Origin: Candidatus Falkowbacteria bacterium S5_I03
GTDB lineage: Bacteria > Patescibacteriota > Patescibacteriia > Patescibacteriales > UBA12465
DNA: 64,000 nt
Reading direction: 5' to 3'
NCBI GenBank assembly: GCA_019248265.1
Contig: JAEHGX010000005.1
Location: 1-64,000 of the forward strand
The stretch's first letter is position 1. Every line of letters begins with the position of its first letter. The position numbers were made by a program, and so were the translations under genes. Of the stretch, positions 1 to 64,000 are shown piece after piece. The notes beneath the pieces were generated by a model, which did no database searches, had not been told where the DNA came from, and worked only from the letters and a program-made list of their open reading frames with translations.

Positions 1-101
1 AAAAATTTCCAAAAAAGATCTTCCCCAAGAAGATATGGAACTAGTAATATTAAGTATTTAATACCAATCCCGAGGATAAAGGGAAACAAAATTTATGATT
101 A
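1..101. repeat. Left arm of an exact 101-bp inverted repeat
   Basis: Bases 1-101 are the exact reverse complement of 16291-16391 (position p pairs with 16392-p); identity stops at base 102. The arm contains the last codons of an MBL-fold hydrolase gene, the spacer, and the first seven bases of ndk. It may continue to the left of the window. See the finding on the junction. Confidence 0.97.
2..61 (+). CDS. 3' end of an MBL-fold metal-dependent hydrolase gene (partial)
   Basis: In frame from base 2, the sequence encodes the last 19 residues of the same protein that is complete on the minus strand at 16331-16975, ending ELVILSI and TAA at 59-61. The rest lies outside the window or exists only as the copy at 16.3-17.0 kb. 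The MBL gene therefore lies directly upstream of ndk, 33 bp apart, in the true gene order at this end. Confidence 0.8.
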   Translation, partial: KISKKDLPQEDMELVILSI

Positions 102-697
102 ATCCTAAAAAAGAAAGAACATTCGTTATTCTAAAACCAGATGCCGTTCAGCGCGGGTTGGTTGGAGAAACTATTAAGAGAATAGAAAACACCGGTTTAA
201 AGTTGGTGGCCATGAAAATGGTTATGGCGACTGAAGACCAGTTATGGAAGCATTATTCTAAAGATGACGCTTGGTTTTTAAAGAAAGGTGAAAGAACTAT
301 TGAAGAAAGAAAGGCGGCCGGAATGCCGATTGAAAAAGAGGCCATTGAATATGGCAAAGACATTATTCGCGCTTTGGTCAAATTTATGAGCTGCGGCCCG
401 ATTGTCCCAATGATTTGGGAGGGCAATCAAGCTGTCGGCATTGTTAAGAAAATTGTTGGTGCTACCGAGCCTCTATCTTCCGATGGTGGGACAATTCGCG
501 GCGACTATACTTTAGATTCTTATGAACTAGCAAGTTTAGACGAAAGAGCGGTTCGTAATTTAGTTCATTGTTCTGACCCCGTTGAGGATGCGGCGAGAGA
601 AATCCCAATTTGGTTTAGCGAAGAAGAAATATTGAAATATAGTTTGATTGCCGAGAAAATCTTATATGACGTCAATTTAGACGGCATTAAAGAATAG
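95..697 (+). CDS. ndk: Nucleoside diphosphate kinase, long form
   Basis: Transfers the gamma phosphate of ATP to NDPs through a phosphohistidine, balancing cytosolic nucleotide pools. The N-terminus TFVILKPDAVQRGLVGE is the family signature and the active-site histidine is H158 in NLVHCSD, followed by ARE and W(F). At 200 residues it exceeds the usual 140-150; the extra length is mostly about 25-30 residues at 56-88 and a longer C-terminal tail. The ATG is preceded by a weak AAGGG. The first seven coding bases belong to the inverted repeat. The next gene follows 10 bp downstream. Function is secure; the role of the insertion is unknown. Confidence 0.96.
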   Translation: MINPKKERTFVILKPDAVQRGLVGETIKRIENTGLKLVAMKMVMATEDQLWKHYSKDDAWFLKKGERTIEERKAAGMPIEKEAIEYGKDIIRALVKFMSCGPIVPMIWEGNQAVGIVKKIVGATEPLSSDGGTIRGDYTLDSYELASLDERAVRNLVHCSDPVEDAAREIPIWFSEEEILKYSLIAEKILYDVNLDGIKE

Positions 698-707
698 CTT
701 AAATAAT

Positions 708-1214
708 ATGACGGAAGAGGAGCGCCGTAAAAAGCTCATGCTGGTAAAAATTTTAGTCGCCTCGTTAGCGGTTGTTATTTTTTTATTCTGGTTTTTGAAT
801 TTGAAGAATGTTTTTGAAATGAATAAACTGCGCGCCGAAAAAAGTCCTGATGTCGCCAAACTAAATGAACTTAAAAAAGAAATCGGCGACTCCCTGAGCG
901 AAGCTACTGAAAAAATTAAAGATCAGGAGCAACAAGCCAAGTTAAAAGAAGATGTTAATGGGCTTTTGAATGGCGTAATGGAAGAGGTTAATAAAAATTC
1001 TTCTTCGAGTGAAGCGACGTCTACGGAAATAGTTAATAATGCCTCTAGTACGATGGCAACGAGCTCACCGATTAACGAAACCGTTTTGCCTACACCGCCG
1101 AACAAAGCCAATAATAATTGCCCATCTTATATAGATTGTATGCCGACTATCGGCGAATCAAAACCTTGCCAAATTCCGGCAGGTTGCGAAGGAATTACGC
1201 AAATAGCTTATTAG
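708..1214 (+). CDS. Membrane-anchored protein with coiled coil and Cys-rich tail
   Basis: Unrecognised function, 168 residues. Residues 8-32 form one hydrophobic transmembrane segment after a basic N-terminus. Residues 40-95 are charged and predicted coiled coil, 95-130 are Ser/Thr/Ala-rich and probably unstructured, and the end carries four cysteines in C-x5-C-x9-C-x6-C before EGITQIAY. This type of Cys tail recurs in CPR proteins as far as I recall, so it may be a lineage-specific extracytoplasmic binding or disulfide module. It sits between ndk and gyrA with gaps of about 10 bp, so it is probably cotranscribed. Confidence 0.75.
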
Positions 1215-1224
1215 TTTTATCTTT

Positions 1225-3756
1225 ATGCCTAAAAAAGAGCTTGAACCACAAGACGAAGAACGCTTGGAAAATAATTCAGATCCGGAAAATACCAACGTCC
1301 GCAAGAAAACCGAATATGGCTGGGTAGAAGAACAGCCGATTGTTGAAGAAATGAGCAAGTCCTACTTAGATTACGCGATGAGCGTTATTGTTTCGCGCGC
1401 CCTTCCTGATGTTCGCGATGGCTTAAAGCCGGTGCATCGTCGTATTTTATATGCGATGTGGAGTATCGGTTTAAGAGCCGGCGGTAAATTTCGTAAATCG
1501 GCGACCGTTGTCGGTGAAGTTTTAGGTAAATATCATCCGCATGGCGATTCCGCGGTTTATGATTCAATGGTTAGAATGGCTCAAGATTTTGCCATGCGTT
1601 ATCCGCTCGTTCGCGGCCAAGGAAACTTTGGCTCCATGGATGGCGATAATGCGGCGGCGATGCGTTATACCGAAGCCAAGTTATCAGCCATTTCCGAGGA
1701 GATGATGTTTGATATTGAAAAGGAAACAGTTAATTTTTTACCTAATTTTGATGGTAGTCATAAAGAACCGCAAGTTTTGCCGGCTAAACTCCCCAATCTA
1801 TTATTAAATGGAACCATGGGGATTGCCGTTGGTATGGCCACCAATATTCCTCCGCATAACTTAAGAGAGTTATCCGCGGCGATTGAACATTTGATTGCTA
1901 ATCCGGAAGCCAGTATTGAAGAACTAGCCCAGTTTGTTAAGGGCCCAGATTTCCCGACCGGCGGCATTATTTATAACAAACAAGACATTTTAAATGCTTA
2001 CGCAACCGGAAAAGGTGGTGTTGTTTTGCGTGGTAAGGCCGAGATTGAGGAAATGAAAAGCGGCGGCTTCCAAATTATTATTACCGAAGTTCCTTATCAA
2101 GTTAATAAGGCCGATTTAGTAGAAAAGATTGCCGATTTAGTAAGAGATAAGAAAATTGAGGGCATCAAAGCTTTGCGCGATGAGTCCGATAAAGATGGCG
2201 TCCGGGTAGTAATTGAACTCAAGAAAGATTCTTATCCAAAGAAGATTTTAAATACTTTGTACAAGCATACTAGCTTGCAGACAACCTTCCACTTTAATAT
2301 GCTGGCGCTAGTTGACGGTATTCAGCCGAAAGTTTTAACTTTAAAAATGATTTTGGAAGAATACATTAAACACCGCGAAGAAGTTGTTCGCCGCCGCACA
2401 CAATTTGATTTGAATAAAGCTTTGGATAGAGCCCATATTTTAGAAGGCTTAATGATTGCTTTAAAAAATATCGATGAAGTTATTAAAACTATTAAAGCTT
2501 CCAAAGATAAAGAAGTTGCTAAACTCAGCTTAATTAAGAAATTCAAATTATCCGAAAGACAGGCCATTGCCATTTTAGAGATGCGCTTACAAAGTTTGGC
2601 TAATTTGGAACAACAACGGATTGAAAATGAACTCAAAGAAAAATTAAAGTTGATTAAAGAATTAGAAAGCATCTTGAAATCAGTCGCCAAGATCAGGGGC
2701 ATTGTTAATAGCGAACTTAAAGAGTTGACGGAAAAATATGGCGATGAGCGCAAAACTGCCGTTGTTCCTCACGCAGTTGGCGAATTTAGCATGGAGGATT
2801 TAGTCCCTAATGAAGAAACGGTTGTGATGATGACTCGTGATGGTTATATCAAGCGCTTGGAACCGGATACTTTTAAAGTCCAGGCTCGCGGCGGCAAGGG
2901 AGTTATGGGGCTAACAACCAAAGAAGAAGACACCGTTGAGTTCATGTTCACCAGTTTAACTCATAACGATGTTTTATTCTTTACGACTAAGGGGCGCGCT
3001 TTCCAGCTTAAAGTTTATGAAATTCCGCAGGCTTCCCGAATCGCCAAAGGCACGCCGGTAGTTAATTTTTTACAGCTTATTGGCGGTGAACAAATATCCT
3101 CAATTCTGCCTCTAGATAAAGCCGTTTTCAGTAAATATTTATTTTTTGCCACCCAAAAAGGTCTAGTTAAGAAAGTGGAATTAGAGGCTTTCAAAAATGT
3201 TAGACGCTCCGGTTTGATTGCAATCAAAATTAAGGATGATGATAAATTAATCTGGGTCAAGCCAACCTCTGGTTCCGACCATATTCAGCTTGTGACTTCT
3301 CAAGGACAGGCGATTAGATTTAAAGAAAGCGATGTGCGCGATATGGGAAGAGGCGCAGCCGGCGTTCTTGGTATCAGATTGCATAAAGATGATACTTTAA
3401 TTGGCATGGGTGTAGCTAAAACCGATAAAGAGCGAAAACGAAATTATCAAATTTTAACCATCATGTCTAATGGTTTTGGCAAGCGAACCGAGTTTGGCGC
3501 CTATAAAATTCAGGGTCGGGGCGGCAGCGGCATTAAGACGGCCAAAGTAACCGACAAGACTGGGAAGATTACCAACGCCTTCTTAGTTAACGCTGATTCG
3601 ATGGAAGATAAGGATTTGATTATCATCTCTGATCATGGGCAAGTAATTAGAACGCCGTTTAAATCAGTTAATGTTTTAGGACGTGATACTCAGGGAGTTA
3701 GAATTATGCGCTTTAAGGAAGATAGCGATCATGTTGCCGGCGTAACTTGGGTTTAA
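1225..3756 (+). CDS. gyrA: DNA gyrase subunit A
   Basis: Breaks and reseals DNA in the GyrA2B2 tetramer that introduces negative supercoils. The breakage-reunion domain is clear: [20 protein letters not shown] at 58-76, and catalytic Tyr148 in [10 protein letters not shown]. The C-terminal domain contains a GyrA-box-like QARGGKG at 553-559, which favours gyrase over topoisomerase IV; a further similar blade motif QGRGGSG follows near 760. The quinolone-site residues are Ser109 and Asp113, the wild-type pair. At 843 residues it is of normal length. It lies 10 bp after the small membrane protein gene. gyrB is not in the window. Confidence 0.97.
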
Positions 3757-3785
3757 TTTGCGTTTAGGTTCTTAAAATTAAAAAT

Positions 3786-4235
3786 ATGAAAAAATATTTT
3801 AAAGAATTTAAAGCTTTTGCCGTTAAGGGCAACGTTGTTGATTTAGCGGTCGCGGTTATCATTGGCGGCGCCTTTGGAAAAATTGTTTCCTCGCTTGTTT
3901 CTGACGTCGTAATGCCGCTTATCGGTGTAGTTGCTGGTGGTCTGGATTTTACCAGCTGGAAGATAGTGCTCAAACAAGCCGTCCAAGATGCTACCGGTGC
4001 AGTTAGCGCTCCGGCGGTAACCATGAATATCGGTGTTTTTGTGCAAAATATTTTTGATTTCTTAATTATTGCTCTTTCCATATTTTTTATGGTTAAAATA
4101 TTGGGCAAGATTAAGAGCCGATTAGTAAAAGAAGAGGAAGAAGATAAAAAGAAAGATGAAAAGCCGGCGCCATTAACTAAAGACCAGGAATTATTAGTTG
4201 AGATTAGGGATTTGTTGAAAAATAAGCCGGAATAA
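3786..4235 (+). CDS. mscL: Large-conductance mechanosensitive channel
   Basis: Inner-membrane pentameric channel that opens under membrane tension to release solutes after osmotic downshock. The start [20 protein letters not shown] at about residues 8-27 is the N-terminal helix and TM1 signature; TM2 is about 80-105, followed by a Lys/Glu-rich linker and the amphipathic C-terminal helix ([10 protein letters not shown]). At 149 residues it has the usual length. It follows gyrA by 29 bp and is followed by a terminator at 4262-4290. Confidence 0.97.
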
Positions 4236-4261
4236 TATTATTTATTTGATTTTGTTTAAAC

Positions 4262-4290
4262 AACCGGGTATTTTATCCGGTTTTTGTTTT
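4262..4290 (+). terminator. Rho-independent terminator after mscL
   Basis: A 7-bp stem (4262-4268 with 4276-4282, one G-U pair) is followed by a T-rich run. It closes the ndk-to-mscL run of genes. Confidence 0.75.
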
Positions 4291-4374
4291 CTTATTTTAT
4301 GCCTATTCGTCAAGATGCCAAAATTTTGCTAAAAGTTATATAATAGAAAGAGAAAATATTAATTTTTAAATTTT

Positions 4375-5490
4375 ATGGACAATTGGCCTATTTTTTTAAT
4401 AGTTCTGGGCGGCTTAGGGATTATTATCTATCTTCTGCTAAAAAAGAAAGACGAGGGAGCCGATAAGATGTTGCCACTAATGGAACGGATGGCGCAGCAA
4501 TCAGAGAAATTAACTCAGCTTTCGCAACAAAATACCGAACTTCGCCAAGAATTGGACCGCAAATTATCAGAAACCCATCGCTCCAATCAGGAGCAATATG
4601 GGCAGACAACCAAGATTGTTCAAAATATTACCAACCAATCAGCAAAGCTAATTGCCGATGTTACGGAAAAATTGGCTAAACTGGACGAGACTAATAAACA
4701 GGTGGTTAATTTTTCTTCGCAATTGCAGAATTTGCAGGATATTTTAAAAAATCCTAAACAGCGCGGCGTTTTAGGCGAATATTTTTTAGAGGAGACTTTA
4801 AAAAATGTTTTGCCGCCGGGTTCTTACGAAATGCAGTACAAATTAGGGAAGGCTGATAAAACCGGCAAAGATTTAATTGTGGATGCGGTGGTTTTTGTAA
4901 AGGATAAAATTATTCCAATCGACGCTAAATTTTCTTTGGAAAATTATGAGCGTATTTTAAACGCGACCGATAAAGAGTCGCGCGAGAAAATGGAACAGCA
5001 GTTTAAACAAGATTTGAAAAATAGAATTGATGAAACTGCTAAATACGTTTTACCGGATAGGGGGACAATGGAATTTGCTTTTATGTTTATTCCGTCGGAA
5101 GCGATTTATTATGATTTATTAGTCAACAAGGTGGGCGCGGTTAAAGTTAATACCCGCGATTTAATAGAGTATGCTTTCCGTGACAAGAAAGTGATTATTG
5201 TGTCCCCAACCTCATTTTTAGCTTATTTACAAACGGTGCTTCAAGGCTTAAAGGCTATGCAGATTGAAGAAAAAGCTAAAGAAATAAAAATTAATATTGA
5301 AAAATTGGGCAAGCATATGCTGGCTTATGACGACTTTTTAAAAAAGTTAGGATTAAGTTTATCGACCACCGTTAATCATTATAACAATGCTTCTCTGGAA
5401 TTTAAAAAAATGGATAAGGATGTTTTAAAAATTACGGGTGAGCAAAGTGCCATTGAACCCTTGAAAATAGAAAGACCAAAAAATGTTTAG
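4375..5490 (+). CDS. rmuC: DNA recombination protein RmuC
   Basis: RmuC family; the E. coli protein limits recombination at inverted repeats, with a predicted nuclease-like core. Residues 4-23 are a single transmembrane anchor, 30-125 a long coiled coil, and 125-330 the RmuC domain with QRGVLGEYFLEETL, the acidic VDAVVFVKDKIIPIDAKF stretch and IEYAFRDKKVIIVSPTS. Length 371 is typical. A TATAAT at 4339-4344 lies about 30 bp before the ATG and is a plausible -10 box. The next gene overlaps its end by 8 bp. Confidence 0.93.
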   Translation: MDNWPIFLIVLGGLGIIIYLLLKKKDEGADKMLPLMERMAQQSEKLTQLSQQNTELRQELDRKLSETHRSNQEQYGQTTKIVQNITNQSAKLIADVTEKLAKLDETNKQVVNFSSQLQNLQDILKNPKQRGVLGEYFLEETLKNVLPPGSYEMQYKLGKADKTGKDLIVDAVVFVKDKIIPIDAKFSLENYERILNATDKESREKMEQQFKQDLKNRIDETAKYVLPDRGTMEFAFMFIPSEAIYYDLLVNKVGAVKVNTRDLIEYAFRDKKVIIVSPTSFLAYLQTVLQGLKAMQIEEKAKEIKINIEKLGKHMLAYDDFLKKLGLSLSTTVNHYNNASLEFKKMDKDVLKITGEQSAIEPLKIERPKNV

Positions 5491-6364
5491 CGCCCCTGAC
5501 AATCAAGAAGTATTAGTACGGGATATTTTAAAGCCCCTAGTTTTTTTGGATTTGTTTGATTTTCCGTTGACGGCTTACGAAATTTGGCATTATTTAGGGC
5601 GCCGCGGTTCGCTAGCGGCTCTTAAATTAACTTTAGAAAATGCGGCTCCGGAAATTATCGGCCAAAAAAACGGCTTTTATTTTTTAAGCGGTCGAGAAAA
5701 TATCGTCGAAATCAGAAAAATACGATATAATTATTCTTGTCATAAAATAAAAATCGCCCGAAGATTTGCGCGCGCTTTTGCTTGTCTGCCATTTGTCAAA
5801 ACTATTGCGGTCGCCAACTTCATCGGCGACCATAATTTGCGCCAGGAAGGCGATATTGATTTTTTTATTATCACGAGCGCCAGGCGGATTTGGTTAAGTC
5901 GCCTGTTCTGCGCCGGGCTGGCCAAGCTACTAAATAGTCGCCCGACCGCCGCCAATAAACGTGATAAAATTTGTTTAAGTTTTTATATTTCCGAGGAACA
6001 TTTAGATATTCGCGATTTAGCTTTAGGCCACGATGACCCCTATTTTCACTATTGGTTGCGCGGCTTGTTACCAATTTATAATTCCCATAATTTTTATCAG
6101 CGATTTTTAGCGGCTAACCGTTTAAGCACTGAAAATATTATCGATTCTGTCGCCACTAGGCCTTCTTGGTTGGATGTTTTGGAAAAAATTGCTAAAAATT
6201 GGCAATTGAAAATTATGTCTCCGAATTTGAAAATGGCCATGAATAATTCGGATGGCGTTGTTATTTCCGATAGCGTTTTAAAATTATATTTAGGTGATAG
6301 ACGCCGTCTATTTGCCGAAAAATTTAAGTCTAAGTATGATGAATTTCTTCAAAAGATTAACTGA
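5483..6364 (+). CDS. Nucleotidyltransferase-like protein with N-terminal winged-helix-like region
   Basis: 293 residues, no assigned function. The first 70 residues (LFDFPLTAYEIWHYL and onward) resemble a winged helix. Residues 110-130 contain G115-D116 followed by D124 and D126 in GDIDFF, matching the minimal nucleotidyltransferase pattern (G-[SD] then D-x-D). The rest is helical with Arg/Trp-rich patches. It overlaps rmuC by 8 bp and the next gene by about 29 bp, so translation of the three is probably coupled. The nucleotidyltransferase assignment rests on one motif and is tentative. Confidence 0.7.
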   Translation: MFSAPDNQEVLVRDILKPLVFLDLFDFPLTAYEIWHYLGRRGSLAALKLTLENAAPEIIGQKNGFYFLSGRENIVEIRKIRYNYSCHKIKIARRFARAFACLPFVKTIAVANFIGDHNLRQEGDIDFFIITSARRIWLSRLFCAGLAKLLNSRPTAANKRDKICLSFYISEEHLDIRDLALGHDDPYFHYWLRGLLPIYNSHNFYQRFLAANRLSTENIIDSVATRPSWLDVLEKIAKNWQLKIMSPNLKMAMNNSDGVVISDSVLKLYLGDRRRLFAEKFKSKYDEFLQKIN

Positions 6365-7622
6365 ATTCTTTTTATTAGTTTTTGTTTTTATTTTGCCTTG
6401 GCAGACCAAGTTAATTCTGCGGCCAGCGCTTAATAATTTTAATGATATCAGTTTATATGCCAGCCATTTGGTTTTACTGCTGGCTTTGATTTGTTTTTTT
6501 ATATATAAAATTTGGACTAAAGACTCAGGTCGTAAAACGCCTTTGCTTTGGTATTTTTTGGGGGTATTAGAAATTGTAATGGTGGTTTCTTTTTTCTATG
6601 CGCCCGATAGGCTCTTGGCCACATTTCATTACTTGTTATTTTTGGGAGGCCTAGGCTTGTTTTATCTCGTTAGAGAAGGAATTAATCGCGCCGCTTATGA
6701 AGACAGCTGTTTGAATAGAACGAGAATTATTTATGTTTTTCTGGCCAGTGCTTTCCTACAAGCTTCTTTAGGGATTTATCAATTTCTCAGTCAAAAATCT
6801 TTTGCTTTTAAATATTTAGGTTTAGCGGCTCATGATCCGGAAGTGGTCGGAACAGCGGTTATTGAAACGGCTTCCGGGCGCTGGCTGCGGGCTTATGGCG
6901 GCCTTGATCATCCAAATGTTTTGGGTGGAATGCTGGCTATCTCTTTGATTTTATCAGCCTATTTATTAGCTCGAAAAAAAATAATCAATTCCAATATTCA
7001 AATTTGGGGTCTGATTATGTTGTTTTTTAGTTATTTTTTTGCGCTGATTGCCATGTTCTTTTCTTTCTCGCGCGCTGCTTGGTTAGCCTATGCGATTGGC
7101 ATGTTGATTTTGGCATTTGTTATTTATAAGCGGGAAGACCGCTGGGTGGCAAAACGATTTTTAGCGTTAATTTTCTTTTCCGGAGCACTGCTAGTGATTG
7201 CCGCCTTGCCTTATCGGGAGTTAGCTTTAACCCGTTTTGCGGCCACTTCGCGCTTAGAACAGATATCTATTTCAGAGCGTCAAGATTATACCGCTCAATC
7301 TGGAAAAATAATAAAAAACCACCCCTGGTTTGGAGTGGGCAACGCTAACTATGTAAAATATTTAGAAAAAAATTCGTCAGTCAGTAATTTTAATTATTAT
7401 CAGCCCGTTCATAATGCCTTTCTTTTGGTTTTTGCGGAAAATGGCATCTTCGCTTTTTTGGCAGTAGCTTTATTTTTAATTTTTTTGGCTCTCAGTCCCC
7501 GCCGGCAAAATTTTGCTTTCTCGATTATTGCAGCACTAGTGATTATGATGATGCTTGATCATTGGCTTATTTCCTTGCCTTTTGGAATTTTATTTTTCTT
7601 TTTGATTCTCGGCTTGATTTGA
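6336..7622 (+). CDS. O-antigen ligase/polymerase-like membrane protein
   Basis: Multi-spanning protein (about ten to twelve hydrophobic segments) with the Wzy_C/WaaL-type signature near its C-terminal third: NHPWFGVGN, then a loop, then PVHNAFLLVFAENG. Such proteins ligate or polymerise glycans on the outer face of the cytoplasmic membrane. I chose ATG 6336 (or 6339) because an upstream start at 6294 would lie deep in the previous gene and add a non-hydrophobic leader. Its 3' end overlaps the convergent small gene by 64 bp. A second gene of this family is at 44718-46088. Confidence 0.85.
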   Translation: MMNFFKRLTEFFLLVFVFILPWQTKLILRPALNNFNDISLYASHLVLLLALICFFIYKIWTKDSGRKTPLLWYFLGVLEIVMVVSFFYAPDRLLATFHYLLFLGGLGLFYLVREGINRAAYEDSCLNRTRIIYVFLASAFLQASLGIYQFLSQKSFAFKYLGLAAHDPEVVGTAVIETASGRWLRAYGGLDHPNVLGGMLAISLILSAYLLARKKIINSNIQIWGLIMLFFSYFFALIAMFFSFSRAAWLAYAIGMLILAFVIYKREDRWVAKRFLALIFFSGALLVIAALPYRELALTRFAATSRLEQISISERQDYTAQSGKIIKNHPWFGVGNANYVKYLEKNSSVSNFNYYQPVHNAFLLVFAENGIFAFLAVALFLIFLALSPRRQNFAFSIIAALVIMMMLDHWLISLPFGILFFFLILGLI

Positions 7623-7840
7623 TAGTTTTTTTGCAGCCAAATTAAATCTTTTTCCACTTCATTTAGCGTCTGATAAAAATCCGAATTAATAATGTCCGGA
7701 TTTTTTTCAATATTTTGGCGCCAAAGACTCAAAATCGTGGCGATGGTGCCAAAATAATCGTCTTGAGAAAGATGAAACTTGGTACTGGCTTCATCTTTTA
7801 GTAGCCAAACCCCAGGTTTTATTAGATATTTAGAGGACAT
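7559..7840 (-). CDS. Small conserved-looking hypothetical protein downstream of radC
   Basis: 93 residues, no recognised domain. The ATG lies 1 bp after the radC stop, so it is translationally coupled to radC. The sequence is helical and charged with a basic tail (KPRIKKKNKIPKGK). Its 3' end overlaps the convergent O-antigen ligase gene by 64 bp. The close coupling supports it as real; no function can be given. Confidence 0.65.
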   Translation of the reverse strand: MSSKYLIKPGVWLLKDEASTKFHLSQDDYFGTIATILSLWRQNIEKNPDIINSDFYQTLNEVEKDLIWLQKNYQIKPRIKKKNKIPKGKEISQ

Positions 7841-7841
7841 G

Positions 7842-8558
7842 CTAAATAATACTATTAAATTTATTTTTGCCGATTATCAGATGATCCAGAATTTCAATAT
7901 CTAAAATTTTTCCGGCTGCGATTAGTTTATCGGTAATTTCGACATCCGCTTTAGTAGCCTTTAAAACACCGGAGGGGTGGTTGTGGGCGATAATCATTGC
8001 GGCAGCCGAATATTCCAAGGCCGGTCGGAAGACTTCGCGCGGCTGGACAATAGCGGCATCAAGCGTGCCGATAGAAATTACTTCATCATGTATAAGCTGG
8101 TAATGAGTATTTAAATATAGACCTCTAAATTGTTCTTTGTTTAGATTGCCCATATCTTTTAGATATTCATAAGCTTGTTTGGCGGTTCTGATAGTAATTG
8201 AGCCACCAGGTTTTTTTTGGTAAAAACGGCGGCCAAGTTCAAAACAGGCAACTATTTGGCAGGCCTTTACTTGTGGAATGCCCAAATCTTTTTCAATGAC
8301 GGCCGGATTTTTTTGATAAGCAATTCCTTTTTCGCCATATTCACGCAATAGGCGCGAAGACATGGAGAAAACCTCTTCTTTTTTGGTGCCGGTTCCAAGC
8401 ACAACCGCTAATAATTCAGCGGCGCTTAAGGCGCCGGGTCCGCTTTCTAACATTTTCTCGCGCGGCCTTTCTTCATCCGGCATATCTTTGACCCGGGTTA
8501 TCTTATATTGGCGGCCGCTGTTTAAAATAGTGTTGCGGTCATTGATTTTGTAGCTCAT
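7842..8558 (-). CDS. radC: RadC family JAB/MPN-domain protein
   Basis: RadC proteins carry a JAMM metalloprotease-like fold; their role is unsettled despite the name. Residues 25-110 form the helix-hairpin-helix region (ALSAAELLAVVLGTGTK) and the JAMM motif is H192-x-H194-P-S196 with D205 (AHNHPSG then D), so the zinc ligands are complete. Length 238 is typical. A -10 box lies about 45 bp upstream on the minus strand. An AGGAGG at 8562-8567 is on the opposite strand and cannot serve this gene. Confidence 0.94.
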   Translation of the reverse strand: MSYKINDRNTILNSGRQYKITRVKDMPDEERPREKMLESGPGALSAAELLAVVLGTGTKKEEVFSMSSRLLREYGEKGIAYQKNPAVIEKDLGIPQVKACQIVACFELGRRFYQKKPGGSITIRTAKQAYEYLKDMGNLNKEQFRGLYLNTHYQLIHDEVISIGTLDAAIVQPREVFRPALEYSAAAMIIAHNHPSGVLKATKADVEITDKLIAAGKILDIEILDHLIIGKNKFNSII

Positions 8559-8602
8559 AAAAGGAGGATTTTAATTCAAATTAAATTTATTCTTTGCTTT
8601 AA

Positions 8603-8611
8603 ATTATAGCA
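8603..8611 (-). promoter_or_regulatory. Extended -10 promoter for radC
   Basis: On the minus strand, TGCTATAAT (TATAAT at 8608-8603) lies about 45 bp before the radC ATG. No good -35 is visible, so this would rely on the extended TGN element. Confidence 0.5.
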
Positions 8612-8660
8612 AATATGTGCTAAATTTAAAATAAGATTTAATAAAATAACTTTAAATAGT

Positions 8661-9926
8661 ATGGATAAATATAAAAAGATAATATTGTCAAATAAGGCAC
8701 CTATTATCAAAATTGCCTTGCCGGGTGCAAAAACTGCGACCGCGCTCCTTATTTTTAAGACCGGTTCGCGTTATGAGAGTAAGAACAATAATGGCATTTC
8801 TCATTTTTTAGAGCATTTATTTTTTAAAGGGACGACTAAATACCCTAATACATTAGCTTTGGCGAGCGAGTTGGATTCTTTAGGTTGCGAATTTAATGCC
8901 TTTACTTCCAAGGAATATACCGGTTATTGGATTAAAGCCGCAGAAAACAAGCTGGGACAAGCTTTAGAAATCTTGGGAGAAATGATTTTGCATTCTAAAA
9001 TGGAAGAGGCGGAAATTCAGCGTGAAAAAGGGGTTATCATTGAAGAGCTTAATATGTATGAGGAGAACCCGATGATGCATATTGAGGATGTGCTTGAAGC
9101 CTGTATTTACGGCGATACTCCGGCCGGCTGGGAAACCGTTGGCACTAAAGAAAATATTAAACGTTTTACGCGCCAAGATTTTATAAGCTACCTTGAGGCT
9201 CAGTATGGCGCGCGTAGTGCCTGCCTGATTTTAGCCGGCGGCGTTAAAGATAAAGACATTAATAAAGCTAAAGCAATTTTCAGCGCCCTCAAGCCTAATA
9301 AATGGCAAGCACAACCCAAGACTAAAGTTCAGCAGATAAAACCGCGAGTTAAAACCTCTTTTAAGGATATTGATCAGGCCAATCTTTCATTGGCGGTTAG
9401 AACTTTTGCGCTGGACCATGCCGAGGAATTTAATGTTAAGCTTTTGTCTATAATTTTAGGCGGAGCCATGAGTTCACGTTTATTTATTAATCTTCGTGAA
9501 CGCAACGGCTTGGCTTATTATGTTAAAACCGATACGGAATTTTATTCTGATTCTGGATATCTGACCACTCAAGCCGGCGTGCCAACCGAGAAAACACAGC
9601 AAGCCGTAGAAATTATCATTAATGAATATCGCCGCTTGACGGTCGAGCCGGTACCGCTTGCCGAATTAAATCGCGCTAAAGATTTACTGCGCGGCCGCCT
9701 GCTTTTGCAAATGGAAGCCACGGATAATGTCGCTAACTGGTATGCGCGCCAATCAATTTTGCGCCGACAAATTATGACCCCGGCTGAATTTATGAAAAAG
9801 ATTGCCGCGATTACTCCGGCTAGCTTGCAAAAAACCGCTAAAAAAATATTTGTTGATTCCGGTTTAAACTTAGCGGTTATTGGGCGCATCAAGGATGGTG
9901 ATTTTAATCAGGTTTTGAAATTTTAA
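8661..9926 (+). CDS. M16 family zinc peptidase (YmxG/processing-peptidase-like)
   Basis: Metallopeptidase of the pitrilysin family. The inverted zinc motif HFLEH is at H48-x-x-E51-H52 and the downstream glutamates are in IIEELNMYEE (about 125-135). The second half contains RERNGLAYYVKTDTEFYSDS, the usual C-terminal half-barrel signature. At 421 residues it contains both halves expected of a homodimeric bacterial M16 enzyme. It has no signal peptide, so it is probably cytosolic. It is followed 17 bp later by the CapA-like gene. Confidence 0.93.
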   Translation: MDKYKKIILSNKAPIIKIALPGAKTATALLIFKTGSRYESKNNNGISHFLEHLFFKGTTKYPNTLALASELDSLGCEFNAFTSKEYTGYWIKAAENKLGQALEILGEMILHSKMEEAEIQREKGVIIEELNMYEENPMMHIEDVLEACIYGDTPAGWETVGTKENIKRFTRQDFISYLEAQYGARSACLILAGGVKDKDINKAKAIFSALKPNKWQAQPKTKVQQIKPRVKTSFKDIDQANLSLAVRTFALDHAEEFNVKLLSIILGGAMSSRLFINLRERNGLAYYVKTDTEFYSDSGYLTTQAGVPTEKTQQAVEIIINEYRRLTVEPVPLAELNRAKDLLRGRLLLQMEATDNVANWYARQSILRRQIMTPAEFMKKIAAITPASLQKTAKKIFVDSGLNLAVIGRIKDGDFNQVLKF

Positions 9927-9943
9927 TTTATTGTGTATCGCTT

Positions 9944-11071
9944 ATGTGGAAAATTAAATTCCAAAAAGCGGAAATATTAATTGTCGCCTTTATTGTTTTG
10001 GGCAGTTTTTTCATAATCAGCCGCTACCGATATTTGGCTGATGATTTTCAACAGTACGGTTCAGAAGTTTTAAGTAATCATCAAGCCATTCTTAGCTCCC
10101 AGACGCAATGGCGGCTGCCGGAAAATGCGCCGGCCGATAATGATTTGCGTTTTTATTTTTTTGGTGATTTGATGTTAGATCGGCATGTTGGCGAACGTTT
10201 AGCTGGCCAGCCGCTTTCTTATTTGTTATCCAATCTTGACGGCGCGAATAAGTTTTGGGCGGAAGCCGATATCGTCGGTGCTAATTTAGAAGGAGCGGTT
10301 ACCGATAATGGTGCCCATTATGCCCCGGCTAATGCTTATGATTTTGCTTTCCCGCCGGAGAGGATTGCCGAGCTTAAGGCGTATGGATTTAATTATTTTA
10401 CTTCGGCCAATAATCATTTTAGCGATCAGGGGCAAATAGGGGTTGAAGAAACTAGAAAAAATTTAAGCGAGCTTGGTTTTAATTATAGCGGCTCAACTGA
10501 CGCTAAAATCGATGAATATTCTCGAAAAGACGTTATTGTTTCGAATCAAAAAATAGCGATGATCGGCTTATCGATGGTTTATAATGATTTTGATTTGGAG
10601 GCAGCGGAAAAATTAATTGAAACAGCCAGTCTGGAAACTGATTTAGTAATTGTTAACATTCATTGGGGCACCGAATACCAGCATCAGTTTAGTAAGCATC
10701 AGCAGAATATCGGGCGGTCTTTAATTGAAGCTGGCGCTGATGCGATTATCGGCCATCATCCGCACGTCGTTCAGGGAATGGAGATTTATCAAGGAAAACC
10801 CATTTTTTATTCTCTAGGAAATTTTATTTTTGATCAGTATTTTTCGGAAGACACGCAAGAAGGTTTGAGCGTTGGTTTAGAAATCAGTCCGGCGACTACT
10901 ACTATTTTTTTCCAGCCCCTAAAGTCGGAAAAAGCCGCGCCGCGTTTGATGACGGCGGTTGAAAAAACAAAATTTTTGGAAAAATTTAGCAGTTGGTCGC
11001 AAGCCGATTCTGATTTAGAAATGAAAATCAAATCCGGTCGGATTGATTTAACAAGAAACTCTAATCAATAA
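9944..11071 (+). CDS. CapA family protein (metallophosphoesterase-like fold)
   Basis: Resembles PGA_cap/CapA proteins, linked to poly-gamma-glutamate capsule synthesis or export. One N-terminal transmembrane segment (about 10-26) anchors it; the conserved motifs follow: FFGDLMLDRHVG, GANLEGAVTD, FTSANNHFSDQG, VNIHWGTEYQ, IIGHHPHVVQGMEIYQGKPI and SLGNFIFDQ. Length 375 fits. No capB or capC ligase genes are nearby, so the substrate may differ from poly-glutamate. The helicase gene starts 4 bp downstream. Confidence 0.9.
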   Translation: MWKIKFQKAEILIVAFIVLGSFFIISRYRYLADDFQQYGSEVLSNHQAILSSQTQWRLPENAPADNDLRFYFFGDLMLDRHVGERLAGQPLSYLLSNLDGANKFWAEADIVGANLEGAVTDNGAHYAPANAYDFAFPPERIAELKAYGFNYFTSANNHFSDQGQIGVEETRKNLSELGFNYSGSTDAKIDEYSRKDVIVSNQKIAMIGLSMVYNDFDLEAAEKLIETASLETDLVIVNIHWGTEYQHQFSKHQQNIGRSLIEAGADAIIGHHPHVVQGMEIYQGKPIFYSLGNFIFDQYFSEDTQEGLSVGLEISPATTTIFFQPLKSEKAAPRLMTAVEKTKFLEKFSSWSQADSDLEMKIKSGRIDLTRNSNQ

Positions 11072-11075
11072 ATAT

Positions 11076-14000
11076 ATGTTGGCAGATTTTAAAAAATTGA
11101 ATCAAGCGCAACAAGCGGCGGTTTTGCATGAAGATGGCCCGCTTTTAATTGTGGCCGGTGCTGGTACCGGAAAAACTACGGTTTTGATTAATCGCTTGGC
11201 GTATTTGATTTTAGAAAAAAAAGTTAATACGGATGAAATTTTGCTTTTAACTTTTACCGAAAAAGCGGCCGGCGAAATGGAAGAGCGCGCCGATAAAATC
11301 ATGCCTTACGGTTATGTTGATTTATGGATTAATACTTTTCATGGTTTTTGCGAGCGAATTTTACGCGACCATGCTTTAGAAATCGGTTTAAATCCCGGCT
11401 TTAAGCTTTTAAATGAAACCGACCAGTGGGTTTTAATCAAGAAAAATTTATCCCGATTTCAGTTGGATTATTATCGTCCGCTCGGTAATCCGACTAAGTT
11501 TATTTCGGAACTTTTAAAACATTTTTCCCGCCTGAAAGACGAAAATATCAGCCCGGAAGAATATCTAAAATACGTTGAGGATTTGGAATCCGATCAGGAT
11601 GGGCGTTTAAGCGGAAAAAAGTTGTCCAAGAAAACAAAGGTTAAAGTTGTTTCTAAAATTGATGGCGCTGCTGACGATGATGACGGTGAAGAATTAGAAA
11701 TCACCAGGCTTAAAGAATTAGCCGACGCTTATCATATTTACAATCAATTGTTATTAGAAAATAATTATCTTGATTTTGGAGCTTTGATTTTTTATGCCAT
11801 TAAATTGTTTACTGAACGCCCCAACTTATTAAAATATTATCGTCAGAAATTTAAATATATCATGGTTGATGAATTTCAGGATACTAATCTGGCGCAGTAT
11901 AAATTAGTCCGCTTGTTAGCGGCTCCAAATAATAATTTATTGGTCGTCGGCGACGATGATCAAGCGATTTATAAATTCCGCGGCGCCTCCATTTCTAATA
12001 TCATGCAATTTAAAGAAGATTACCCGCAAGCTCAAGAAATAGTCTTAACTGAAAACTATCGTTCGCGCCAGGAAATTCTGGACCGTGCGCATAAGTTTAT
12101 TAGCCATAACGATCCCAATCGCTTAGAAGTAAAACTAAAAATAGATAAACACCTTTTAGCCAAGGGAGCGGTTAACAAAAATAAAAAAATTGAACCGGCG
12201 GTTAAGTTTTTTAACTTTGACACTCAGGACGAGGAAGTTTCTTTTGTCGGAGGCCGTATTAAAAATATTTATGAGGAAAAAATCGCTCAAGGCGAAGAAA
12301 TCAGCTGGTTAGATTTTGCGATTTTGGTCAGAGCCAACGATACGGCCGACGCTTATGTCAAAGAGCTGGGGCGCTTAGATATCCCTAATCAGTTTATGTC
12401 TTGGCGTGGCCTGTATTATAAGCCGCTCGTGCTGGACGTTCTCGCTTATTTTCGATTATTGGATAATTATCATGAATCGGCGGCGCTGTTTCGCGTTTTG
12501 AATATGGAAGCTTTTAAAGTTTCTCATTTTGATTTAGTGGCTATTAATAAAATTGCCGTCCGCAAAGTCTGGTCGCTTTATGAAGCTTTAAAAAATATTG
12601 ATTTAATCCAAGGCATCAGTTCGGCGAGCGTTTCTAATATTAAAAAATTGTTAAAATTAGTCGAGGCGCATTCAGCTTTAGTCGCTAATAATAAGCCGAC
12701 AAAAATATTTTTGCACTTTGCTTATGATTCCGGCTTGTTGGAGAAAATGGATAGAAATCGAGATTTGGAGTTATTTTCCTATCTTAACCAGCTTTATCAA
12801 AAAATGAGAGCGGTAGAAGACAGTAATGCTGATGTAAAATTGAAAGATTTTTTAGAAGTCATCAATTTAGAATTGGAAGCGGGAGAGACTGGTTCTTTAA
12901 AGCTGGATTTTGCGGATAATGAAACAGTGAAAATTATGACCGTTCACGGCGCTAAGGGTTTGGAATTTAAATATGTCTTTATCGTTAATTTGGTTGATAA
13001 AAAATTCCCGACGATTGCGCGCAGTGAAAAAATTTCTATCCCCGACGCTTTAATCAAAGAAAAAGTCGTTCCCGGCGCCGAAGCTCATTTAGAAGAAGAG
13101 CGTCGTTTATTTTATGTAGCCGCCACTAGGGCGAAAGAAGAGCTATATCTCACCAGTGCCAAGGATTATGGATTGCTTCGAGAAAAAAAACCGTCTCGGT
13201 TTATTTTGGAAATGGGAATTGAGTCAGAAATTTCGGATCAAATACAGTTAAGCCGCCGCAATGAGTTTCTAAAAGACGTCCACTTATTAAACGTTGAAGA
13301 TCCATTGCCGTTAAAATCTAAAAATCCGGAAGAGCTTTATCCGTTGCCGGAAAAATTTTCCTTTTCGCAGTTAGCGGCCTTTGCCACTTGCCCCCTGCAG
13401 TATAAATTCGCTTTTATTTTGAAGATTCCCGCCGCTTCCGATAAGGCTTCTTTAATTTTCGGACGGGTCCTGCATAATACCCTATATAATTTTTTATTGC
13501 CGATTTTAAGCGAGACCAAGAAAATTCAGGCCAGTCTGTTCGCTGATGAAAAGGCATTGCCAAAAACGGAAGACCCGATAACTATTAAAAGATTAACCGC
13601 TCTTTATCAGGAATTTTGGCAACCAGATGGTTATAAGGATAAGGAGGAGCGTGCTGCTTATTTAGAAAAAGGGCGCTCAGCTTTAAATCGTTTTTTGACC
13701 GACTATCAAAATAACCCGCCGGCCGAAATTATCTTTTTAGAAAAAAAGTTTTCTTTTAAAATTGGCAACGATGTTATTAAGGGGACTATGGATAGAGTCG
13801 ATCGTTTAGCCGACGGCAGCTTAGAAATTATTGATTATAAAACCGGTAAAAGCAAAACTAAATTAGAATTCAAAGATAAACGCCAGCTTATTCTGTACAA
13901 AATATTTTTGGAAGAATTTTTAGGTGAAAAAGTAAGCCAGCTGAGCTATTATTATTTGGAAAGCGGTGAAAAATTTTCTTTTAATGCCACCGAGAAAGAT

Positions 14001-14129
14001 ATTGAAAAATTAAAAACGGGCGTGATGGCGGAAATCGCGGCTATTAAAAGGCGTGATTTTACACCATCGCCATCGCCGATGTGTGAATTTTGTGATTTTA
14101 GGACGATTTGCGAATTTAGACAGGTTTAG
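11076..14129 (+). CDS. UvrD/PcrA-type helicase fused to a RecB/AddB-type nuclease with Fe-S cysteines
   Basis: Superfamily 1A helicase with C-terminal PD-(D/E)XK nuclease. Walker A is AGAGTGKTT (about 27-35), Walker B is VDEFQDTN (about 264-271), and motif VI-like VAATRAKEELYL lies near 680. The nuclease core is GTMDRVDRLADGSLEIIDYK followed by a QLILYKI helix. Four cysteines, C772, C1003, C1006 and C1012, match the spacing of the AddB iron-sulfur staple. The protein probably resects or repairs DNA ends on its own; no addA, recC or recD partner is in the window. It lies between capA and ruvB, each gap under 20 bp. Confidence 0.92.
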   Translation: MLADFKKLNQAQQAAVLHEDGPLLIVAGAGTGKTTVLINRLAYLILEKKVNTDEILLLTFTEKAAGEMEERADKIMPYGYVDLWINTFHGFCERILRDHALEIGLNPGFKLLNETDQWVLIKKNLSRFQLDYYRPLGNPTKFISELLKHFSRLKDENISPEEYLKYVEDLESDQDGRLSGKKLSKKTKVKVVSKIDGAADDDDGEELEITRLKELADAYHIYNQLLLENNYLDFGALIFYAIKLFTERPNLLKYYRQKFKYIMVDEFQDTNLAQYKLVRLLAAPNNNLLVVGDDDQAIYKFRGASISNIMQFKEDYPQAQEIVLTENYRSRQEILDRAHKFISHNDPNRLEVKLKIDKHLLAKGAVNKNKKIEPAVKFFNFDTQDEEVSFVGGRIKNIYEEKIAQGEEISWLDFAILVRANDTADAYVKELGRLDIPNQFMSWRGLYYKPLVLDVLAYFRLLDNYHESAALFRVLNMEAFKVSHFDLVAINKIAVRKVWSLYEALKNIDLIQGISSASVSNIKKLLKLVEAHSALVANNKPTKIFLHFAYDSGLLEKMDRNRDLELFSYLNQLYQKMRAVEDSNADVKLKDFLEVINLELEAGETGSLKLDFADNETVKIMTVHGAKGLEFKYVFIVNLVDKKFPTIARSEKISIPDALIKEKVVPGAEAHLEEERRLFYVAATRAKEELYLTSAKDYGLLREKKPSRFILEMGIESEISDQIQLSRRNEFLKDVHLLNVEDPLPLKSKNPEELYPLPEKFSFSQLAAFATCPLQYKFAFILKIPAASDKASLIFGRVLHNTLYNFLLPILSETKKIQASLFADEKALPKTEDPITIKRLTALYQEFWQPDGYKDKEERAAYLEKGRSALNRFLTDYQNNPPAEIIFLEKKFSFKIGNDVIKGTMDRVDRLADGSLEIIDYKTGKSKTKLEFKDKRQLILYKIFLEEFLGEKVSQLSYYYLESGEKFSFNATEKDIEKLKTGVMAEIAAIKRRDFTPSPSPMCEFCDFRTICEFRQV

Positions 14130-14144
14130 TTAGACTATAATTAT

Positions 14145-15164
14145 ATGCCAATAGAAGAACGCTTAATTAGTCCGATTGGGAAAAAGGGGGAAGACGCCTT
14201 AGATTTATCTTTGCGCCCTAAGTTTTTGGCGGAATATATCGGTCAGGAAAAAGTAAAACAGAATTTAGAGATTACGATTGCGGCTGCCAAAAAAAGAACG
14301 GAGCCGATTGAACATATTTTGCTTTATGGTGCTCCGGGACTCGGTAAAACAACCTTAGCGCATGTCATCGCCAATGAAACGGGGGCGAATATTAGAGTTA
14401 CCTCGGGGCCGGTCATTGAAAAAACAGGCGATTTAGCGGCTATTTTAACAAATTTAGAAGAGGGGGATATCTTGTTTATTGATGAAATACATCGCTTGTC
14501 TAAAACGGTGGAAGAAATTCTTTATCCGGCGATGGAGGATTATGCTTTGGATATCGTCATGGGTAAGGGCCCGAGCGCGCGGACTTTAAGACTAGATTTG
14601 CCAAAATTTACTATTATCGGCGCGACTACGCTGGCCAGTTTATTATCGGCACCGCTACGCGATCGTTTCGGGATTACTCATCATTTAAATTTTTACGAGC
14701 CTGATGATATTGAACAAATTATTTCCCGCAGTGCCCGTATTTTAAATATTGAAATTAATGATGAGGCCAAAAAAGAAATTGCTAACAGAAGCCGAAGAAC
14801 GCCGCGTATTGCCAATCGCCTATTGAAGCGGGTTCGCGATTACTGTGAAGTTAAAGGCGATGGTCGAATTACTTTAGAACACTGTTTAGAGGCGATGAAG
14901 ATGTTGGAAGTTGATAGTTTGGGTTTGGATTTTATTGACCGCCGCATTTTAGAAACAATTATTCATAAATTTAAGGGCGGGCCAGTCGGTTTAAACACGC
15001 TCGCCGCCGCCACCGGCGAGGAAGCGGATACAATTGAAAATATGTATGAGCCTTATTTAATGCAGCTCGGATTTTTAGACCGCTCGCCGCGCGGTCGGAT
15101 TGTTACAGCTCTAGGTTACGAACATTTAGGTCTTAAGCCGGCCGGGCAGGATAAGCTGGTTTAA
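14145..15164 (+). CDS. ruvB: Holliday junction branch migration helicase RuvB
   Basis: AAA+ motor that drives branch migration with RuvA. Walker [10 protein letters not shown] is at 62-70, Walker B DEIHRL follows near 113, the sensor region is [11 protein letters not shown], and the C-terminal winged helix contains DRRIL and SPRGR. 339 residues is typical. ruvA and ruvC are not in the window. It starts 15 bp after the helicase-nuclease gene and is followed 2 bp later by a membrane protein gene. Confidence 0.97.
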
Positions 15165-15166
15165 TT

Positions 15167-15766
15167 ATGTTCTTATTAGATTTTATTGAAAGCCATAAAA
15201 TATTTTTAGGAATAATTTCCTCAGTGATTGCGGTCGTCGCTTATATACCATATTTTCAAGATATCTTCAGGGGTAAAACTAAACCGCATATTTTCTCATG
15301 GTTTACTTGGGGTTTATTGGGAGGGATTACTTATGCGGCGCAGATTATAAAAGGAGCTGGAGCTGGCTCTTGGGCAAATGGACTAACTGCTTTAATTTGT
15401 TTAATTATCGCCGTCTTGTCTATTACTCGCGGAGAGAAACAAATTACTTTGACCGATAAACTATCTTTTAGTGGAGCAATTTTAGCTTTAATTCTTTGGG
15501 CCTTAACTAAAAATCCTTTGACGGCCGTTATTTTAGCCTGTCTCATTGATACCTTGGCTTATGTGCCTACTTTTAGAAAAGCTTATAGCAAGCCCTTTGA
15601 AGAAACTCTGCCCGCCTTTATAACTACTACTGTCGGCATCATCATCAGTTTATTTGCTCTTGAAGCCTATAGCCCGACAACCTGGCTTTATCCAGCTGTT
15701 CTTGTTTTTTCAAATAGTATTTTTATTGCCATGCTTTTAATAAGAAGGAGACTGATAGAAAGATAA
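15167..15766 (+). CDS. PQ-loop-like multi-spanning membrane protein
   Basis: 199 residues, about six or seven hydrophobic helices. Two similar segments, AYIPYFQDIFRGKTKPH near residue 25 and AYVPTFRKAYSKPFEE near residue 130, suggest an internal duplication related to the PQ-loop/SemiSWEET fold, in which a conserved proline follows a small-residue helix. The substrate is unknown. It is packed between ruvB (2 bp) and queA (3 bp). Confidence 0.65.
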   Translation: MFLLDFIESHKIFLGIISSVIAVVAYIPYFQDIFRGKTKPHIFSWFTWGLLGGITYAAQIIKGAGAGSWANGLTALICLIIAVLSITRGEKQITLTDKLSFSGAILALILWALTKNPLTAVILACLIDTLAYVPTFRKAYSKPFEETLPAFITTTVGIIISLFALEAYSPTTWLYPAVLVFSNSIFIAMLLIRRRLIER

Positions 15767-15769
15767 AAT

Positions 15770-16342
15770 ATGAAAAATTGGAAAACCTCAGATTTTTTTT
15801 ATAATTTGCCGCCGGAATTGATTGCGCAAAAACCGCTGCGACCGCGAGACCACTCGCGGCTTTTAGTCTTGGATAAAAAAACGGGTTTTATTCGCCATCA
15901 GCATTTTTATGATATTGTCGATCATTTAAACCCGGGGGACTTGCTGGTGCTTAATAATTCTAAAGTTTTTCCGGCAAGATTAATTGGTAAGAAAGAAGCT
16001 ACTCAGGGACGAGTAGAAGTTTTTTTGCATAAGAAAGAGGCGCGTGATATCTGGGAATGTTTAATCGGCGGTCGTGTTAAAGTCGGATTAATTATTATTC
16101 TATCACCGCGTTTAAAAGCGGAAATAATAAAGGATAATAACGACGGTACTTGGCAGCTTAAATTTAATTTGAGTGATAATAAATTTTTTACGGAAATTAA
16201 TAAAATTGGACAAGTTCCTTTGCCACCCTATATTAAGCGCTCCAAACAACTGGCCAGTGACAAAAATAATTACCAAACAGTTTTTGCCGATAATCATAAA
16301 TTTTGTTTCCCTTTATCCTCGGGATTGGTATTAAATACTTAA
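15770..16342 (+). pseudogene. queA: S-adenosylmethionine:tRNA ribosyltransferase-isomerase QueA, N-terminal half only
   Basis: QueA makes epoxyqueuosine in tRNA from preQ1 and SAM. Residues 1-174 match the family well: FFYNLPPELIAQKPLRPRDHSRLL, GDLLVLNNSKVFPARLIG, and GQVPLPPYIKR. The normal protein is about 340 residues. Homology ends at YQTVFAD, exactly at base 16290-16291 where the inverted repeat starts; the remaining 16 codons are translated from the repeat and end at a chance stop. The gene is therefore broken by the junction, not by gradual decay. Whether a full copy exists in the organism cannot be told from here. Confidence 0.93.
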
Positions 16343-16391
16343 TATTACTAGTTCCATATCTTCTTGGGGAAGATCTTTTTTGGAAATTTTT
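16291..16391. repeat. Right arm of the exact 101-bp inverted repeat
   Basis: Exact reverse complement of bases 1-101. On the minus strand it contains the end of the MBL gene, the 33-bp spacer and the first seven bases of ndk, then switches abruptly into queA in the opposite direction. Confidence 0.97.
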
Positions 16392-16975
16392 AATTTTTCT
16401 TCATAGGTCGGTTTGAGACCTAATTCTTTAATAAATTTATCAACCGGGTCAATATCCATTTTCAAATCCGGGGTTTTATAATGCATCGGAATTACAATTC
16501 GCGGTTCAATTTGCGAAATCACTTCAACCGCCGCTTTGGCGTCCAGCGTATATTTTCCACCGACTGGAATTAATAGAATGTCGGTACCTACCAGCTTTTC
16601 GAGCTGAGTGCTATCTAACGGCCCGCCTAAATCTCCCAGATGAGCAATAGAAACATCATCCACTTCCATTCTATATATAATGTTACCGCCACGCTCAGAG
16701 CCTTTTTTATCGTCATGAAAGGAGTCAATTCCTTCTACTAAAACACCTTTAAAATCGTATTCGCCAGCACAATCTATTACAAATGGATTACCGCGTAAAG
16801 CCCCGGCATTATTATGGTCATCGTGATCATGAGAAATAGTTACAATATCGGCTTCAAAATTAGGAACTTTTAAACCGGTATTTTTGCCATAAGGATCCGT
16901 CACGACCGTTACGCCTTCGGGGCCAATTTTGTCTTGAATTTTAAAGCAGGAATGTCCTTGCCAAGTGATAATCAT
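16331..16975 (-). CDS. MBL-fold metal-dependent hydrolase (UlaG-like)
   Basis: Metallo-beta-lactamase fold, 214 residues, of the UlaG/YtkL-like type that is often annotated as L-ascorbate-6-phosphate lactonase-like. It starts MIITWQGHSCFKI, the metal motif is H49-x-H51-x-D53-H54 (SHDHDDH), with IDCAGEYDF, AHLGDLGG and a late IPMHYKTP. The true substrate is unknown. Its last 60 bases lie in the inverted repeat; the duplicate tail at window start reads into ndk. A strong promoter lies 35-40 bp upstream. Confidence 0.9.
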   Translation of the reverse strand: MIITWQGHSCFKIQDKIGPEGVTVVTDPYGKNTGLKVPNFEADIVTISHDHDDHNNAGALRGNPFVIDCAGEYDFKGVLVEGIDSFHDDKKGSERGGNIIYRMEVDDVSIAHLGDLGGPLDSTQLEKLVGTDILLIPVGGKYTLDAKAAVEVISQIEPRIVIPMHYKTPDLKMDIDPVDKFIKELGLKPTYEEKLKISKKDLPQEDMELVILSI

Positions 16976-17016
16976 ATAGGTATTACAATAAAAACGGGCT
17001 GTATAACCCTAAAATT

Positions 17017-17045
17017 ATTATAGCAAACGGAATGTCCGCGGTCAA
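17017..17045 (-). promoter_or_regulatory. Strong sigma-70-type promoter for the MBL hydrolase gene
   Basis: On the minus strand: TTGACC (17045-17040), 17-bp spacer, TATAAT (17022-17017) preceded by TGC. The predicted start of transcription near 17010 gives a leader of about 35 nt. Confidence 0.8.
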
Positions 17046-17100
17046 CCGCAGATAACAGTCATCAAGCAATAAATATGGGCTAATTATTGACTAATTTGGC

Positions 17101-17137
17101 AATAAAAAGAAGCCCCAACTTTTGCAAGAGGGGCTTC
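17101..17137 (-). terminator. Rho-independent terminator of the secreted protein gene
   Basis: An 8-bp perfect stem (17109-17116 with 17130-17137) is followed on the minus strand by TTTTTATT. It lies 29 bp beyond the stop of the gene at 17166-18161. Confidence 0.9.
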
Positions 17138-17165
17138 GAAATACATTGCCTACTTAGGAGTAGAC

Positions 17166-18161
17166 TTACCTGGAGGTTGGACGCTTAAAATCCATGATTG
17201 TGATGTCGTTACGGCTAATGGAGATATTTTGCTCCTTGGATTTACTACTGGTCATCAGCGGCTTGTTAGAATCATCAACTAACAGGATTAAAATAGCTTG
17301 AACCGGCAAACCATCCGGACCTTTGTATTGGATTGGAAGAATATTCCAACCAATATATAAATCCAAACGAGTCGGAACATTATCCGAAACAACTTTGCCG
17401 GAAGAAGCGCCTTCAGCGATAATAAACGGAAATCCTAATTTGGAAACGATGACCTTTTTGGTCAGTTTGCCGTCATTGGCTTTCATAATGTTTTCTGGTT
17501 TTATTTCCAGAACGTCTTGTCCTTCGACAATAATCTTATCAACGATGGCCCAGGTATAATTTATACCATTTTTAGTGGAAGCATCTTCCTTTTCTTCCAT
17601 TAACAGGGCGGGAAACATTATTTCCCCAGTTTTAAGGGTCGCGCTGCGGCCAGACTGTTGTCCGGAGGCCAGAGCTAAACCACGGAAAGGTTCCGAGGGA
17701 ACAAAAAGGCTTTGTCCTTTTAATCCATTTTTTGGCTTAACAGTCGCATAACTCCACCAGTCATCAGGACTCTGAGCCTGGTTACCGGAAATAGCGGTGC
17801 CGCCAAAATCAGCAGTAGCTCCTTTTGATTGGGTTGTTTCCTCATCCGCAGAAGAAGCGTCTGGCTGGTCGTTGTTAGCTGGATCAAAATCCTTCAAAAC
17901 GATTCTGCCTTTAGTCACCCGGCGTGCAAGATTAACTGATTCTTTAAGAACCAATCCATCGTAATAAGCCAATGAGAATTGACCAACGCCGCCTTTGACG
18001 ACAATAGAGAGCTCTTTAGAAGCGCGGGGGTTGATAATTTGTTCATCAATCAGGATCTTTTTGGCGGTTGCATTAGCCACCAAAACATTTTGTTTTTGAG
18101 CCCACGAGCTCATCGGAAATAAAATTCCTAACAACAAGAAAAACAAGATACTTTTTTTCAT
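17166..18161 (-). CDS. Secreted protein of unknown function
   Basis: 331 residues with a clear Sec signal peptide (KKSILFFLLLGILFPMSSWA, cut after A-Q-like site near residue 21); no lipobox cysteine. The mature part begins with a beta-rich region (about 25-90), then an acidic Ser/Asp/Gln-rich linker (about 95-130), then a larger beta-rich domain. I recognise no family. It is monocistronic, flanked by a terminator and an AT-rich upstream region. Likely exported or surface-associated. Confidence 0.75.
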   Translation of the reverse strand: MKKSILFFLLLGILFPMSSWAQKQNVLVANATAKKILIDEQIINPRASKELSIVVKGGVGQFSLAYYDGLVLKESVNLARRVTKGRIVLKDFDPANNDQPDASSADEETTQSKGATADFGGTAISGNQAQSPDDWWSYATVKPKNGLKGQSLFVPSEPFRGLALASGQQSGRSATLKTGEIMFPALLMEEKEDASTKNGINYTWAIVDKIIVEGQDVLEIKPENIMKANDGKLTKKVIVSKLGFPFIIAEGASSGKVVSDNVPTRLDLYIGWNILPIQYKGPDGLPVQAILILLVDDSNKPLMTSSKSKEQNISISRNDITIMDFKRPTSR

Positions 18162-18281
18162 GATTTCTACTATTTTAAGGTTTAAAAATTTTTAATGAAC
18201 TATAAAGTTTGAGCCAAAATAAAAACATTTTGACCCCTAACTATATCATTCTTATCTAATTTTGTCAATATTTTATAAATA

Positions 18282-19142
18282 CTACCTAATTTCAGCCAAA
18301 ATATCTATCGTATCATCTATATCGGTGCGCTGAACCTCAATCCCCATAATTTCCGCTCTATCTAAAACCTCTTGATTAGGGTGCCCAAAACGATTATCTT
18401 TTCCCGCCGAAATTATCATTTTTTGCGGTCTAACCGTCTCCAAAAAAGCTTCCGTATTAGAAGTCTTGGAGCCATGATGTGAAGCTTTAAAAATATCCGC
18501 ATGTAAATCAAAACTACTTTTTATTAACGCGCTTTCTGCCTCCGCTTCATTATCACCGGCAAATAAAAATTCATAATCAGCGCAATCTAATTTGGTCGTC
18601 AAGGAATTATTTCCGTTATCCCCAATATTTAAACTAGCCGGATTTATAAAAAACAAATCGCAATAATTATCCAAACGCAAAGTTCCGATAGTTTTTATAT
18701 TTATAAGCGGCAAATTTAATTTTTTAATTTCTTCTTGGAATATGGCAACTGCCGATGAAGAAATAGCTGAAGATACAAAAATAATTTTACCGACCCGATA
18801 ACGTTTTAAAACTTCAACTAATCCTATTATGTGGTCATCGTGAAAATGACTAATGATAATATAATCTAGCCGGCGGATATAAAAAGGCAACACTTCTCCC
18901 AAGCGATACAGAATCAAATTATCCGGCCCGCCATCAATTAAAATATTTTTATTGCTTGGTGTTCTAACAAGAGAGGCATCTCCCTGACCGACATTAAAAA
19001 AATAAACGCGCAAAAAATTTCCCCTTACTGAAAAGATAAATAAAAAAATGCCGAACAATAAAATAAATACAACAATAATTAAAAAATATTTATTTTTTCG
19101 GCGGCGCGCTATTGTTTTATCTTTTTTAAACATATATTCCAT
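18282..19142 (-). CDS. ComEC-like MBL-fold protein, membrane-anchored
   Basis: Resembles the C-terminal metallo-beta-lactamase domain of ComEC, without the channel part. A basic N-terminus is followed by one transmembrane segment (about 20-38), then RVYFFNVGQGDASLVRTP, metal motif H99-x-H101-x-D103-H104, FAGDNEAEAE, KASHHGSKTSN and the GHPNQEV end. It probably acts outside the membrane on a nucleic acid or phosphoester, by analogy with ComEC's nuclease role. I chose ATG 19142; TTG 19154 and ATG 19133 are alternatives. Confidence 0.85.
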   Translation of the reverse strand: MEYMFKKDKTIARRRKNKYFLIIVVFILLFGIFLFIFSVRGNFLRVYFFNVGQGDASLVRTPSNKNILIDGGPDNLILYRLGEVLPFYIRRLDYIIISHFHDDHIIGLVEVLKRYRVGKIIFVSSAISSSAVAIFQEEIKKLNLPLINIKTIGTLRLDNYCDLFFINPASLNIGDNGNNSLTTKLDCADYEFLFAGDNEAEAESALIKSSFDLHADIFKASHHGSKTSNTEAFLETVRPQKMIISAGKDNRFGHPNQEVLDRAEIMGIEVQRTDIDDTIDILAEIR

Positions 19143-19175
19143 TATAAACAACAACGCCTAAATGCGCCCTAAAAA

Positions 19176-19207
19176 CAAAAACCATCCTGATTCCGCAGGA
19201 CGGCCTT
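19176..19207 (-). terminator. Rho-independent terminator of the histone-H1-like gene
   Basis: On the minus strand an 8-bp stem with one G-U pair and a 6-base loop (arms about 19185-19192 and 19200-19207) is followed by TTTTTGTTTTT. Confidence 0.75.
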
Positions 19208-19259
19208 TGTATAATTTTTAAATTGATAAAATCTATTAAAAAATAATAAATTTTAAAAA

Positions 19260-19415
19260 TTATTTCTTTTTGGCGGTTTTCTTCTTAGGAGCAGCCTTTT
19301 TAACAGCTTTTTTTACAACCTTCTTAGCCGGTTTCTTAGCAACCTTCTTAACGGCTTTCTTGGCTGGCTTCTTAGCAGCAACCTTCTTCACAACCTTTTT
19401 TGCTTTCTTTTTCAT
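19260..19415 (-). CDS. Small Lys/Ala-rich histone H1-like DNA-binding protein
   Basis: A 51-residue ORF on the minus strand. It is built of KK-spaced units (KKVVKKVAAKKPAKKAVKK and so on) with about half lysine and the rest Ala, Val, Pro. This composition matches the C-terminal tails of histone H1 and bacterial H1-like proteins such as Hc1-type tails, which bind DNA without sequence specificity. The ATG at 19415 is preceded by AGGGGGTGAG, a good ribosome binding site, and the gene has its own terminator. An 80-residue hydrophobic ORF on the plus strand (19270-19512) is only its antisense shadow. Nucleoid compaction is the inferred role. Confidence 0.85.
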   Translation of the reverse strand: MKKKAKKVVKKVAAKKPAKKAVKKVAKKPAKKVVKKAVKKAAPKKKTAKKK

Positions 19416-19548
19416 AATTCTCACCCCCTTTCTTAAAAAAATTTTTTGTTTTTTTTCTTTTGATCAAAAAAAATTTTTTATTTTTTATAATATATTTAAA
19501 TTATACAACTAATAAAAATAACTAGCAATAGTTTTTTGCTTTTTTTGT

Positions 19549-19580
19549 AAAAAAATCTCCGGCGCCGATAGGGCCGGAGA
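19549..19580 (-). terminator. Rho-independent terminator after glyS
   Basis: Stem 19556-19563 with 19573-19580 (8 bp, GC-rich), followed on the minus strand by seven Ts. It lies 53 bp beyond the glyS stop. Confidence 0.88.
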
Positions 19581-19632
19581 AATTTTTATCTGCCAAATTA
19601 TTTTTTAAAATATTTTTCTGGGATTTAAATGT

Positions 19633-21021
19633 TTAAATTTTTTCTTGAAAAAATTTTCTTAAATCATTTATTTTTATTCTTTCTTGTTTCATGGTATCGC
19701 GATCGCGCACCGTCACTTCTCCATTTTCTAAAGTGTCAAAATCTACCGTTAAACAATACGGGGTGCCGATTTCATCCTGGCGACGATATCTTTTGCCAAT
19801 GTTGCCGTTATCATCAAACTCCGAGCGCCAATCTTTTTTCAAATCATCAAAAATTTCTCTGGCTTTAGCCACTAATTCCGGTTTATTTTTTAATAACGGG
19901 AAAACAGCAATTTTAACTGGGGCTAATTTCGGCGCTAAACGCAAAACGGTTCTCATTTCTTCTCCCACCGCTTCTTCTTGATAAGCTTCGCAAAATACCG
20001 CCAGAAAAGTTCTGCCGACACCGGCCGAAGTTTCGACTACGTGCGGAATAAATTTTTCATTAGTATTTGGATCCAAATAATTCAAATCTTGTCCGGAAAA
20101 TTTACTATGTTGGGTTAAGTCATAATTACCGCGAGCATGGACTCCTTCTAATTCCTTAAAACCAAAAGGAAAATTGTATTCAATATCGTAAGCTTCTTGT
20201 GCATAAAAAACCAAATTTTCATGCTTATGCCACTTTAAATTCTCAGGAGCGATTCCTAAATCAAGATAAAAATTAAAACGGGTCTCGCGCCATTTTTCAA
20301 AATAGGCCATATCATCGCCCGGCTTTACGAAATATTGCATTTCCATCTGCTCAAACTCCCGTGTTCTAAAAACAAATTGACGAGCAGTAATTTCATTGCG
20401 AAAAGCTTTGCCGATTTGCGCAATTCCGAAAGGAATTTTAACTCTAGCGGTATCGACTACATTTTTAAAATTAACATATATGCCCTGGCAGGTCTCGCCG
20501 CGCAAATAAGTCGGCTCTTTGGACCAATCACCGGTAAAGTTCCCTAAATTTGATTGCACCAGCAAATTAAATTTCTTCCCGGGAGTAAAATCTTGCGCGC
20601 CGCAACTCGGACATTTTATTTTTTGCTTATTGTCTTCAAAAATTTGGTTAATTTCGTCTTCGGTCATTTTCTCATCTGCAAAAATTCCCGCCTCCTCTAA
20701 TAAAGCGTCCAAGCGCAAACGGCTATGACATTTCCGACATTCGGTAAGCGGGTCGGAAAATCCCTTAACATGGCCGGAGGCTTCCCAAATTTTCGGATTC
20801 ATAAAAATAGCTGAATCCAAACCGACAACATCATCGCGCAATTGAGTCATTGCTCGCCACCATTCCTTCTTAATATTGTTGGCTAGTTCCACACCATAAG
20901 GGCCAAAATCATAAACTGCCGGAAAACCGCCGTAAATTTCCGAAGACGGAAAAACAAATCCGCGGCGTTTAGCCAAAGACACGATTTTTTCTAAATTATT
21001 CTGGGCTTCACTTTTCTTCAT
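19633..21021 (-). CDS. glyS: Glycyl-tRNA synthetase, single-chain class II type
   Basis: Charges tRNA-Gly. This is the single-polypeptide (eukaryote/archaea/Firmicute-like) form, not the alpha/beta bacterial form. Motifs: RRGFVFPSSEIYGGFPAVYDFGPYGVEL at the start, RQFVFRTREFEQMEMQYF (motif 2 region), ELEGVHARGNYDLTQH, and ETSAGVGRTFLAVF (motif 3), then a C-terminal anticodon-binding domain. A zinc-ribbon-like CRKCHSRL and CPSCGAQDF insertion is present. I prefer ATG 21021 (MKKSEAQNNL); ATG 21042 would overlap argS. It is cotranscribed with argS. Confidence 0.95.
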   Translation of the reverse strand: MKKSEAQNNLEKIVSLAKRRGFVFPSSEIYGGFPAVYDFGPYGVELANNIKKEWWRAMTQLRDDVVGLDSAIFMNPKIWEASGHVKGFSDPLTECRKCHSRLRLDALLEEAGIFADEKMTEDEINQIFEDNKQKIKCPSCGAQDFTPGKKFNLLVQSNLGNFTGDWSKEPTYLRGETCQGIYVNFKNVVDTARVKIPFGIAQIGKAFRNEITARQFVFRTREFEQMEMQYFVKPGDDMAYFEKWRETRFNFYLDLGIAPENLKWHKHENLVFYAQEAYDIEYNFPFGFKELEGVHARGNYDLTQHSKFSGQDLNYLDPNTNEKFIPHVVETSAGVGRTFLAVFCEAYQEEAVGEEMRTVLRLAPKLAPVKIAVFPLLKNKPELVAKAREIFDDLKKDWRSEFDDNGNIGKRYRRQDEIGTPYCLTVDFDTLENGEVTVRDRDTMKQERIKINDLRKFFQEKI

Positions 21022-21031
21022 ATATTTATTT

Positions 21032-22729
21032 TTACATTTCATCTAAGGTGTCCAAACCAATAACGTCCAGGCCATTTTTTAAAACCTGTGATACGGCTTT
21101 AATCAAGGCTAAGCGTACTTTTTTAATTTTTTTATCAGCTTTCAAAATATTGACGGCGTGATAATAATCATTGGATAGTTGGGCAAGCTCAAAAAGATAT
21201 TTGGTTAATTCGCTCGGATTGCGCTTAGCGCTGGCTAAAATTATTAGCTCTGGATATTTAGCGATTTTTATCAATAACTCCACTTCTTTTTTCTCCGTTA
21301 ACAAAGAAAAGTCGATTTTACCAAGCAAAGAAACGCCGGATTCTTTACGCAGGATACTCTGTAGGCGCGCATAACTATATTCTAAATAACAAGCAGTATA
21401 ACCGTCGAACTTTAAGGATTCTTCAATATTAAAGGTGATGATTTTATCAGCGCTGACTTTAAGCATTTCGAATTTAATAATGCCGATTGTTAAAACATCG
21501 GCGACTTTAGCCACTTGCTCGTCGCTCCAATCTTCGTGCTTGCTGCGAGTTTCCGCTAATAAGCGGGTTCGAATTTTAGTTTTTAATTCTTCATAAGTAA
21601 TCACATTACCGGTACGTGAAGACATCATCCCCCCGGGCAAGGTCACAAAGTCATAAGGCAAATGGGTTAAGCGTTGCTGATAACCTAAAAGCTCCAATAC
21701 TTTAAATAATTGCTTAAAATGAAGACTCTGGCGGACATCAACTACATAAATAGACTCCACTAAATTATATAAACTGAATTTATTGACCGCGAGCGCTAAA
21801 TCGGCCACCGGATAAAGAGCCGTGCCGTCAGATCTAATAATTGGCAATACTCCTAAATCATACTTTTCTAGGTTGGCGATAATGGCCCCCTCGCTTTTAA
21901 CTAAAATATTTTTAGCCAACATGGTATTAACCATCTCCAGACCTTCGGCAATCACCTCGCTTTCATAAAAAGTTTTTTCAAATTTAACATCCAGTTCTTT
22001 ATATATAGAAGCAAAGTAATCAATGCTCCAATTTCTTGTTTCTTTCCAGAGGGCGTAATTGTCTCCGCTCCGGCTTTCAATTTCCTGCATTATTTTAGCC
22101 ACTTCCAATTTGTATTCCGGCCTATCAGTTAACTTTTGGCTAGCTTCAGCATAACATTTCCCCAATAACCAACCCTTGGCTTCATTTTGATTGGTGTATT
22201 CCGGATTCTTTTTTAAGTTCCAGATAGTTTTAGCGACATGAATACCAAAATCATTAATATAAGAGACGGGTATTGATTTAAACCCGTTAGCGCTTAGGAG
22301 GCGATTAATGGCGTCGCCGTAAGCAATATTGCGCAAATGTCCAACATGATATTCTTTATGAGTATTGCCATTAGAATACTCAATCATAATTTGTTGCTGC
22401 CGACCATTATTATTGCGGCCGTAATTATCCTTTTCTTTTTTAATTTGAGCAATCACTTCAGTCGCTAATAATTTAGGAAGGATAAAAAAATTAAGATAAG
22501 GGCCGACCGGCCTAACTTCTGAAAAATAAGCAGCCAATTCCTGATTTTGCTTAATTGTTTCCGCCCATTTCTTGGCCAGTTCTACCGGACTAATATTTTC
22601 TTTTTTTGCCGGCTCAAAGCAGGCCAGGCTCAGTTCTCCCAAATCCGAACTAGGCGGATAAGAAAAAACAAGCGCGGAAGCGCCAAGTTGAGAAGTTATT
22701 TTATTTTTTAGACTTTCCAGAAAAGTCAT
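21032..22729 (-). CDS. argS: Arginyl-tRNA synthetase
   Basis: Class I synthetase, 565 residues, normal length. The HIGH motif appears as HVGH at 128-131 inside NTHKEYHVGHLRN; the KMSKS loop is MMSSRTGN, a common ArgRS variant. The N-terminal additional domain (1-80) and the C-terminal DALR anticodon-binding domain (SYARLQSILRK, YLFELAQLSNDYYH) are present. Its stop codon is 11 bp before the preferred glyS start, so the two synthetase genes form one minus-strand operon. Confidence 0.96.
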   Translation of the reverse strand: MTFLESLKNKITSQLGASALVFSYPPSSDLGELSLACFEPAKKENISPVELAKKWAETIKQNQELAAYFSEVRPVGPYLNFFILPKLLATEVIAQIKKEKDNYGRNNNGRQQQIMIEYSNGNTHKEYHVGHLRNIAYGDAINRLLSANGFKSIPVSYINDFGIHVAKTIWNLKKNPEYTNQNEAKGWLLGKCYAEASQKLTDRPEYKLEVAKIMQEIESRSGDNYALWKETRNWSIDYFASIYKELDVKFEKTFYESEVIAEGLEMVNTMLAKNILVKSEGAIIANLEKYDLGVLPIIRSDGTALYPVADLALAVNKFSLYNLVESIYVVDVRQSLHFKQLFKVLELLGYQQRLTHLPYDFVTLPGGMMSSRTGNVITYEELKTKIRTRLLAETRSKHEDWSDEQVAKVADVLTIGIIKFEMLKVSADKIITFNIEESLKFDGYTACYLEYSYARLQSILRKESGVSLLGKIDFSLLTEKKEVELLIKIAKYPELIILASAKRNPSELTKYLFELAQLSNDYYHAVNILKADKKIKKVRLALIKAVSQVLKNGLDVIGLDTLDEM

Positions 22730-22763
22730 AATTTTATTTAGCCTTTTTTAAGGCCATAAATAC

Positions 22764-22793
22764 TTGGTAATAATCTTAGAATTATGTTATAAT
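22764..22793 (+). promoter_or_regulatory. Promoter for the membrane protein/tandem-ATPase operon
   Basis: TTGGTA at 22764-22769, 18-bp spacer, TATAAT at 22788-22793 with an upstream TG (extended -10). Predicted start near 22800 leaves a leader of about 69 nt before the ATG at 22869. Confidence 0.75.
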
Positions 22794-22868
22794 ACTATCA
22801 GACTTTATTAAGTTTTTCAATCCGGCGCTTACCGCCTGGTTTGGACTACAAAGCTAGCTTTTAATTTT

Positions 22869-23849
22869 ATGTTTTCTTATCGCTCAATCTTAAAACAATC
22901 TTGGAACATCGCCTGGAAGAACAAATATCTCTGGCTATTTGGACTTTTTGCCTCCATTGCGGCCGCCAGCGGTTCTTTTGAATATCAAGTCTTAGCCAAT
23001 GGCCTGCAATCAAGCGCTTTAGAAAATTCTTATTCCCATATTAACGGCCTGGTAGTCGTCCTGAGCGCTTTTGGCTCTTTCTGCGCCGGTTTTTGGAACT
23101 TATTTTCCTACGATATTTTTACCATCATTAACACTTTGACCGTTTTAATTATTACCCTGACTTTAATTGTAACTTTTGTCTGGCTATCTATTTCCTCACA
23201 GGCCGCACTCGTGGTCAGTGCTAAAAAATTAATAGTTGCCAAGAAAAAAACACCAATTCTAAATATTAGAGAAAACCTAGCGAAAGGACATCTTCATTTT
23301 TGGCCAGTACTCGGACTAAACATCTTAATCAAGGTTTTAGTCGGCTTAGCTCTCTTTATAATGTCTGTTCCTTTATTATTTTTAGCCGTTAACGGTTCCG
23401 CCTATCTAGCCGGGGTTTATGTTTTATCTTTTATAATTTTTACCCCGATTGCAGTTTCTCTATCCTTAATCATTAAATACGCAATCGCTTACAACGTTTT
23501 AAATGAGGAATCATTCTGCTCATCTTTAAAAAAATCAATTAAACTATTTGGCAACAATTGGCTGATGAGCGTTGAAATGGGAATTATTCTCTTTATTATC
23601 AGTTTCTTAGCCGGCTTTCTATTGCTGGTTATTATTTCAATTTTTATTTTCCCATACCTCGTCTTTGCCGCCAATTACGGCTTGGCTTGGCTGCTGGTTT
23701 TCTTGATGTTTATTGTGCTCGCTCTGATTCTATTTACCGGAGCGATTCTAACAACTTTTCAAGTATCCGCTTGGACTGATTTATTTTTAGAACTGGAAGA
23801 AGGCCGCGGCGAAGCAAAGCTGGAAAGAATGTTCAAGAAAAAAGCTTAA
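22869..23849 (+). CDS. Multi-spanning membrane protein of unknown function
   Basis: 326 residues with six or so hydrophobic segments (about 20-38, 57-75, 88-112, 145-170, 180-205, 235-300) and a short basic C-terminus. The layout (QSWNIAWKNKYLWLFGLF start, long hydrophobic repeats, IKYAIAYNVL) resembles the membrane domains often annotated as DUF or glycerophosphodiesterase-type in CPR, but I cannot assign a reaction. It is first in an operon, 3 bp before the tandem PilB gene, which makes a link to the pilus or secretion machine possible. Confidence 0.7.
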   Translation: MFSYRSILKQSWNIAWKNKYLWLFGLFASIAAASGSFEYQVLANGLQSSALENSYSHINGLVVVLSAFGSFCAGFWNLFSYDIFTIINTLTVLIITLTLIVTFVWLSISSQAALVVSAKKLIVAKKKTPILNIRENLAKGHLHFWPVLGLNILIKVLVGLALFIMSVPLLFLAVNGSAYLAGVYVLSFIIFTPIAVSLSLIIKYAIAYNVLNEESFCSSLKKSIKLFGNNWLMSVEMGIILFIISFLAGFLLLVIISIFIFPYLVFAANYGLAWLLVFLMFIVLALILFTGAILTTFQVSAWTDLFLELEEGRGEAKLERMFKKKA

Positions 23850-23852
23850 ACT

Positions 23853-26800
23853 ATGGGAAAGGTGGACTCAATCGAAAATTTATTAAATCCGACAGGCGAC
23901 GAAGAAAGCGTCGCCGGTCTTTTTGCAAGGAAGCAAGAAGAAATAAAACTCAAAGAATTAGAGCATAAAACGCAAAGAGATGCCGAAGAGCTTGGCTTGG
24001 ATTATGTTAATCTTTATGGCTTCCCGATCAGTCCCGAGGCTCTGGTTTTAATTCAAGAAGAACGCGCTCAAGAGCTAAAGGCAATTTGTTTTTTTTATGA
24101 TGGCAAAAATATTAGAGTCGGCTGCTTAAATCCCAGCGCCGAAGTTCTGGAAGAAATGAAGCGATTAAGCGAACAATATTTTGCTGACGCCAAACTATAT
24201 CTTATTTCCTCCAATAGTTTAAAGGCGGCTTTAGAAGCCTATCGCTCGTTGCCAAAGGTCAAGAAATATGAAAGCGGCGTGGAAATCAGCCCCGAACAAC
24301 TAGAAAAATTTAAGAACGACATTTCCAGCTATAAAAATCTAAATGATAAAATAAACGACGTAAATATTACTGACGTCATTACTTTAATTTTAGCAACCGC
24401 TATTAAGGTTGGCGCCAGCGATGTCCATATTGAGGCTGAGGATAATGGCGTTGTTATTCGCGTAAGATTGGACGGCGTCTTGCAAGAGGCGGCTGTTATC
24501 AGCCGCGAAAAATGGCATAAAATTATTTCCCGTTTAAAAATATTGGCGCGCGTTAAAATTAATATTGAAAATAAACCGCAAGACGGCCGTTACACAATTT
24601 ATTTAGAAAACCGCCGCGTTGATGTCCGTTGCTCATTTTTGCCGACAGCTTATGGAGAGAGCGTGGTTATGCGTCTTCTAGACTCCGCCATGACGTCTTT
24701 GGATATTGAAAATTTAGGCGTCAGACCAGAAGTTTTACCAATTTTAAGAAGAGAAATCGCCAAGCCGAACGGTTTAATTTTAACCACCGGGCCGACCGGT
24801 AGCGGTAAAACGACAACTTTATACGCCGTTATAAACAAACTTAACCAATCAGGCACTAAGATAATTACTTTAGAAGATCCAATCGAATATCAATTATCAG
24901 GCATTAACCAAAGCCAAGTAGACAGCAAGCATGGCTTCAGTTTTTCTGAAGGCTTAAGATCAATCTTGCGCCAAGACCCTAACGTAGTAATGGTTGGCGA
25001 AATCAGAGATTTGGAAACGGCAGAAATTGCCGTCCAAGCCTCTCTTACCGGCCATATTGTATTATCAACTCTACATACTAATGATGCCGCCGGCGTAATC
25101 CCCCGCTTAATAGATATTGGCGTAAAGCCATATTTTCTGGCGCCTTCAATTAACGCTGTTATCGGTCAACGTTTAGTCAGACGGCTATGTGTTCATTGTC
25201 GCCAAGAAAAAACTCTAAGCGCCGATGAAGAAGAATTAGTCCACAAAATACTAGCGGTTATCTCCCCTAAAACGGGCATTAATATTCCCTCCAAACTCCC
25301 TAATGTTTTCCAAGCGGGCTCCGGTTGCGAACAATGCAACTTTACCGGCTATAAAGGACGCTCGGGTATTTTTGAAATTTTTACCCTAGACGACAAAATT
25401 CGCCAATTAACAGTAGAACAAGCGCCTTCTTTTAAAATTCTTCAACAGGCGATTGAAAATGGCATGATTACCATGCTTCAAGACGGTGTCTTAAAAGCTT
25501 TAAACGGCGAAACTAGCCTTGAGGAAGTCTATCGAGTAATCGGTAATTTTGATTATGTTAACGAACTTTACGATATTGTAATTTCGCAGACCATCGGCCG
25601 CGGCGTTAAAATAAGCGCGCAACAAGTAGAGGATGCCAAAGAGTTAAGTAAAAATATTTTAGAAATCAGTGAAAAAGCTAAAGAGGTGCCGACATCTGAT
25701 TTGATTAGACTGACAATGACTCTCGCTGTCTTGCGGGAAGCCGGCGATGTCCATATCGAGCCCACCGCCGATGAAGTTAAAATTCGTTTCCGCATTGACG
25801 GCATTTTGCATGATATTTTTTCCTTACCAAAAACCAGTTATCTACCATTACTATCAGAAGTAAAGATCCTCGCCGGCACTCCAACTAACATTAAGCGCGC
25901 CACCTTTGACGGTCGTTTCAGCGTTTATTTACCCGATCATAAAATTGATTGCCGTTTATCAATTATTTCCGGCGGTTACGGTGAAACTATTGTTGTTCGC
26001 TTGCTAACAACTGAAGCTGCTAACCTGGATATGGTAAAACTGGGAATTACCGGCACAACTTTAAGCTCCTTAGAGGCGGCGATGAAAAAGAACAAAGGTA
26101 TCATTATTACTACCGGACCGACTGGCAGCGGTAAAACGACAACCCTATACAGCGCCCTGAACCAACTTAACAAGCCGGATGTTAAAATCATTACGGTCGA
26201 AGACCCAATTGAATATCAGTTACCTGGCGTGATGCAGACTCAAATTGACGAAGCGAGCGGCTACACCTTTGTCTCGGCGATGAAATCTTTGCTGCGCCAA
26301 AATCCTAATATCATGATGATTGGTGAAATTAGAGACGCAGAAACCGCCAAGATTTCTATTGAAGCAGCCATGACAGGCCATCTAGTTTTATCAACCATCC
26401 ACGCCAACAGCGCCGCCGGAGCCATCTCCCGCTTTGTCGGACTCGGTGTTGAACGCCAAGCGCTAGCTAATTCCATAGAATATACTATCGGCCAGCGTCT
26501 AGCCCGCCGAATTTGTCCTTATTGCAAACAGGAAACTTCAGTCAGTCCCGAAGATTTAGAAAAAGTAAAAAATATTTTAAGCAGTATTAATAACCCGGCA
26601 ATTACAATTCCCGAAAAGTTAACTTTTTATAAAGGCGCCGGTTGTGAAAAGTGCGGTCAAATCGGCTATAAAGGAAGAATCGGCCTTTATGAAGCGATAA
26701 CCATGACTCCGGGAATCCAAACCATAATTCAAAATGAAAGAGTCACTGACTTTGAAATTGAACAAGAGGCTATTAAAAACGGCATGGTAACTATGCTCCA

Positions 26801-26864
26801 AGACGGAGTTCTAAAAGTATTAAATGGGGAAACAACTTTAGAAGAAGTATTCCGAGTAATCTAA
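23853..26864 (+). CDS. Tandem PilB/GspE ATPase: two complete type IV pilus/T2SS motor modules in one chain
   Basis: 1003 residues. Residues 1-150 are an N1E-like domain; the first ATPase module spans about 170-565 and the second about 620-1003. Each has the full motif set: Walker A GPTGSGKT at 313-320 and 755-762, GEIRD at 382-386 and 824-828, the His box (TGHIVLSTLHTNDAAG and TGHLVLSTIHANSAAG), and a CxxC...CxxC zinc finger (C446, C449, C492, C495; C888, C891, C931, C934). The copies are 442 residues apart and end alike (TMLQDGVLKALNGETSLEEV and TMLQDGVLKVLNGETTLEEV). PilB normally has one module of about 560 residues. The likely role is powering pilus assembly; no pilC, pilT, pilM or pilin is in the window. 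Confidence 0.95.
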   Translation: MGKVDSIENLLNPTGDEESVAGLFARKQEEIKLKELEHKTQRDAEELGLDYVNLYGFPISPEALVLIQEERAQELKAICFFYDGKNIRVGCLNPSAEVLEEMKRLSEQYFADAKLYLISSNSLKAALEAYRSLPKVKKYESGVEISPEQLEKFKNDISSYKNLNDKINDVNITDVITLILATAIKVGASDVHIEAEDNGVVIRVRLDGVLQEAAVISREKWHKIISRLKILARVKINIENKPQDGRYTIYLENRRVDVRCSFLPTAYGESVVMRLLDSAMTSLDIENLGVRPEVLPILRREIAKPNGLILTTGPTGSGKTTTLYAVINKLNQSGTKIITLEDPIEYQLSGINQSQVDSKHGFSFSEGLRSILRQDPNVVMVGEIRDLETAEIAVQASLTGHIVLSTLHTNDAAGVIPRLIDIGVKPYFLAPSINAVIGQRLVRRLCVHCRQEKTLSADEEELVHKILAVISPKTGINIPSKLPNVFQAGSGCEQCNFTGYKGRSGIFEIFTLDDKIRQLTVEQAPSFKILQQAIENGMITMLQDGVLKALNGETSLEEVYRVIGNFDYVNELYDIVISQTIGRGVKISAQQVEDAKELSKNILEISEKAKEVPTSDLIRLTMTLAVLREAGDVHIEPTADEVKIRFRIDGILHDIFSLPKTSYLPLLSEVKILAGTPTNIKRATFDGRFSVYLPDHKIDCRLSIISGGYGETIVVRLLTTEAANLDMVKLGITGTTLSSLEAAMKKNKGIIITTGPTGSGKTTTLYSALNQLNKPDVKIITVEDPIEYQLPGVMQTQIDEASGYTFVSAMKSLLRQNPNIMMIGEIRDAETAKISIEAAMTGHLVLSTIHANSAAGAISRFVGLGVERQALANSIEYTIGQRLARRICPYCKQETSVSPEDLEKVKNILSSINNPAITIPEKLTFYKGAGCEKCGQIGYKGRIGLYEAITMTPGIQTIIQNERVTDFEIEQEAIKNGMVTMLQDGVLKVLNGETTLEEVFRVI

Positions 26865-26868
26865 CTAT

Positions 26869-27444
26869 ATGATAAACAAAAAATTCTTAGACGCTTTAAA
26901 AAAAGACTATCAAGCTAACGAAAGCGAACGCCGACAAATTATCAGCGCTTCGAACGGTATTCTTTTTGAAGCTAAAAAAACTATTTTTTCTTTGCAACGC
27001 CAAGATTTTAAAACTGCCGAAACTAAAATAACTGAAATGGAAAAAGCGCTAGCTAACCTGGAAAAACGTTTTGGCGCTGACAGATTAAAAAAGGAAGGTG
27101 CCTATAAAGCGGCAGCCGAAGAATATTTAGAAGGCAAAACTTTTTATTTAATAATCAAAAAGAAAGAGATTAACCCCAGTGCTGGTCTAAGTCTTGATTA
27201 TGAATCATATTTAGGCGGTATTTGCGATTTAATCGGCGAACTGGTGCGCTATGCCACCAACCAAGCCGCCAAAGGCAAGTTTGCCGAGGTTGCGAAAATA
27301 AAAAAAGCCGCCGAAGATATTATGGCGCAGTTGATTGATTTTGATATGACCGGATATTTGAGAACTAAATATGATCAGGCGCGCGGACATTTGAGAAAAT
27401 TGGAACAAATGGCCTACGAAATTAAAATGCGAATCGGCAAATAA
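26869..27444 (+). CDS. Translin/TRAX family protein
   Basis: All-helical protein of 191 residues. The C-terminal half carries the translin signature: YLGGICDLIGELVRYA (114-129) and LRTKYDQARGHLRKLEQMAYE (164-184). In eukaryotic C3PO, TRAX provides four acidic RNase residues; here E85 and E88 (EEYLEG) and D120 and E124 (CDLIGEL) fall at the matching places, so the protein looks like the catalytic TRAX type. Length is close to archaeal homologues. It starts 5 bp after the tandem PilB gene and ends 5 bp before the phosphodiesterase gene. Predicted role: RNA processing or decay; family assignment is from motifs only. Confidence 0.8.
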   Translation: MINKKFLDALKKDYQANESERRQIISASNGILFEAKKTIFSLQRQDFKTAETKITEMEKALANLEKRFGADRLKKEGAYKAAAEEYLEGKTFYLIIKKKEINPSAGLSLDYESYLGGICDLIGELVRYATNQAAKGKFAEVAKIKKAAEDIMAQLIDFDMTGYLRTKYDQARGHLRKLEQMAYEIKMRIGK

Positions 27445-27448
27445 AAAT

Positions 27449-27946
27449 ATGCTAGTGGCGATTATTTCCGATATCCATGATAACCTTTTGAATTTGGCCA
27501 AATGTCTGGACTGGTGCAAGGATCATAAAATAGGAAGAATGATATGTTGCGGCGATGTCTGTGACGCCGATACTTTAAAATTTTTGGCAAAAAATTTCAA
27601 GGGAAAAATTTCTTTAGTCGAGGGAAACGGCGAGACCTTTGTTGAATCAGATTTGGAAACCTTAAAAAATATTAAATATTACGGCTTGGCCGGAGTCGAA
27701 AAAATAGGCGGACTGAATTTAGGTTTTTGCCATCAAAATAAAGACATCAGCAAAGTGGCTGAACTCAGCTCGCAAACTTTAGATTTTATTTTTATCGGCC
27801 ACAGTCATAAACCTTGGTTGGAAAAGCGAGAACAAACTTTTATCGCTAACCCCGGTAATGTTTCCGGCACCTTTTTCCAAGCCACCTTTGCTATTCTGGA
27901 TACGGACAATAAAAAACTTGATTTAAAAATATTGGCACATCTTTGA
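27449..27946 (+). CDS. YfcE/MJ0936-type metallophosphoesterase
   Basis: Calcineurin-like phosphodiesterase, 165 residues. Motifs: SDIHDN (D8, H10), CCGDVCDA, GNGE (usually GNCD or GNHE), FCHQN (replacing the usual GH), and GHSHKP near residue 118, followed by IANPGNVSG. The variant third and fourth motifs leave the metal site slightly unusual. Family members hydrolyse phosphodiesters such as cyclic nucleotides in vitro. It is last in the plus-strand operon and is followed by a terminator. Confidence 0.88.
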   Translation: MLVAIISDIHDNLLNLAKCLDWCKDHKIGRMICCGDVCDADTLKFLAKNFKGKISLVEGNGETFVESDLETLKNIKYYGLAGVEKIGGLNLGFCHQNKDISKVAELSSQTLDFIFIGHSHKPWLEKREQTFIANPGNVSGTFFQATFAILDTDNKKLDLKILAHL

Positions 27947-27960
27947 AATAATTTTTCATA

Positions 27961-27992
27961 AAAAATCCCCGTAAAATACGGGGATTTTTTTA
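27961..27992. terminator. Bidirectional terminator between the phosphodiesterase and uvrA genes
   Basis: A 13-bp perfect stem (27961-27973 with 27977-27989, loop AAA) flanked by A-run and T-run, so it can stop transcription from both convergent genes. Confidence 0.92.
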
Positions 27993-28025
27993 TTGAACAA
28001 ACTGATAATTATAGCATCCTGTTAT

Positions 28026-30515
28026 TTAAAGCAAATCTTTCAAATACTGGCCAGTAAAGCTGTCTTTAATTTTTGCTACTTCCGGGGGCGTACCGGCAGC
28101 CACTAAGTATCCACCTTTTTCACCACCGCTTGGACCAAGGTCTATTACCCAATCAACGGATTTAATAACATCCAAATTATGTTCAATAACCAAAACCGTA
28201 TTTCCTTGATCAACCAACATATTTAATACTTTTAGCAAACGGTCGATATCATCAAAATGCAAGCCAGTTGTCGGTTCATCTAAAATATAAAGAGTCTTGC
28301 CGGTAGAGCGCCGCGAAAGTTCGGTTGCTAATTTAATACGCTGAGCTTCACCACCAGAAAAGGTAGTCGCGCTCTGGCCTAATTTAATATAACCCAAACC
28401 GACCTCATTAAGCGTATTCAATTTTTGCGTAATCGCCGGAACTCCCTTAAAAAAATCCAACGCTTCATGAACCGTCATTTCTAAAACTTCATAAATATTT
28501 TTACCCTGATAAGTGACCTCCAAGACTTTGGGTTTGAATTTTTGGCCGCCGCAAACATCACAAGTCAGATAAACGTCTGCCAAAAATTGCATCTCCACTT
28601 TAATAACACCATCACCGGCGCAATTCTCGCAACGGCCGCCAGGAACATTAAAAGAAAAATGACCGGCGCCCAGACCTTTAACGCGCGCCTCGGGGAGTTC
28701 GGCAAATAAGTCGCGGATATTAGTAAAGAGCCCGGTATACGTAGCCGGATTAGAACGTGGAGTGCGGCCAATCGGCGATTGATCAATATCAATAATTTTA
28801 TCGATAAATTCTAAACCTTTAATTTCATCATGGGCTCCCGGCTCAGTTTTAGCGCGATAAAATTTCTTAGTCAAAGCGGCGGCCAAAATATCATTCATTA
28901 ACGTTGATTTGCCAGAACCGGAAACACCAGTAATGGCAATCAATTTTCCTAACGGGAACTTTACATCAATATTTTTCAAATTATGTTCGCGCGCACCGAC
29001 AATCTCCAAGGTCTTTCCTGTTCCTTTGCGGAAGTTTTTAGGAATTTTAATTTGTTTTTTGCCGGATAAATAGGCGCCAGTTAGTGATTGTGAACAATTT
29101 TTTATATCTTCCGGCTTCCCTACAAATAAAATTTGGCCGCCGTTATCACCAGCTCCAGGACCGACGTCAACCAAATAATCGGCCGCCATCATCGTGGCAG
29201 CGTCATGTTCCACTACAATTACGGTGTTGCCGTTATCGCGTAAATTTTTCAAAGTATGGATTAATTTATCATTATCTTTCTGATGCAACCCGATTGACGG
29301 CTCATCCAAAACGTATAAAACTCCGGATAGTGCCGAACCGACTTGAGATGCTAATCTGATTCTTTGCGCTTCACCGCCGGACAAAGTTGAGGCTGAACGC
29401 AAAAGAGTTAAATAACCCAAACCGACGTCTGCCAAAAATCCTAAATTTTTAGAAATCTCTTTAATAATCGGCAGCATTATTTGGGTATTGCCTTGTAATT
29501 TTTTAGAATCTTTCAGCCAATCGGCAAATAAGTTGCCTAATTTATCAATGCTTAATTGGGAAATTTCTAAAATAGACATTCCTTGAACCTTAACCGCCAA
29601 AGACTCGGCCTTTAAGCGCGCGCCATGACACATTGGGCACAAAGAAACTCGCATAATCTTTTCGATTTCTTGTTTTACAAAATTAGATTTTGTTTCTTGA
29701 TACTTATTATCTAAATATTTTATAATGCCGCCAAATTCCGAATCGCCCGCCAATAAAATTTTCCTAATTTCCGGACTCAAATCTTTTACGGAGCTGCGCA
29801 AATTAAAATTATAACGCTTCGCCAAGTTCTCTAACTCCGCCATCAAACCGTTGCCATTTAAATTGGCGTGGGAAAGAGGTTTAATCGCCCCTTCTAAAAT
29901 ACTAAGGTTATTATTAAAAACTAAGCTAGTGTCTATTTCCATTTTAGTCCCTAAGCCACCGCAAGCCGAACAAGCGCCATGGCCGGAATTAAAAGAAAAA
30001 TCTCGCGGTTCCAAATCAGGGCGACTATAGCCGCAATCGCTGCAAGAAAAGAATCTTTCTACTTTAGAAGACTTAACGGTTTTCCCGGCAATAATTTTAG
30101 AAATTTTCTTTTCCGCCGATTGTTTTACTAAAGGCTGACCGCAAGTCGGACAGGCTGGTTGGCCACATTTAGCATATAGCAAGCGGAGGTAATCGTAGAT
30201 TTCGGTTATGGTGCCGACTGTGGAGCGCGGATTAGAACCAACAGTGCGCTGATCAATGGAAATGGCCGGTGATAAGCCCTCAATCATATCTACATCCGGC
30301 TTGTCCATCAAACCGACAAATTGCCGCGCATAGGATGATAAGGATTCTACATAACGCCTCTGCCCCTCGGCATAAATAGTATCAAAAGCTAATGACGATT
30401 TTCCGGAACCGGATAAGCCGGTGATAACCACTAATTGGTTTCTGGGAATATCTAAATCGATGTTCTTAAGGTTATTGGTCCGAGCGCCGCGAATCTTGAT
30501 AAAGTCAGTCGCCAT
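28026..30515 (-). CDS. uvrA: UvrA-type excinuclease ATPase lacking the UvrB-binding domain
   Basis: ABC-type DNA damage sensor, 829 residues from ATG 30515 (a TTG start at 30566 would only add AT-rich coding). Both ATPase halves are intact: [10 protein letters not shown] near 32-41 and GVSGSGKST in the second, signatures [12 protein letters not shown] and [12 protein letters not shown], and the zinc module CENC...CDVC. The first zinc module CPTC (122-125) and CSDC (158-161) are only 33 residues apart; in classical UvrA about 130 residues lie here and contain the UvrB-binding domain. That makes it UvrA2-like (class II). uvrB and uvrC are not in the window. Confidence 0.92.
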
Positions 30516-30559
30516 AACAAATAAATTTAAATTAATATTGCAGATATTATAAATGAAAA

Positions 30560-30597
30560 TTAACAAAAAAACAAGGCCTGTGCAATCAGGGCCTTAG
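30560..30597 (-). terminator. Terminator of the phospholipase D-family gene
   Basis: A 6-bp perfect stem (30573-30578 with 30590-30595) followed on the minus strand by G and seven Ts. It separates the gene at 30633-31670 from uvrA. Confidence 0.7.
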
Positions 30598-30632
30598 ATT
30601 TCTCTGGTTGGCTAAAGATTAGCCCCATTATT

Positions 30633-31670
30633 TTAAAAAATAGGATAGAAAAAACGCAAGAAGCCGATTAATAACTTATCCCCCCAGCTAATTTTACGGT
30701 ATTCATTGCTAAATGGCTTGGCCTCCAATTTCCAGGTCTCAATAATATTTTTCAAATCAGCCACTAAATTTTTTTGCTGGGAAAATATGCCCACTTCAAA
30801 ATTCCAGCCGAAAGATAAAATGTCTATATTTTGCGAACCGACTAAGCCTTCGGTATTATCAATCAGCATTAACTTGGCGTGATTCATGCTTTTCGTCAGC
30901 CAGAAAGAAACTCCGATACGAGCCAAGCGGCAACAATTTAAAAAGTTAATCTTATCCAAAGCTTTAATGTCGGTGTGCGCCGGAATTATTATCTCCACTC
31001 GAACACCGCGACGGCAAGCATCGTCCAAAGCGGCAATCAACCAGCGCGGCGGCAATAAATAAGGCGTCACAATTTTTACCGATTCTTTGGCCTCAGAAAT
31101 TTTTTCACGATAATAATTATTTAAATAATATTTTTTACCGGTTCCCTGCCAATTATCCATAATCCAGGATTTTAATTTATGCGTTAAAGGCGTAAAGCCA
31201 AAACGTAAAATTGATTCGCGCTTACCGCCGGATTTACGATAAGAATTGGCAAAAGATTTCAAAATAAATTTCACGGCGGCGCCTTCTATCTTAATTTGTA
31301 AATCCCGCCAATCTCTAATTTTCTCTTCAATATTAACGCCGCCCAAAAAAGCCACTCGATTATCAATAATCAAAATTTTGCGATGGGTCCGTTTGAGCCA
31401 ATGGCTGAAAAAAATAAATTCCACTCCGGCCTCTTTTAACTCTTTAATATTAGTGGCCTTTAAGGAGGAGCTGCCATAAGCATCGGCAATAATTACTACC
31501 TCCACTCCGCTTTTGGCCTTATCTTTAAGCAACTGAAAAAAGTTGTGCGTTTTATTAGTGTCATCAACTAAAATATACATTTCCAAATAGATAAACTTTT
31601 CGGCTTTAGCCATTGCCTTGAACATCCCGTCCCAAGCTTTATTGGAAGTTGTATAAAGTCTGTATTTCAT
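30633..31670 (-). CDS. Phospholipase D family protein (cardiolipin synthase-like)
   Basis: 345 residues with two HKD motifs: H96-x-K98-x4-D103 (THRKILIIDNR) and H264-x-K266-x4-D271 (NHAKLMLIDN), each followed by GGVN or GSQN. This matches bacterial cardiolipin synthases, which join two phosphatidylglycerols at the membrane, but the two N-terminal transmembrane helices of ClsA are absent, as in ClsB-type enzymes. Substrate is inferred. A TATAAT lies 7 bp before the ATG, so the transcript is probably leaderless. Confidence 0.88.
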   Translation of the reverse strand: MKYRLYTTSNKAWDGMFKAMAKAEKFIYLEMYILVDDTNKTHNFFQLLKDKAKSGVEVVIIADAYGSSSLKATNIKELKEAGVEFIFFSHWLKRTHRKILIIDNRVAFLGGVNIEEKIRDWRDLQIKIEGAAVKFILKSFANSYRKSGGKRESILRFGFTPLTHKLKSWIMDNWQGTGKKYYLNNYYREKISEAKESVKIVTPYLLPPRWLIAALDDACRRGVRVEIIIPAHTDIKALDKINFLNCCRLARIGVSFWLTKSMNHAKLMLIDNTEGLVGSQNIDILSFGWNFEVGIFSQQKNLVADLKNIIETWKLEAKPFSNEYRKISWGDKLLIGFLRFFYPIF

Positions 31671-31677
31671 GTGTTTG

Positions 31678-31686
31678 ATTATAGCA
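31678..31686 (-). promoter_or_regulatory. Extended -10 promoter, leaderless, for the cls-like gene
   Basis: On the minus strand TGCTATAAT ends at 31678 and the ATG begins at 31670, so transcription should start at or just before the start codon. No -35 match is visible. Confidence 0.6.
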
Positions 31687-31773
31687 GAAAAATCGCAGAA
31701 AAGCGATGAAATCTAGAATAAAAAACCAGTATTTGCTATGATGAAGTTTACTAACTCTAAAAACTAAGCCTAT

Positions 31774-32778
31774 ATGAAATTCCATAAATCGGGTTCTATT
31801 ATCGCTCCGATTTTAAAAAAATTAGCCCCTCAGGTAGGCGCTAAAATAATTGTTGAGCCGGAATGGGGCGTCGCCGGACAAATAATTTTTAAAAACGGTA
31901 AGAAAAGATATTTTCGCTATTCCAGTTTGGACTTAAACACTCTCGGCGCTTCGGAAATTGCCAAGGATAAAGATTACGCTAATTTTTTTATGAAAAAAAT
32001 GGGTTATCCGACAATTCCTGGAGAAACTTTTTTTTCTGATTATTGGTGCGGTGTTATTGGTTCTCGAAAAAATATCCTAGCGGCCGAAAAATATGCCAAA
32101 AAAATAGGCTTCCCGCTAATGACTAAGCCTAACAGCGGCAGCCAGGGCATGAATGTTATTAAAGTAAATAATTTATCAGAACTAAGGGCGGCTTTACAGC
32201 AAATTTTCACCCAAGATAATATTGCTCTGGTCCAAAAAATTGTCAGCGGCCGAGACTACCGGCTCGTAGTTTTAGACGGCCAGATAATTTCCGCCTATGA
32301 GCGGCTCCCATTTAGTGTGACCGGCGATGGCCGGAAAACGATTCAAGAATTAATTGCCGCCAAGCTTTCTTACTTTATCAAAATCAAACGCCCAGCCCGC
32401 TTAAAGCTACAGGATAAACGGCTGCTTAACAATTTAAAACTACAAAAATTAAAATTAACTTCAATAATTGAATCTGGAAAAAATATTCCTCTTTTAGATA
32501 ATGCCAATCTTTCTACCGGCGGCGAATCAATCGATGTCACCGACCTTATCCATCCTCAATTTAAAAAACTGGCGATTAAATTAACGGCTGACATGGGCTT
32601 ACGTTTATGCGGCGTGGACTTAATGATTGCCGGCGATATTAGCAAGAACATAAAAAAATATTGGGTCATTGAAATAAACTCCGCTCCCGGCTTAGACCAT
32701 TATATTAAGATGGGGGCTAAACAACAAAAAATCGTGGAAAATTTATATCTCCAAGTTTTAAAATCACTGGCTAAATAA
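31774..32778 (+). CDS. ATP-grasp ligase, cyanophycin synthetase/GshAB-like
   Basis: 334 residues. The ATP-grasp core is recognisable: FPLMTKPNSGSQGMNVIKV (lysine and glycine-rich loop), VSGRDYRLVVLDGQIISAYERLP, TGDGRKTIQELI, NLSTGGESIDVTDLIH, CGVDLMI and WVIEINSAPGLDHY. This layout is that of the ATP-grasp part of cyanophycin synthetase and GshAB. Such enzymes join a carboxylate to an amine with ATP. The Mur-ligase half of cyanophycin synthetase is absent, so the product is unknown. It converges on the methyltransferase gene 3 bp downstream. Confidence 0.85.
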   Translation: MKFHKSGSIIAPILKKLAPQVGAKIIVEPEWGVAGQIIFKNGKKRYFRYSSLDLNTLGASEIAKDKDYANFFMKKMGYPTIPGETFFSDYWCGVIGSRKNILAAEKYAKKIGFPLMTKPNSGSQGMNVIKVNNLSELRAALQQIFTQDNIALVQKIVSGRDYRLVVLDGQIISAYERLPFSVTGDGRKTIQELIAAKLSYFIKIKRPARLKLQDKRLLNNLKLQKLKLTSIIESGKNIPLLDNANLSTGGESIDVTDLIHPQFKKLAIKLTADMGLRLCGVDLMIAGDISKNIKKYWVIEINSAPGLDHYIKMGAKQQKIVENLYLQVLKSLAK

Positions 32779-32781
32779 AAT

Positions 32782-33318
32782 CTAGCTCCGATAAATATAG
32801 GTAGGGCTTGGTTTTGTTTCTAAAATTTTTAACGGCTCCCAGCCGGGGATAGTAATTCCGTAAGAAGCAACGATAATTCCTGGCTTTAAATTTTTTTTCA
32901 ACTTAAGGCCAATTTTTTTCATCACTAGCGCGTTTAAAAAAACAAAAATCGCCTCGGCATCATTTAAATCTTGGCGCAAAAAATCTTGGCGCCTAATCTT
33001 TACCTTACTAGCTTGCAAAAATTTCTGAAGTTGCGCTTTTAAATAAGGGTACAATGCCAATTCATAACCAATGGCTTTTAATCCTTTCTGTTCGGCCATA
33101 AATAAAAAGCGGCCGTCGCCGCAACCCAAATCATAGATTAAAGAACCGGCCGGCAAATTCAATTCTTCTAAAACTATTGGCAAATTTTTAAGCGGCGTTT
33201 TTACCCAGGGCACTAAAGTTTTTAAATTAACATAAATCATGTTCAGCCCAAAAAAAACGACTGCCAAAGCTGCGATAATAATAAAGGAAAGGATAATAAT
33301 TAAAATTGGGATGAGCAT
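32782..33318 (-). CDS. Membrane-anchored class I methyltransferase
   Basis: 178 residues. Residues 1-30 form one strong transmembrane segment; the Rossmann methyltransferase motif I is YDLGCGDGRFLF (62-73), with ELALYPYLKAQLQK as the second strand region and a late NALVMKKIG. The C-terminal half is short, so the substrate pocket is minimal. The target is unknown; the anchor suggests a membrane-associated substrate. It stands alone and converges on the ATP-grasp gene. Confidence 0.8.
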   Translation of the reverse strand: MLIPILIIILSFIIIAALAVVFFGLNMIYVNLKTLVPWVKTPLKNLPIVLEELNLPAGSLIYDLGCGDGRFLFMAEQKGLKAIGYELALYPYLKAQLQKFLQASKVKIRRQDFLRQDLNDAEAIFVFLNALVMKKIGLKLKKNLKPGIIVASYGITIPGWEPLKILETKPSPTYIYRS

Positions 33319-33392
33319 AAGCTAAGATAATGTTTACTCCTTTAATATAGCAATGAATGGCTAAAATCGCAAAATATTAGCCAAACAACCAG

Positions 33393-33421
33393 TTGACTGC
33401 CAATAAAAACTATGTTTTAAT
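33393..33421 (+). promoter_or_regulatory. Promoter for the IMP cyclohydrolase gene
   Basis: TTGACT at 33393-33398, 17-bp spacer, TTTAAT at 33416-33421. The predicted leader of about 70 nt contains a small hairpin (33448-33452 with 33461-33465). Confidence 0.65.
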
Positions 33422-33499
33422 CTCTAGAAGCTAATAAGCCTACCTAATCCGCCGGGAAAAGCGGAACGGTCTATATATTTGAACCTTAAAATTATAGTA

Positions 33500-34240
33500 A
33501 TGAACAAAAGAAAAATCGCTCAAGAAAATCTTGAACTTTTACGACAGAATCCTTATCCGGGACGCGGAATTATTTGCGGTATGGATGAAAGCAGACGGTA
33601 TTTAATCCAAGTTTATTGGATTATGGGTCGCAGTGAAAACTCCAGAAATCGCATCTTTGTAGCCGACGAAAAATTTGGAAAACTAAAAACCGAAGCCGCT
33701 AATCCCGATTTAGTTAAGGATCCGAGTTTGATTATTTACACCGCAATGGCTGAAAAAGATTTGCGCTATGTGGTCAGCAATGGTCACCAAACTATGGCCG
33801 TAATTCATGGTCCAACAGATCGCGGAATATTATCTCTGCTGAAAAAATGGTCTTACGAACCGGACGCGCCAAATTTCACTCCGCGCATAACCGCTTCGAT
33901 TTTCCTGGGAGAAGATTCTGAAAATTACACAGCCGAAATGGCCGTCTTCAGAAAAGACGGTCAAAACGAAACCTGTTTGAAAATCCCTCACTTGGTGAAC
34001 TTAAAACCGGGGCTTGGCTATTGTGTGACCACTTATTCTGGTGACGGCAATCCACTGCCATCATTTTCCGGCCAGCCATACTTATTGCCATTATCCGGTG
34101 ACTCCGAAGACATCTTGGAAACTTTCTGGGATGCTCTCAATGAAGACAACCGCGTTTCGCTGGCGGTAAAATTTATTGAAATCGCTACCGGTACCAGCAA
34201 GATCAACGTGGTAAACCAATATTCTCAGGTTGAAGTTTAA
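33500..34240 (+). CDS. purO: IMP cyclohydrolase, PurO type
   Basis: Closes the ring of FAICAR to IMP, the last step of purine synthesis. NPYPGRGIICGMDESRRYL and QVYWIMGRSENSRNR near the N-terminus are the signature of the archaeal PurO/IMP_cyclohyd family, unrelated to the N-terminal domain of PurH. ATG 33500 (MNKRKIAQEN) is preferred over TTG 33479; 246 residues. It converges on the AICAR formyltransferase gene, with a terminator between them. Pairing of this family with a stand-alone formyltransferase is typical of a split PurH. Confidence 0.9.
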   Translation: MNKRKIAQENLELLRQNPYPGRGIICGMDESRRYLIQVYWIMGRSENSRNRIFVADEKFGKLKTEAANPDLVKDPSLIIYTAMAEKDLRYVVSNGHQTMAVIHGPTDRGILSLLKKWSYEPDAPNFTPRITASIFLGEDSENYTAEMAVFRKDGQNETCLKIPHLVNLKPGLGYCVTTYSGDGNPLPSFSGQPYLLPLSGDSEDILETFWDALNEDNRVSLAVKFIEIATGTSKINVVNQYSQVEV

Positions 34241-34260
34241 AAAACAAAAAACAAAAAAAG

Positions 34261-34297
34261 AAACCCCATCAGAATTGATATCCGGTGGGGTTTTTGC
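34261..34297. terminator. Bidirectional terminator between purO and the AICAR formyltransferase gene
   Basis: An 8-bp stem (34261-34268 with 34286-34293) with A-rich sequence before and T-run after; it can serve both convergent genes. Confidence 0.85.
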
Positions 34298-34325
34298 TTT
34301 TTACGAGATAAGTTAAAAAATAATT

Positions 34326-35375
34326 TTAGTGATTGTAAAACCCCCGACCTTTAGTATCGGGAATAAGCCAGAGAGGGACTTCGCATTGATTGCAATAATC
34401 AATTACTTTTGGATCATTGACTGAACCGCTAGTACTGAGAATAGCCGTAATACCAGCGACAACTAAAGTTTCGACGCCGTCGGTAAATGGAAAAAAACTA
34501 TCACTCGCAGCCACAGCGCCGGAATAATTATGACAACTATCTTTAGCTGTTCGAATCGCCAACTTGGCCCCGCCAATCCGCGATTGCTGACCGACGCCAT
34601 TGCCAAGCAATTGGCTGTCCTTCACAATCGTGATGGTATTGCTATTGCTGGTATCGCAAATAGCTTTCGCGAGCATAAAATCATACTCTTGAATTTCTTT
34701 GACTTGGCCATATTTTTTTAAGTCAGGGTCATTGATATCCAGAATATAAGTGTAGTTCGGTTGTCCCAAAAAACCGCCACGCACGTAACGAACAAGCGGC
34801 TCCTTGTCCAAACTATGACAATCCAATTCAGAAAGCGCATTATTGGCTACAAAACGGCACTTGTCGCCTTTTCGCTTCAGAAGCTCAATTGCTTCCGGAC
34901 TAAACCAAGGAGCAATGATACCATCAAGCAGGCGCCTCACTTCGGTTTTATAAGACAACAGCAATTCTGCTTCCTCAACATCAACAGCAAAATTCAGCAT
35001 TACCAAGCCGCCGAATAAAGCCTGGGGATCACCGGTAACCGTGCGCTTGATTGTCTCATGGCGATCAATATCATGGACCCCTGCACCGCAAGCATTCCCA
35101 TGTTTAACACCAACAGTAATGTAAGGGGTGGAGCCGCAATTCAAATCAAAAGTAGCGGCAATATGGGTTACGGTCTGCAACAAGCGATCTAAATCGCAGT
35201 AATTGTTGTAACTTAATGGCGTTCCGGAAACAAGTTGAAACTTGTCCAAACTTAGAGGGTCATCGGTCTCGACACCGAACAAAGCAGCTGGCGATTGATA
35301 AGCATTCTCGCCGTATTTGCACTCGGCAACCTTTAAAAGATTACCCTTTCCTAAAACAAAATCTTTTTCATTCAT
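34326..35375 (-). CDS. purH: AICAR formyltransferase (PurH C-terminal domain as a separate protein)
   Basis: Transfers a formyl group from 10-formyl-THF to AICAR to give FAICAR. Motifs of the AICARFT domain are YGENAYQSPAALFG, LSYNNYCDLD, VKHGNACGAG (K91-H92, the catalytic pair) and DPQALFGGLVMLNFAVD, and near the end KDSCHNYSGAVAASDSFFPF. The IMP cyclohydrolase domain that normally precedes it is absent; the PurO-type gene next to it would supply that step. 349 residues. Upstream purine-pathway genes are not in the window. Confidence 0.9.
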   Translation of the reverse strand: MNEKDFVLGKGNLLKVAECKYGENAYQSPAALFGVETDDPLSLDKFQLVSGTPLSYNNYCDLDRLLQTVTHIAATFDLNCGSTPYITVGVKHGNACGAGVHDIDRHETIKRTVTGDPQALFGGLVMLNFAVDVEEAELLLSYKTEVRRLLDGIIAPWFSPEAIELLKRKGDKCRFVANNALSELDCHSLDKEPLVRYVRGGFLGQPNYTYILDINDPDLKKYGQVKEIQEYDFMLAKAICDTSNSNTITIVKDSQLLGNGVGQQSRIGGAKLAIRTAKDSCHNYSGAVAASDSFFPFTDGVETLVVAGITAILSTSGSVNDPKVIDYCNQCEVPLWLIPDTKGRGFYNH

Positions 35376-35444
35376 GACCTAATTATTTTTTAATGGTTAA
35401 TATTGAATTTTCAAATGACAAAAACTGATTATTTCAATCAAATT

Positions 35445-35472
35445 ATCTTAACATTTACTCGATTTATGTCAA
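35445..35472 (-). promoter_or_regulatory. Promoter for the AICAR formyltransferase gene
   Basis: On the minus strand TTGACA (35472-35467), 16-bp spacer, TAAGAT (35450-35445), about 70 bp before the ATG. Confidence 0.7.
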
Positions 35473-35489
35473 ACGAAGAATGTTTTATA

Positions 35490-36236
35490 TTAAACAAACA
35501 AAATAATGCCCGCACTCCAAATTATGAGAATAATAAGCGCGTAAAAACTAAAGTCAAATAAAAATGACCAGACGGGATGAGCAACTTTAACTATCTCAAT
35601 ATCATCTACATAAATAATTTCACAGGCCCCAGCTCCGGAATCCGTTCTCGTCAGACTTGATTTAAGGCTAAATGAAGACGGATCGTAATCGCTAACCTTG
35701 CCGACCTTATTGGCTTGCACATCAACCAGATAACCGGAAATCAATACCTGGTCACCCGCTTTAATTTTATTAATTACTGACAAAATTTTCGGGTCATTGG
35801 CAATCAAATGATTATTAGATATTAAATCGGGATTGATTGAAGTTTCACCGCGCCATTTATAAAAACAGAAGCGCGCGTCTTGAGAAAAAGAAAGCTGTTT
35901 TTCTTGATAGCTCTTATTTGCTAAATTTTCACCCCAGGTCAAACACAGGTCAACCGGAAAAACGCTGTCGGAATTATAAATACTAAAGAAACGATAATCC
36001 ATTTGATGAACAACTAAACCCTGAATTTGATATTTAGCCACGGGAGTTAGGTTGTAAGCAAAGCCATCCTTGGAAAATTGTATTGACCCGTTATTGTCCG
36101 CGACATCTTGCAGTGGCGCCTGTAAAATCTTGGGCTGGATATTATTAACCGTCCTATAGTCATCCTTTAAAAAATAAGAAATGACTAGAATGCCAAAAAA
36201 AACTGCTAATAAAGTTTTTCTCAATTTTTGATACAT
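35490..36236 (-). CDS. Hypothetical membrane protein with N- and C-terminal anchors
   Basis: 248 residues. One transmembrane segment near 8-24 and a second near 225-246 flank a soluble, beta-rich domain containing CLTWGENLANKSY, RFCFYKWRGET, QVLISGYLV and SSLTRTDSGAGACEIIYV. That last motif recurs in uncharacterised bacterial proteins as far as I recall; function unknown. It overlaps the start of the upstream small membrane protein gene's end by 16 bp and is translated from the same minus transcript. Confidence 0.75.
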   Translation of the reverse strand: MYQKLRKTLLAVFFGILVISYFLKDDYRTVNNIQPKILQAPLQDVADNNGSIQFSKDGFAYNLTPVAKYQIQGLVVHQMDYRFFSIYNSDSVFPVDLCLTWGENLANKSYQEKQLSFSQDARFCFYKWRGETSINPDLISNNHLIANDPKILSVINKIKAGDQVLISGYLVDVQANKVGKVSDYDPSSFSLKSSLTRTDSGAGACEIIYVDDIEIVKVAHPVWSFLFDFSFYALIILIIWSAGIILFV

Positions 36237-36520
36237 AATTTATCTAAACATCTTTCAATATAAATCTTTCGCCACCAATAAAGACCAAAGTAAAATCCTA
36301 AAATAATTCCCACGATGGGCAACAAAATTTGGATAAACGGCGGCAAGGCGCAAATATCATAAAAATGGACAACTAAATTATGACGCGCGGCCAATTCTAA
36401 ATAAGCAACTTCCAGCAAACTGTGAACATTTAAGCTTAGTAGGAGGCCTAAAAACATAAAAGCGGCCAGATAAACTATTTTTTTTATTTTGGTCGGTTTC
36501 CCGACATGAGCTAAAAACAT
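36221..36520 (-). CDS. Small membrane protein, two or three transmembrane helices
   Basis: 99 residues with hydrophobic stretches near 15-30 and 60-85 and a basic, Trp/Arg-containing end. No family recognised. Its stop overlaps the start of the following membrane protein gene by 16 bp, so the two are translationally coupled and may form one complex. Confidence 0.65.
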   Translation of the reverse strand: MFLAHVGKPTKIKKIVYLAAFMFLGLLLSLNVHSLLEVAYLELAARHNLVVHFYDICALPPFIQILLPIVGIILGFYFGLYWWRKIYIERCLDKLCIKN

Positions 36521-36547
36521 ATATTAGATATTTGTTATAATTGTAAC

Positions 36548-36571
36548 AAAAAATAGGCTATTAGCCTATTT
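36548..36571 (-). terminator. Terminator after tRNA-Glu
   Basis: An 8-bp inverted repeat (about 36551-36558 with 36564-36571) followed on the minus strand by a T-rich stretch, immediately after the tRNA. Confidence 0.7.
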
Positions 36572-36578
36572 TAAAGTG

Positions 36579-36650
36579 TAGTCCCTAGGGGAATCGAACC
36601 CCTGTTAACAGGATGAAAACCTGACGTCCTAACCACTAGACGAAGGGACC
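36579..36650 (-). tRNA. tRNA-Glu (UUC)
   Basis: Cloverleaf on the minus strand: acceptor GGTCCCT pairs with AGGGACT, anticodon loop TTTTCAT-type with TTC, T-loop GGTTCGATTCC. The CCA end is not encoded. Confidence 0.95.
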
Positions 36651-36681
36651 AAAATTATTCAAAAACTTTTTGAGATAAAAT

Positions 36682-36702
36682 AAAAATCTAAGCGCTTAGA
36701 TT
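36682..36702 (-). terminator. Palindromic terminator after the UDP-glucose dehydrogenase-like gene
   Basis: A perfect 18-bp palindrome (36685-36702) folds into a 7-bp stem with a GCGC loop and is followed on the minus strand by TTTTTATTTTA. It lies 47 bp beyond the stop at 36749. Confidence 0.75.
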
Positions 36703-36748
36703 CAAATACATTTTATATAAAAGCCTAAGTTCTGTCAATAGCAATAAT

Positions 36749-37600
36749 TTAATAAATATCGGCCAAGATATCCAAATCTTTAGCGCTATTTTGTAATAGC
36801 TCGACATTCTTATTTTCAATAGCCTTTAAAAACCCTAGGCTGGCATTATCCAGCCCCCGTCCTTCAGCATACATCCGCAAGGCGGCAAAATCTTTTACAA
36901 AACAGTGCCCGCCGGCGCCACGACCGATTTTACCGTCGACTCCGGACTGATGAATCGGATTTAAATGACTCATTCCAATCCGCGGATCGGCGCCCATGCC
37001 TGTCTGAATTTTATCCCAATCTAAATTTTCCTTAGCCGCCAAATCATATAAGACATTGGCGTAAACGACTTTAGTCATCAAAAAACAATTACTGGCATAT
37101 TTAATTAATTCCGCTTCTTTGGCGCGACAGATAAAACTTACTGGTGCCTTGGGCAAAATATCTAATACGGCCTGAGCGCGCAGTTTATACTCTTCGTTAT
37201 CTATCGGATAGCCGATAATATTTCGACTAGGATGAGCAGCGTCAGTAGCGGCGGTTTTTTCTGTTAAAAATTCCGGGGAGTGAAAGACAAAAATCTCCGG
37301 AAATAAGCTTTGTAATTTTTCACAAGTTCCGGGAATGATTGTTGATTTAATAACAACTGATTGCCCCTTACCAATCAATGGCAAAACCGCGCGCAAGTAG
37401 CTATCATCAAAACCATTGTGCTTAGTCGGCGTCGGCACGGCAATAAAAACAAAATCGCACTCGGCAATCTTTTCTCGATTGGTGGCATACTCCGGCTCCA
37501 AAGAATAACGAATAACCTCATATCCACGGTTTACAAAATCATCGGCGTAATTTCTGCCGATGAACCCCTGACCGATAAAACCTATTTTTAAATTGGGCAT
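36749..37600 (-). CDS. UDP-glucose/GDP-mannose dehydrogenase family protein, short form
   Basis: 283 residues; classical UDP-glucose dehydrogenases have about 390-440. The Rossmann start IGFIGQGFIGRNYADDFVNRGY, VFIAVPTPT, KSTIIPGTC, the helix AELIKYASNCFL (K167, N171), and the catalytic cysteine C233 in GGHCFVKD are all present, so the dehydrogenase half is complete. The C-terminal UDP-binding domain is missing, which makes the sugar substrate uncertain. It follows the minus-strand hypothetical membrane protein gene by 9 bp. Likely part of an envelope-sugar pathway. Confidence 0.85.
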   Translation of the reverse strand: MPNLKIGFIGQGFIGRNYADDFVNRGYEVIRYSLEPEYATNREKIAECDFVFIAVPTPTKHNGFDDSYLRAVLPLIGKGQSVVIKSTIIPGTCEKLQSLFPEIFVFHSPEFLTEKTAATDAAHPSRNIIGYPIDNEEYKLRAQAVLDILPKAPVSFICRAKEAELIKYASNCFLMTKVVYANVLYDLAAKENLDWDKIQTGMGADPRIGMSHLNPIHQSGVDGKIGRGAGGHCFVKDFAALRMYAEGRGLDNASLGFLKAIENKNVELLQNSAKDLDILADIY

Positions 37601-37609
37601 ACAAATTAA

Positions 37610-38317
37610 CTATTTATCCGAATAAGTTGATTTAGTTTTTTTAACTAAATCATAAATATTTATAAATCTTAACTCTTGAAATTTATCTAAACTAACATCG
37701 TAATTTTCTTCAATCCCGAAAACAAGCAGTTGTTCGTTATTTAACCAATAACCACCGCGTAAATTACAAGCAGTGCCGCACTGAGCCAAATAATAAACCT
37801 CTTGATTTTTCAAATTCCAAAGCGATGCCGAAGAATCTGGTTCGCTGGTAGAAATTTCCAAGACATAATTTTTGTTTGGGCTATACTCTATCGTTTCTCC
37901 ATAATAAGCTGGGTCAGATTTGAAAAATAGCGGCTGGCCGGAGGCGTCAAAAAAATTAACAGTGGAAGTGCTGCCATCACCAGTAATGGAAACTAAATTA
38001 TTAATATTAGTTAAGAATAGATCAGCCTCGGCGCTTTTTTGGAAATACCCGTGCTCGCCATCTTTAGCGCTTGTATTAATAAAGGCCAAGAATTCCGAAT
38101 TATTATGATCAATTATTCCTGCTGGCAAGCCGATCTCTGAAAATAAATTAACCGCCGAATTTTTAGGAAGGCTAACCTTATCATTTAAGCCCGAATTTTT
38201 AGTTGTCAAAATATAGCGACCCGAAAAAATCACGCCCACAACAAAAATAAAAATGACAATAGCCAATAAAATAAAAATAATAATTACTTTTTTGGCGCTT
38301 ATTTTCATAAAAATCAT
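37610..38317 (-). CDS. Membrane-anchored hypothetical protein
   Basis: 235 residues, function unknown. An N-terminal transmembrane segment (about 12-32) is followed by an extracytoplasmic, beta-rich domain. The part around SPNKNYVLEISTSEP and WNLKNQEVYYLAQC resembles repeated blades of a propeller-like fold, but the similarity is weak. Two cysteines in QCGTACNL could form a disulfide. ATG 38317 or 38308 may be the start. It is cotranscribed with the downstream dehydrogenase gene and shares an intergenic region with tsaD on the other strand. Confidence 0.65.
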   Translation of the reverse strand: MIFMKISAKKVIIIFILLAIVIFIFVVGVIFSGRYILTTKNSGLNDKVSLPKNSAVNLFSEIGLPAGIIDHNNSEFLAFINTSAKDGEHGYFQKSAEADLFLTNINNLVSITGDGSTSTVNFFDASGQPLFFKSDPAYYGETIEYSPNKNYVLEISTSEPDSSASLWNLKNQEVYYLAQCGTACNLRGGYWLNNEQLLVFGIEENYDVSLDKFQELRFINIYDLVKKTKSTYSDK

Positions 38318-38344
38318 GAATAATTACCAAGTTCTGATATTTAA

Positions 38345-38353
38345 ATTATAGCA
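38345..38353 (-). promoter_or_regulatory. Extended -10 promoter for the membrane-anchored protein/dehydrogenase operon
   Basis: Minus-strand GTGCTATAAT (TATAAT about 38350-38345) about 28 bp before ATG 38317. It overlaps the divergent tsaD promoter region. Confidence 0.5.
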
Positions 38354-38357
38354 CTGT

Positions 38358-38385
38358 TTGTCTTTTTCCTAAAATAATCTACAAT
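38358..38385 (+). promoter_or_regulatory. Promoter for tsaD, leaderless
   Basis: TTGTCT at 38358-38363, 16-bp spacer, TACAAT at 38380-38385. The ATG at 38392 is only 7 bases after the -10 box, so the mRNA should begin at or next to the start codon. Confidence 0.7.
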
Positions 38386-38391
38386 ACAGAT

Positions 38392-39435
38392 ATGTATATC
38401 TTGGGTATTGAAACCAGCTGCGATGAAACCGCCGCTTCCATAATTAAAGCCAATCCTAAAACCGGACGTCTTTTAGTTTTAGCTAATATTATTTCTTCTC
38501 AAATATCTATCCACCAAAAATACGGCGGCGTTGTACCGGAAGTGGCCGCTCGCGAACATGTTTTGAATATTTTGCCCGTAATTAATGAGGCCCTGCTAAC
38601 TGCTAAAATTAGCGCCAAAAAACTGGATTTAATCGCGGTTACCAAGGGTCCGGGGCTGATTACTTCGCTTATCACCGGTCTAGAGACGGTTCGCGCCCTG
38701 GCTTTTGCCTGGAATAAGCCGGTTATGGAAGTTAATCATATTAGTGGCCATATTTTTTCTAATTTCATTAGCCCGGAAACTAAAATTAAGTATCCAGCGC
38801 TAATCCTAACTGTTTCTGGAGGACATACAAACTTAGTTTTAATGGATAAATCCCATAACATAAAGATAATTGGCGAAACACTAGACGATGCGGCCGGCGA
38901 AGCTTATGATAAAGGCGCTAAAATGATGGGTTTAGGCTATCCCGGCGGTCCGATAGTTTCCAAATATGCCGCTGAATATGCTCAAACAAACCCCGAATTA
39001 CAAACCAATATTGATTTACCGCGCCCAATGTTAAACTCCACCAATCTTAATTTTTCTTTTTCCGGCCTTAAAACCGCCCTTTTATACCAATTAAAAAAAG
39101 ATAAAAATTGGAAAACCCGCATCCCCGAATATTGTTTTGCTTACCAGCAAGCAATTATTGATGTTTTAGTAGGCAAAACTATAAAGGCAGCTAAAAAAAC
39201 AGGCGCTAAAACGATTATGCTCTCCGGCGGAGTCAGTGCTAATAAAGAATTGCGGATTCAATTAAAAACTAAGGTAGAGAAAGAACTAAAAAAGGTTAAT
39301 TTCTTGGTTCCCGCCTTAGAATACACCACGGACAATGCCGCCATGATTGCCACCGCCGGATTTTTTAAATATTTATCAGACAAACCCGTCGATTTCTCCA
39401 AGTTACGAGTTGATCCCAGTTTACAACTTAAATAA
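38392..39435 (+). CDS. tsaD: tRNA N6-adenosine threonylcarbamoyltransferase
   Basis: Transfers the threonylcarbamoyl group to A37 of ANN-reading tRNAs, with TsaB and TsaE. The ASKHA-fold motifs are ILGIETSCDETAAS, PEVAAREH, the iron/zinc-binding H116 and H120 in NHISGH, and YTTDNAAMIA near the end. 347 residues, normal length. The partner tsaE is at 60177-60614; tsaB is not in the window. It carries its own promoter and precedes tRNA-Cys. Confidence 0.97.
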   Translation: MYILGIETSCDETAASIIKANPKTGRLLVLANIISSQISIHQKYGGVVPEVAAREHVLNILPVINEALLTAKISAKKLDLIAVTKGPGLITSLITGLETVRALAFAWNKPVMEVNHISGHIFSNFISPETKIKYPALILTVSGGHTNLVLMDKSHNIKIIGETLDDAAGEAYDKGAKMMGLGYPGGPIVSKYAAEYAQTNPELQTNIDLPRPMLNSTNLNFSFSGLKTALLYQLKKDKNWKTRIPEYCFAYQQAIIDVLVGKTIKAAKKTGAKTIMLSGGVSANKELRIQLKTKVEKELKKVNFLVPALEYTTDNAAMIATAGFFKYLSDKPVDFSKLRVDPSLQLK

Positions 39436-39457
39436 GATGAGCTAAAATCCAATTACT

Positions 39458-39531
39458 GGCTTGATGGCGAAGTGGTCTAACGCTGCAGTTTGCAAAACTG
39501 CCATTCGTGGGTTCGACTCCCACTCAAGCCT
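39458..39531 (+). tRNA. tRNA-Cys (GCA)
   Basis: Acceptor GGCTTGA pairs with TCAAGCC, discriminator T, anticodon stem-loop with GCA between GCAGT and ACTGC, T-arm GTGGGTTCGACTCCCAC. CCA is not encoded. It lies 23 bp after tsaD. Confidence 0.96.
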
Positions 39532-39536
39532 CAAGA

Positions 39537-39566
39537 TAAAACCTCCATTCTTTGGGGGTTTTATTT
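39537..39566 (+). terminator. Terminator after tRNA-Cys
   Basis: A 9-bp stem with one G-U pair (39537-39545 with 39553-39561) followed by T-rich sequence. Confidence 0.85.
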
Positions 39567-39591
39567 TTATCCCCTATAATTCTTATTACCC

Positions 39592-39620
39592 TGTGGATAA
39601 CCTGTGTTTTTTGTGTATAA
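39592..39620 (+). promoter_or_regulatory. Two DnaA-box matches 20 bp apart
   Basis: TGTGGATAA (39592-39600) and TGTGTATAA (39612-39620) are in the same orientation with centres 20 bp apart, two helical turns. They are exact matches to E. coli-type DnaA boxes. An AT-rich stretch of about 100 bp follows. dnaA is not nearby, so this could be an origin element, a DnaA-controlled promoter or chance. Confidence 0.45.
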
Positions 39621-39727
39621 ACTTAATTTTTTAGTCCACGCTAGCTTGGACTTAAAGTCTTAATTTTTTGATAATTTGTTTAAAATTAGCTAAATATATT
39701 TAATTAACTAACTTTAGTCCACACTAC

Positions 39728-39756
39728 TTGACCCCCTGTAAACAAAGTGCTATTAT
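39728..39756 (+). promoter_or_regulatory. Strong promoter of the putative noncoding RNA
   Basis: TTGACC at 39728-39733, 17-bp spacer, TATTAT at 39751-39756 preceded by TGC. Predicted start near 39763. Confidence 0.8.
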
Positions 39757-39762
39757 TATAGT

Positions 39763-40108
39763 AGGTTCTTTAACTAACTCCAGATACAATAGTTTTCTAC
39801 CAACACTGACGTGGTAGAGATAAGGAAAAGCAAAAAAACTAGCGAGCTAATCAAAAAGAAATAAGATTTGATAAAAGTCAAAAAGAAATTTTTACTAAAT
39901 CTCATGGAAAATTAGCACAAATAATTAAAACAATATGTTTTCATTTGCTAGGAGTTGGTGCAAGATATGCTCTTAAGTCAGTAAGTAGCTTCAATGCCTA
40001 ATAATACAGAAATAATCTGTGATTATCAGGTATGAGGCTCATTCGTGGCCTAGTATTTATTAACTTTTTATATAATAAAAAGCGGCCCGTAATGGGCCTC
40101 TTTTTATT
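39763..40108 (+). ncRNA. Putative noncoding RNA, about 346 nt, unrecognised family
   Basis: The stretch between tRNA-Cys and ychF has no ORF of meaningful size. It begins at a strong promoter and ends at a clear terminator (stem 40084-40088 with 40094-40098, then TTTTTATTTT). Visible stems are 39797-39802 with 39812-39817 and a long hairpin spanning 39995-40032 (about 15 bp with one mismatch and one bulge), plus a short one near 40036-40050. I could not match it to tmRNA (no tRNA-like ends or tag), RNase P RNA, SRP RNA or 6S RNA. Limits are inferred from promoter and terminator only. Confidence 0.5.
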
Positions 40109-40180
40109 TTCCAAAAAACCCTGTATATTGAAAACGTATTTGTTTAATGGGAGCTTTGAGGCTCTTAACTTATAAAAATT

Positions 40181-41245
40181 ATGTCATTATCTATTGGAAT
40201 AGTCGGACTCCCAAATGTCGGCAAATCAACTTTATTTAACCTGCTAACCAAAAAGGGCGTGGAAGCGGCTAACTATCCTTTTTGTACTATTGATCCCAAC
40301 GTCGGCGTCGTGAAGGTTCCTGATACTCGTTTAGATAAGCTGGCTGAAGTTTCCAAGCCCAAAAAAATCATCCCTACAACGATTGAATTTGTGGATATTG
40401 CTGGGCTGGTCGCTGGAGCGAGTAAGGGTGAGGGGCTAGGAAACCAGTTTTTAGCTCATATTAGGGAATGTGATGCTATTTGTGAGGTTATCAGAGACTT
40501 TCAAGATAAAAATATTATCCATGTTAATGGCAAAATTGATCCTTCGGGGGACAAGGAAACAATTAATATGGAGCTAATTTTTGCCGATTTAGCCACCGTT
40601 GAAAAAAGATTGGATAGGTTAAGACGCGATGCTCGCAGCGGAGATAAGGAATTAAAAGCTAATTTAGTAGTTTTAGAAAAAATATACCCCCATTTAAGCG
40701 CTGGGCGCGCCGTCAGAGAGATGTCTTTTGAAGAAGATGAGCTTCCTTTTGTAAAAAGTCTGAGTCTTTTAACCATCAAACCAATTTTATATTTATTAAA
40801 TATAGACGAAGCAACCCCGGAAGATGTTCTAGAAGGAACGAACGAGGAAGTCATCCGTATCAACGTCAAATTAGAAGAGGAGATTGTTAATCTACCGGAA
40901 GAAGAACAGGCGGAGTATATTAAAGAGCTCGGACTTTCCCAAAGCGGCTTAGACCGATTAATCCAAAGCGCCTATAAATTACTTGGCTTGGATACTTTTT
41001 TTACGACCGGTGCCGATGAAACTCGGGCTTGGACAATTAAACATGGTTCTAAGGCGCCACAAGCGGCCGGCGAAATCCACACCGACTTTATCAAGGGTTT
41101 TGTGCGTGCTGAAGTTATTAATTGGGAAAAATTTATCGAATGCGGTTCCGACGCCAAAGCTAAAGAAGCAGGCCTCATGCGCATCGAAGGTAAAGAATAT
41201 GTCGTCCAAGATGGCGATGTCTGTAATTTTCTGATTAATAAATAA
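40181..41245 (+). CDS. ychF: Redox-regulated ATPase YchF (Obg family)
   Basis: Universally conserved P-loop protein that prefers ATP over GTP and binds ribosomes. G1 is GLPNVGKST at 9-17; G3-like [20 protein letters not shown] follows; the G4 motif is NIDE rather than NKxD, as expected in YchF. The C-terminal TGS domain carries [19 protein letters not shown] and [10 protein letters not shown]. 354 residues, normal. It is followed by a bidirectional terminator. Confidence 0.97.
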
Positions 41246-41266
41246 ACTAGACTGTTTGAAATAACA

Positions 41267-41298
41267 AAAACCGCTTCTTTGCCAGAAGCGGTTTTTTA
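41267..41298. terminator. Bidirectional terminator between ychF and the convergent methyltransferase gene
   Basis: A 12-bp perfect stem (41267-41278 with 41284-41295) with A-run and T-run on its two sides. Confidence 0.92.
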
Positions 41299-41312
41299 TT
41301 GCTAAATTTATT

Positions 41313-42506
41313 TTACTCTTTTTCCAAAACCACAATCTCACGGAACACTTTCTGTCCGGGACGGCCATAAATAATAGTGTTTCGCGTTGTGGTCGTATTT
41401 TTAACTAAGGGATTATTGCGTAGTCTTTCGGGAATAAAATTTAAAACTTGAAAATCGGAAATACTGGGATTAATCGGTTTATTCCCATAAAACACCGGCC
41501 AAATCATCACGACGCGTCCACCAGGAACTAAAACTTTATTAAATTCCTGAAGGGCTCCAGAATATAAATCTTCTAACTCACTAATAATTTCTTCAAATTC
41601 AATTCGGCCTCGTTGCGGTCCGAGATAAGGTTCGGTAACAATCGCCGCGGCGCTCTCAACTTTAATAAACTGCGACAAACCTAAAACATTCTTGACCGCG
41701 AATTTCATTTTAATATCTTTCAACTTATACATTTCCTTAATCCAGCTGATATTTTTCTTGGTATCATCAACCGCTTTCAAAGATAAGTCGGAGCCAAAAA
41801 TATTTTTATAGCCCATGAGCATCGCTTCGCTCAAAATTGTTCCCGAGCCGCAAAAGGGATCAACAATCAAATCTTCTTCATTGCTGACTTGAGCCAAATT
41901 AATCATAATTTGCGCAAGTTTTGGCGGTAACATACCGGATAAATCATCGCGTGCCGGGCGGCCATAATCGCGCAAGCTTAAATCTTTAAAAAACTGCACT
42001 GCTAAAGTTTCGCCGATATAAATAGTTCCCTCTAATTCTGATAAAACAATTTCAATTCCTCGGGTTAACAATTTATTTTGGGTAATTACGACGCTAGACA
42101 GGGTTTTTTCGCGGCTAACCACAAAGCGTGAGGAAATTTCTTGCTCGCTAAAATGCTTTTTTAATTTAGCGCCCAAATCTTTCTTATCAAAACTGCGCGG
42201 GCCATAATCAGAAAAACCAAAATTAAATTTTCCCTCTTTGCTTGCCTGTTTCTTGGCACTGGCCAATTCTAAAACCGCACTCAGCAGCGCCCCCTTCTCA
42301 GACCCAGATTTAATTTTCTGTCGGATTGCGCCTATTTTAATAATTCCGCCCAATTCTTTAATTAAATTTTCTGGGTTAAGCTCCGCCGGGCTATCAACAA
42401 TTAAAAAATCACCACCGATAAGCTGGGCGTCACTAATATTAATTACCGCCGATAGTTCGGCCAGTGACAAGGCGGTATTTGTTCCTAAAATAAAGAAATA
42501 TTTCAT
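41313..42506 (-). CDS. Trm11/TrmG10-like RNA or DNA methyltransferase
   Basis: 397 residues. The C-terminal half is a Rossmann methyltransferase with motif I DPFCGSGTILSEAMLMGY (about 216-233) and SDLS after it, as in tRNA G10 N2-methyltransferases. Motif IV, normally DPPYG, reads TEPYLGP here, so the amino-group acceptor pocket differs. The N-terminal region (about 1-170) is shaped like the THUMP-containing domain of this family. Substrate cannot be assigned. It stands alone, convergent to ychF. Confidence 0.8.
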   Translation of the reverse strand: MKYFFILGTNTALSLAELSAVINISDAQLIGGDFLIVDSPAELNPENLIKELGGIIKIGAIRQKIKSGSEKGALLSAVLELASAKKQASKEGKFNFGFSDYGPRSFDKKDLGAKLKKHFSEQEISSRFVVSREKTLSSVVITQNKLLTRGIEIVLSELEGTIYIGETLAVQFFKDLSLRDYGRPARDDLSGMLPPKLAQIMINLAQVSNEEDLIVDPFCGSGTILSEAMLMGYKNIFGSDLSLKAVDDTKKNISWIKEMYKLKDIKMKFAVKNVLGLSQFIKVESAAAIVTEPYLGPQRGRIEFEEIISELEDLYSGALQEFNKVLVPGGRVVMIWPVFYGNKPINPSISDFQVLNFIPERLRNNPLVKNTTTTRNTIIYGRPGQKVFREIVVLEKE

Positions 42507-42575
42507 ACAAAATTATCATATCCTAAACAAGACAGACTGGCAATCTTTAATATGGTCGCTCGAACCAATTGCCCC

Positions 42576-42604
42576 TTGATTTATCTAAAAATCCGTGTTA
42601 AAGT
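42576..42604 (+). promoter_or_regulatory. Promoter of the rpsF operon
   Basis: TTGATT at 42576-42581, 17-bp spacer, TAAAGT at 42599-42604, which predicts a leader of about 195 nt before rpsF. The 300-bp gap 42507-42807 holds only this promoter and the leader. Confidence 0.65.
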
Positions 42605-42641
42605 CCTAATACAAATAAATAATAACGATATCTTTCCCATG

Positions 42642-42796
42642 TTTTAGCCTTGTTGCTAAAATAATTCTGCCAATATTAGAGCAGAATTAAAGGTATTCTA
42701 AGCCCCAAAGGTTCTTGGAATACTTGGGGATTTTATTTAAAAATGGGGTTTAGGGGCTTTTTAACATTAGTTTAAACGGGCTTTATCCCCTAAGGA
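42642..42796 (+). promoter_or_regulatory. Structured leader of rpsF with mutually exclusive pairings
   Basis: Hairpins at 42642-42648/42655-42661 and 42664-42670/42681-42687 are followed by competing helices. 42703-42708 can pair with 42724-42729, and the overlapping segment 42701-42706 can pair with 42753-42758. 42693-42698 pairs with 42718-42723 and would form a pseudoknot with the first helix. Finally 42750-42756 pairs exactly with 42787-42793, which abuts and partly covers the AAGGA ribosome binding site at 42792-42796. This looks like an autoregulatory ribosomal-protein leader; the ligand is unknown. Confidence 0.5.
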
Positions 42797-42807
42797 TTAT
42801 AATAACT

Positions 42808-43332
42808 ATGTCAAAGACAAAAAAATCAACTATCGGACATTATGAGATTTTATTCATCATGCCGAACAAGTTTACTGAAGATGAAGCTAAAACCATTATT
42901 GGTAACGTGGAAAAAGTGATCGCTGACAACGGCGGTCAAATTAGCTATCGCGAATACTGGGGTAAAAAGAAATTGGCTTACGAAATCAAACACAATGCTT
43001 ACGGCTACTACAGCTTATGCGAATTTGATTTAGAGAAGAACTCCCTTGCAGCTATTGACCAAAATTTGAGATTATCAACCGATGTTTTGCGCCACCAAAT
43101 CGTTATTAAAAAAGCGAAGAGCGAGGCGGAATTAGCTAAAGACAAAAAAATCAATGCCAAAATAGAAGCAAAGAAGGCAGTTGAGGAAAAAGAAGCTAAA
43201 GACAAGTCCAAAAAGCAAGCTGAAGCGAGCGAATCGCCTAAGAAACCGGCCGTTAAAAAAGAACGACCAACCGACATGAAAGACTTGGACGAAAAATTGG
43301 AAGGCATTTTAAGTGCTAAAGATTTAATTTAA
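42808..43332 (+). CDS. rpsF: Small ribosomal subunit protein bS6, with long charged tail
   Basis: Binds 16S rRNA with bS18 in the platform of the 30S subunit. The core (about 10-105) has HYEILFIMPNKFTEDEAKTII, the middle ISYREYWGKKKLAYEIKHNAYGYY and LRLSTDVLRHQIV. The normal protein is 95-135 residues; this one has an extra Lys/Glu/Ala-rich tail of about 65 residues ending in an acidic helix. It heads the classical rpsF-ssb-rpsR arrangement. Confidence 0.95.
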   Translation: MSKTKKSTIGHYEILFIMPNKFTEDEAKTIIGNVEKVIADNGGQISYREYWGKKKLAYEIKHNAYGYYSLCEFDLEKNSLAAIDQNLRLSTDVLRHQIVIKKAKSEAELAKDKKINAKIEAKKAVEEKEAKDKSKKQAEASESPKKPAVKKERPTDMKDLDEKLEGILSAKDLI

Positions 43333-43386
43333 ATAATTTTATTTTCTGTCGTCACTAGCGACTGAATCTAAAATTTGTCCAAAAAT

Positions 43387-43827
43387 ATGAATTTAAACAA
43401 AGCTATGATCATCGGCAATGTCACCCGTGATCCAGAGTTAAAAAATACCCCTTCTGGACAAAGCGTTGTTTCTTTTGGAGTAGCGACTAATTTAGTCTGG
43501 ACCGATCAGAGCGGCCAACAACAAAAGAAAACGGAATTCCATAATATAATCGCTTGGAGAAAGTTGGCTGAAGTTTGCGCCAAATATTTAAAGAAAGGCT
43601 CCAAAGTTTATGTTGAAGGCCGTTTACAGACAACCGACTGGACCGGCAACGACGGCGTTAAGCGCTATCGCACCGAAATCGTTGCCGAAAATATGATTAT
43701 GTTAGATTCCAAAGGTGGAGCTTCTAATTTCGGCGCTCCGACCGGTGCTGGTGCTCGCGAAGAAATCATTGAAATCCCTGAGGAGCCAATGGAAGAAGAA
43801 ATTCGCGTTGAAAATATTCCTTTTTAA
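43387..43827 (+). CDS. ssb: Single-stranded DNA-binding protein
   Basis: Coats single-stranded DNA during replication and repair. The OB-fold begins MNLNKAMIIGNVTRDPELK and contains GQSVVSFGVATN and KTEFHNIIAWRKLAEVCAKYL. The acidic C-terminal tail ends in VENIPF, retaining the IPF tip that docks partner proteins, though with fewer acidic residues than DDDIPF. 146 residues from ATG 43387; an upstream TTG at 43375 is less likely. Confidence 0.96.
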   Translation: MNLNKAMIIGNVTRDPELKNTPSGQSVVSFGVATNLVWTDQSGQQQKKTEFHNIIAWRKLAEVCAKYLKKGSKVYVEGRLQTTDWTGNDGVKRYRTEIVAENMIMLDSKGGASNFGAPTGAGAREEIIEIPEEPMEEEIRVENIPF

Positions 43828-43836
43828 TAAATAAAT

Positions 43837-44049
43837 ATGAACAAACAAAAAACTAAAGAATGCTATTTTTGCGTTAATAATTTAGAGGTTGATTATAAAG
43901 ATACCAGAACTCTGCGTCGCTTTATCAATTTCTACATGAAGATTTTACCTGGTAAAAGAACCGGCGTTTGCGCTTGGCACCAGAGAAAATTAGCGACCGC
44001 CATCAAACGCTCCCGCGTTATGGCTCTTATTTCCGCGACTCATAAATAA
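43837..44049 (+). CDS. rpsR: Small ribosomal subunit protein bS18, zinc-type
   Basis: Forms the bS6-bS18 pair on 16S rRNA. CYFC at the N-terminus and the later GVCAWHQRKLATAIKRSR give cysteines consistent with the zinc-binding (C+) form. 70 residues, normal length. It follows ssb by 9 bp. Confidence 0.95.
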   Translation: MNKQKTKECYFCVNNLEVDYKDTRTLRRFINFYMKILPGKRTGVCAWHQRKLATAIKRSRVMALISATHK

Positions 44050-44065
44050 AATAAACTAGAAACCT

Positions 44066-44626
44066 ATGCTAAATTTTAATGAAATAAAAACCGGCAAGGT
44101 CATCAAAGTAAACAGCGAACCCTACGTCATTATTAAGACGGATCATCACAAGATGGGACGCGGTGGCGCGGTTTTAAAGATTAAATGCCGTAACCTTATA
44201 AATGGCAATGTTTTAGAAAGAACTTATCAGGGCGCGGAAAAAGCTGAAGAAGCCGAGACCAAAACCAAAAAAGCTAATTTCATGTATAAAGATAAGGAGC
44301 AAGCTTATTTTATGGACAATGAAAGCTATGAGCAGTTTGATTTACCGGTCGAAGAAATCGGTGAACCAGCTAAATTCTTAAAAGATGGGACCGATGTTGA
44401 TGTTTTATACTTCGAAGACAAACCGGTAACTATCAGCTTGCCGATTAAAATGGAATTTAAAGTCGTCAGCGCACCTCCGGGAGTTAAAGGAAATTCTGCC
44501 GGCAATGTTAACAAGCAGGTAGAAATAGAAACGGGCGCCTTAATCAATGTTCCGATGTTTATTGAAGAAGGCGATATGATTAGATTGAATACGGACACGG
44601 GCGAATATGTAGAAAGAGTCAATTAA
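44066..44626 (+). CDS. efp: Translation elongation factor P
   Basis: Relieves ribosome stalling at polyproline. KOW-like N-domain LNFNEIKTGKVIKVNSEPYVI and the OB domains with the signature PIKMEFKVVSAPPGVKGNSAG (family EF-P). The tip of the loop that normally carries the modified lysine (K34 in E. coli) reads KMGRGGA with Arg32, as in EarP-rhamnosylated EF-Ps or unmodified ones. 186 residues. It is last in the rpsF operon, before a terminator. Confidence 0.96.
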   Translation: MLNFNEIKTGKVIKVNSEPYVIIKTDHHKMGRGGAVLKIKCRNLINGNVLERTYQGAEKAEEAETKTKKANFMYKDKEQAYFMDNESYEQFDLPVEEIGEPAKFLKDGTDVDVLYFEDKPVTISLPIKMEFKVVSAPPGVKGNSAGNVNKQVEIETGALINVPMFIEEGDMIRLNTDTGEYVERVN

Positions 44627-44644
44627 TACTACTGATAACGAAAA

Positions 44645-44675
44645 TGCCTCCCAACCAGGGGGTGTTTTTGTTTAA
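44645..44675 (+). terminator. Terminator of the rpsF-ssb-rpsR-efp operon
   Basis: A stem of 8 bp with several G-U pairs around 44646-44665 followed by TTTTTGTTT, about 20 bp after the efp stop. Confidence 0.7.
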
Positions 44676-44685
44676 GGACTTGGAA

Positions 44686-44694
44686 TGCTATAAT
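44686..44694 (+). promoter_or_regulatory. Extended -10 promoter for the O-antigen ligase-like gene
   Basis: TGCTATAAT (TATAAT 44689-44694) lies 24 bp before the GTG start. A TTGTTT 15 bp further upstream could be a weak -35. Confidence 0.55.
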
Positions 44695-44717
44695 TAAACT
44701 ATAAATTTAATAATCCT

Positions 44718-46088
44718 GTGACAATAATTTTAGGCTTATCCTTAATATTTTTTCTAATCATTGCTATCCTGCGTTTGGATTTAGCCGTCTTTTTAATTAT
44801 TGCTCTGTTGCCCGCCTACCTTCTGCGCTTTAACGTTCTTGGAATACCCCTAACTTTTCTGGAAGCGATGGTTTTAATTAGTTTCGCAGTGTGGTTTTTT
44901 AGAAATATCGCTCCCAACTTAAAAACTTGGATTAAAAATAGAAAAACCAGAACTCCTTATCCATATGGAGCAGAAATAATCGCCATCATTGTTATTTCTT
45001 TCATAGCCGTTGCCGTCGCTGGTTTTAATACTAGCGCGCTGGGAATCTGGAAGGGTTATTTTTTCGAACCGATATTATTATTTATTTTAATAATGAATAT
45101 TCTGCCGGATGCTAAGGGGCGTAAAAAAATATTGTTAGCCTTGCTTTTAGGAGCGGCGGCGACTTCAATCTGGGGTTTATTTCAGCAAGCGACCGGATTA
45201 TTCATCTTTAATCCCTTCTGGGCGGATGCGGGTACTCGCCGCGTCGTCTCTTTCTTTGGCTATCCTAACGCTGTCGGTTTATTCTTATCGCCCCTAGTTT
45301 TAATCTTTAGCGGCTGGCTATTAAGTATTAAAGGTTGGAGTCCAAAAAACACAATTAGCAAACTATTAATTGGCGTCACAATTTTAATTTCCCTATTAAC
45401 AATTTATTTTGCTAAATCTGAAGGAGCAATTGTTGGCATCCTGGCCGCCGCTTTCTTATTTATGTTTTTTGCTAATCGAAAAACGCGAATCGTCTCTATT
45501 GGTTTAGCGGCCATAGCCATTATCGCCATTTTTGCAATTCCGACTTTAAAAACTTATGCCGGCGACAAAATATTACTCCATGACTTATCAGGTGAAATCC
45601 GACGCCGACAATGGACGGAAACAATGATGAGTCTCAAGGATTGGAAAATTATAACCGGTAATGGCTTAAGCGGTTATCAGGCGGCCGTCGCTCCCTACCA
45701 CCAGGAAGGAATATTTTTTAACCGCGACAAAATAGAAAATTTTGACGCTCAATTAAGAGCCAGTGCCGACCTCCGCGCCAAATATTGGCAGCCGGTAGAA
45801 ATTTATATGTACCCGCATAATATTTTTCTAAACTTCTGGAGCGAGCTCGGAATTCTGGGAGCGCTCGCCTTCATTTGGCTAATCGGCAAATATTTATTTA
45901 TCGCACTAAAATTATTTTTCCAAACCAGAAATTATTTAATCTTGGGATTATTCGGCGCGATGACGGTAATTGTTGTCCACGGTCTCGTAGATGTTCCTTA
46001 TTTTAAAAATGACCTGTCAGCGATGTTTTTTGTCCTCTTAGCGCTGTTAGGATCTCTTACAATAGAGGCTAAACTCAAAAAAATATGA
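44718..46088 (+). CDS. O-antigen ligase/polymerase-like membrane protein
   Basis: 456 residues with about twelve transmembrane segments and a large periplasmic loop in the second half containing GNGLSGYQAAVAPYH and MYPHNIFLNFWSELGILG, the Wzy_C-type pattern. It resembles the protein at 6336-7622 only in this family pattern. Start is GTG 44718. It overlaps the pseudouridine synthase gene by 4 bp. Likely acts in surface glycan assembly. Confidence 0.83.
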   Translation: MTIILGLSLIFFLIIAILRLDLAVFLIIALLPAYLLRFNVLGIPLTFLEAMVLISFAVWFFRNIAPNLKTWIKNRKTRTPYPYGAEIIAIIVISFIAVAVAGFNTSALGIWKGYFFEPILLFILIMNILPDAKGRKKILLALLLGAAATSIWGLFQQATGLFIFNPFWADAGTRRVVSFFGYPNAVGLFLSPLVLIFSGWLLSIKGWSPKNTISKLLIGVTILISLLTIYFAKSEGAIVGILAAAFLFMFFANRKTRIVSIGLAAIAIIAIFAIPTLKTYAGDKILLHDLSGEIRRRQWTETMMSLKDWKIITGNGLSGYQAAVAPYHQEGIFFNRDKIENFDAQLRASADLRAKYWQPVEIYMYPHNIFLNFWSELGILGALAFIWLIGKYLFIALKLFFQTRNYLILGLFGAMTVIVVHGLVDVPYFKNDLSAMFFVLLALLGSLTIEAKLKKI

Positions 46089-46813
46089 TGATGGTCTTAC
46101 AAAAAGTAATTGCCGAAAGCGGTTTAGCTTCTCGGCGTGAAGCCGAAAAAATGATTAAAATGGGTTCCATTAAAATTAATGGTAAACTCGCTTCTTTGGG
46201 TGATAAAGCTGACCCCGAACAAGATAAAATTACTTTCCGCGGTAAACCGCTCCCCCAAAAAGCCGAAAAGATTTATATCAAATTAAACAAACCAATGGGC
46301 TATACCTGCACTAACCGCTCTTTCCCGGGAGAACAAAATATTTTTCAGCTTATCTCTCTAAAGGAAAGGATGTTTTCTATCGGCCGGCTTGATAAAGATA
46401 GTCGCGGCATAATTCTATTAACCAACGATGGTGAGCTAGCGCAAAAATTATCACATCCGCGCTTAAAAAAAGATAAAACTTATACTGTTAAGCTCTTCCC
46501 GCGACGGGGAGAAAATCTTGAAAATAGTGAAGGCCGAAAAATATGTACCGAACTTATCAAGGGGATGGATATCGGCGAAGGCGATGGTATTGCCCGAGCT
46601 AAAAAAACTGAATATTTACAAGACAATTTATTTGTAATAACCTTAAATGAAGGTAAAAAACGACAAATCCGTCGCATGTTTGGTATTCTCGGATTCAAGG
46701 TGTCTGATTTACAAAGAACTAATTTCGCGGGTATCGGTCTTGGTGGAATTAAAGAAGGCGAGTGGCGGAAATTAAGCGTGCAAGAAATAGAGAAAATAAA
46801 AACTAATATTTAA
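46085..46813 (+). CDS. Pseudouridine synthase of the RsuA/RluB/RluF family
   Basis: Isomerises specific uridines in rRNA. The N-terminal S4 RNA-binding domain is residues 4-50; the catalytic Asp103 is in GRLDKDSRG, followed by ILLTNDGELAQKLSHP; the family end motif KRQIRRMFGILGFKVSDLQR is intact. 242 residues, normal. The target uridine cannot be told from sequence; features recall RluB/RluF. It overlaps the previous gene's stop by 4 bp (ATGA). Confidence 0.93.
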   Translation: MMMVLQKVIAESGLASRREAEKMIKMGSIKINGKLASLGDKADPEQDKITFRGKPLPQKAEKIYIKLNKPMGYTCTNRSFPGEQNIFQLISLKERMFSIGRLDKDSRGIILLTNDGELAQKLSHPRLKKDKTYTVKLFPRRGENLENSEGRKICTELIKGMDIGEGDGIARAKKTEYLQDNLFVITLNEGKKRQIRRMFGILGFKVSDLQRTNFAGIGLGGIKEGEWRKLSVQEIEKIKTNI

Positions 46814-46817
46814 AAGT

Positions 46818-47132
46818 ATGAAAAACAAAAAAATCTATCAATGGGCCGCCATTGATGCCCTGGGCACTGCCCTTTACATCTTATTAGTGGGCGCATTTAT
46901 GAATAATGCCAGCCGAATATTCGGTGAAGTGGACAACGATCTGATTAGCCCGGCAGTATTTCTATTGCTTTTTATTTTTTCAGCTTTAGTTACTAGCTCA
47001 CTGGTTCTGGGCCGCCCGGTCATGCTTTATTTAGACGGTCAGAAAAAAGAAGGAGTAAAATTATTACTCTTAACAGGCGCTTGCTTGTTTATTATTTTAT
47101 TGATATTTTTAGGAATATTATTTATTGTTTAG
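46818..47132 (+). CDS. Small membrane protein with three transmembrane helices
   Basis: 104 residues with three hydrophobic stretches (about 10-27, 42-62, 80-103). The motif ALGTALYILLVGAFM at the first helix and GRPVMLYLDGQKKEGVKLLL in the middle seem conserved among CPR proteins of similar size as far as I recall; function unknown. It follows the pseudouridine synthase gene by 4 bp. Confidence 0.65.
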   Translation: MKNKKIYQWAAIDALGTALYILLVGAFMNNASRIFGEVDNDLISPAVFLLLFIFSALVTSSLVLGRPVMLYLDGQKKEGVKLLLLTGACLFIILLIFLGILFIV

Positions 47133-47160
47133 CAAGCTTGGCCGGTAATTCCGGCTGATT

Positions 47161-47247
47161 GGAGACGTGGCTGAGTGGTTGAAAGCGCCGCACTCGAAAT
47201 GCGGTATACCAGAAATGGTATCAGGGGTTCAAATCCTCTCGTCTCCG
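47161..47247 (+). tRNA. tRNA-Ser (CGA)
   Basis: Acceptor GGAGACG pairs with CGTCTCC; anticodon loop CTCGAAA in CCGCA/TGCGG gives CGA; a class II long variable arm is present. CCA not encoded. It has 87 bases. Confidence 0.96.
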
Positions 47248-47264
47248 CAATTAAAATCTATAAT

Positions 47265-47738
47265 ATGAAGGAATCAATATCAGATGAAGAATATTATGGC
47301 AGCCTCTCCAAAAAACATATAGGGGCGTTGGTTCTTATTTTTAATAAAAACCAGCAACTGCTAATAGTAAAGCCAACCTATAAAGAAGGCTGGTCAATTC
47401 CTGGCGGTGGTGTTGATGATAATGAATCTCCGAAAATAGCGGCCGTACGAGAAATAAAGGAGGAGCTGGGGCTAGATTTAAAAAATATAACTTTAATCGG
47501 CGTCGGCTATACACAGGTTCAAGGAATAAAACCGGAAACCCTACAGTTTGTTTTTAATGGCGGCGAACTTAGCGCGGATGAAATCAATAAAATCGCTCTA
47601 GATAAAAGCGAACATAGTGAATTTCGTTTTGTAGAAATTTTAGAAGCAAATAATTTGCTCAATGAGAGACAAAAGCACTGGCTAACTTTTTACACCAAGG
47701 AAATTGAAAATAAGAATATTACGTATATAGAGTTATAA
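47265..47738 (+). CDS. NUDIX hydrolase
   Basis: 157 residues from ATG 47265; a longer open frame starting at 47175 would run through the tRNA. The Nudix box is complete: G48-x5-E54-x7-R62-E63-x2-E66-E67-x-G69. Such enzymes hydrolyse nucleoside diphosphates linked to another group; substrate unknown. It opens a dense plus-strand series of small enzymes that runs to 55.4 kb. Confidence 0.9.
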   Translation: MKESISDEEYYGSLSKKHIGALVLIFNKNQQLLIVKPTYKEGWSIPGGGVDDNESPKIAAVREIKEELGLDLKNITLIGVGYTQVQGIKPETLQFVFNGGELSADEINKIALDKSEHSEFRFVEILEANNLLNERQKHWLTFYTKEIENKNITYIEL

Positions 47739-47751
47739 TCTCAATTTTAAT

Positions 47752-48138
47752 ATGGAAAATAATTATTGCTTATTTTGCGACAAAGATAATAAAAAAGAAC
47801 ATAGAATTATTTTAGAAAATGATTTCGCCTATGCTCGCTGGGATAATTTTCCTGTATCAAAAGGACATTTAGAAATTGTTCCTAAACTTCATATAAATTC
47901 CTTGTTTGATCTTAATAATGAGGAGTTAATTCAGCTATATTCATTACTAAGAGACGTTAAAGAAATTATCCAAAAAGAATATAATCCAGATGGATATAAT
48001 ATAGGCATAAATGAAGGTGAGGCTGCCGGCAGGACTGTCCACCATTTACATATACATTTAATTCCGCGCTATAGGGGTGACATAGAAAACCCACATGGCG
48101 GAGTTAGAAATATAATACCAGGTAAGGGGCAATACTAA
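47752..48138 (+). CDS. HIT family nucleotide-binding protein
   Basis: 128 residues. The histidine triad is H98-L-H100-I-H102-L-I; the early NYCLFCD and FAYARWDNFPVSKGHLEIVPK are typical of the Hint/Fhit class. HIT proteins cleave nucleotidyl-phosphoramidates or Ap4A-like dinucleotides. It lies 13 bp after the NUDIX gene, which would fit a nucleotide-housekeeping pair. Confidence 0.92.
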   Translation: MENNYCLFCDKDNKKEHRIILENDFAYARWDNFPVSKGHLEIVPKLHINSLFDLNNEELIQLYSLLRDVKEIIQKEYNPDGYNIGINEGEAAGRTVHHLHIHLIPRYRGDIENPHGGVRNIIPGKGQY

Positions 48139-48157
48139 ATGTTATAAAAGTTAATAT

Positions 48158-49225
48158 ATGAGTTATACTAATTTTAAAAAACATGCAGATTGGGTTAAAG
48201 TCTGGTCTGGCCGCTGGAGTTTCCATTCCGATGTAAATTTTGGTTATCACTGGACAGTTATGAATAAGGTGGCCGGTAAGTCTGCCTACAAGCAGATTAT
48301 TTATATTTACAAAAACGGCATTACTGATTGTTGGGTTAGTGAGGCAGATAAGGCAAACTTAGGAAAACGATTGATTAAAGTATATAAGGACAGAAAAAAT
48401 ATAAAAATATTAGCCGATACTCTTAAAAAAAGGGCAAAAGAGATTTTTGATTTTATAGAATCACATGACCCTAAAAATATCACCAAGAAAGACTACCAAG
48501 CGTTTTGGCGTTTAGCCGGAGAATATTATTTACCACATCTGAGCGTAAAGTATATCGTTGATTATTTTTCCCCAAGCCAGTTGAAAAAGTTTTTACCTAT
48601 TTTGGAGGACGCCAGATTATTTTCCGAACCAGTATTCAGAGACATCGAAAATTTTATGGAAGATATAGCTAAAAATATTGCCAAAAAAGCCGGTTATCGA
48701 CGAGAGCAAATTATTTCCACAACCACTGACGAAATATTAAAATATTTTAATCATGATAAACTTCCTGATAAAAAATCTCTGTCTGAGAGATACAAAAAAT
48801 CAGCCATCTTAGTTAAACAAGGTAAATATTGGATATATACTGGCAACCAAACTAATAAAATAGATAATATATTATTAACTCAGAAAACCAGTCAATTAAT
48901 AAAAGGCAGTATTGCTTATAAAGGCGTGGCCACGGGGCTGGTGAGGCTAGTAATAGACCCCCGGAGAGACAGTTCATCTTTCAAGGCTGGTGAAATTTTA
49001 GTAACTGGCATGACTAGACCGGAATTTTTGCCGATTATGAAAAAAGCTAGCGCTTTTATTACTGATGCTGGCGGCATATTATCTCACGCGGCTATTGTGG
49101 CCCGAGAATTAAAGAAACCATGCATTATAGGTACCCACATAGCTACTCAACTTTTGAAAAATGGTGATTTAGTAGAAGTGGACGCTAATAAGGGAATTAT
49201 TAAAATAATAAAAACATGTCACTAG
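48158..49225 (+). CDS. PEP-utilising enzyme swivelling domain protein
   Basis: 355 residues. The C-terminal ~85 residues are the phosphohistidine domain of PEP synthase/PPDK: TGMTRPEFLPIMKKASAFIT, then GGILSHAAIVARELKKPCIIG with the phosphorylated-type His310, then NGDLVEVDANKGI. The N-terminal 230 residues are helical and unrecognised; no nucleotide-binding (ATP-grasp) domain is visible. Such architecture is seen in several CPR proteins, role unknown. It overlaps the next gene by 10 bp. Confidence 0.85.
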   Translation: MSYTNFKKHADWVKVWSGRWSFHSDVNFGYHWTVMNKVAGKSAYKQIIYIYKNGITDCWVSEADKANLGKRLIKVYKDRKNIKILADTLKKRAKEIFDFIESHDPKNITKKDYQAFWRLAGEYYLPHLSVKYIVDYFSPSQLKKFLPILEDARLFSEPVFRDIENFMEDIAKNIAKKAGYRREQIISTTTDEILKYFNHDKLPDKKSLSERYKKSAILVKQGKYWIYTGNQTNKIDNILLTQKTSQLIKGSIAYKGVATGLVRLVIDPRRDSSSFKAGEILVTGMTRPEFLPIMKKASAFITDAGGILSHAAIVARELKKPCIIGTHIATQLLKNGDLVEVDANKGIIKIIKTCH

Positions 49226-49842
49226 AGAACAAATATAACAAAATATACTCAGAAGACGAACATGCTTTTGGTTTTGGCCAGCCGGAAAGACTAGTTAAAG
49301 ATATTTTAAAATTCAAAACATCAGGCTCCGCCCTGGAACTGGGTGCTGGTGAAGGTCGAAATTCAATTTTTCTTGCCAAAAATGGGTTTCAGACAACCGC
49401 TCAAGATATTTCTCAAATCGGTTTAGACAGAATAAATGAAGCGGCTATAAAAAATAATATTAACATCAAGACCGACCTAAAAGATATCCGTTCTTTAGAC
49501 GCTTCCGAACAACATGATGTTTTAATTTGTACTTTTGTATTGCATCACCTCACTAGAGACGAAGCCTTAAAAACCATTAAACAAATTCAACAAAATACTA
49601 ATCCTGAAGGCTTGAATTTAATTATCTCTTTTACCAAAAACGGCGATTTTTTTAAAGAAAACATTAATACCGAAAAGTTTTATTTAGAACCAAACGAACT
49701 AAAGAAGCTATATGATGATTGGGATATATTAGAGTATGAAGAGACGAAAGGCGAGGCAAGACGCAAAAAACCAGACGGTGGCCCGATGTTTAATATATCA
49801 GCTAAAATATTGGCAAAAAAAATAAAAACATCTAATGATTAA
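49216..49842 (+). CDS. Class I SAM-dependent methyltransferase, TehB-like
   Basis: 208 residues with motif I SALELGAGEGRNSIFLAKNGF (38-58), CTFVLHHLTRDEA (motif IV-like), and a C-terminal part SAKILAKKIKT. The pattern is close to tellurite-resistance TehB methyltransferases, but substrate is open. It overlaps the PEP-domain gene by 10 bp, so the two are translated together. Confidence 0.83.
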   Translation: MSLENKYNKIYSEDEHAFGFGQPERLVKDILKFKTSGSALELGAGEGRNSIFLAKNGFQTTAQDISQIGLDRINEAAIKNNINIKTDLKDIRSLDASEQHDVLICTFVLHHLTRDEALKTIKQIQQNTNPEGLNLIISFTKNGDFFKENINTEKFYLEPNELKKLYDDWDILEYEETKGEARRKKPDGGPMFNISAKILAKKIKTSND

Positions 49843-49851
49843 CTTTGTCTT

Positions 49852-50619
49852 ATGAGCAAATTTCAAGATATCGCGGTTAAGGCCGCTCAAGAAGCCGGTA
49901 AAATTCTGATGGCTCATTATGGCCAACTAACAGAAATCCGCTGGAAAGAACTTGAACATGGCGCTGTTTCGATTGTCACGGACGCCGATATAAAAAGCGA
50001 AGCTAAAATAATTTCCATCCTTAAATCAGAATTCCCAGATTTTGGTATCTACGGTGAAGAAAGCGGCGGCCAAAATATGGAAGCGGATTATGTTTGGTAT
50101 GTTGACCCGCTAGATGGCACCAATAATTTTTCCCGCAACATCCCCTTATTTGGTGTGTCCATCGGCCTAGTTTATAAAGGGCAACCAATTGTCGGCATTT
50201 TATATTTCCCCACCATAAATCTTATGCTAAGCGCCGAAGAAGGCCAAGGTTGTTTAGCAAACGGTAAAAAAGTTCAGGTTTCCCAGCGTCCGCTAGCTGA
50301 GAGTCTGTATTATGCCGGCGGTAAATTCCGCAACCAAATGCAAATTAATCTAAATCTAGCACGGGCCTGCGGACTTATAAAAATGATAGATGCTAGTAGT
50401 TACGAACTAGCACAAATTGCCATGGGAGACGCCGAAATATACTATCTTACTAGCGTCCCTCATGATGTTGCGGCCGGAGTTTGTTTAATAAGAGAAGCGG
50501 GTGGAATGGTAACGGAAGAAAACGGCACTCCTTGGAATATTAATTCCAAAACGATTCTCGCAACCAACGGAGTTATTCATCAAGAAATAATTAAGCTGCT
50601 AGAAACGAAAATTCAATAA
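49852..50619 (+). CDS. Inositol monophosphatase family protein
   Basis: 255 residues. Metal-binding motifs GEES (E69, E70 region), DPLDGTNNFSRN (D85, D88) and PHDVAAGVCLIREAGG are complete. Family members dephosphorylate inositol phosphates, 3'-phosphoadenosine phosphates or sugar phosphates; here substrate is not determined. It follows the methyltransferase by 9 bp. Confidence 0.92.
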   Translation: MSKFQDIAVKAAQEAGKILMAHYGQLTEIRWKELEHGAVSIVTDADIKSEAKIISILKSEFPDFGIYGEESGGQNMEADYVWYVDPLDGTNNFSRNIPLFGVSIGLVYKGQPIVGILYFPTINLMLSAEEGQGCLANGKKVQVSQRPLAESLYYAGGKFRNQMQINLNLARACGLIKMIDASSYELAQIAMGDAEIYYLTSVPHDVAAGVCLIREAGGMVTEENGTPWNINSKTILATNGVIHQEIIKLLETKIQ

Positions 50620-50625
50620 TTTATT

Positions 50626-51243
50626 ATGCTCAAAATCTATCTCGCCCGCCACGGACAAGACCAAGATAATGTTAAGGGAATTTTAAACGGCCATCGGGAC
50701 GAGCCTTTAACAGAGCTAGGCGAAAATCAAGCCCAAGAATTGGCGCAAAGAATAAAAGCAGCAAATATTAAATTTGATAAAATATATTGCTCCCCGCTAA
50801 TTAGAATCAGTCGAACAGCAGAAATTATCGCTAACACCTTATCAATAAACAAGCCTGAACCGATGCCGCTCTTAATAGAACGTGATTTTGGCGTGATGAC
50901 TGGCAAACTAGTGGCCGATATTGAAAAATTATGCGCACCGAAAATTATTAAAGCTGACATTATAACTTATTTCCTCTCTCCCGAAGGCGCGGAAACTTTT
51001 CCGCAGTTAATAGTTAGAGCACATCAAATATTAGAAAAGGTAAAAACTAATCATCAAGACGGCAATATTTTATTAGTAACCAGCGGCGATATCGGCAAAA
51101 TGATTTACGCCAGTTATTATAATTTATATTGGAAAGAGGTGCTAACGATGTTTCATTTTGGAAATTCGGAATTATTGTTGCTAGCTAATAATTCACCGGC
51201 TGAAAAGACTCACGTTTTTAAAGCGGAACAATTTAATCACTAA
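50626..51243 (+). CDS. Histidine phosphatase (phosphoglycerate mutase family) 1
   Basis: 205 residues with the phosphohistidine motif LARHGQDQDN (R8, H9, G10), and CSPLIRISRTAEII with the second Arg. The usual later acidic/His motif near the end reads TSGDIGKM, where many family members have a histidine (SHG), so the second catalytic His may be replaced. Substrate unknown. It is followed 4 bp later by a second family member. Confidence 0.82.
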   Translation: MLKIYLARHGQDQDNVKGILNGHRDEPLTELGENQAQELAQRIKAANIKFDKIYCSPLIRISRTAEIIANTLSINKPEPMPLLIERDFGVMTGKLVADIEKLCAPKIIKADIITYFLSPEGAETFPQLIVRAHQILEKVKTNHQDGNILLVTSGDIGKMIYASYYNLYWKEVLTMFHFGNSELLLLANNSPAEKTHVFKAEQFNH

Positions 51244-51247
51244 TTCT

Positions 51248-51820
51248 ATGAAACTAATCTTTATCAGACACGGAGAAACAACCGGCGACGTTGAAGAACG
51301 TTATGGCGGCGACTATGACGATCATTTAACTGCCAAAGGACAAGAACAAGCTAAAGAGGCCTTGGAAGAATTAAAAGTTAAAAACATTAAATTAATAATT
51401 TCCAGTCCTTTAATCCGCGCTCAGGAAACTGCCAAAATATTAGCCGACGGTAAGTGCCCAATTATTACTGAACCCGCTTTCAAAGAAAGAAACCAATATG
51501 GAATACTGACTGGCAGGATAAAAGAAGAGGCGATGATGGAGAGGCCGGAGTTGGTGGAATTTTTAAAAGATTATTTAAATACTATTGATGGTGCAGAATC
51601 GTATCAAGCTTTTAGAGACCGGATCGTATCCGCCGTTAATAATCTAGCCCATAAAGAAAAAGATATTTGCCGTGCCATTATTTGGCATGGTGGACCAATG
51701 CGTGTCTTATTTAGAGATATCTTAAAACTAGGAGAAATTGGCAGAATCGGCGACTTAGCCTGGGTAGAAGTTGAAGGTGATAATGGAAGCTTTACCATGA
51801 CCGATTGTCGTCGAATATAA
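51248..51820 (+). CDS. Histidine phosphatase (phosphoglycerate mutase family) 2
   Basis: 190 residues with FIRHGETTGDVEERYGG (R7, H8), SSPLIRAQETAKIL and WHGGPMR late, giving a complete His set. It is only moderately like its neighbour, so the pair may have divided roles rather than being a recent duplication. Likely removes phosphate from a small metabolite such as a nucleoside or sugar phosphate. Confidence 0.9.
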   Translation: MKLIFIRHGETTGDVEERYGGDYDDHLTAKGQEQAKEALEELKVKNIKLIISSPLIRAQETAKILADGKCPIITEPAFKERNQYGILTGRIKEEAMMERPELVEFLKDYLNTIDGAESYQAFRDRIVSAVNNLAHKEKDICRAIIWHGGPMRVLFRDILKLGEIGRIGDLAWVEVEGDNGSFTMTDCRRI

Positions 51821-51841
51821 TTTTATTTTTAATGAAATAAT

Positions 51842-52426
51842 ATGGCTAACAATAATATTGAAATAGAAATTCAAGTTAATATCGAAAACTCCAAACCACT
51901 TTTAGAATTTTTGCAAGAAAATGGAAAATTTAAAAAAGAAGTCAGGCAAATTGATGATTATTTTTCTCCCGTCTATGAAGATTTCTTATCTAAGCGGCCC
52001 GTAGCTAAATGGTTGCGGCTAAGAAACGCCGGTGAACATTGTTTTATTAATTATAAAAACTGGCATTTCACTCCGGAAGGCAAAAGCCATTACTGCGATG
52101 AGTTTGAAACAAAAATTTCCGACTTAGACAAGGCTAAAAAAATATTAGAGGCTCTAAATTTTAAAATAATTACCACCGTTGATAAAACCAGAAAAATTTG
52201 GGAATATGAAAATTATGAAATTGCCATTGACTCGGTTGCTGGCCTGGGAGACTTCGTAGAAATAGAATATATCGGCCAAGAAAATAATATTAATCCCGAA
52301 GAAGTTACCGCTAAAATGATTTCATTTTTGAAAAAAATCGGTGTTGGGAAAATAACCAGAAATCACGTGGGCTATCCCTTCTTATTATTATTCCCTGATG
52401 AAGTTAAGTATGAAATCATAGACTAA
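51842..52426 (+). CDS. CYTH-domain protein (CyaB/thiamine-triphosphatase-like)
   Basis: 194 residues. CYTH tunnels hydrolyse or cyclise triphosphorylated substrates. The N-terminal ExExK motif reads EIEIQ (E7, E9, Q11), so the conserved lysine is glutamine. Later elements VAKWLRLRN, TKISDLDKAKKILEALNF, VDKTRKIWEYE and IDSVAGLGDFVEIEY are typical of class IV adenylate cyclase CyaB. Catalysis is uncertain given Q11. It follows the phosphatases by 21 bp. Confidence 0.85.
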   Translation: MANNNIEIEIQVNIENSKPLLEFLQENGKFKKEVRQIDDYFSPVYEDFLSKRPVAKWLRLRNAGEHCFINYKNWHFTPEGKSHYCDEFETKISDLDKAKKILEALNFKIITTVDKTRKIWEYENYEIAIDSVAGLGDFVEIEYIGQENNINPEEVTAKMISFLKKIGVGKITRNHVGYPFLLLFPDEVKYEIID

Positions 52427-52438
52427 ATACCAAATAGT

Positions 52439-53116
52439 GTGGGCTCTTTTGCTTCTTCCAACTTAATCTACGGCCTCTCCGAAAAATCCGACGGCCCAAT
52501 GAAAGGCGATTTTGCTAATCAGCAGTCTTTTTTTAAACAACGAAATCTGGACGAGCGAAAAATTATCGGTGCAGATTTAGCACATGACGATAAAGTAATG
52601 ATTGTTAATAGCGCAACATCATTACGAATGATTCCAAATTGTGATGCCCTAATCACTAATGACAAAAACTGTCTCTTAACCGTAACCGTGGCTGATTGTC
52701 TGCCAATTTATTTTTATGACCAGCAAAAACAAGTGGTCGCGCTAGCGCATGCCGGCTGGAAAGGGGTTTTAAATAATATTGCTCAAAAAACTGCCTTATC
52801 ATTAATAAATAATTTTAGCTGTAATCCTGCTAATATAAAAATATTTATCGGTCCCCATATTCAAAAATGTCATTTTGAAGTTCAAGGCGATGTGGCTAGC
52901 CAGTTTGCGCCTAAATATCTAATAGAAACCGATGACAAAAAATATATAAACCTAGCAGTCGCCATCAAAGACCAACTTGTAAAGACGGGTTTGCTAGCGG
53001 ATAATATTTCTATCAGTTCTGAATGTACCTACTGCTTAAAAGATAAATATTTTTCTTTTCGGCGTGAACGCGATAAAATAGTAAAGGCCATGATTGCCTA
53101 CATTGGCTTAGATTAA
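52439..53116 (+). CDS. pgeF: PgeF/YfiH family copper-zinc-type protein (peptidoglycan editing factor)
   Basis: Laccase-domain protein; E. coli PgeF removes L-Ser-containing muropeptide precursors. Zinc ligands are H49, C87 (ADCLPI) and H104 (ALAHAGWKGV), with the same 17-residue C-to-H spacing as in E. coli. FIGPHIQKCHFEV and CTYCLKDKYFSFRRE are also typical. Start is GTG 52439; 225 residues. It follows CYTH by 12 bp. Confidence 0.9.
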   Translation: MGSFASSNLIYGLSEKSDGPMKGDFANQQSFFKQRNLDERKIIGADLAHDDKVMIVNSATSLRMIPNCDALITNDKNCLLTVTVADCLPIYFYDQQKQVVALAHAGWKGVLNNIAQKTALSLINNFSCNPANIKIFIGPHIQKCHFEVQGDVASQFAPKYLIETDDKKYINLAVAIKDQLVKTGLLADNISISSECTYCLKDKYFSFRRERDKIVKAMIAYIGLD

Positions 53117-53126
53117 TTATAATTAT

Positions 53127-53624
53127 ATGAAAGACTTAAAAATCAGATACCAAATGGTTAAAGATGCGGCTGACTTTTTTCGAATTTTAAAAAATCCTAA
53201 TTTTATTTACTTTCTAGTTACGGTTAATTCCATCGCCGAAGAAAAGGATTCTCTCAGGAAAAATACACAGCGCCGTAAAAATAACGAATCTTACAACTAT
53301 ACTTTTTTGTATAAAAATAAAGTGGTCGGTGGTGGAGGCGTCCGTATTAATCGCACCCGCCCCTATATTGGCGAGTTAGGTTATTTTCTAGATGAAAAAT
53401 ATTGGGGGCGTGGTCTGACGACAGCGTTTGTTAAATTAATGGAACAAGAAGGCTTCAGCAAATTAGGATTGAGCCGGATAGAAATTTTAATGCGCCCGGA
53501 AAATAAGGCCAGCGAGAAGGTAGCCATCAAAAACGGTTACCAAAAAGAAGGACGTTTAAAAAAAGTTATCAAAGATCGCGAAGGAAAGATGCACGACGCC
53601 TTTATATACGCTAAAGTTTTATAG
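53127..53624 (+). CDS. GNAT family N-acetyltransferase
   Basis: 165 residues of the RimJ/RimL type: GELGYFLDEKYWGRGLTTAF (acetyl-CoA binding, R/G-x-G-x-G/A region) and the end SRIEILMRPENKASEKVAIKNGYQKEG. Substrate is probably a protein N-terminus or small amine; not determined. It lies 10 bp after pgeF. Confidence 0.9.
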   Translation: MKDLKIRYQMVKDAADFFRILKNPNFIYFLVTVNSIAEEKDSLRKNTQRRKNNESYNYTFLYKNKVVGGGGVRINRTRPYIGELGYFLDEKYWGRGLTTAFVKLMEQEGFSKLGLSRIEILMRPENKASEKVAIKNGYQKEGRLKKVIKDREGKMHDAFIYAKVL

Positions 53625-53626
53625 TT

Positions 53627-54100
53627 ATGATTATTTTTATCAGTGGCTCAATTAATTCTGGAAAAAGCACAATCGCCAAAATATTAGCCGAAAAAATAAA
53701 AAATTCGGCCGTTATTGAAGTTGATAGTTTACGAGAATTTATTAACTTTATGCCGCTCAAAGAAGCTATTCCATTAAATCTAGAAAACACCGTTTCTTTA
53801 ATTAAGAATTTTAACGCCCGCGGGCTAAACTGCATAATCCCTTACCCGTTATCACAAGATAATCACGACTTTTTAGTTAATAATTTAAACGATATTAAAG
53901 ATGTTTACTTTTTTGCTCTCAACCCCTCTAAGTCAGTTGCTCTTAGCAACCGTGGTAATCGCGAATTAAACGAGCAAGAAAAAGAAAGGATAGAACACCA
54001 CTACTCTATCGGCATTAATGCGCCTAATTTTGCTAAAATTATTAATAGTTCCGACTTAAATCCAGAAGAAACGGCGCTAGCCATAATTGATTTGTTATGA
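53627..54100 (+). CDS. P-loop NTPase, small-molecule kinase-like
   Basis: 157 residues with Walker A GSINSGKST (7-15) at the very N-terminus, an IEVDSLREF segment after it and a short lid region (SNRGNRELNEQEKERIEHHY) with Arg and Lys. Size and layout suit shikimate- or adenylylsulfate-kinase-like folds. Acceptor unknown. It starts 2 bp after the GNAT gene and overlaps the SET gene by 4 bp. Confidence 0.82.
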   Translation: MIIFISGSINSGKSTIAKILAEKIKNSAVIEVDSLREFINFMPLKEAIPLNLENTVSLIKNFNARGLNCIIPYPLSQDNHDFLVNNLNDIKDVYFFALNPSKSVALSNRGNRELNEQEKERIEHHYSIGINAPNFAKIINSSDLNPEETALAIIDLL

Positions 54101-54531
54101 AAAAACTAAAAAAAACTCCCCACGATAACGCCTATACTCGCCTCGGTATTTCTAAAATTCAAGGAATTGGCGTTTTTGCGATTCGCGATATTCCTAACAA
54201 TAAAAAAATATTTGAGGGCGAAACCAGTAAATTAATCTGGTTCAGTAAAAATAAAGTTGATAAATTAGAACCGGCGCTACGCAGCCTGTATGAAGATTTT
54301 TGCATACTAGAAGGCGATAAATATGGCGCGCCGGATGATTTTAATAATATTTCCATCGGCTGGTTTCTAAATCATAATGCTAAAACTCCCAATGTCCGCT
54401 GCAATCGTAATTGCGACTACGTCTCCACCAGAAAAATAAAAGCGGGCGAAGAGTTAAGCGTTAATTACGCTTCTTTTGCCGATAATCATCACTTCTTGAC
54501 CAAAGCGACTACAAAGAGTAAAAATAAATAA
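54097..54531 (+). CDS. SET-domain protein (predicted lysine methyltransferase)
   Basis: 144 residues. The SET pieces are GIGVFAIRDIPNNKKI (SAM-binding start), WFLNHNAKTPNVRCN (N92-H93, with one extra residue before PN compared with NHxxxPN) and IKAGEELSVNY (catalytic-type Tyr124). SET enzymes methylate protein lysines; bacterial ones can target ribosomal or host proteins. The ATGA overlap couples it to the P-loop gene. Target unknown. Confidence 0.87.
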   Translation: MKKLKKTPHDNAYTRLGISKIQGIGVFAIRDIPNNKKIFEGETSKLIWFSKNKVDKLEPALRSLYEDFCILEGDKYGAPDDFNNISIGWFLNHNAKTPNVRCNRNCDYVSTRKIKAGEELSVNYASFADNHHFLTKATTKSKNK

Positions 54532-54539
54532 AGCTTATT

Positions 54540-54611
54540 GCCTCCATCGTTCAACGGATAGGACGTGAGCTTCCGGAGCTTAAAATAGGGGTTCAATTCC
54601 CTTTGGGGGCA
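54540..54611 (+). tRNA. tRNA-Arg (CCG)
   Basis: Acceptor GCCTCCA pairs with TGGGGGC (one G-U), D-arm GTTC/GGAC, anticodon loop TTCCGGA giving CCG, T-arm AGGGG/CCCTT. It begins 9 bp after the SET gene stop; the 3' CA of CCA is encoded. Confidence 0.93.
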
Positions 54612-54620
54612 CAGAATAAA

Positions 54621-55442
54621 ATGCTAGAGGAAATAATCGAAATCAAAGGAAAACAAAAAGGCCCAACCAGCGTCATTATTGCCGGCATCCACGGCAATGA
54701 GGCCTGCGGCCAAAAAGCTTTTCAAGAAATCTTGCCTAAGCTCAAAATTGAAAAAGGGCGGGTATTTTTTATTTATGGCAATCCGCAGGCGCTAAAAAAT
54801 AAAAAAAGATTTATTAATCATGATTTAAACAGGTTATTTAAAGACGGGCGCACTCTTAGCCGACAAGAAAAAATTAGCTATGAATATCAACGAGTATTAA
54901 TAATCAAAAAGTATCTTAAAAAAGCGACGGCGCTTTTAGATATTCACGCCAGCCAAACTCCTAGAAGCAAACCATTTATTATCTGCGAGCCGAAATCATA
55001 TAAATTAGCTGCTTGCTTACCGACTGACACCATTATTTCCGGCTTTGATAAATTTGAACCGGGTGGAACTGACTATTTTATGAACCGTTTGGGTAAAAAT
55101 GGGGTCTGTTTGGAGTGCGGATATACGGGAGACATTAGCGCTACCAAAATTGCCGAGACAGGAATTATAAATTTTTTAAAAACTACTGGTCATCTTTCAA
55201 GAAAAGTAAAAACCCAAAATAAAAAATATTTCAAAGTATCTTCTTTATACCGAACAAAAACTAAAAAATTTAGACTAACAAAAAATTTTCAAGATTTTGA
55301 AATAATCAAAGCCGGCCAAATTATCGGCATTGATGGTTCAGAGAAAATTATTGCCAACCAAAACGGCTTAATTCTTTTTGCTCGTAAGCGAGACTTAATT
55401 GGAGCTGAGGCCTTTCTTCTTATAAAAACAGCCTCGCGCTAA
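54621..55442 (+). CDS. Succinylglutamate desuccinylase/aspartoacylase (M14 family) protein
   Basis: 273 residues. Zinc ligands H24 and E27 in GIHGNE and H109 in DIHAS; FINHDLNRLF, the CGYTGD end of the core and a small C-terminal beta domain are typical of AstE/AspA-type deacylases. Substrate not determined (N-acyl amino acid or peptide). I prefer ATG 54621 over TTG 54603, which lies inside the tRNA. Confidence 0.9.
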   Translation: MLEEIIEIKGKQKGPTSVIIAGIHGNEACGQKAFQEILPKLKIEKGRVFFIYGNPQALKNKKRFINHDLNRLFKDGRTLSRQEKISYEYQRVLIIKKYLKKATALLDIHASQTPRSKPFIICEPKSYKLAACLPTDTIISGFDKFEPGGTDYFMNRLGKNGVCLECGYTGDISATKIAETGIINFLKTTGHLSRKVKTQNKKYFKVSSLYRTKTKKFRLTKNFQDFEIIKAGQIIGIDGSEKIIANQNGLILFARKRDLIGAEAFLLIKTASR

Positions 55443-55453
55443 AGCGGAGGCTG
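55424..55453 (-). terminator. Terminator of the zinc-ribbon GNAT gene
   Basis: A 7-bp stem (55429-55435 with 55447-55453) followed on the minus strand by TTTTTAT. It overlaps the end of the plus-strand gene. Confidence 0.75.
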
Positions 55454-55459
55454 CAAGAA

Positions 55460-56134
55460 TTAAAGCGACGAGCAAATAGCCAATGGCTGTTTCAGTAAAT
55501 CAAGTCCTAAAATAACTCGACCGTCTTCTTCGGGGTAAGCTGCCAAAATTTCATAACCTAATTTTTGGGTATACCATAAAAAAGTAGCTGACGGCTCAGG
55601 ACTACGCCTGGTACGAACAATACAAAATCGTAATCTTTGCTCAAAAAAATCTTCCTGGCGCTTAAAAAACATCGCTCTGGCAATATGCCGTTTCCTATAA
55701 GGCGCCAGAACTCCAATTTCATCCTGATAGGCAATTAGATTATCCCGGGGAATATTTAGGTTGTCGCAAAAGGTAATTCCTAATTTATCCTCCAAAATAT
55801 TAGCCAGAATTGAATACCCCCAACAAAAACCCACAACAGTCTGATTGTCTAGAGCTAACCAGCAAGAGCTTTCCGGAGTAATTTCGTGATATAAATCAGA
55901 AATAACTTCGGTCCTCGACCAAAAATCTACCAGCGATTGCCCGCAATGGCAAAATCTGATAGATGCTAAAAAACTGCGATCTTTCAGCCCCCAATATTCT
56001 TGGCATACCGGGCACTTAAGCCATTCATTCCAGGGGCTATCAGCAAAAACTTCGCGGTAGCAATCGACTAATTGCGCCGTTAATTCTAAGTCACTAGTGA
56101 ATGGCGAGAAACTGATAAATGAAATGTTTTTCAT
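55460..56134 (-). CDS. GNAT N-acetyltransferase with inserted zinc ribbon
   Basis: 224 residues. FADSPWNEWLKCPVC and RFCHCG near the N-terminus supply C41, C44, C62, C64, a four-Cys zinc ribbon inserted before the acetyltransferase core. The core has WLALDNQTVVGFCWGYS, EIGVLAPYRKRHIARAMF (acetyl-CoA loop) and LWYTQKLGYEILA. Substrate unknown. It stands alone on the minus strand. Confidence 0.8.
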   Translation of the reverse strand: MKNISFISFSPFTSDLELTAQLVDCYREVFADSPWNEWLKCPVCQEYWGLKDRSFLASIRFCHCGQSLVDFWSRTEVISDLYHEITPESSCWLALDNQTVVGFCWGYSILANILEDKLGITFCDNLNIPRDNLIAYQDEIGVLAPYRKRHIARAMFFKRQEDFFEQRLRFCIVRTRRSPEPSATFLWYTQKLGYEILAAYPEEDGRVILGLDLLKQPLAICSSL

Positions 56135-56184
56135 CTTTTATTATTTTAATGAACGGCATCTGCTATTTTACTATGGGCAAGCAA

Positions 56185-56213
56185 ACAAAAACCCCCTTCG
56201 ATTATGAAGGGGG
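56185..56213 (-). terminator. Terminator of the TrpR-like regulator gene
   Basis: An 8-bp stem (56192-56199 with 56206-56213) followed on the minus strand by TTTTTGTTT. Confidence 0.85.
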
Positions 56214-56245
56214 CTATTTTTATAACAATATCAAAACAACCCTCT

Positions 56246-56545
56246 TCACAATCGAATAGGGGTATGATGGTTTAAACGATTAATTATAGCGCGGTAACCA
56301 CCCTCGGAACCATTAAGCCACTTGGCGACCCGAGCGACCGTTGCCGAACTTAAACCGGTTTCCTTTTCAATTTTCAAATACGGTGTTTGAATTATGAGCA
56401 TTTCGGCGGCTTTCAATCTTTTACCAAATTCGGTAATCTCCGGCTCGGTCATCAAATCGCGCAAAAACCGCCGCGCCTCATCTTCGTTTTTAAGCAATAG
56501 AAACGCTTGAATTAATCTTTGATTTTTTTGATTTTTCCAGTTCAT
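56246..56545 (-). CDS. TrpR-like transcriptional regulator, YerC/YecD family
   Basis: 99 residues in the Trp-repressor superfamily. The DNA-binding helix-turn-helix is YLKIEKETGLSSATVARVAKWLN (about 56-78), as in YerC. The region FLLLKNEDEARRFLRDLMTEPEITEFGKRL gives the dimerising helices. It is monocistronic with a palindrome over its own promoter, which suggests self-repression. Ligand unknown; family members need not bind tryptophan. Confidence 0.9.
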   Translation of the reverse strand: MNWKNQKNQRLIQAFLLLKNEDEARRFLRDLMTEPEITEFGKRLKAAEMLIIQTPYLKIEKETGLSSATVARVAKWLNGSEGGYRAIINRLNHHTPIRL

Positions 56546-56551
56546 ATATTC

Positions 56552-56580
56552 ACTTTACTAAACTAAAGTAAGGTTGTCAA
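56552..56580 (-). promoter_or_regulatory. Promoter of the TrpR-like gene with overlapping palindromic operator
   Basis: On the minus strand TTGACA (56580-56575), 17-bp spacer, TAAAGT (56557-56552). The inverted repeat ACTTTA-N6-TAAAGT (56552-56569) covers the -10 box and half of the spacer. The ATG at 56545 is 6 bases after the -10 box, so the mRNA is probably leaderless. Confidence 0.65.
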
Positions 56581-56587
56581 GAGAAAC

Positions 56588-56635
56588 AAAATAAAAAAGC
56601 TTCGATCTCAACATTGAGCGTTGAAATCGAAGCTT
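56588..56635 (-). terminator. Terminator of the hypothetical gene at 56650-57192
   Basis: A 10-bp perfect stem (56597-56606 with 56626-56635) plus an inner helix, followed on the minus strand by TTTTTTATTTT. Confidence 0.9.
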
Positions 56636-56649
56636 AAAAGCCAATGGTT

Positions 56650-57192
56650 TTAAATGTGGTCAATAACCAAGACATAAACGTGATGACGCTCTACTACCCA
56701 ATCATAGGTTAATCCGAGCATAACCCCGTGTTCTTCGTCCTGACTGACGCTGGGAGATTGATTAACGTCTCCTCGCTGTAAAGAGTCTCTGGTGGCGATG
56801 GCTAAACAATCGCCGGATGGAGTCACGATTGGTCGCTTTTCAATTTCTTGAGCAAACAAGCTCATTTCCGGAATACCCGCTCGTTCTTTGCCGATTTGAG
56901 CAATTATCCGATTAATTTCGGAAATACTCGGAAAAGGACCATGGCCATTCCAAACGTCAATTAATGATAGAACGACTTCGGAAGCGCCTTCCCTTGAAGA
57001 CTCTACCAAAGCCAAATCACTATTATCAACTAACCTCATAACCGGCAATAGGGCGCCGATTGTTTTTTGATAATTGACACTAATAAACTTTGTCCAGATC
57101 GTCTTGAACAATTTGGGACGCGCAATTGGGCGCTCCTCTAAAACCATCACTTCCGGCATTAATAAGGCCGGTAAATTTCTCGCATTTTGCAT
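56650..57192 (-). CDS. Hypothetical protein
   Basis: 180 residues, function not recognised; no transmembrane segment or signal peptide. It has a basic N-terminal half (RPKLFKTIWTKFISVNYQK) and an acidic middle (SSREGASEVVLSLIDVWNGHG). It has its own strong promoter and terminator, so it is a monocistronic gene, which supports its reality. Confidence 0.65.
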   Translation of the reverse strand: MQNARNLPALLMPEVMVLEERPIARPKLFKTIWTKFISVNYQKTIGALLPVMRLVDNSDLALVESSREGASEVVLSLIDVWNGHGPFPSISEINRIIAQIGKERAGIPEMSLFAQEIEKRPIVTPSGDCLAIATRDSLQRGDVNQSPSVSQDEEHGVMLGLTYDWVVERHHVYVLVIDHI

Positions 57193-57268
57193 TTGCTTTG
57201 TTTTTTTTGCTTTGTTTATAAAGAACTAATAACTATTTGCGCTAAAAATGATGTTTAGCACAAAACTT

Positions 57269-57297
57269 ATATTACATTTTTTTCTTCCGTTTGTCAA
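57269..57297 (-). promoter_or_regulatory. Strong promoter for the hypothetical gene at 56650-57192
   Basis: On the minus strand TTGACA (57297-57292), 17-bp spacer, TAATAT (57274-57269); leader of about 70 nt. Confidence 0.75.
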
Positions 57298-57423
57298 CAG
57301 CAAACAAAAACTATTCTCCTGTATCCGCCATACTTCGACATCTAGACAAAAATTAAATAAAGGCTTAAGATTCTATGAAATACTAACATTAACAATTTGT
57401 TCTTAAACCAAAAATTAGACACC

Positions 57424-57879
57424 ATGAAAAAAATCATTATTTTGCTGATCATGGGGTTGCTATATTTACCCAGCCTGACTTTTGCGCAGACAAAAAATAT
57501 AGATTGTAATGAGAAACCTTCTGTTCCCGAAGGTTATACTCTTGTTCCTGGAAATCCCGGCGGAATATACCAATTAACTCCTGGGAATATTAAAACAGTT
57601 TCCTTTGAAAACAAAACTTCCCCAATAACTGGAGAAAAAATGCTTTCCAAGCTTGGCGATACTGCTCTCAATGCTTGTGTCCTAAACTACTTAATAGCTC
57701 ACCCAGAAACTATTCCCGAGGCCTGGAAAACTAAAAATGTTATTTTTGCCGGAAGCATATTTGCTGATGCCGGCGGCAATAAATTTTTCCCAACATTATG
57801 CTGGTGGAATGATAGCTGGGATATGACCAGAACATATCTGAGCGAACCTTACGATGACCGGATAGCGGCCATCAAATAA
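57424..57879 (+). CDS. Small secreted protein of unknown function
   Basis: 151 residues from ATG 57424; a TTG at 57397 gives only a polar leader. A Sec signal peptide MKKIIILLIMGLLYLPSLTFA ends at residue 21 without a lipobox. The mature part is 130 residues with a helical GDTALNACVLNYLIAHPE region and aromatic FPTLCWWNDSWDM near the end; three cysteines could form one disulfide. Not recognised. Confidence 0.75.
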   Translation: MKKIIILLIMGLLYLPSLTFAQTKNIDCNEKPSVPEGYTLVPGNPGGIYQLTPGNIKTVSFENKTSPITGEKMLSKLGDTALNACVLNYLIAHPETIPEAWKTKNVIFAGSIFADAGGNKFFPTLCWWNDSWDMTRTYLSEPYDDRIAAIK

Positions 57880-57906
57880 TATTACGACGTAGCGCGGCTG
57901 CTGCGG

Positions 57907-57940
57907 GGGTCCTGAGGAGAAATCCCAGGGCCCTTTTTTT
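57907..57940 (+). terminator. Terminator of the small secreted protein gene
   Basis: A 7-bp GC-rich stem with one G-U pair (57907-57913 with 57927-57933) followed by seven Ts. Confidence 0.88.
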
Positions 57941-57944
57941 AATC

Positions 57945-57974
57945 AAAAAACAAGGCTTTAAACCTTGTTTTTTT
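57945..57974. terminator. Bidirectional hairpin terminator between the secreted protein gene and tRNA-Asp
   Basis: A 9-bp stem (57947-57955 with 57963-57971) with A-run and T-run on its sides; it can end tRNA-Asp transcription on the minus strand. Confidence 0.75.
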
Positions 57975-57981
57975 AATAATG

Positions 57982-58055
57982 CGGAACGGACGGGGATCGA
58001 ACCCGCGACCTCCTGCGTGACAGGCAGGCGCTCTAACCAGCTGAGCTACCGCTCC
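57982..58055 (-). tRNA. tRNA-Asp (GUC)
   Basis: Minus-strand cloverleaf: acceptor GGAGCGG pairs with CCGTTCC, anticodon stem CCTGC/GCAGG with loop CTGTCAC, T-arm CGGGTTCGATCCCCG. CCA is only partly encoded. Confidence 0.96.
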
Positions 58056-58156
58056 TCTTTTTATCCTTCAAAAAATGGCTATGCTACTTAGCGAGCCACA
58101 AAAAGAGCATAGCAAAAAGATTATTCTTTGTCAAAATATTCCCAACTTGGAAAAAC

Positions 58157-58185
58157 TTGCGAAAATATGGCATATCAGCTATAAT
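58157..58185 (+). promoter_or_regulatory. Promoter of the dksA-like gene
   Basis: TTGCGA at 58157-58162, 17-bp spacer, TATAAT at 58180-58185. The predicted transcript starts near 58192, where a 7-bp hairpin (58192-58198 with 58207-58213) begins, leaving a structured 5' end. Confidence 0.75.
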
Positions 58186-58248
58186 TTAAATAGAACTACA
58201 AGCTGATAGTTCTTTTGTTTAACCATAATTTACGCAAGTATAAACCAT

Positions 58249-58638
58249 ATGAACACGGAAAACTCCATCGACAAAAAGCTTATTGAGGAAATAAAAAAGA
58301 ATCTTTTGGCACAAAAAAAACAAATTATGACCGATTTGAGTGACGTTTCTCATAAAGACATCCATGAAGCCGATAACCGTAGTGCTCAATTTCCGGAATA
58401 TGGCGATAAACCGGATGAAAATGCTCAAGAAATCAGCGATTTTTCAACAACCGTCATGGCTCAAAAAGTCTTAGAAAAAAGCTTGGAAGATATTGATAAG
58501 GCTTTAAACAGAATTGAAAAAGGAACCTATGGTATTTGCAAATATTGCCATAAACCAATTAATGCCAAACGCCTTCAAGCCAGACCGACAGCCGGGGCTT
58601 GCATCACCTGCAAAACCGAGCTTCAAGAAAATGAATAA
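58249..58638 (+). CDS. dksA: TraR/DksA-type zinc-finger protein
   Basis: 129 residues. A long N-terminal coiled coil (about 5-90) and a C-terminal zinc finger with C97, C100, C118, C121 (CKYC...CITC). DksA binds the secondary channel of RNA polymerase and adjusts transcription with ppGpp. The acidic loop of classical DksA is not obvious, so effect is inferred. It overlaps lspA by 8 bp. Confidence 0.88.
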   Translation: MNTENSIDKKLIEEIKKNLLAQKKQIMTDLSDVSHKDIHEADNRSAQFPEYGDKPDENAQEISDFSTTVMAQKVLEKSLEDIDKALNRIEKGTYGICKYCHKPINAKRLQARPTAGACITCKTELQENE

Positions 58639-59107
58639 ACTTATTTGTAAAAATAAACTCCGGAACATAGCTATTATCCTAATAATAGCTATGTTTTTTA
58701 TAGGTGACAGGATATTAAAAACCATCGCCCTACAACAAATTGAAGCAAAATCCTTATTGGGGAAACTATTTTTATTTAATTTTACAAAAAATTACAATAT
58801 TTCCTTCTCTCTACCGCTTAGTGGTCCAATTTTAAATATCTTGATAATGGCAATAATATTAGGATTGATATTGATTATATATAAGCTAATATTAAAAGAA
58901 AAATGCTTAAGTTCAAAATCATTGCTATTGACATTTATTTTATTTGGTGCTATAAGTAATATGGTAGACCGTCTGCAATACGGCTATGTTATTGACTATT
59001 TGGAATTGAAAAATTTTACAGTTTTTAACCTCGCGGATGCTATGATTAGTTTCGGCGTTATAATCCTAATTTTTAATCTAGTGAAAGACGAAAAATATGT
59101 TGAGTAA
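58631..59107 (+). CDS. lspA: Lipoprotein signal peptidase
   Basis: Cleaves prolipoproteins after lipidation; four transmembrane helices. The catalytic aspartates are D113 in ISNMVDRL and D136 in FNLADAMIS. The N-terminal conserved loop reads NYNISFSL rather than NxGxAF, so that segment is divergent. 158 residues from ATG 58631; a longer frame at 58514 would overlap dksA. It overlaps the next gene by 11 bp. Confidence 0.9.
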   Translation: MNKLICKNKLRNIAIILIIAMFFIGDRILKTIALQQIEAKSLLGKLFLFNFTKNYNISFSLPLSGPILNILIMAIILGLILIIYKLILKEKCLSSKSLLLTFILFGAISNMVDRLQYGYVIDYLELKNFTVFNLADAMISFGVIILIFNLVKDEKYVE

Positions 59108-59786
59108 TTTAGAAAAATGGGAAAATGTACAGAATAGCGCCGCTGAAAGCGGTTCACTTCTTGAAGCTGATATGATTGGCTTGGCTGACGGCAAACATTA
59201 TAAAGAGGAGGCCTATGCCACACTTTATCCTGAAAGATGTAAACTAGATAATTTAGATAAAGATGCGCGCTTTGAAAAAATTCTAAAAATTAGAGAAGAC
59301 GCCCAAGCCGAGTTTCAAGACCTGCAAAATTTTAATAGAAAATTTGTTCCTTTAGACAAGGCGATGGCTCTAGTAGAAAAATGCCAAGCTGGCGACCCCG
59401 AAAATCCATCACGTTTCTTTGCTCATGAATTATATGAAGCCATTAAAAATCGTTTTGTCAGTGATAAATATATTTTGAAATTCTTCTCGGCCACTGGCGG
59501 TACTCATCTTGATATCTCCCACGGTATCGATTGTTATTTCAAGCTGTATGACAGAGAGACTGGCAAAGAACTAACCAGGGCAACAATTGATATGACCCAA
59601 AATCCTAAAAAGGACTGGACGAAATCAGATGTATTAATTTTTATAGATAGAGATGACCGCGAAAGATTGGACGGCAGTAAAAACAATGATCGTTTTGATC
59701 CGGAATTTTTAAAAAAAGTAATTACTGAGGAAACGGAGAAGATAACCAACGCCATGATTGAAAATTATCAAAAAAGAAACCAATAA
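59097..59786 (+). CDS. Hypothetical protein with GTHLD/HGID motif
   Basis: 229 residues, no assigned function. The middle has GGTHLDISHGIDCYFKLYD, then ELTRATIDMTQNPKKDW and LIFIDRDDRERL. This resembles an uncharacterised CPR family and could be a PD-(D/E)XK-type nuclease fold (D, then T-x-D/E). That is only a guess from motif spacing. It is linked to lspA by an 11-bp overlap. Confidence 0.6.
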   Translation: MLSNLEKWENVQNSAAESGSLLEADMIGLADGKHYKEEAYATLYPERCKLDNLDKDARFEKILKIREDAQAEFQDLQNFNRKFVPLDKAMALVEKCQAGDPENPSRFFAHELYEAIKNRFVSDKYILKFFSATGGTHLDISHGIDCYFKLYDRETGKELTRATIDMTQNPKKDWTKSDVLIFIDRDDRERLDGSKNNDRFDPEFLKKVITEETEKITNAMIENYQKRNQ

Positions 59787-59795
59787 ATTAACATA

Positions 59796-60119
59796 TTGAA
59801 AAAACCAAATTGGGGCAGTCTGGTCGAAGAGACTTACTTGCCAAAATTAGCCGACATCCAAATTTTAATTGCCGAGATGTTATCTCAGCCCTTAACTGAA
59901 GGATGTGTTTCCCGTTGTATTTGCAAACGTTGCGGATTATACGGGGACATCGAAAAAGAATATGCCAACAGACTCCTGAGAATCAGGAAATTGCTAGGCG
60001 CGCAAGATGATCCTGAAATTGAACTTGAAAAAGTTTATTTCACGACCTCTTACTGTGAGATCTGTTATTCTGGAAATGAACCGGAAACAGATTTATCTGT
60101 AAAAATAAAAAAAATATAA
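59796..60119 (+). CDS. Small hypothetical protein with CxC-xx-C motif
   Basis: 107 residues; TTG start at 59796, as no ATG lies early. The middle has GCVSRCICKRCGLYG and later SYCEICYSG, five or six cysteines suggesting a zinc-binding site. It follows the HGID protein by 9 bp and is followed by a terminator. No function assigned. Confidence 0.55.
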   Translation: MKKPNWGSLVEETYLPKLADIQILIAEMLSQPLTEGCVSRCICKRCGLYGDIEKEYANRLLRIRKLLGAQDDPEIELEKVYFTTSYCEICYSGNEPETDLSVKIKKI

Positions 60120-60151
60120 AAAAGGAGCTCCCTCAAAGAGCTCCGCTTTTT
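60117..60151. terminator. Bidirectional terminator between the Cys-motif gene and tsaE
   Basis: A 7-bp perfect stem (60124-60130 with 60138-60144) with A-run and T-run on its two sides. Confidence 0.88.
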
Positions 60152-60176
60152 TTATTGAGAAAAATAACTAACACCG

Positions 60177-60614
60177 CTATCTTTTATCATCAATCGCAAA
60201 CTCCCGTTCATTATCAGTAATATGTTTAGCTTTTATTTTGATAGTGTTTTTAGGAAAAACGGATTTAACTTTTTCTGCCCATTCAATAGCTGTTACCGCA
60301 TCTTTGTCAGCTAAAATCTCTTTGATTCCTAAAGCCTCTAAATCTTTAGCGCCGATTAAGCGATAAGCGTCTATATGACAAAAAGATTTTACCGCTGATC
60401 CCTTCTTAGTTTTATAAATTTTTAGAATATTAAAGGTCGGGCTATTAACCGAACTATTTACCCCCAAACCTTTAGCCAGCCCTTGCAAAAAAGTGGTCTT
60501 GCCCGCTCCTAAATCTCCGGAAAGATAAAAAACCTCCCCGCCACGACAAACTTGGCCGATGGCTTGACCAAGAGTTTTAGTTTCTTGAGCACTATGAGTG
60601 ATTATCTTTTCCAT
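60177..60614 (-). CDS. tsaE: tRNA threonylcarbamoyladenosine biosynthesis ATPase TsaE
   Basis: P-loop ATPase that resets the TsaB-TsaD-TsaE complex in t6A37 synthesis. Walker [10 protein letters not shown] is at 33-41, and [13 protein letters not shown] and IDAYRL follow; AIEWAEK is near the end. 145 residues from ATG 60614; TTG 60653 would be an unneeded extension. Its partner tsaD is at 38392-39435. Confidence 0.95.
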
Positions 60615-60650
60615 ACTTTTAATATTAGAATATTCTGACAAAAAAATAAA

Positions 60651-60676
60651 CAAAAAACAATCCTCTTAAGGATTGT
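60651..60676 (-). terminator. Terminator of the tRNA-Leu/Val transcript
   Basis: A 7-bp stem (60657-60663 with 60670-60676) followed on the minus strand by TTTTTG; it lies just after tRNA-Val. Confidence 0.75.
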
Positions 60677-60680
60677 CTAG

Positions 60681-60754
60681 TGGGCGCACAAGGATTCGAA
60701 CCCTGGACCCCTTCGGTGTAAACGAAGTGCTCTAACCAGCTGAGCTATGCGCCC
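60681..60754 (-). tRNA. tRNA-Val (UAC)
   Basis: Acceptor GGGCGCA pairs with TGCGCCC; anticodon loop TTTACAC-type gives TAC between CTTCG and CGAAG; T-arm AGGGTTCGAATCCTT. CCA not encoded. Confidence 0.96.
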
Positions 60755-60791
60755 TTCAAGCGGCTAAGCCGCCAATGTATCAGCAAACGAG

Positions 60792-60875
60792 TGGGCGAAA
60801 GAGGACTCGAACCTCCACAGCCTTGCGGCCACAAGCCCCTCAAGCTTGCGTGTCTACCAATTTCACCATTCGCCC
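60792..60875 (-). tRNA. tRNA-Leu (GAG)
   Basis: Acceptor GGGCGAA pairs with TTCGCCC; anticodon loop TTGAGGG gives GAG; class II variable arm present; T-loop GGTTCGAGTCC. It lies 38 bp upstream of tRNA-Val in the same direction. Confidence 0.95.
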
Positions 60876-60908
60876 AAAAACTATTCCGAAAACGGAACAG
60901 TAAAATTT

Positions 60909-61250
60909 TTATTTGACGACTTTTTCTTTTAATTTTTTCTTATAACCGGAACGCAAATAATAAAGTTTAGCCTGTCTAACTTGGGCTTCTTTTTTAATTT
61001 CAATCTTAGTAATCGTTGGTAAATTTAAAGGGAAGATTTTTTCTACGCCAATACCATCGGAAACTTTGCGGACAGTAATTGTCGCGCCGATTTCTTTATT
61101 ATGCTTGCGGGCGATAATCATGCCTTCAAAATATTGAACTCTTTCTTTTTCTTCACCCTTAGAATTAAGTTCTTTAATTTTTTGATAAACCCTGACCGTC
61201 AGTCCCGGTTTTAACTCCATTTTAGTTTCAACCATATAGTTGATTAACAT
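60909..61250 (-). CDS. rplS: Large ribosomal subunit protein bL19
   Basis: Sits at the 30S-50S interface. ELKPGLTVRVYQKIKE, RVQYFEGMIIARKH, ITVRKVSDGIGVEKIFPLNLP and a final AKLYYLRSGYKKKLKEK are typical of bL19. 113 residues, normal. An inverted repeat (61254-61260 with 61269-61275) sits directly before the start codon and may affect translation or end upstream transcription. Confidence 0.96.
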   Translation of the reverse strand: MLINYMVETKMELKPGLTVRVYQKIKELNSKGEEKERVQYFEGMIIARKHNKEIGATITVRKVSDGIGVEKIFPLNLPTITKIEIKKEAQVRQAKLYYLRSGYKKKLKEKVVK

Positions 61251-61253
61251 ATA

Positions 61254-61275
61254 AACGAGACTTTAAAATCTCGTT
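61254..61275 (-). promoter_or_regulatory. Hairpin directly upstream of rplS
   Basis: A 7-bp perfect stem (61254-61260 with 61269-61275) lies 3 bp before the ATG of rplS on the minus strand. It could mask the ribosome binding site or act as a weak terminator for the upstream kinase gene; no long T-run follows. Confidence 0.45.
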
Positions 61276-61318
61276 ATTTTGCTTTTTTAAATTTTATAAA
61301 TCTTGTCTAATATTATAA

Positions 61319-61888
61319 TTAATTTTTGGATATGTCAAGATTTTTCTGAACGTACTCATAGACGGACTGAAAAACCTCATCAGGTGTCAAATTAGTGGTA
61401 TCGAGATAAAAATCGTAGTTTTTAACATCATTAACGTCAATCCCATAATATTTCTGATATCTTAGCCTATCGCTAGCTAAACGCTTGCGCAGGCTCTCTT
61501 TAACATCTTCCAGACTTTCGATATTATTATCCTCATTTCTTTCATTTTTTTGCTGTAAATGGCCAAAAACACGCCTATTGCCCTCATCTTCAGAAACGTC
61601 TAAATAAATCTTTAAAGAATGCGGTATTAGAAACCAGGAGGTTCTCCCCTCAATAACAAAATTATCCTCAGTTTCACCCAGTTTTTTCTGGTAATCGTCA
61701 ACTTCACGGTCAGTACTAGGGTCACTTTCCCCCAATTTATTATACTCAGCCAAGGTCATGCCTCTTTTTTTGGCAGCTTCACGTCTTAAGCCGCCCATAT
61801 AATACCGGGGCCAAGCAAGGGTTTCCGCCAATTTTTGAGCGATAGTGCTTTTTCCGGAACCATGGGCTCCGCTTAAGGATATTATCAT
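61319..61888 (-). CDS. Cytidylate kinase-like P-loop kinase, archaeal Cmk type
   Basis: 189 residues from ATG 61888. P-loop GAHGSGKST (7-15), then YMGGLRREAAKKRGMTLAEYN, VIEGRTSWFLIP and a final RYQKYYGIDVNDVKNYDFYLDTT. This is the layout of archaeal-type cytidylate kinase (phosphorylates CMP/dCMP). It is shorter than bacterial Cmk. It is divergent to smc. Confidence 0.85.
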   Translation of the reverse strand: MIISLSGAHGSGKSTIAQKLAETLAWPRYYMGGLRREAAKKRGMTLAEYNKLGESDPSTDREVDDYQKKLGETEDNFVIEGRTSWFLIPHSLKIYLDVSEDEGNRRVFGHLQQKNERNEDNNIESLEDVKESLRKRLASDRLRYQKYYGIDVNDVKNYDFYLDTTNLTPDEVFQSVYEYVQKNLDISKN

Positions 61889-61982
61889 ATAAACTATCTT
61901 AACCGAATAACTTTCAAAAATCAATAAATTAACTTATAATAAAAACAGTTTAAGGCCTGAGGCCATTTTTGCTTTTATAATT

Positions 61983-64000
61983 ATGTATTTAGAAAAACTG
62001 GAAATCCAAGGATTCAAATCATTCGCCAATAAAAATAAGTTAATCTTCTCCGGCATGCTGGACGACCAAAAACGCGGTTTGACTGCGATTGTCGGTCCTA
62101 ACGGCTCCGGAAAATCCAATGTCGCTGACGCTATCCGCTGGGCGCTGGGCGAACAAAGCATCAAAAGCTTGAGAGGGAAAAAAAGTGAAGACGTTATTTT
62201 TTCCGGCTCCGATCAAAAAAGCCAATTAAGTTTGGCGGAGGTGTCTTTATTTTTAAATAATGAAGAGGCTACCAAAAAAACCGCGAAACAGCCAGAAGCG
62301 ATTGAAAAAGAAAGCGACTTGGATCAAATAATTAAAAGCTGCACCGAAATTGTAATCACCCGCCGTTTATTTCGCAACGGCGAGGGTGAATATTTATTAA
62401 ACGGTAATCGTGTTCGTTTATCTGATATTCAGATGTTACTTGCGAAAGCTAACTTCGGTCAAAAAACTTATAGTGTTATCGGGCAAGGGATGGTCGAAAA
62501 TTTTTTAAGTTCCACGGCGGCCGAGCGCAAAGACTTTTTTGACGAAGCGACCGGCGTCAAACAATTCCAAATCAAACGCGATTCCGCTTTAAGCAAACTG
62601 GAAGCTAGCTACGAAAATCTCCAACAAGTAGATATGCTGCTTGTGGAAATCCGACCGCGCCTCAAAAGCTTAACTCGACAAGTAGAAAAATTAAAACGCC
62701 GCGCTGATATTGAATCCGAACTTAAAAAAACCCAATTCAATTATTACGGTTTTCTGTGGCAAGATATCAATAATAAATTGGATATTTTCAACTCCCAATT
62801 TTTAGATTTAGAAAAAATTAAAATTGAGAAAGAAAAAAAATTGGAAAAATTAGGTGAAGAACTTAATAAAATCAGAACTACAGATAATTTCCGAGAAATA
62901 AACGAACTGCAACCGAGACTGCGCGATTTAGAAAATCAAAAAGGACAATATCAAAAAAAATTATCCAGATTACAGGCAGAACTAGAGGTTCAATTGGAGT
63001 CCCAAGGGCAATTTGATGTTTCCTGGCTTAATAATAAGGCCGGCGAGCTAACGGCGGATATTGAAAAAATAGGTCTAGAAATAAATTCCTTAGAAAATAG
63101 CCGCCCTAAACTAGAGGAGGAATCATTGCTTGCCAAACTTCAAGAAATAAATAAAGAAATCTCCGACAGCGAGGAAATTAAAAGAACGATCAACAGTTTA
63201 GAAAACGAGAAATTCAATTTTAATAAACAAATTTCTAAATTGGAAGCGGTGCTAGAAGCTAATTTGGAAGCTCAGGGGCAATTCGATGTTTCCTGGTTAA
63301 GCAATAAGCAAGAGGAATTAAATTCCGAACTAAAAAATGTTGAAAGTGAGCTTGGTAAATTAAATCAGGACAACGACCGCGAAAACAGCCAAAAACTCCA
63401 AGAAAATTTAAATAACATTCAACAAGAACTTGCGGCTTTGAATAACGAACTGAGAAATATTAATGACAAAATCCGGGCGGCAGCCAAATCTGGCAGCAAA
63501 GATGAAAAAATTAGTCAGATTGTCGAGGAATTTTTAAGCAAGCTTGACGGTATTAATTCTATTGCCAATTTAGATGAGGCTAAAAAACTAATTTTGGAAG
63601 CCAAAAAAGATTTTAAGACTAAAATTAAAGCCACTCTTACCGGCGAGAGCGACGAAGACTCTCTCCGCATCCAAAAAATTCAACAAACGATTATCGAACT
63701 GACCGAGAAAAGGCAAACTGTAAACGAACACTTAAACGAGGAGCGCTTGCGCCTTTCAACTATTAATGAACGCTTGCGCTTAACCGCCGAAAAGAAAATC
63801 CAAATCGAAAGAGAGCTTCTAGATATTAAGGCTAAACTGGAAAAAGCTGAAATAAAGTTTGATGCCGGCCAAATAGAAAATGAGAAAACTATTTTAACCA
63901 AAAAACTCTCGGAAATTGAAAAAGAAATTTCCAAACTAGAGGCTTCTTATCAAGGCGGCCTCTTACAAGATAAAAAACAAGCGGCTTTAGAGCAATTACA
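61983..64000 (+). CDS. smc: Chromosome segregation ATPase SMC, N-terminal part (runs off the window)
   Basis: The frame opens at ATG 61983 and stays open to the last base, giving about 672 residues; the C-terminal half is outside. The ATPase head starts MYLEKLEIQGFKSFANK and has Walker A GPNGSGKSN (38-46), WALGEQSIKSLRGKKSEDVIF, then GQGMVENFLSSTAAERKDFF. The rest is long coiled coil. A 12-residue piece, QGQFDVSWL-x-NK, occurs twice in the coil, 90 residues apart, which is unusual. A leader TATAAT lies at about 61936-61941. Confidence 0.95.
   Translation, partial: MYLEKLEIQGFKSFANKNKLIFSGMLDDQKRGLTAIVGPNGSGKSNVADAIRWALGEQSIKSLRGKKSEDVIFSGSDQKSQLSLAEVSLFLNNEEATKKTAKQPEAIEKESDLDQIIKSCTEIVITRRLFRNGEGEYLLNGNRVRLSDIQMLLAKANFGQKTYSVIGQGMVENFLSSTAAERKDFFDEATGVKQFQIKRDSALSKLEASYENLQQVDMLLVEIRPRLKSLTRQVEKLKRRADIESELKKTQFNYYGFLWQDINNKLDIFNSQFLDLEKIKIEKEKKLEKLGEELNKIRTTDNFREINELQPRLRDLENQKGQYQKKLSRLQAELEVQLESQGQFDVSWLNNKAGELTADIEKIGLEINSLENSRPKLEEESLLAKLQEINKEISDSEEIKRTINSLENEKFNFNKQISKLEAVLEANLEAQGQFDVSWLSNKQEELNSELKNVESELGKLNQDNDRENSQKLQENLNNIQQELAALNNELRNINDKIRAAAKSGSKDEKISQIVEEFLSKLDGINSIANLDEAKKLILEAKKDFKTKIKATLTGESDEDSLRIQKIQQTIIELTEKRQTVNEHLNEERLRLSTINERLRLTAEKKIQIERELLDIKAKLEKAEIKFDAGQIENEKTILTKKLSEIEKEISKLEASYQGGLLQDKKQAALEQL

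Follow-up and report, generated by a model that had tools for sequence, protein, structure and literature searches.

A conserved two-module ATPase of the PilB/GspE family in Patescibacteria

Results

In a stretch of 64,000 nucleotides from Candidatus Falkowbacteria bacterium S5_I03 (contig JAEHGX010000005.1; hereafter the window) we find one uninterrupted open reading frame that encodes two complete ATPase modules of the PilB/GspE family in a single chain. This tandem version of a well-known motor family is real and conserved, and our literature search found no description of a tandem or fused PilB/GspE protein. As the best explanation we tentatively put forward, at a strength just short of probable, a tandem motor that belongs to the PilB/GspE (PilT/VirB11-like) ATPase family and is catalytically intact. 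The gene, its parts and its neighbours are arranged as follows.

22869–23849, + strand: membrane protein gene, 326 aa, all-helical, no Pfam family
23853–26864, + strand: tandem PilB/GspE-family ATPase gene, 1003 aa, one uninterrupted ORF
23991–24248, + strand: N1 (MshEN, PF05157) domain, residues 47–132, single copy, E 4e-6
24357–25541, + strand: module 1 (N2-C1-C2 ATPase core), residues 169–563
24789–24812, + strand: module 1 Walker A GPTGSGKT, residues 313–320
24996–25010, + strand: module 1 Walker B/catalytic Glu GEIRD, residues 382–386
25188–25337, + strand: module 1 tetra-cysteine, Cys 446, 449, 492 and 495
25542–25682, + strand: inter-module linker, residues 564–610
25683–26861, + strand: module 2 (N2-C1-C2 ATPase core, without N1), residues 611–1003
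26115–26138, + strand: module 2 Walker A GPTGSGKT, residues 755–762
26322–26336, + strand: module 2 Walker B/catalytic Glu GEIRD, residues 824–828
26514–26654, + strand: module 2 tetra-cysteine, Cys 888, 891, 931 and 934
26869–27444, + strand: translin-family gene (PF01997), E 2e-20, conserved downstream neighbour
27449–27946, + strand: metallophosphoesterase gene (PF12850), conserved, next after translin

Pfam T2SSE (PF00437) matches the protein twice, at residues 170–561 and about 612–1003, with 401.1 and 365.3 bits respectively against a cut-off of 24.9, and with no internal stop between the two domains the initial annotation of this DNA, which had proposed two complete modules in one chain, is borne out. 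The modules are 46% identical over 423 residues (E 1e-132). Walker A starts at residues 313 and 755, giving exactly the separation of 442 residues that had been claimed, and Walker A, GEIRD and both CxxC pairs repeat at a spacing of 439–442 residues. With the His-box histidines at 401/408 in module 1 and 843/850 in module 2, the motif positions also confirm that GEIRD, the His box and both CxxC pairs are kept in each module. The N1 (MshEN/GSPII) domain, which sets extension ATPases apart from retraction ATPases, is matched once only, at residues 47–132, so that module 2 does lack N1 as had been noted. The linker is predicted to be mostly helical, and pLDDT falls below 50 only at residues 580–582. 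Upstream, the membrane protein gene ends 3 bp before the ATPase frame, in agreement with the initial annotation; downstream, the adjacency of the translin gene stands but the gap is 4 bp rather than 5 bp. The nearly identical C-termini of the two modules are likewise found in the window's protein. Single-module orthologues broadly conserve this stretch as well, however, and in other fused proteins the two ends resemble each other clearly less, so the likeness is ordinary homology.

Of 35 relatives sampled from the family, 34 have the same unbroken chain, single-contig chromosomes included. The open frame is about 1004–1025 residues long in these relatives, and about 1003–1036 when the other families of the order and Moranbacteria are counted too; the lone exception (G018) is an 80% complete assembly of about 130 contigs. 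We collected 48 complete fused ORFs from the GTDB species collection, seven of them in the Moranbacteria lineage, and none is split near residue 570, the point at which the initial annotation had placed a possible break; the fusion is genuine. A split gene pair was looked for in relatives and not found, nor was a separate second-module gene found near single-module orthologues within the flanks examined. That two neighbouring genes were joined by an error of assembly or annotation is a reading of negligible probability, given the equal length and order in dozens of independent genomes, among them the single-contig G003, G023 and the 96%-identical relative on the single-contig chromosome CP066698.1, and the absence of any stop within the fused frame. 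The tandem form is real and old, and dozens of related species retain it. It also occurs in six other families of the order; outside the order, a class-wide sample contains the fusion in family f51 only, and most matching genomes of that sample carry a single-module orthologue aligned to residues ~6–563.

Residue roles were taken from the structure of PilB from Geobacter metallireducens (GmPilB; PMC5424180) and mapped onto the window's protein by motif alignment with an offset of 12. In GmPilB the Asp-box Glu is the magnesium ligand, and two arginines, R271 and R286, extend into the adjacent site; the tetra-cysteine zinc motif is typical of the PilB/GspE clade and unconserved in PilT/PilU (PMC5424180). 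Counts were made over 56 first and 55 second modules of fused proteins. The Walker A Lys, the Asp-box Glu, the Walker B Glu, both Arg fingers, both His and the four Cys are found in 55/55 second modules and in 56/56 first modules, save for three of the latter, which have Lys as the second Arg finger. The four Cys are thus present in both modules of every fused sequence; among second modules, one Ser occurs at the T399 position. Compared with the 96%-identical relative, the two modules have dN/dS values of 0.017 (module 1) and 0.019 (module 2), which come from this closest pair only, as remoter pairs are saturated at synonymous sites and were left out. Purifying selection is equally strong on both modules, and judged by their residues both look catalytically active. 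A degenerate second module is ruled out by the residue counts together with dN/dS. At three near-invariant positions the residue differs between first and second modules (S189/G631, G367/A809 and D375/N817). We rejected D375N as a mark of second modules only, Asn being found also in the genome's own PilB on contig C2.

We built a tree of 86 modules, in which the 21 second modules fall, without exception, into one clade (support 100/99). The single-module orthologues of the class are the sister group of the Falkowbacterial first modules (100/99), the Moranbacterial first modules are placed elsewhere, and a clade of these two sets of first modules alone was rejected (AU p 0.001). Independent tandem duplications in Falkowbacteria and Moranbacteria are disfavoured by the tree (100/99), but the AU test does not reject them (p 0.066), nor does it reject a duplication older than the split of all orphan-locus first modules (p 0.13). 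Gene order matches orthology, since membrane protein, ATPase and translin genes follow each other around fused and single versions in the window's class, and the DHH-ATPase order is found around fused and single versions alike in the other class. Since single-module proteins at the same locus are the orthologues of the first modules, the second module was gained or lost in place. We suggest a single origin of the second module as most likely, through duplication of a PilB-type module, with later gain or loss at the conserved orphan locus. Fused genes with different surroundings (L071, L085, L086 and L196–L198) suggest occasional transfer, and the near-identity of the first module of G503, from another class, to that of G042 may reflect transfer or contamination. 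The 440-aa single proteins lacking N1 in Nealsonbacteria and relatives (L100, L101, L103, L105, L185 and L186) were ruled out as stand-alone second modules, as they lie outside the second-module clade. A strongly diverged tandem ATPase (L192:3399-6290, in G451) sits on long branches and its placement is unsure.

The 326-aa membrane protein is present in 32 of 34 family genomes and its gene directly precedes the ATPase gene in nearly all family loci examined. Considering homology to PilC, we found no Pfam match for it at E 0.1. Its model (mean pLDDT 81.7) has no resemblance in the PDB with E <0.001 by Foldseek, the top matches being weak ones to choline-transporter-like proteins (E 0.02 or worse); these results leave room for a distant homologue of PilC. 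Across the class a bacterial translin-family gene, that at 26869–27444 in the window, adjoins the ATPase. In other classes of the phylum we observed an orphan PilB-like ATPase locus (L189, L190, L191, L192 and L194) in single and fused forms, with DHH phosphoesterase, PolA, TsaE and RuvB genes nearby. In another lineage a different, 568-aa probable membrane protein (L071:3269-4975, L085:3269-4975) is encoded 4 bp before the fused ATPase, and such a protein also adjoins the fused ATPase in L198.

No pilC gene (PF00482) is encoded at the fused-ATPase locus. The genome has two pilC genes, each adjoining a single-module pilB, one locus with pilM and the other with prepilins, and the fused gene lies outside both of these ordinary type IV pilus loci. 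Nearly all family genomes have one or two pilC genes, and a long distance separates the fused gene from pilC in the single-contig G003 and G023. Without a pilC partner and away from the two ordinary pilus loci, 'PilB' is here the name of a protein family and not of a shown role. The neighbours in Moranbacteria (DHH, RuvB and TsaE) include no pilus gene, and translin and metallophosphoesterase are likewise not pilus genes. In the loci L072 and L074, from two relatives, prepilin genes do follow the fused ATPase, at distances of 6 and 21 bp; none is present in the window. Their products (L072:8034-8885, L074:8049-9128) carry an N_methyl match and C-terminal Divergent InlB-repeat or Fib_succ_major domains, and provide a modest link of the fused ATPase to filaments.

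Discussion

A role as pilus motor is a reasonable guess, with an important gap in the missing pilC. The protein may serve a type IV filament as an additional motor of the extension type, working via the genome's pilC platforms in trans or via the neighbouring membrane protein; we regard this as possible, if slightly less than an even prospect. Alternatively, it might be no filament motor at all but a Patescibacteria-specific ATPase of the PilB/GspE family that serves another membrane or nucleic-acid task together with the neighbouring membrane protein and translin. This would fit the lack of pilC at the locus and the conserved settings of fused and single orthologues alike, beside membrane protein, translin and metallophosphoesterase genes in the window's class and beside DHH, PolA, TsaE and RuvB in the other class. 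Small genomes often scatter their genes, however, which makes neighbours weak evidence, and the fully conserved catalytic and zinc motifs of PilB/GspE, the retained N1 domain and the prepilin genes that immediately follow the ATPase in L072 and L074 all speak for a filament motor, so that we consider a non-filament task rather unlikely.

By Foldseek the model of the fused protein best matches PilB, PilF and GspE. The protein shares with GmPilB (PDB 5TSH) the N1-N2-C-terminal ATPase architecture, all catalytic residues, the Arg fingers, the His box and the tetra-cysteine, and the module folds match with a TM of the target of up to 0.89. Known PilB, however, forms rings of six identical chains with one module each, whereas the fused protein has two diverged modules, one N1 per pair and no adjoining pilC. 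Among solved structures its best sequence matches are GspE/EpsE (4PHT, 1P9R and 4KSR), and it scores above the cut-off of NCBIfam TIGR02533 with a score summed over the two modules; GspE/EpsE has a single module, though, and a GspL/GspF partner in a secretion operon, neither partner being seen at the fused locus. TfpB of Acinetobacter baylyi is a functional precedent, being a second, phylogenetically distinct extension motor alongside PilB, but it is described as a separate PilB homologue (PMC8213720), and against the TfpB family NF053534 (NCBIfam) the fused protein scores 733.5, below the cut-off of 850.

How the two modules would assemble can be considered from known rings, in which N2 of each protomer rests on its neighbour's C-terminal domain and ATP lies between the two (PMC5424180, PMC11656802). 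Each module has both the cis and the trans (Arg-finger) halves of an ATP site, so a three-chain alternating ring would be possible with no new chemistry. If modules 1 and 2 lie side by side in one ring, three chains would make a six-module ring in which 1–2 and 2–1 interfaces alternate and the membrane side bears just three N1 domains. This would be the simplest architecture, and we take the arrangement as a whole to be slightly more probable than not. It would match PilC, for which a trimer has been proposed whose paired cytoplasmic domains meet six protomers (PMC11656802). Against it counts that known PilB hexamers are C2-symmetric with equivalent opposite subunits (PMC5424180, PMC6858323), whereas an alternating ring would put module 1 opposite module 2. 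The C3 OCOCOC state of PilT from G. metallireducens (PMC6858323) does show alternating interfaces and the symmetry expected of a trimer of tandems; its alternation is conformational, in identical chains, while that of the fused protein would be built into the sequence.

A stacked double ring of six chains, with one hexamer of module 1 over another of module 2 as in two-ring AAA+ machines, would be equally allowed by the sequence. Each ring would then be built of identical modules, and the three changes S189/G631, G367/A809 and D375/N817, which occurred together, could reflect packing of like with like. The linker moreover leaves module 1 at the end of its C-terminal domain and enters module 2 at the start of its N2, a course that would put module 1 in the place of N1 in ordinary PilB. 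Yet known motors of the PilB family are single rings, and the three changes arose on one branch and cannot separate the models; we regard the double ring as less likely, though a serious rival. The AlphaFold2 monomer of the fused protein (mean pLDDT 79.7, pTM 0.50) leaves the ring arrangement unsettled, as we read this pTM to mean no confident packing between modules.

Returning to the ring of three chains, N1 is thought to contact the PilM/GspL stator, and PilC is proposed to meet the ring itself (PMC11656802). Loss of every second N1 would therefore halve the contacts with the stator, not those with the platform, which weakens the initial proposal of one membrane-platform contact per pair of motors. 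A fuller scheme, in which the protein is a natural covalent concatemer of the PilB family with a three-chain ring, hard-wired alternation, three N1 domains matching a trimeric platform, and a Patescibacteria-specific system whose own membrane partner replaces PilC, seems to us unlikely in its entirety. The three-chain idea is plausible and testable. Two questions are unsettled in the literature we consulted (PMC6858323, PMC11656802): the symmetry of PilB/PilT-family rings, C2 or C3, and the number of PilC subunits in the platform, two or three. A chain that naturally carries two modules narrows the possible ring arrangements and could help with the C2/C3 question, and each of its sites can be mutated separately at a fixed ring position, which is not so with identical subunits. 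It would also be a sign of another, so far unstudied, ATPase system in Patescibacteria. In Saccharibacteria two type IV pili have been shown, one of which contributes to host binding (PMC12206443). In the window's genome we also observed a divergent protein of the T2SSE family (G000:C75:2264-3265, L143; E 5e-18), besides a PilT-like gene on contig C10.
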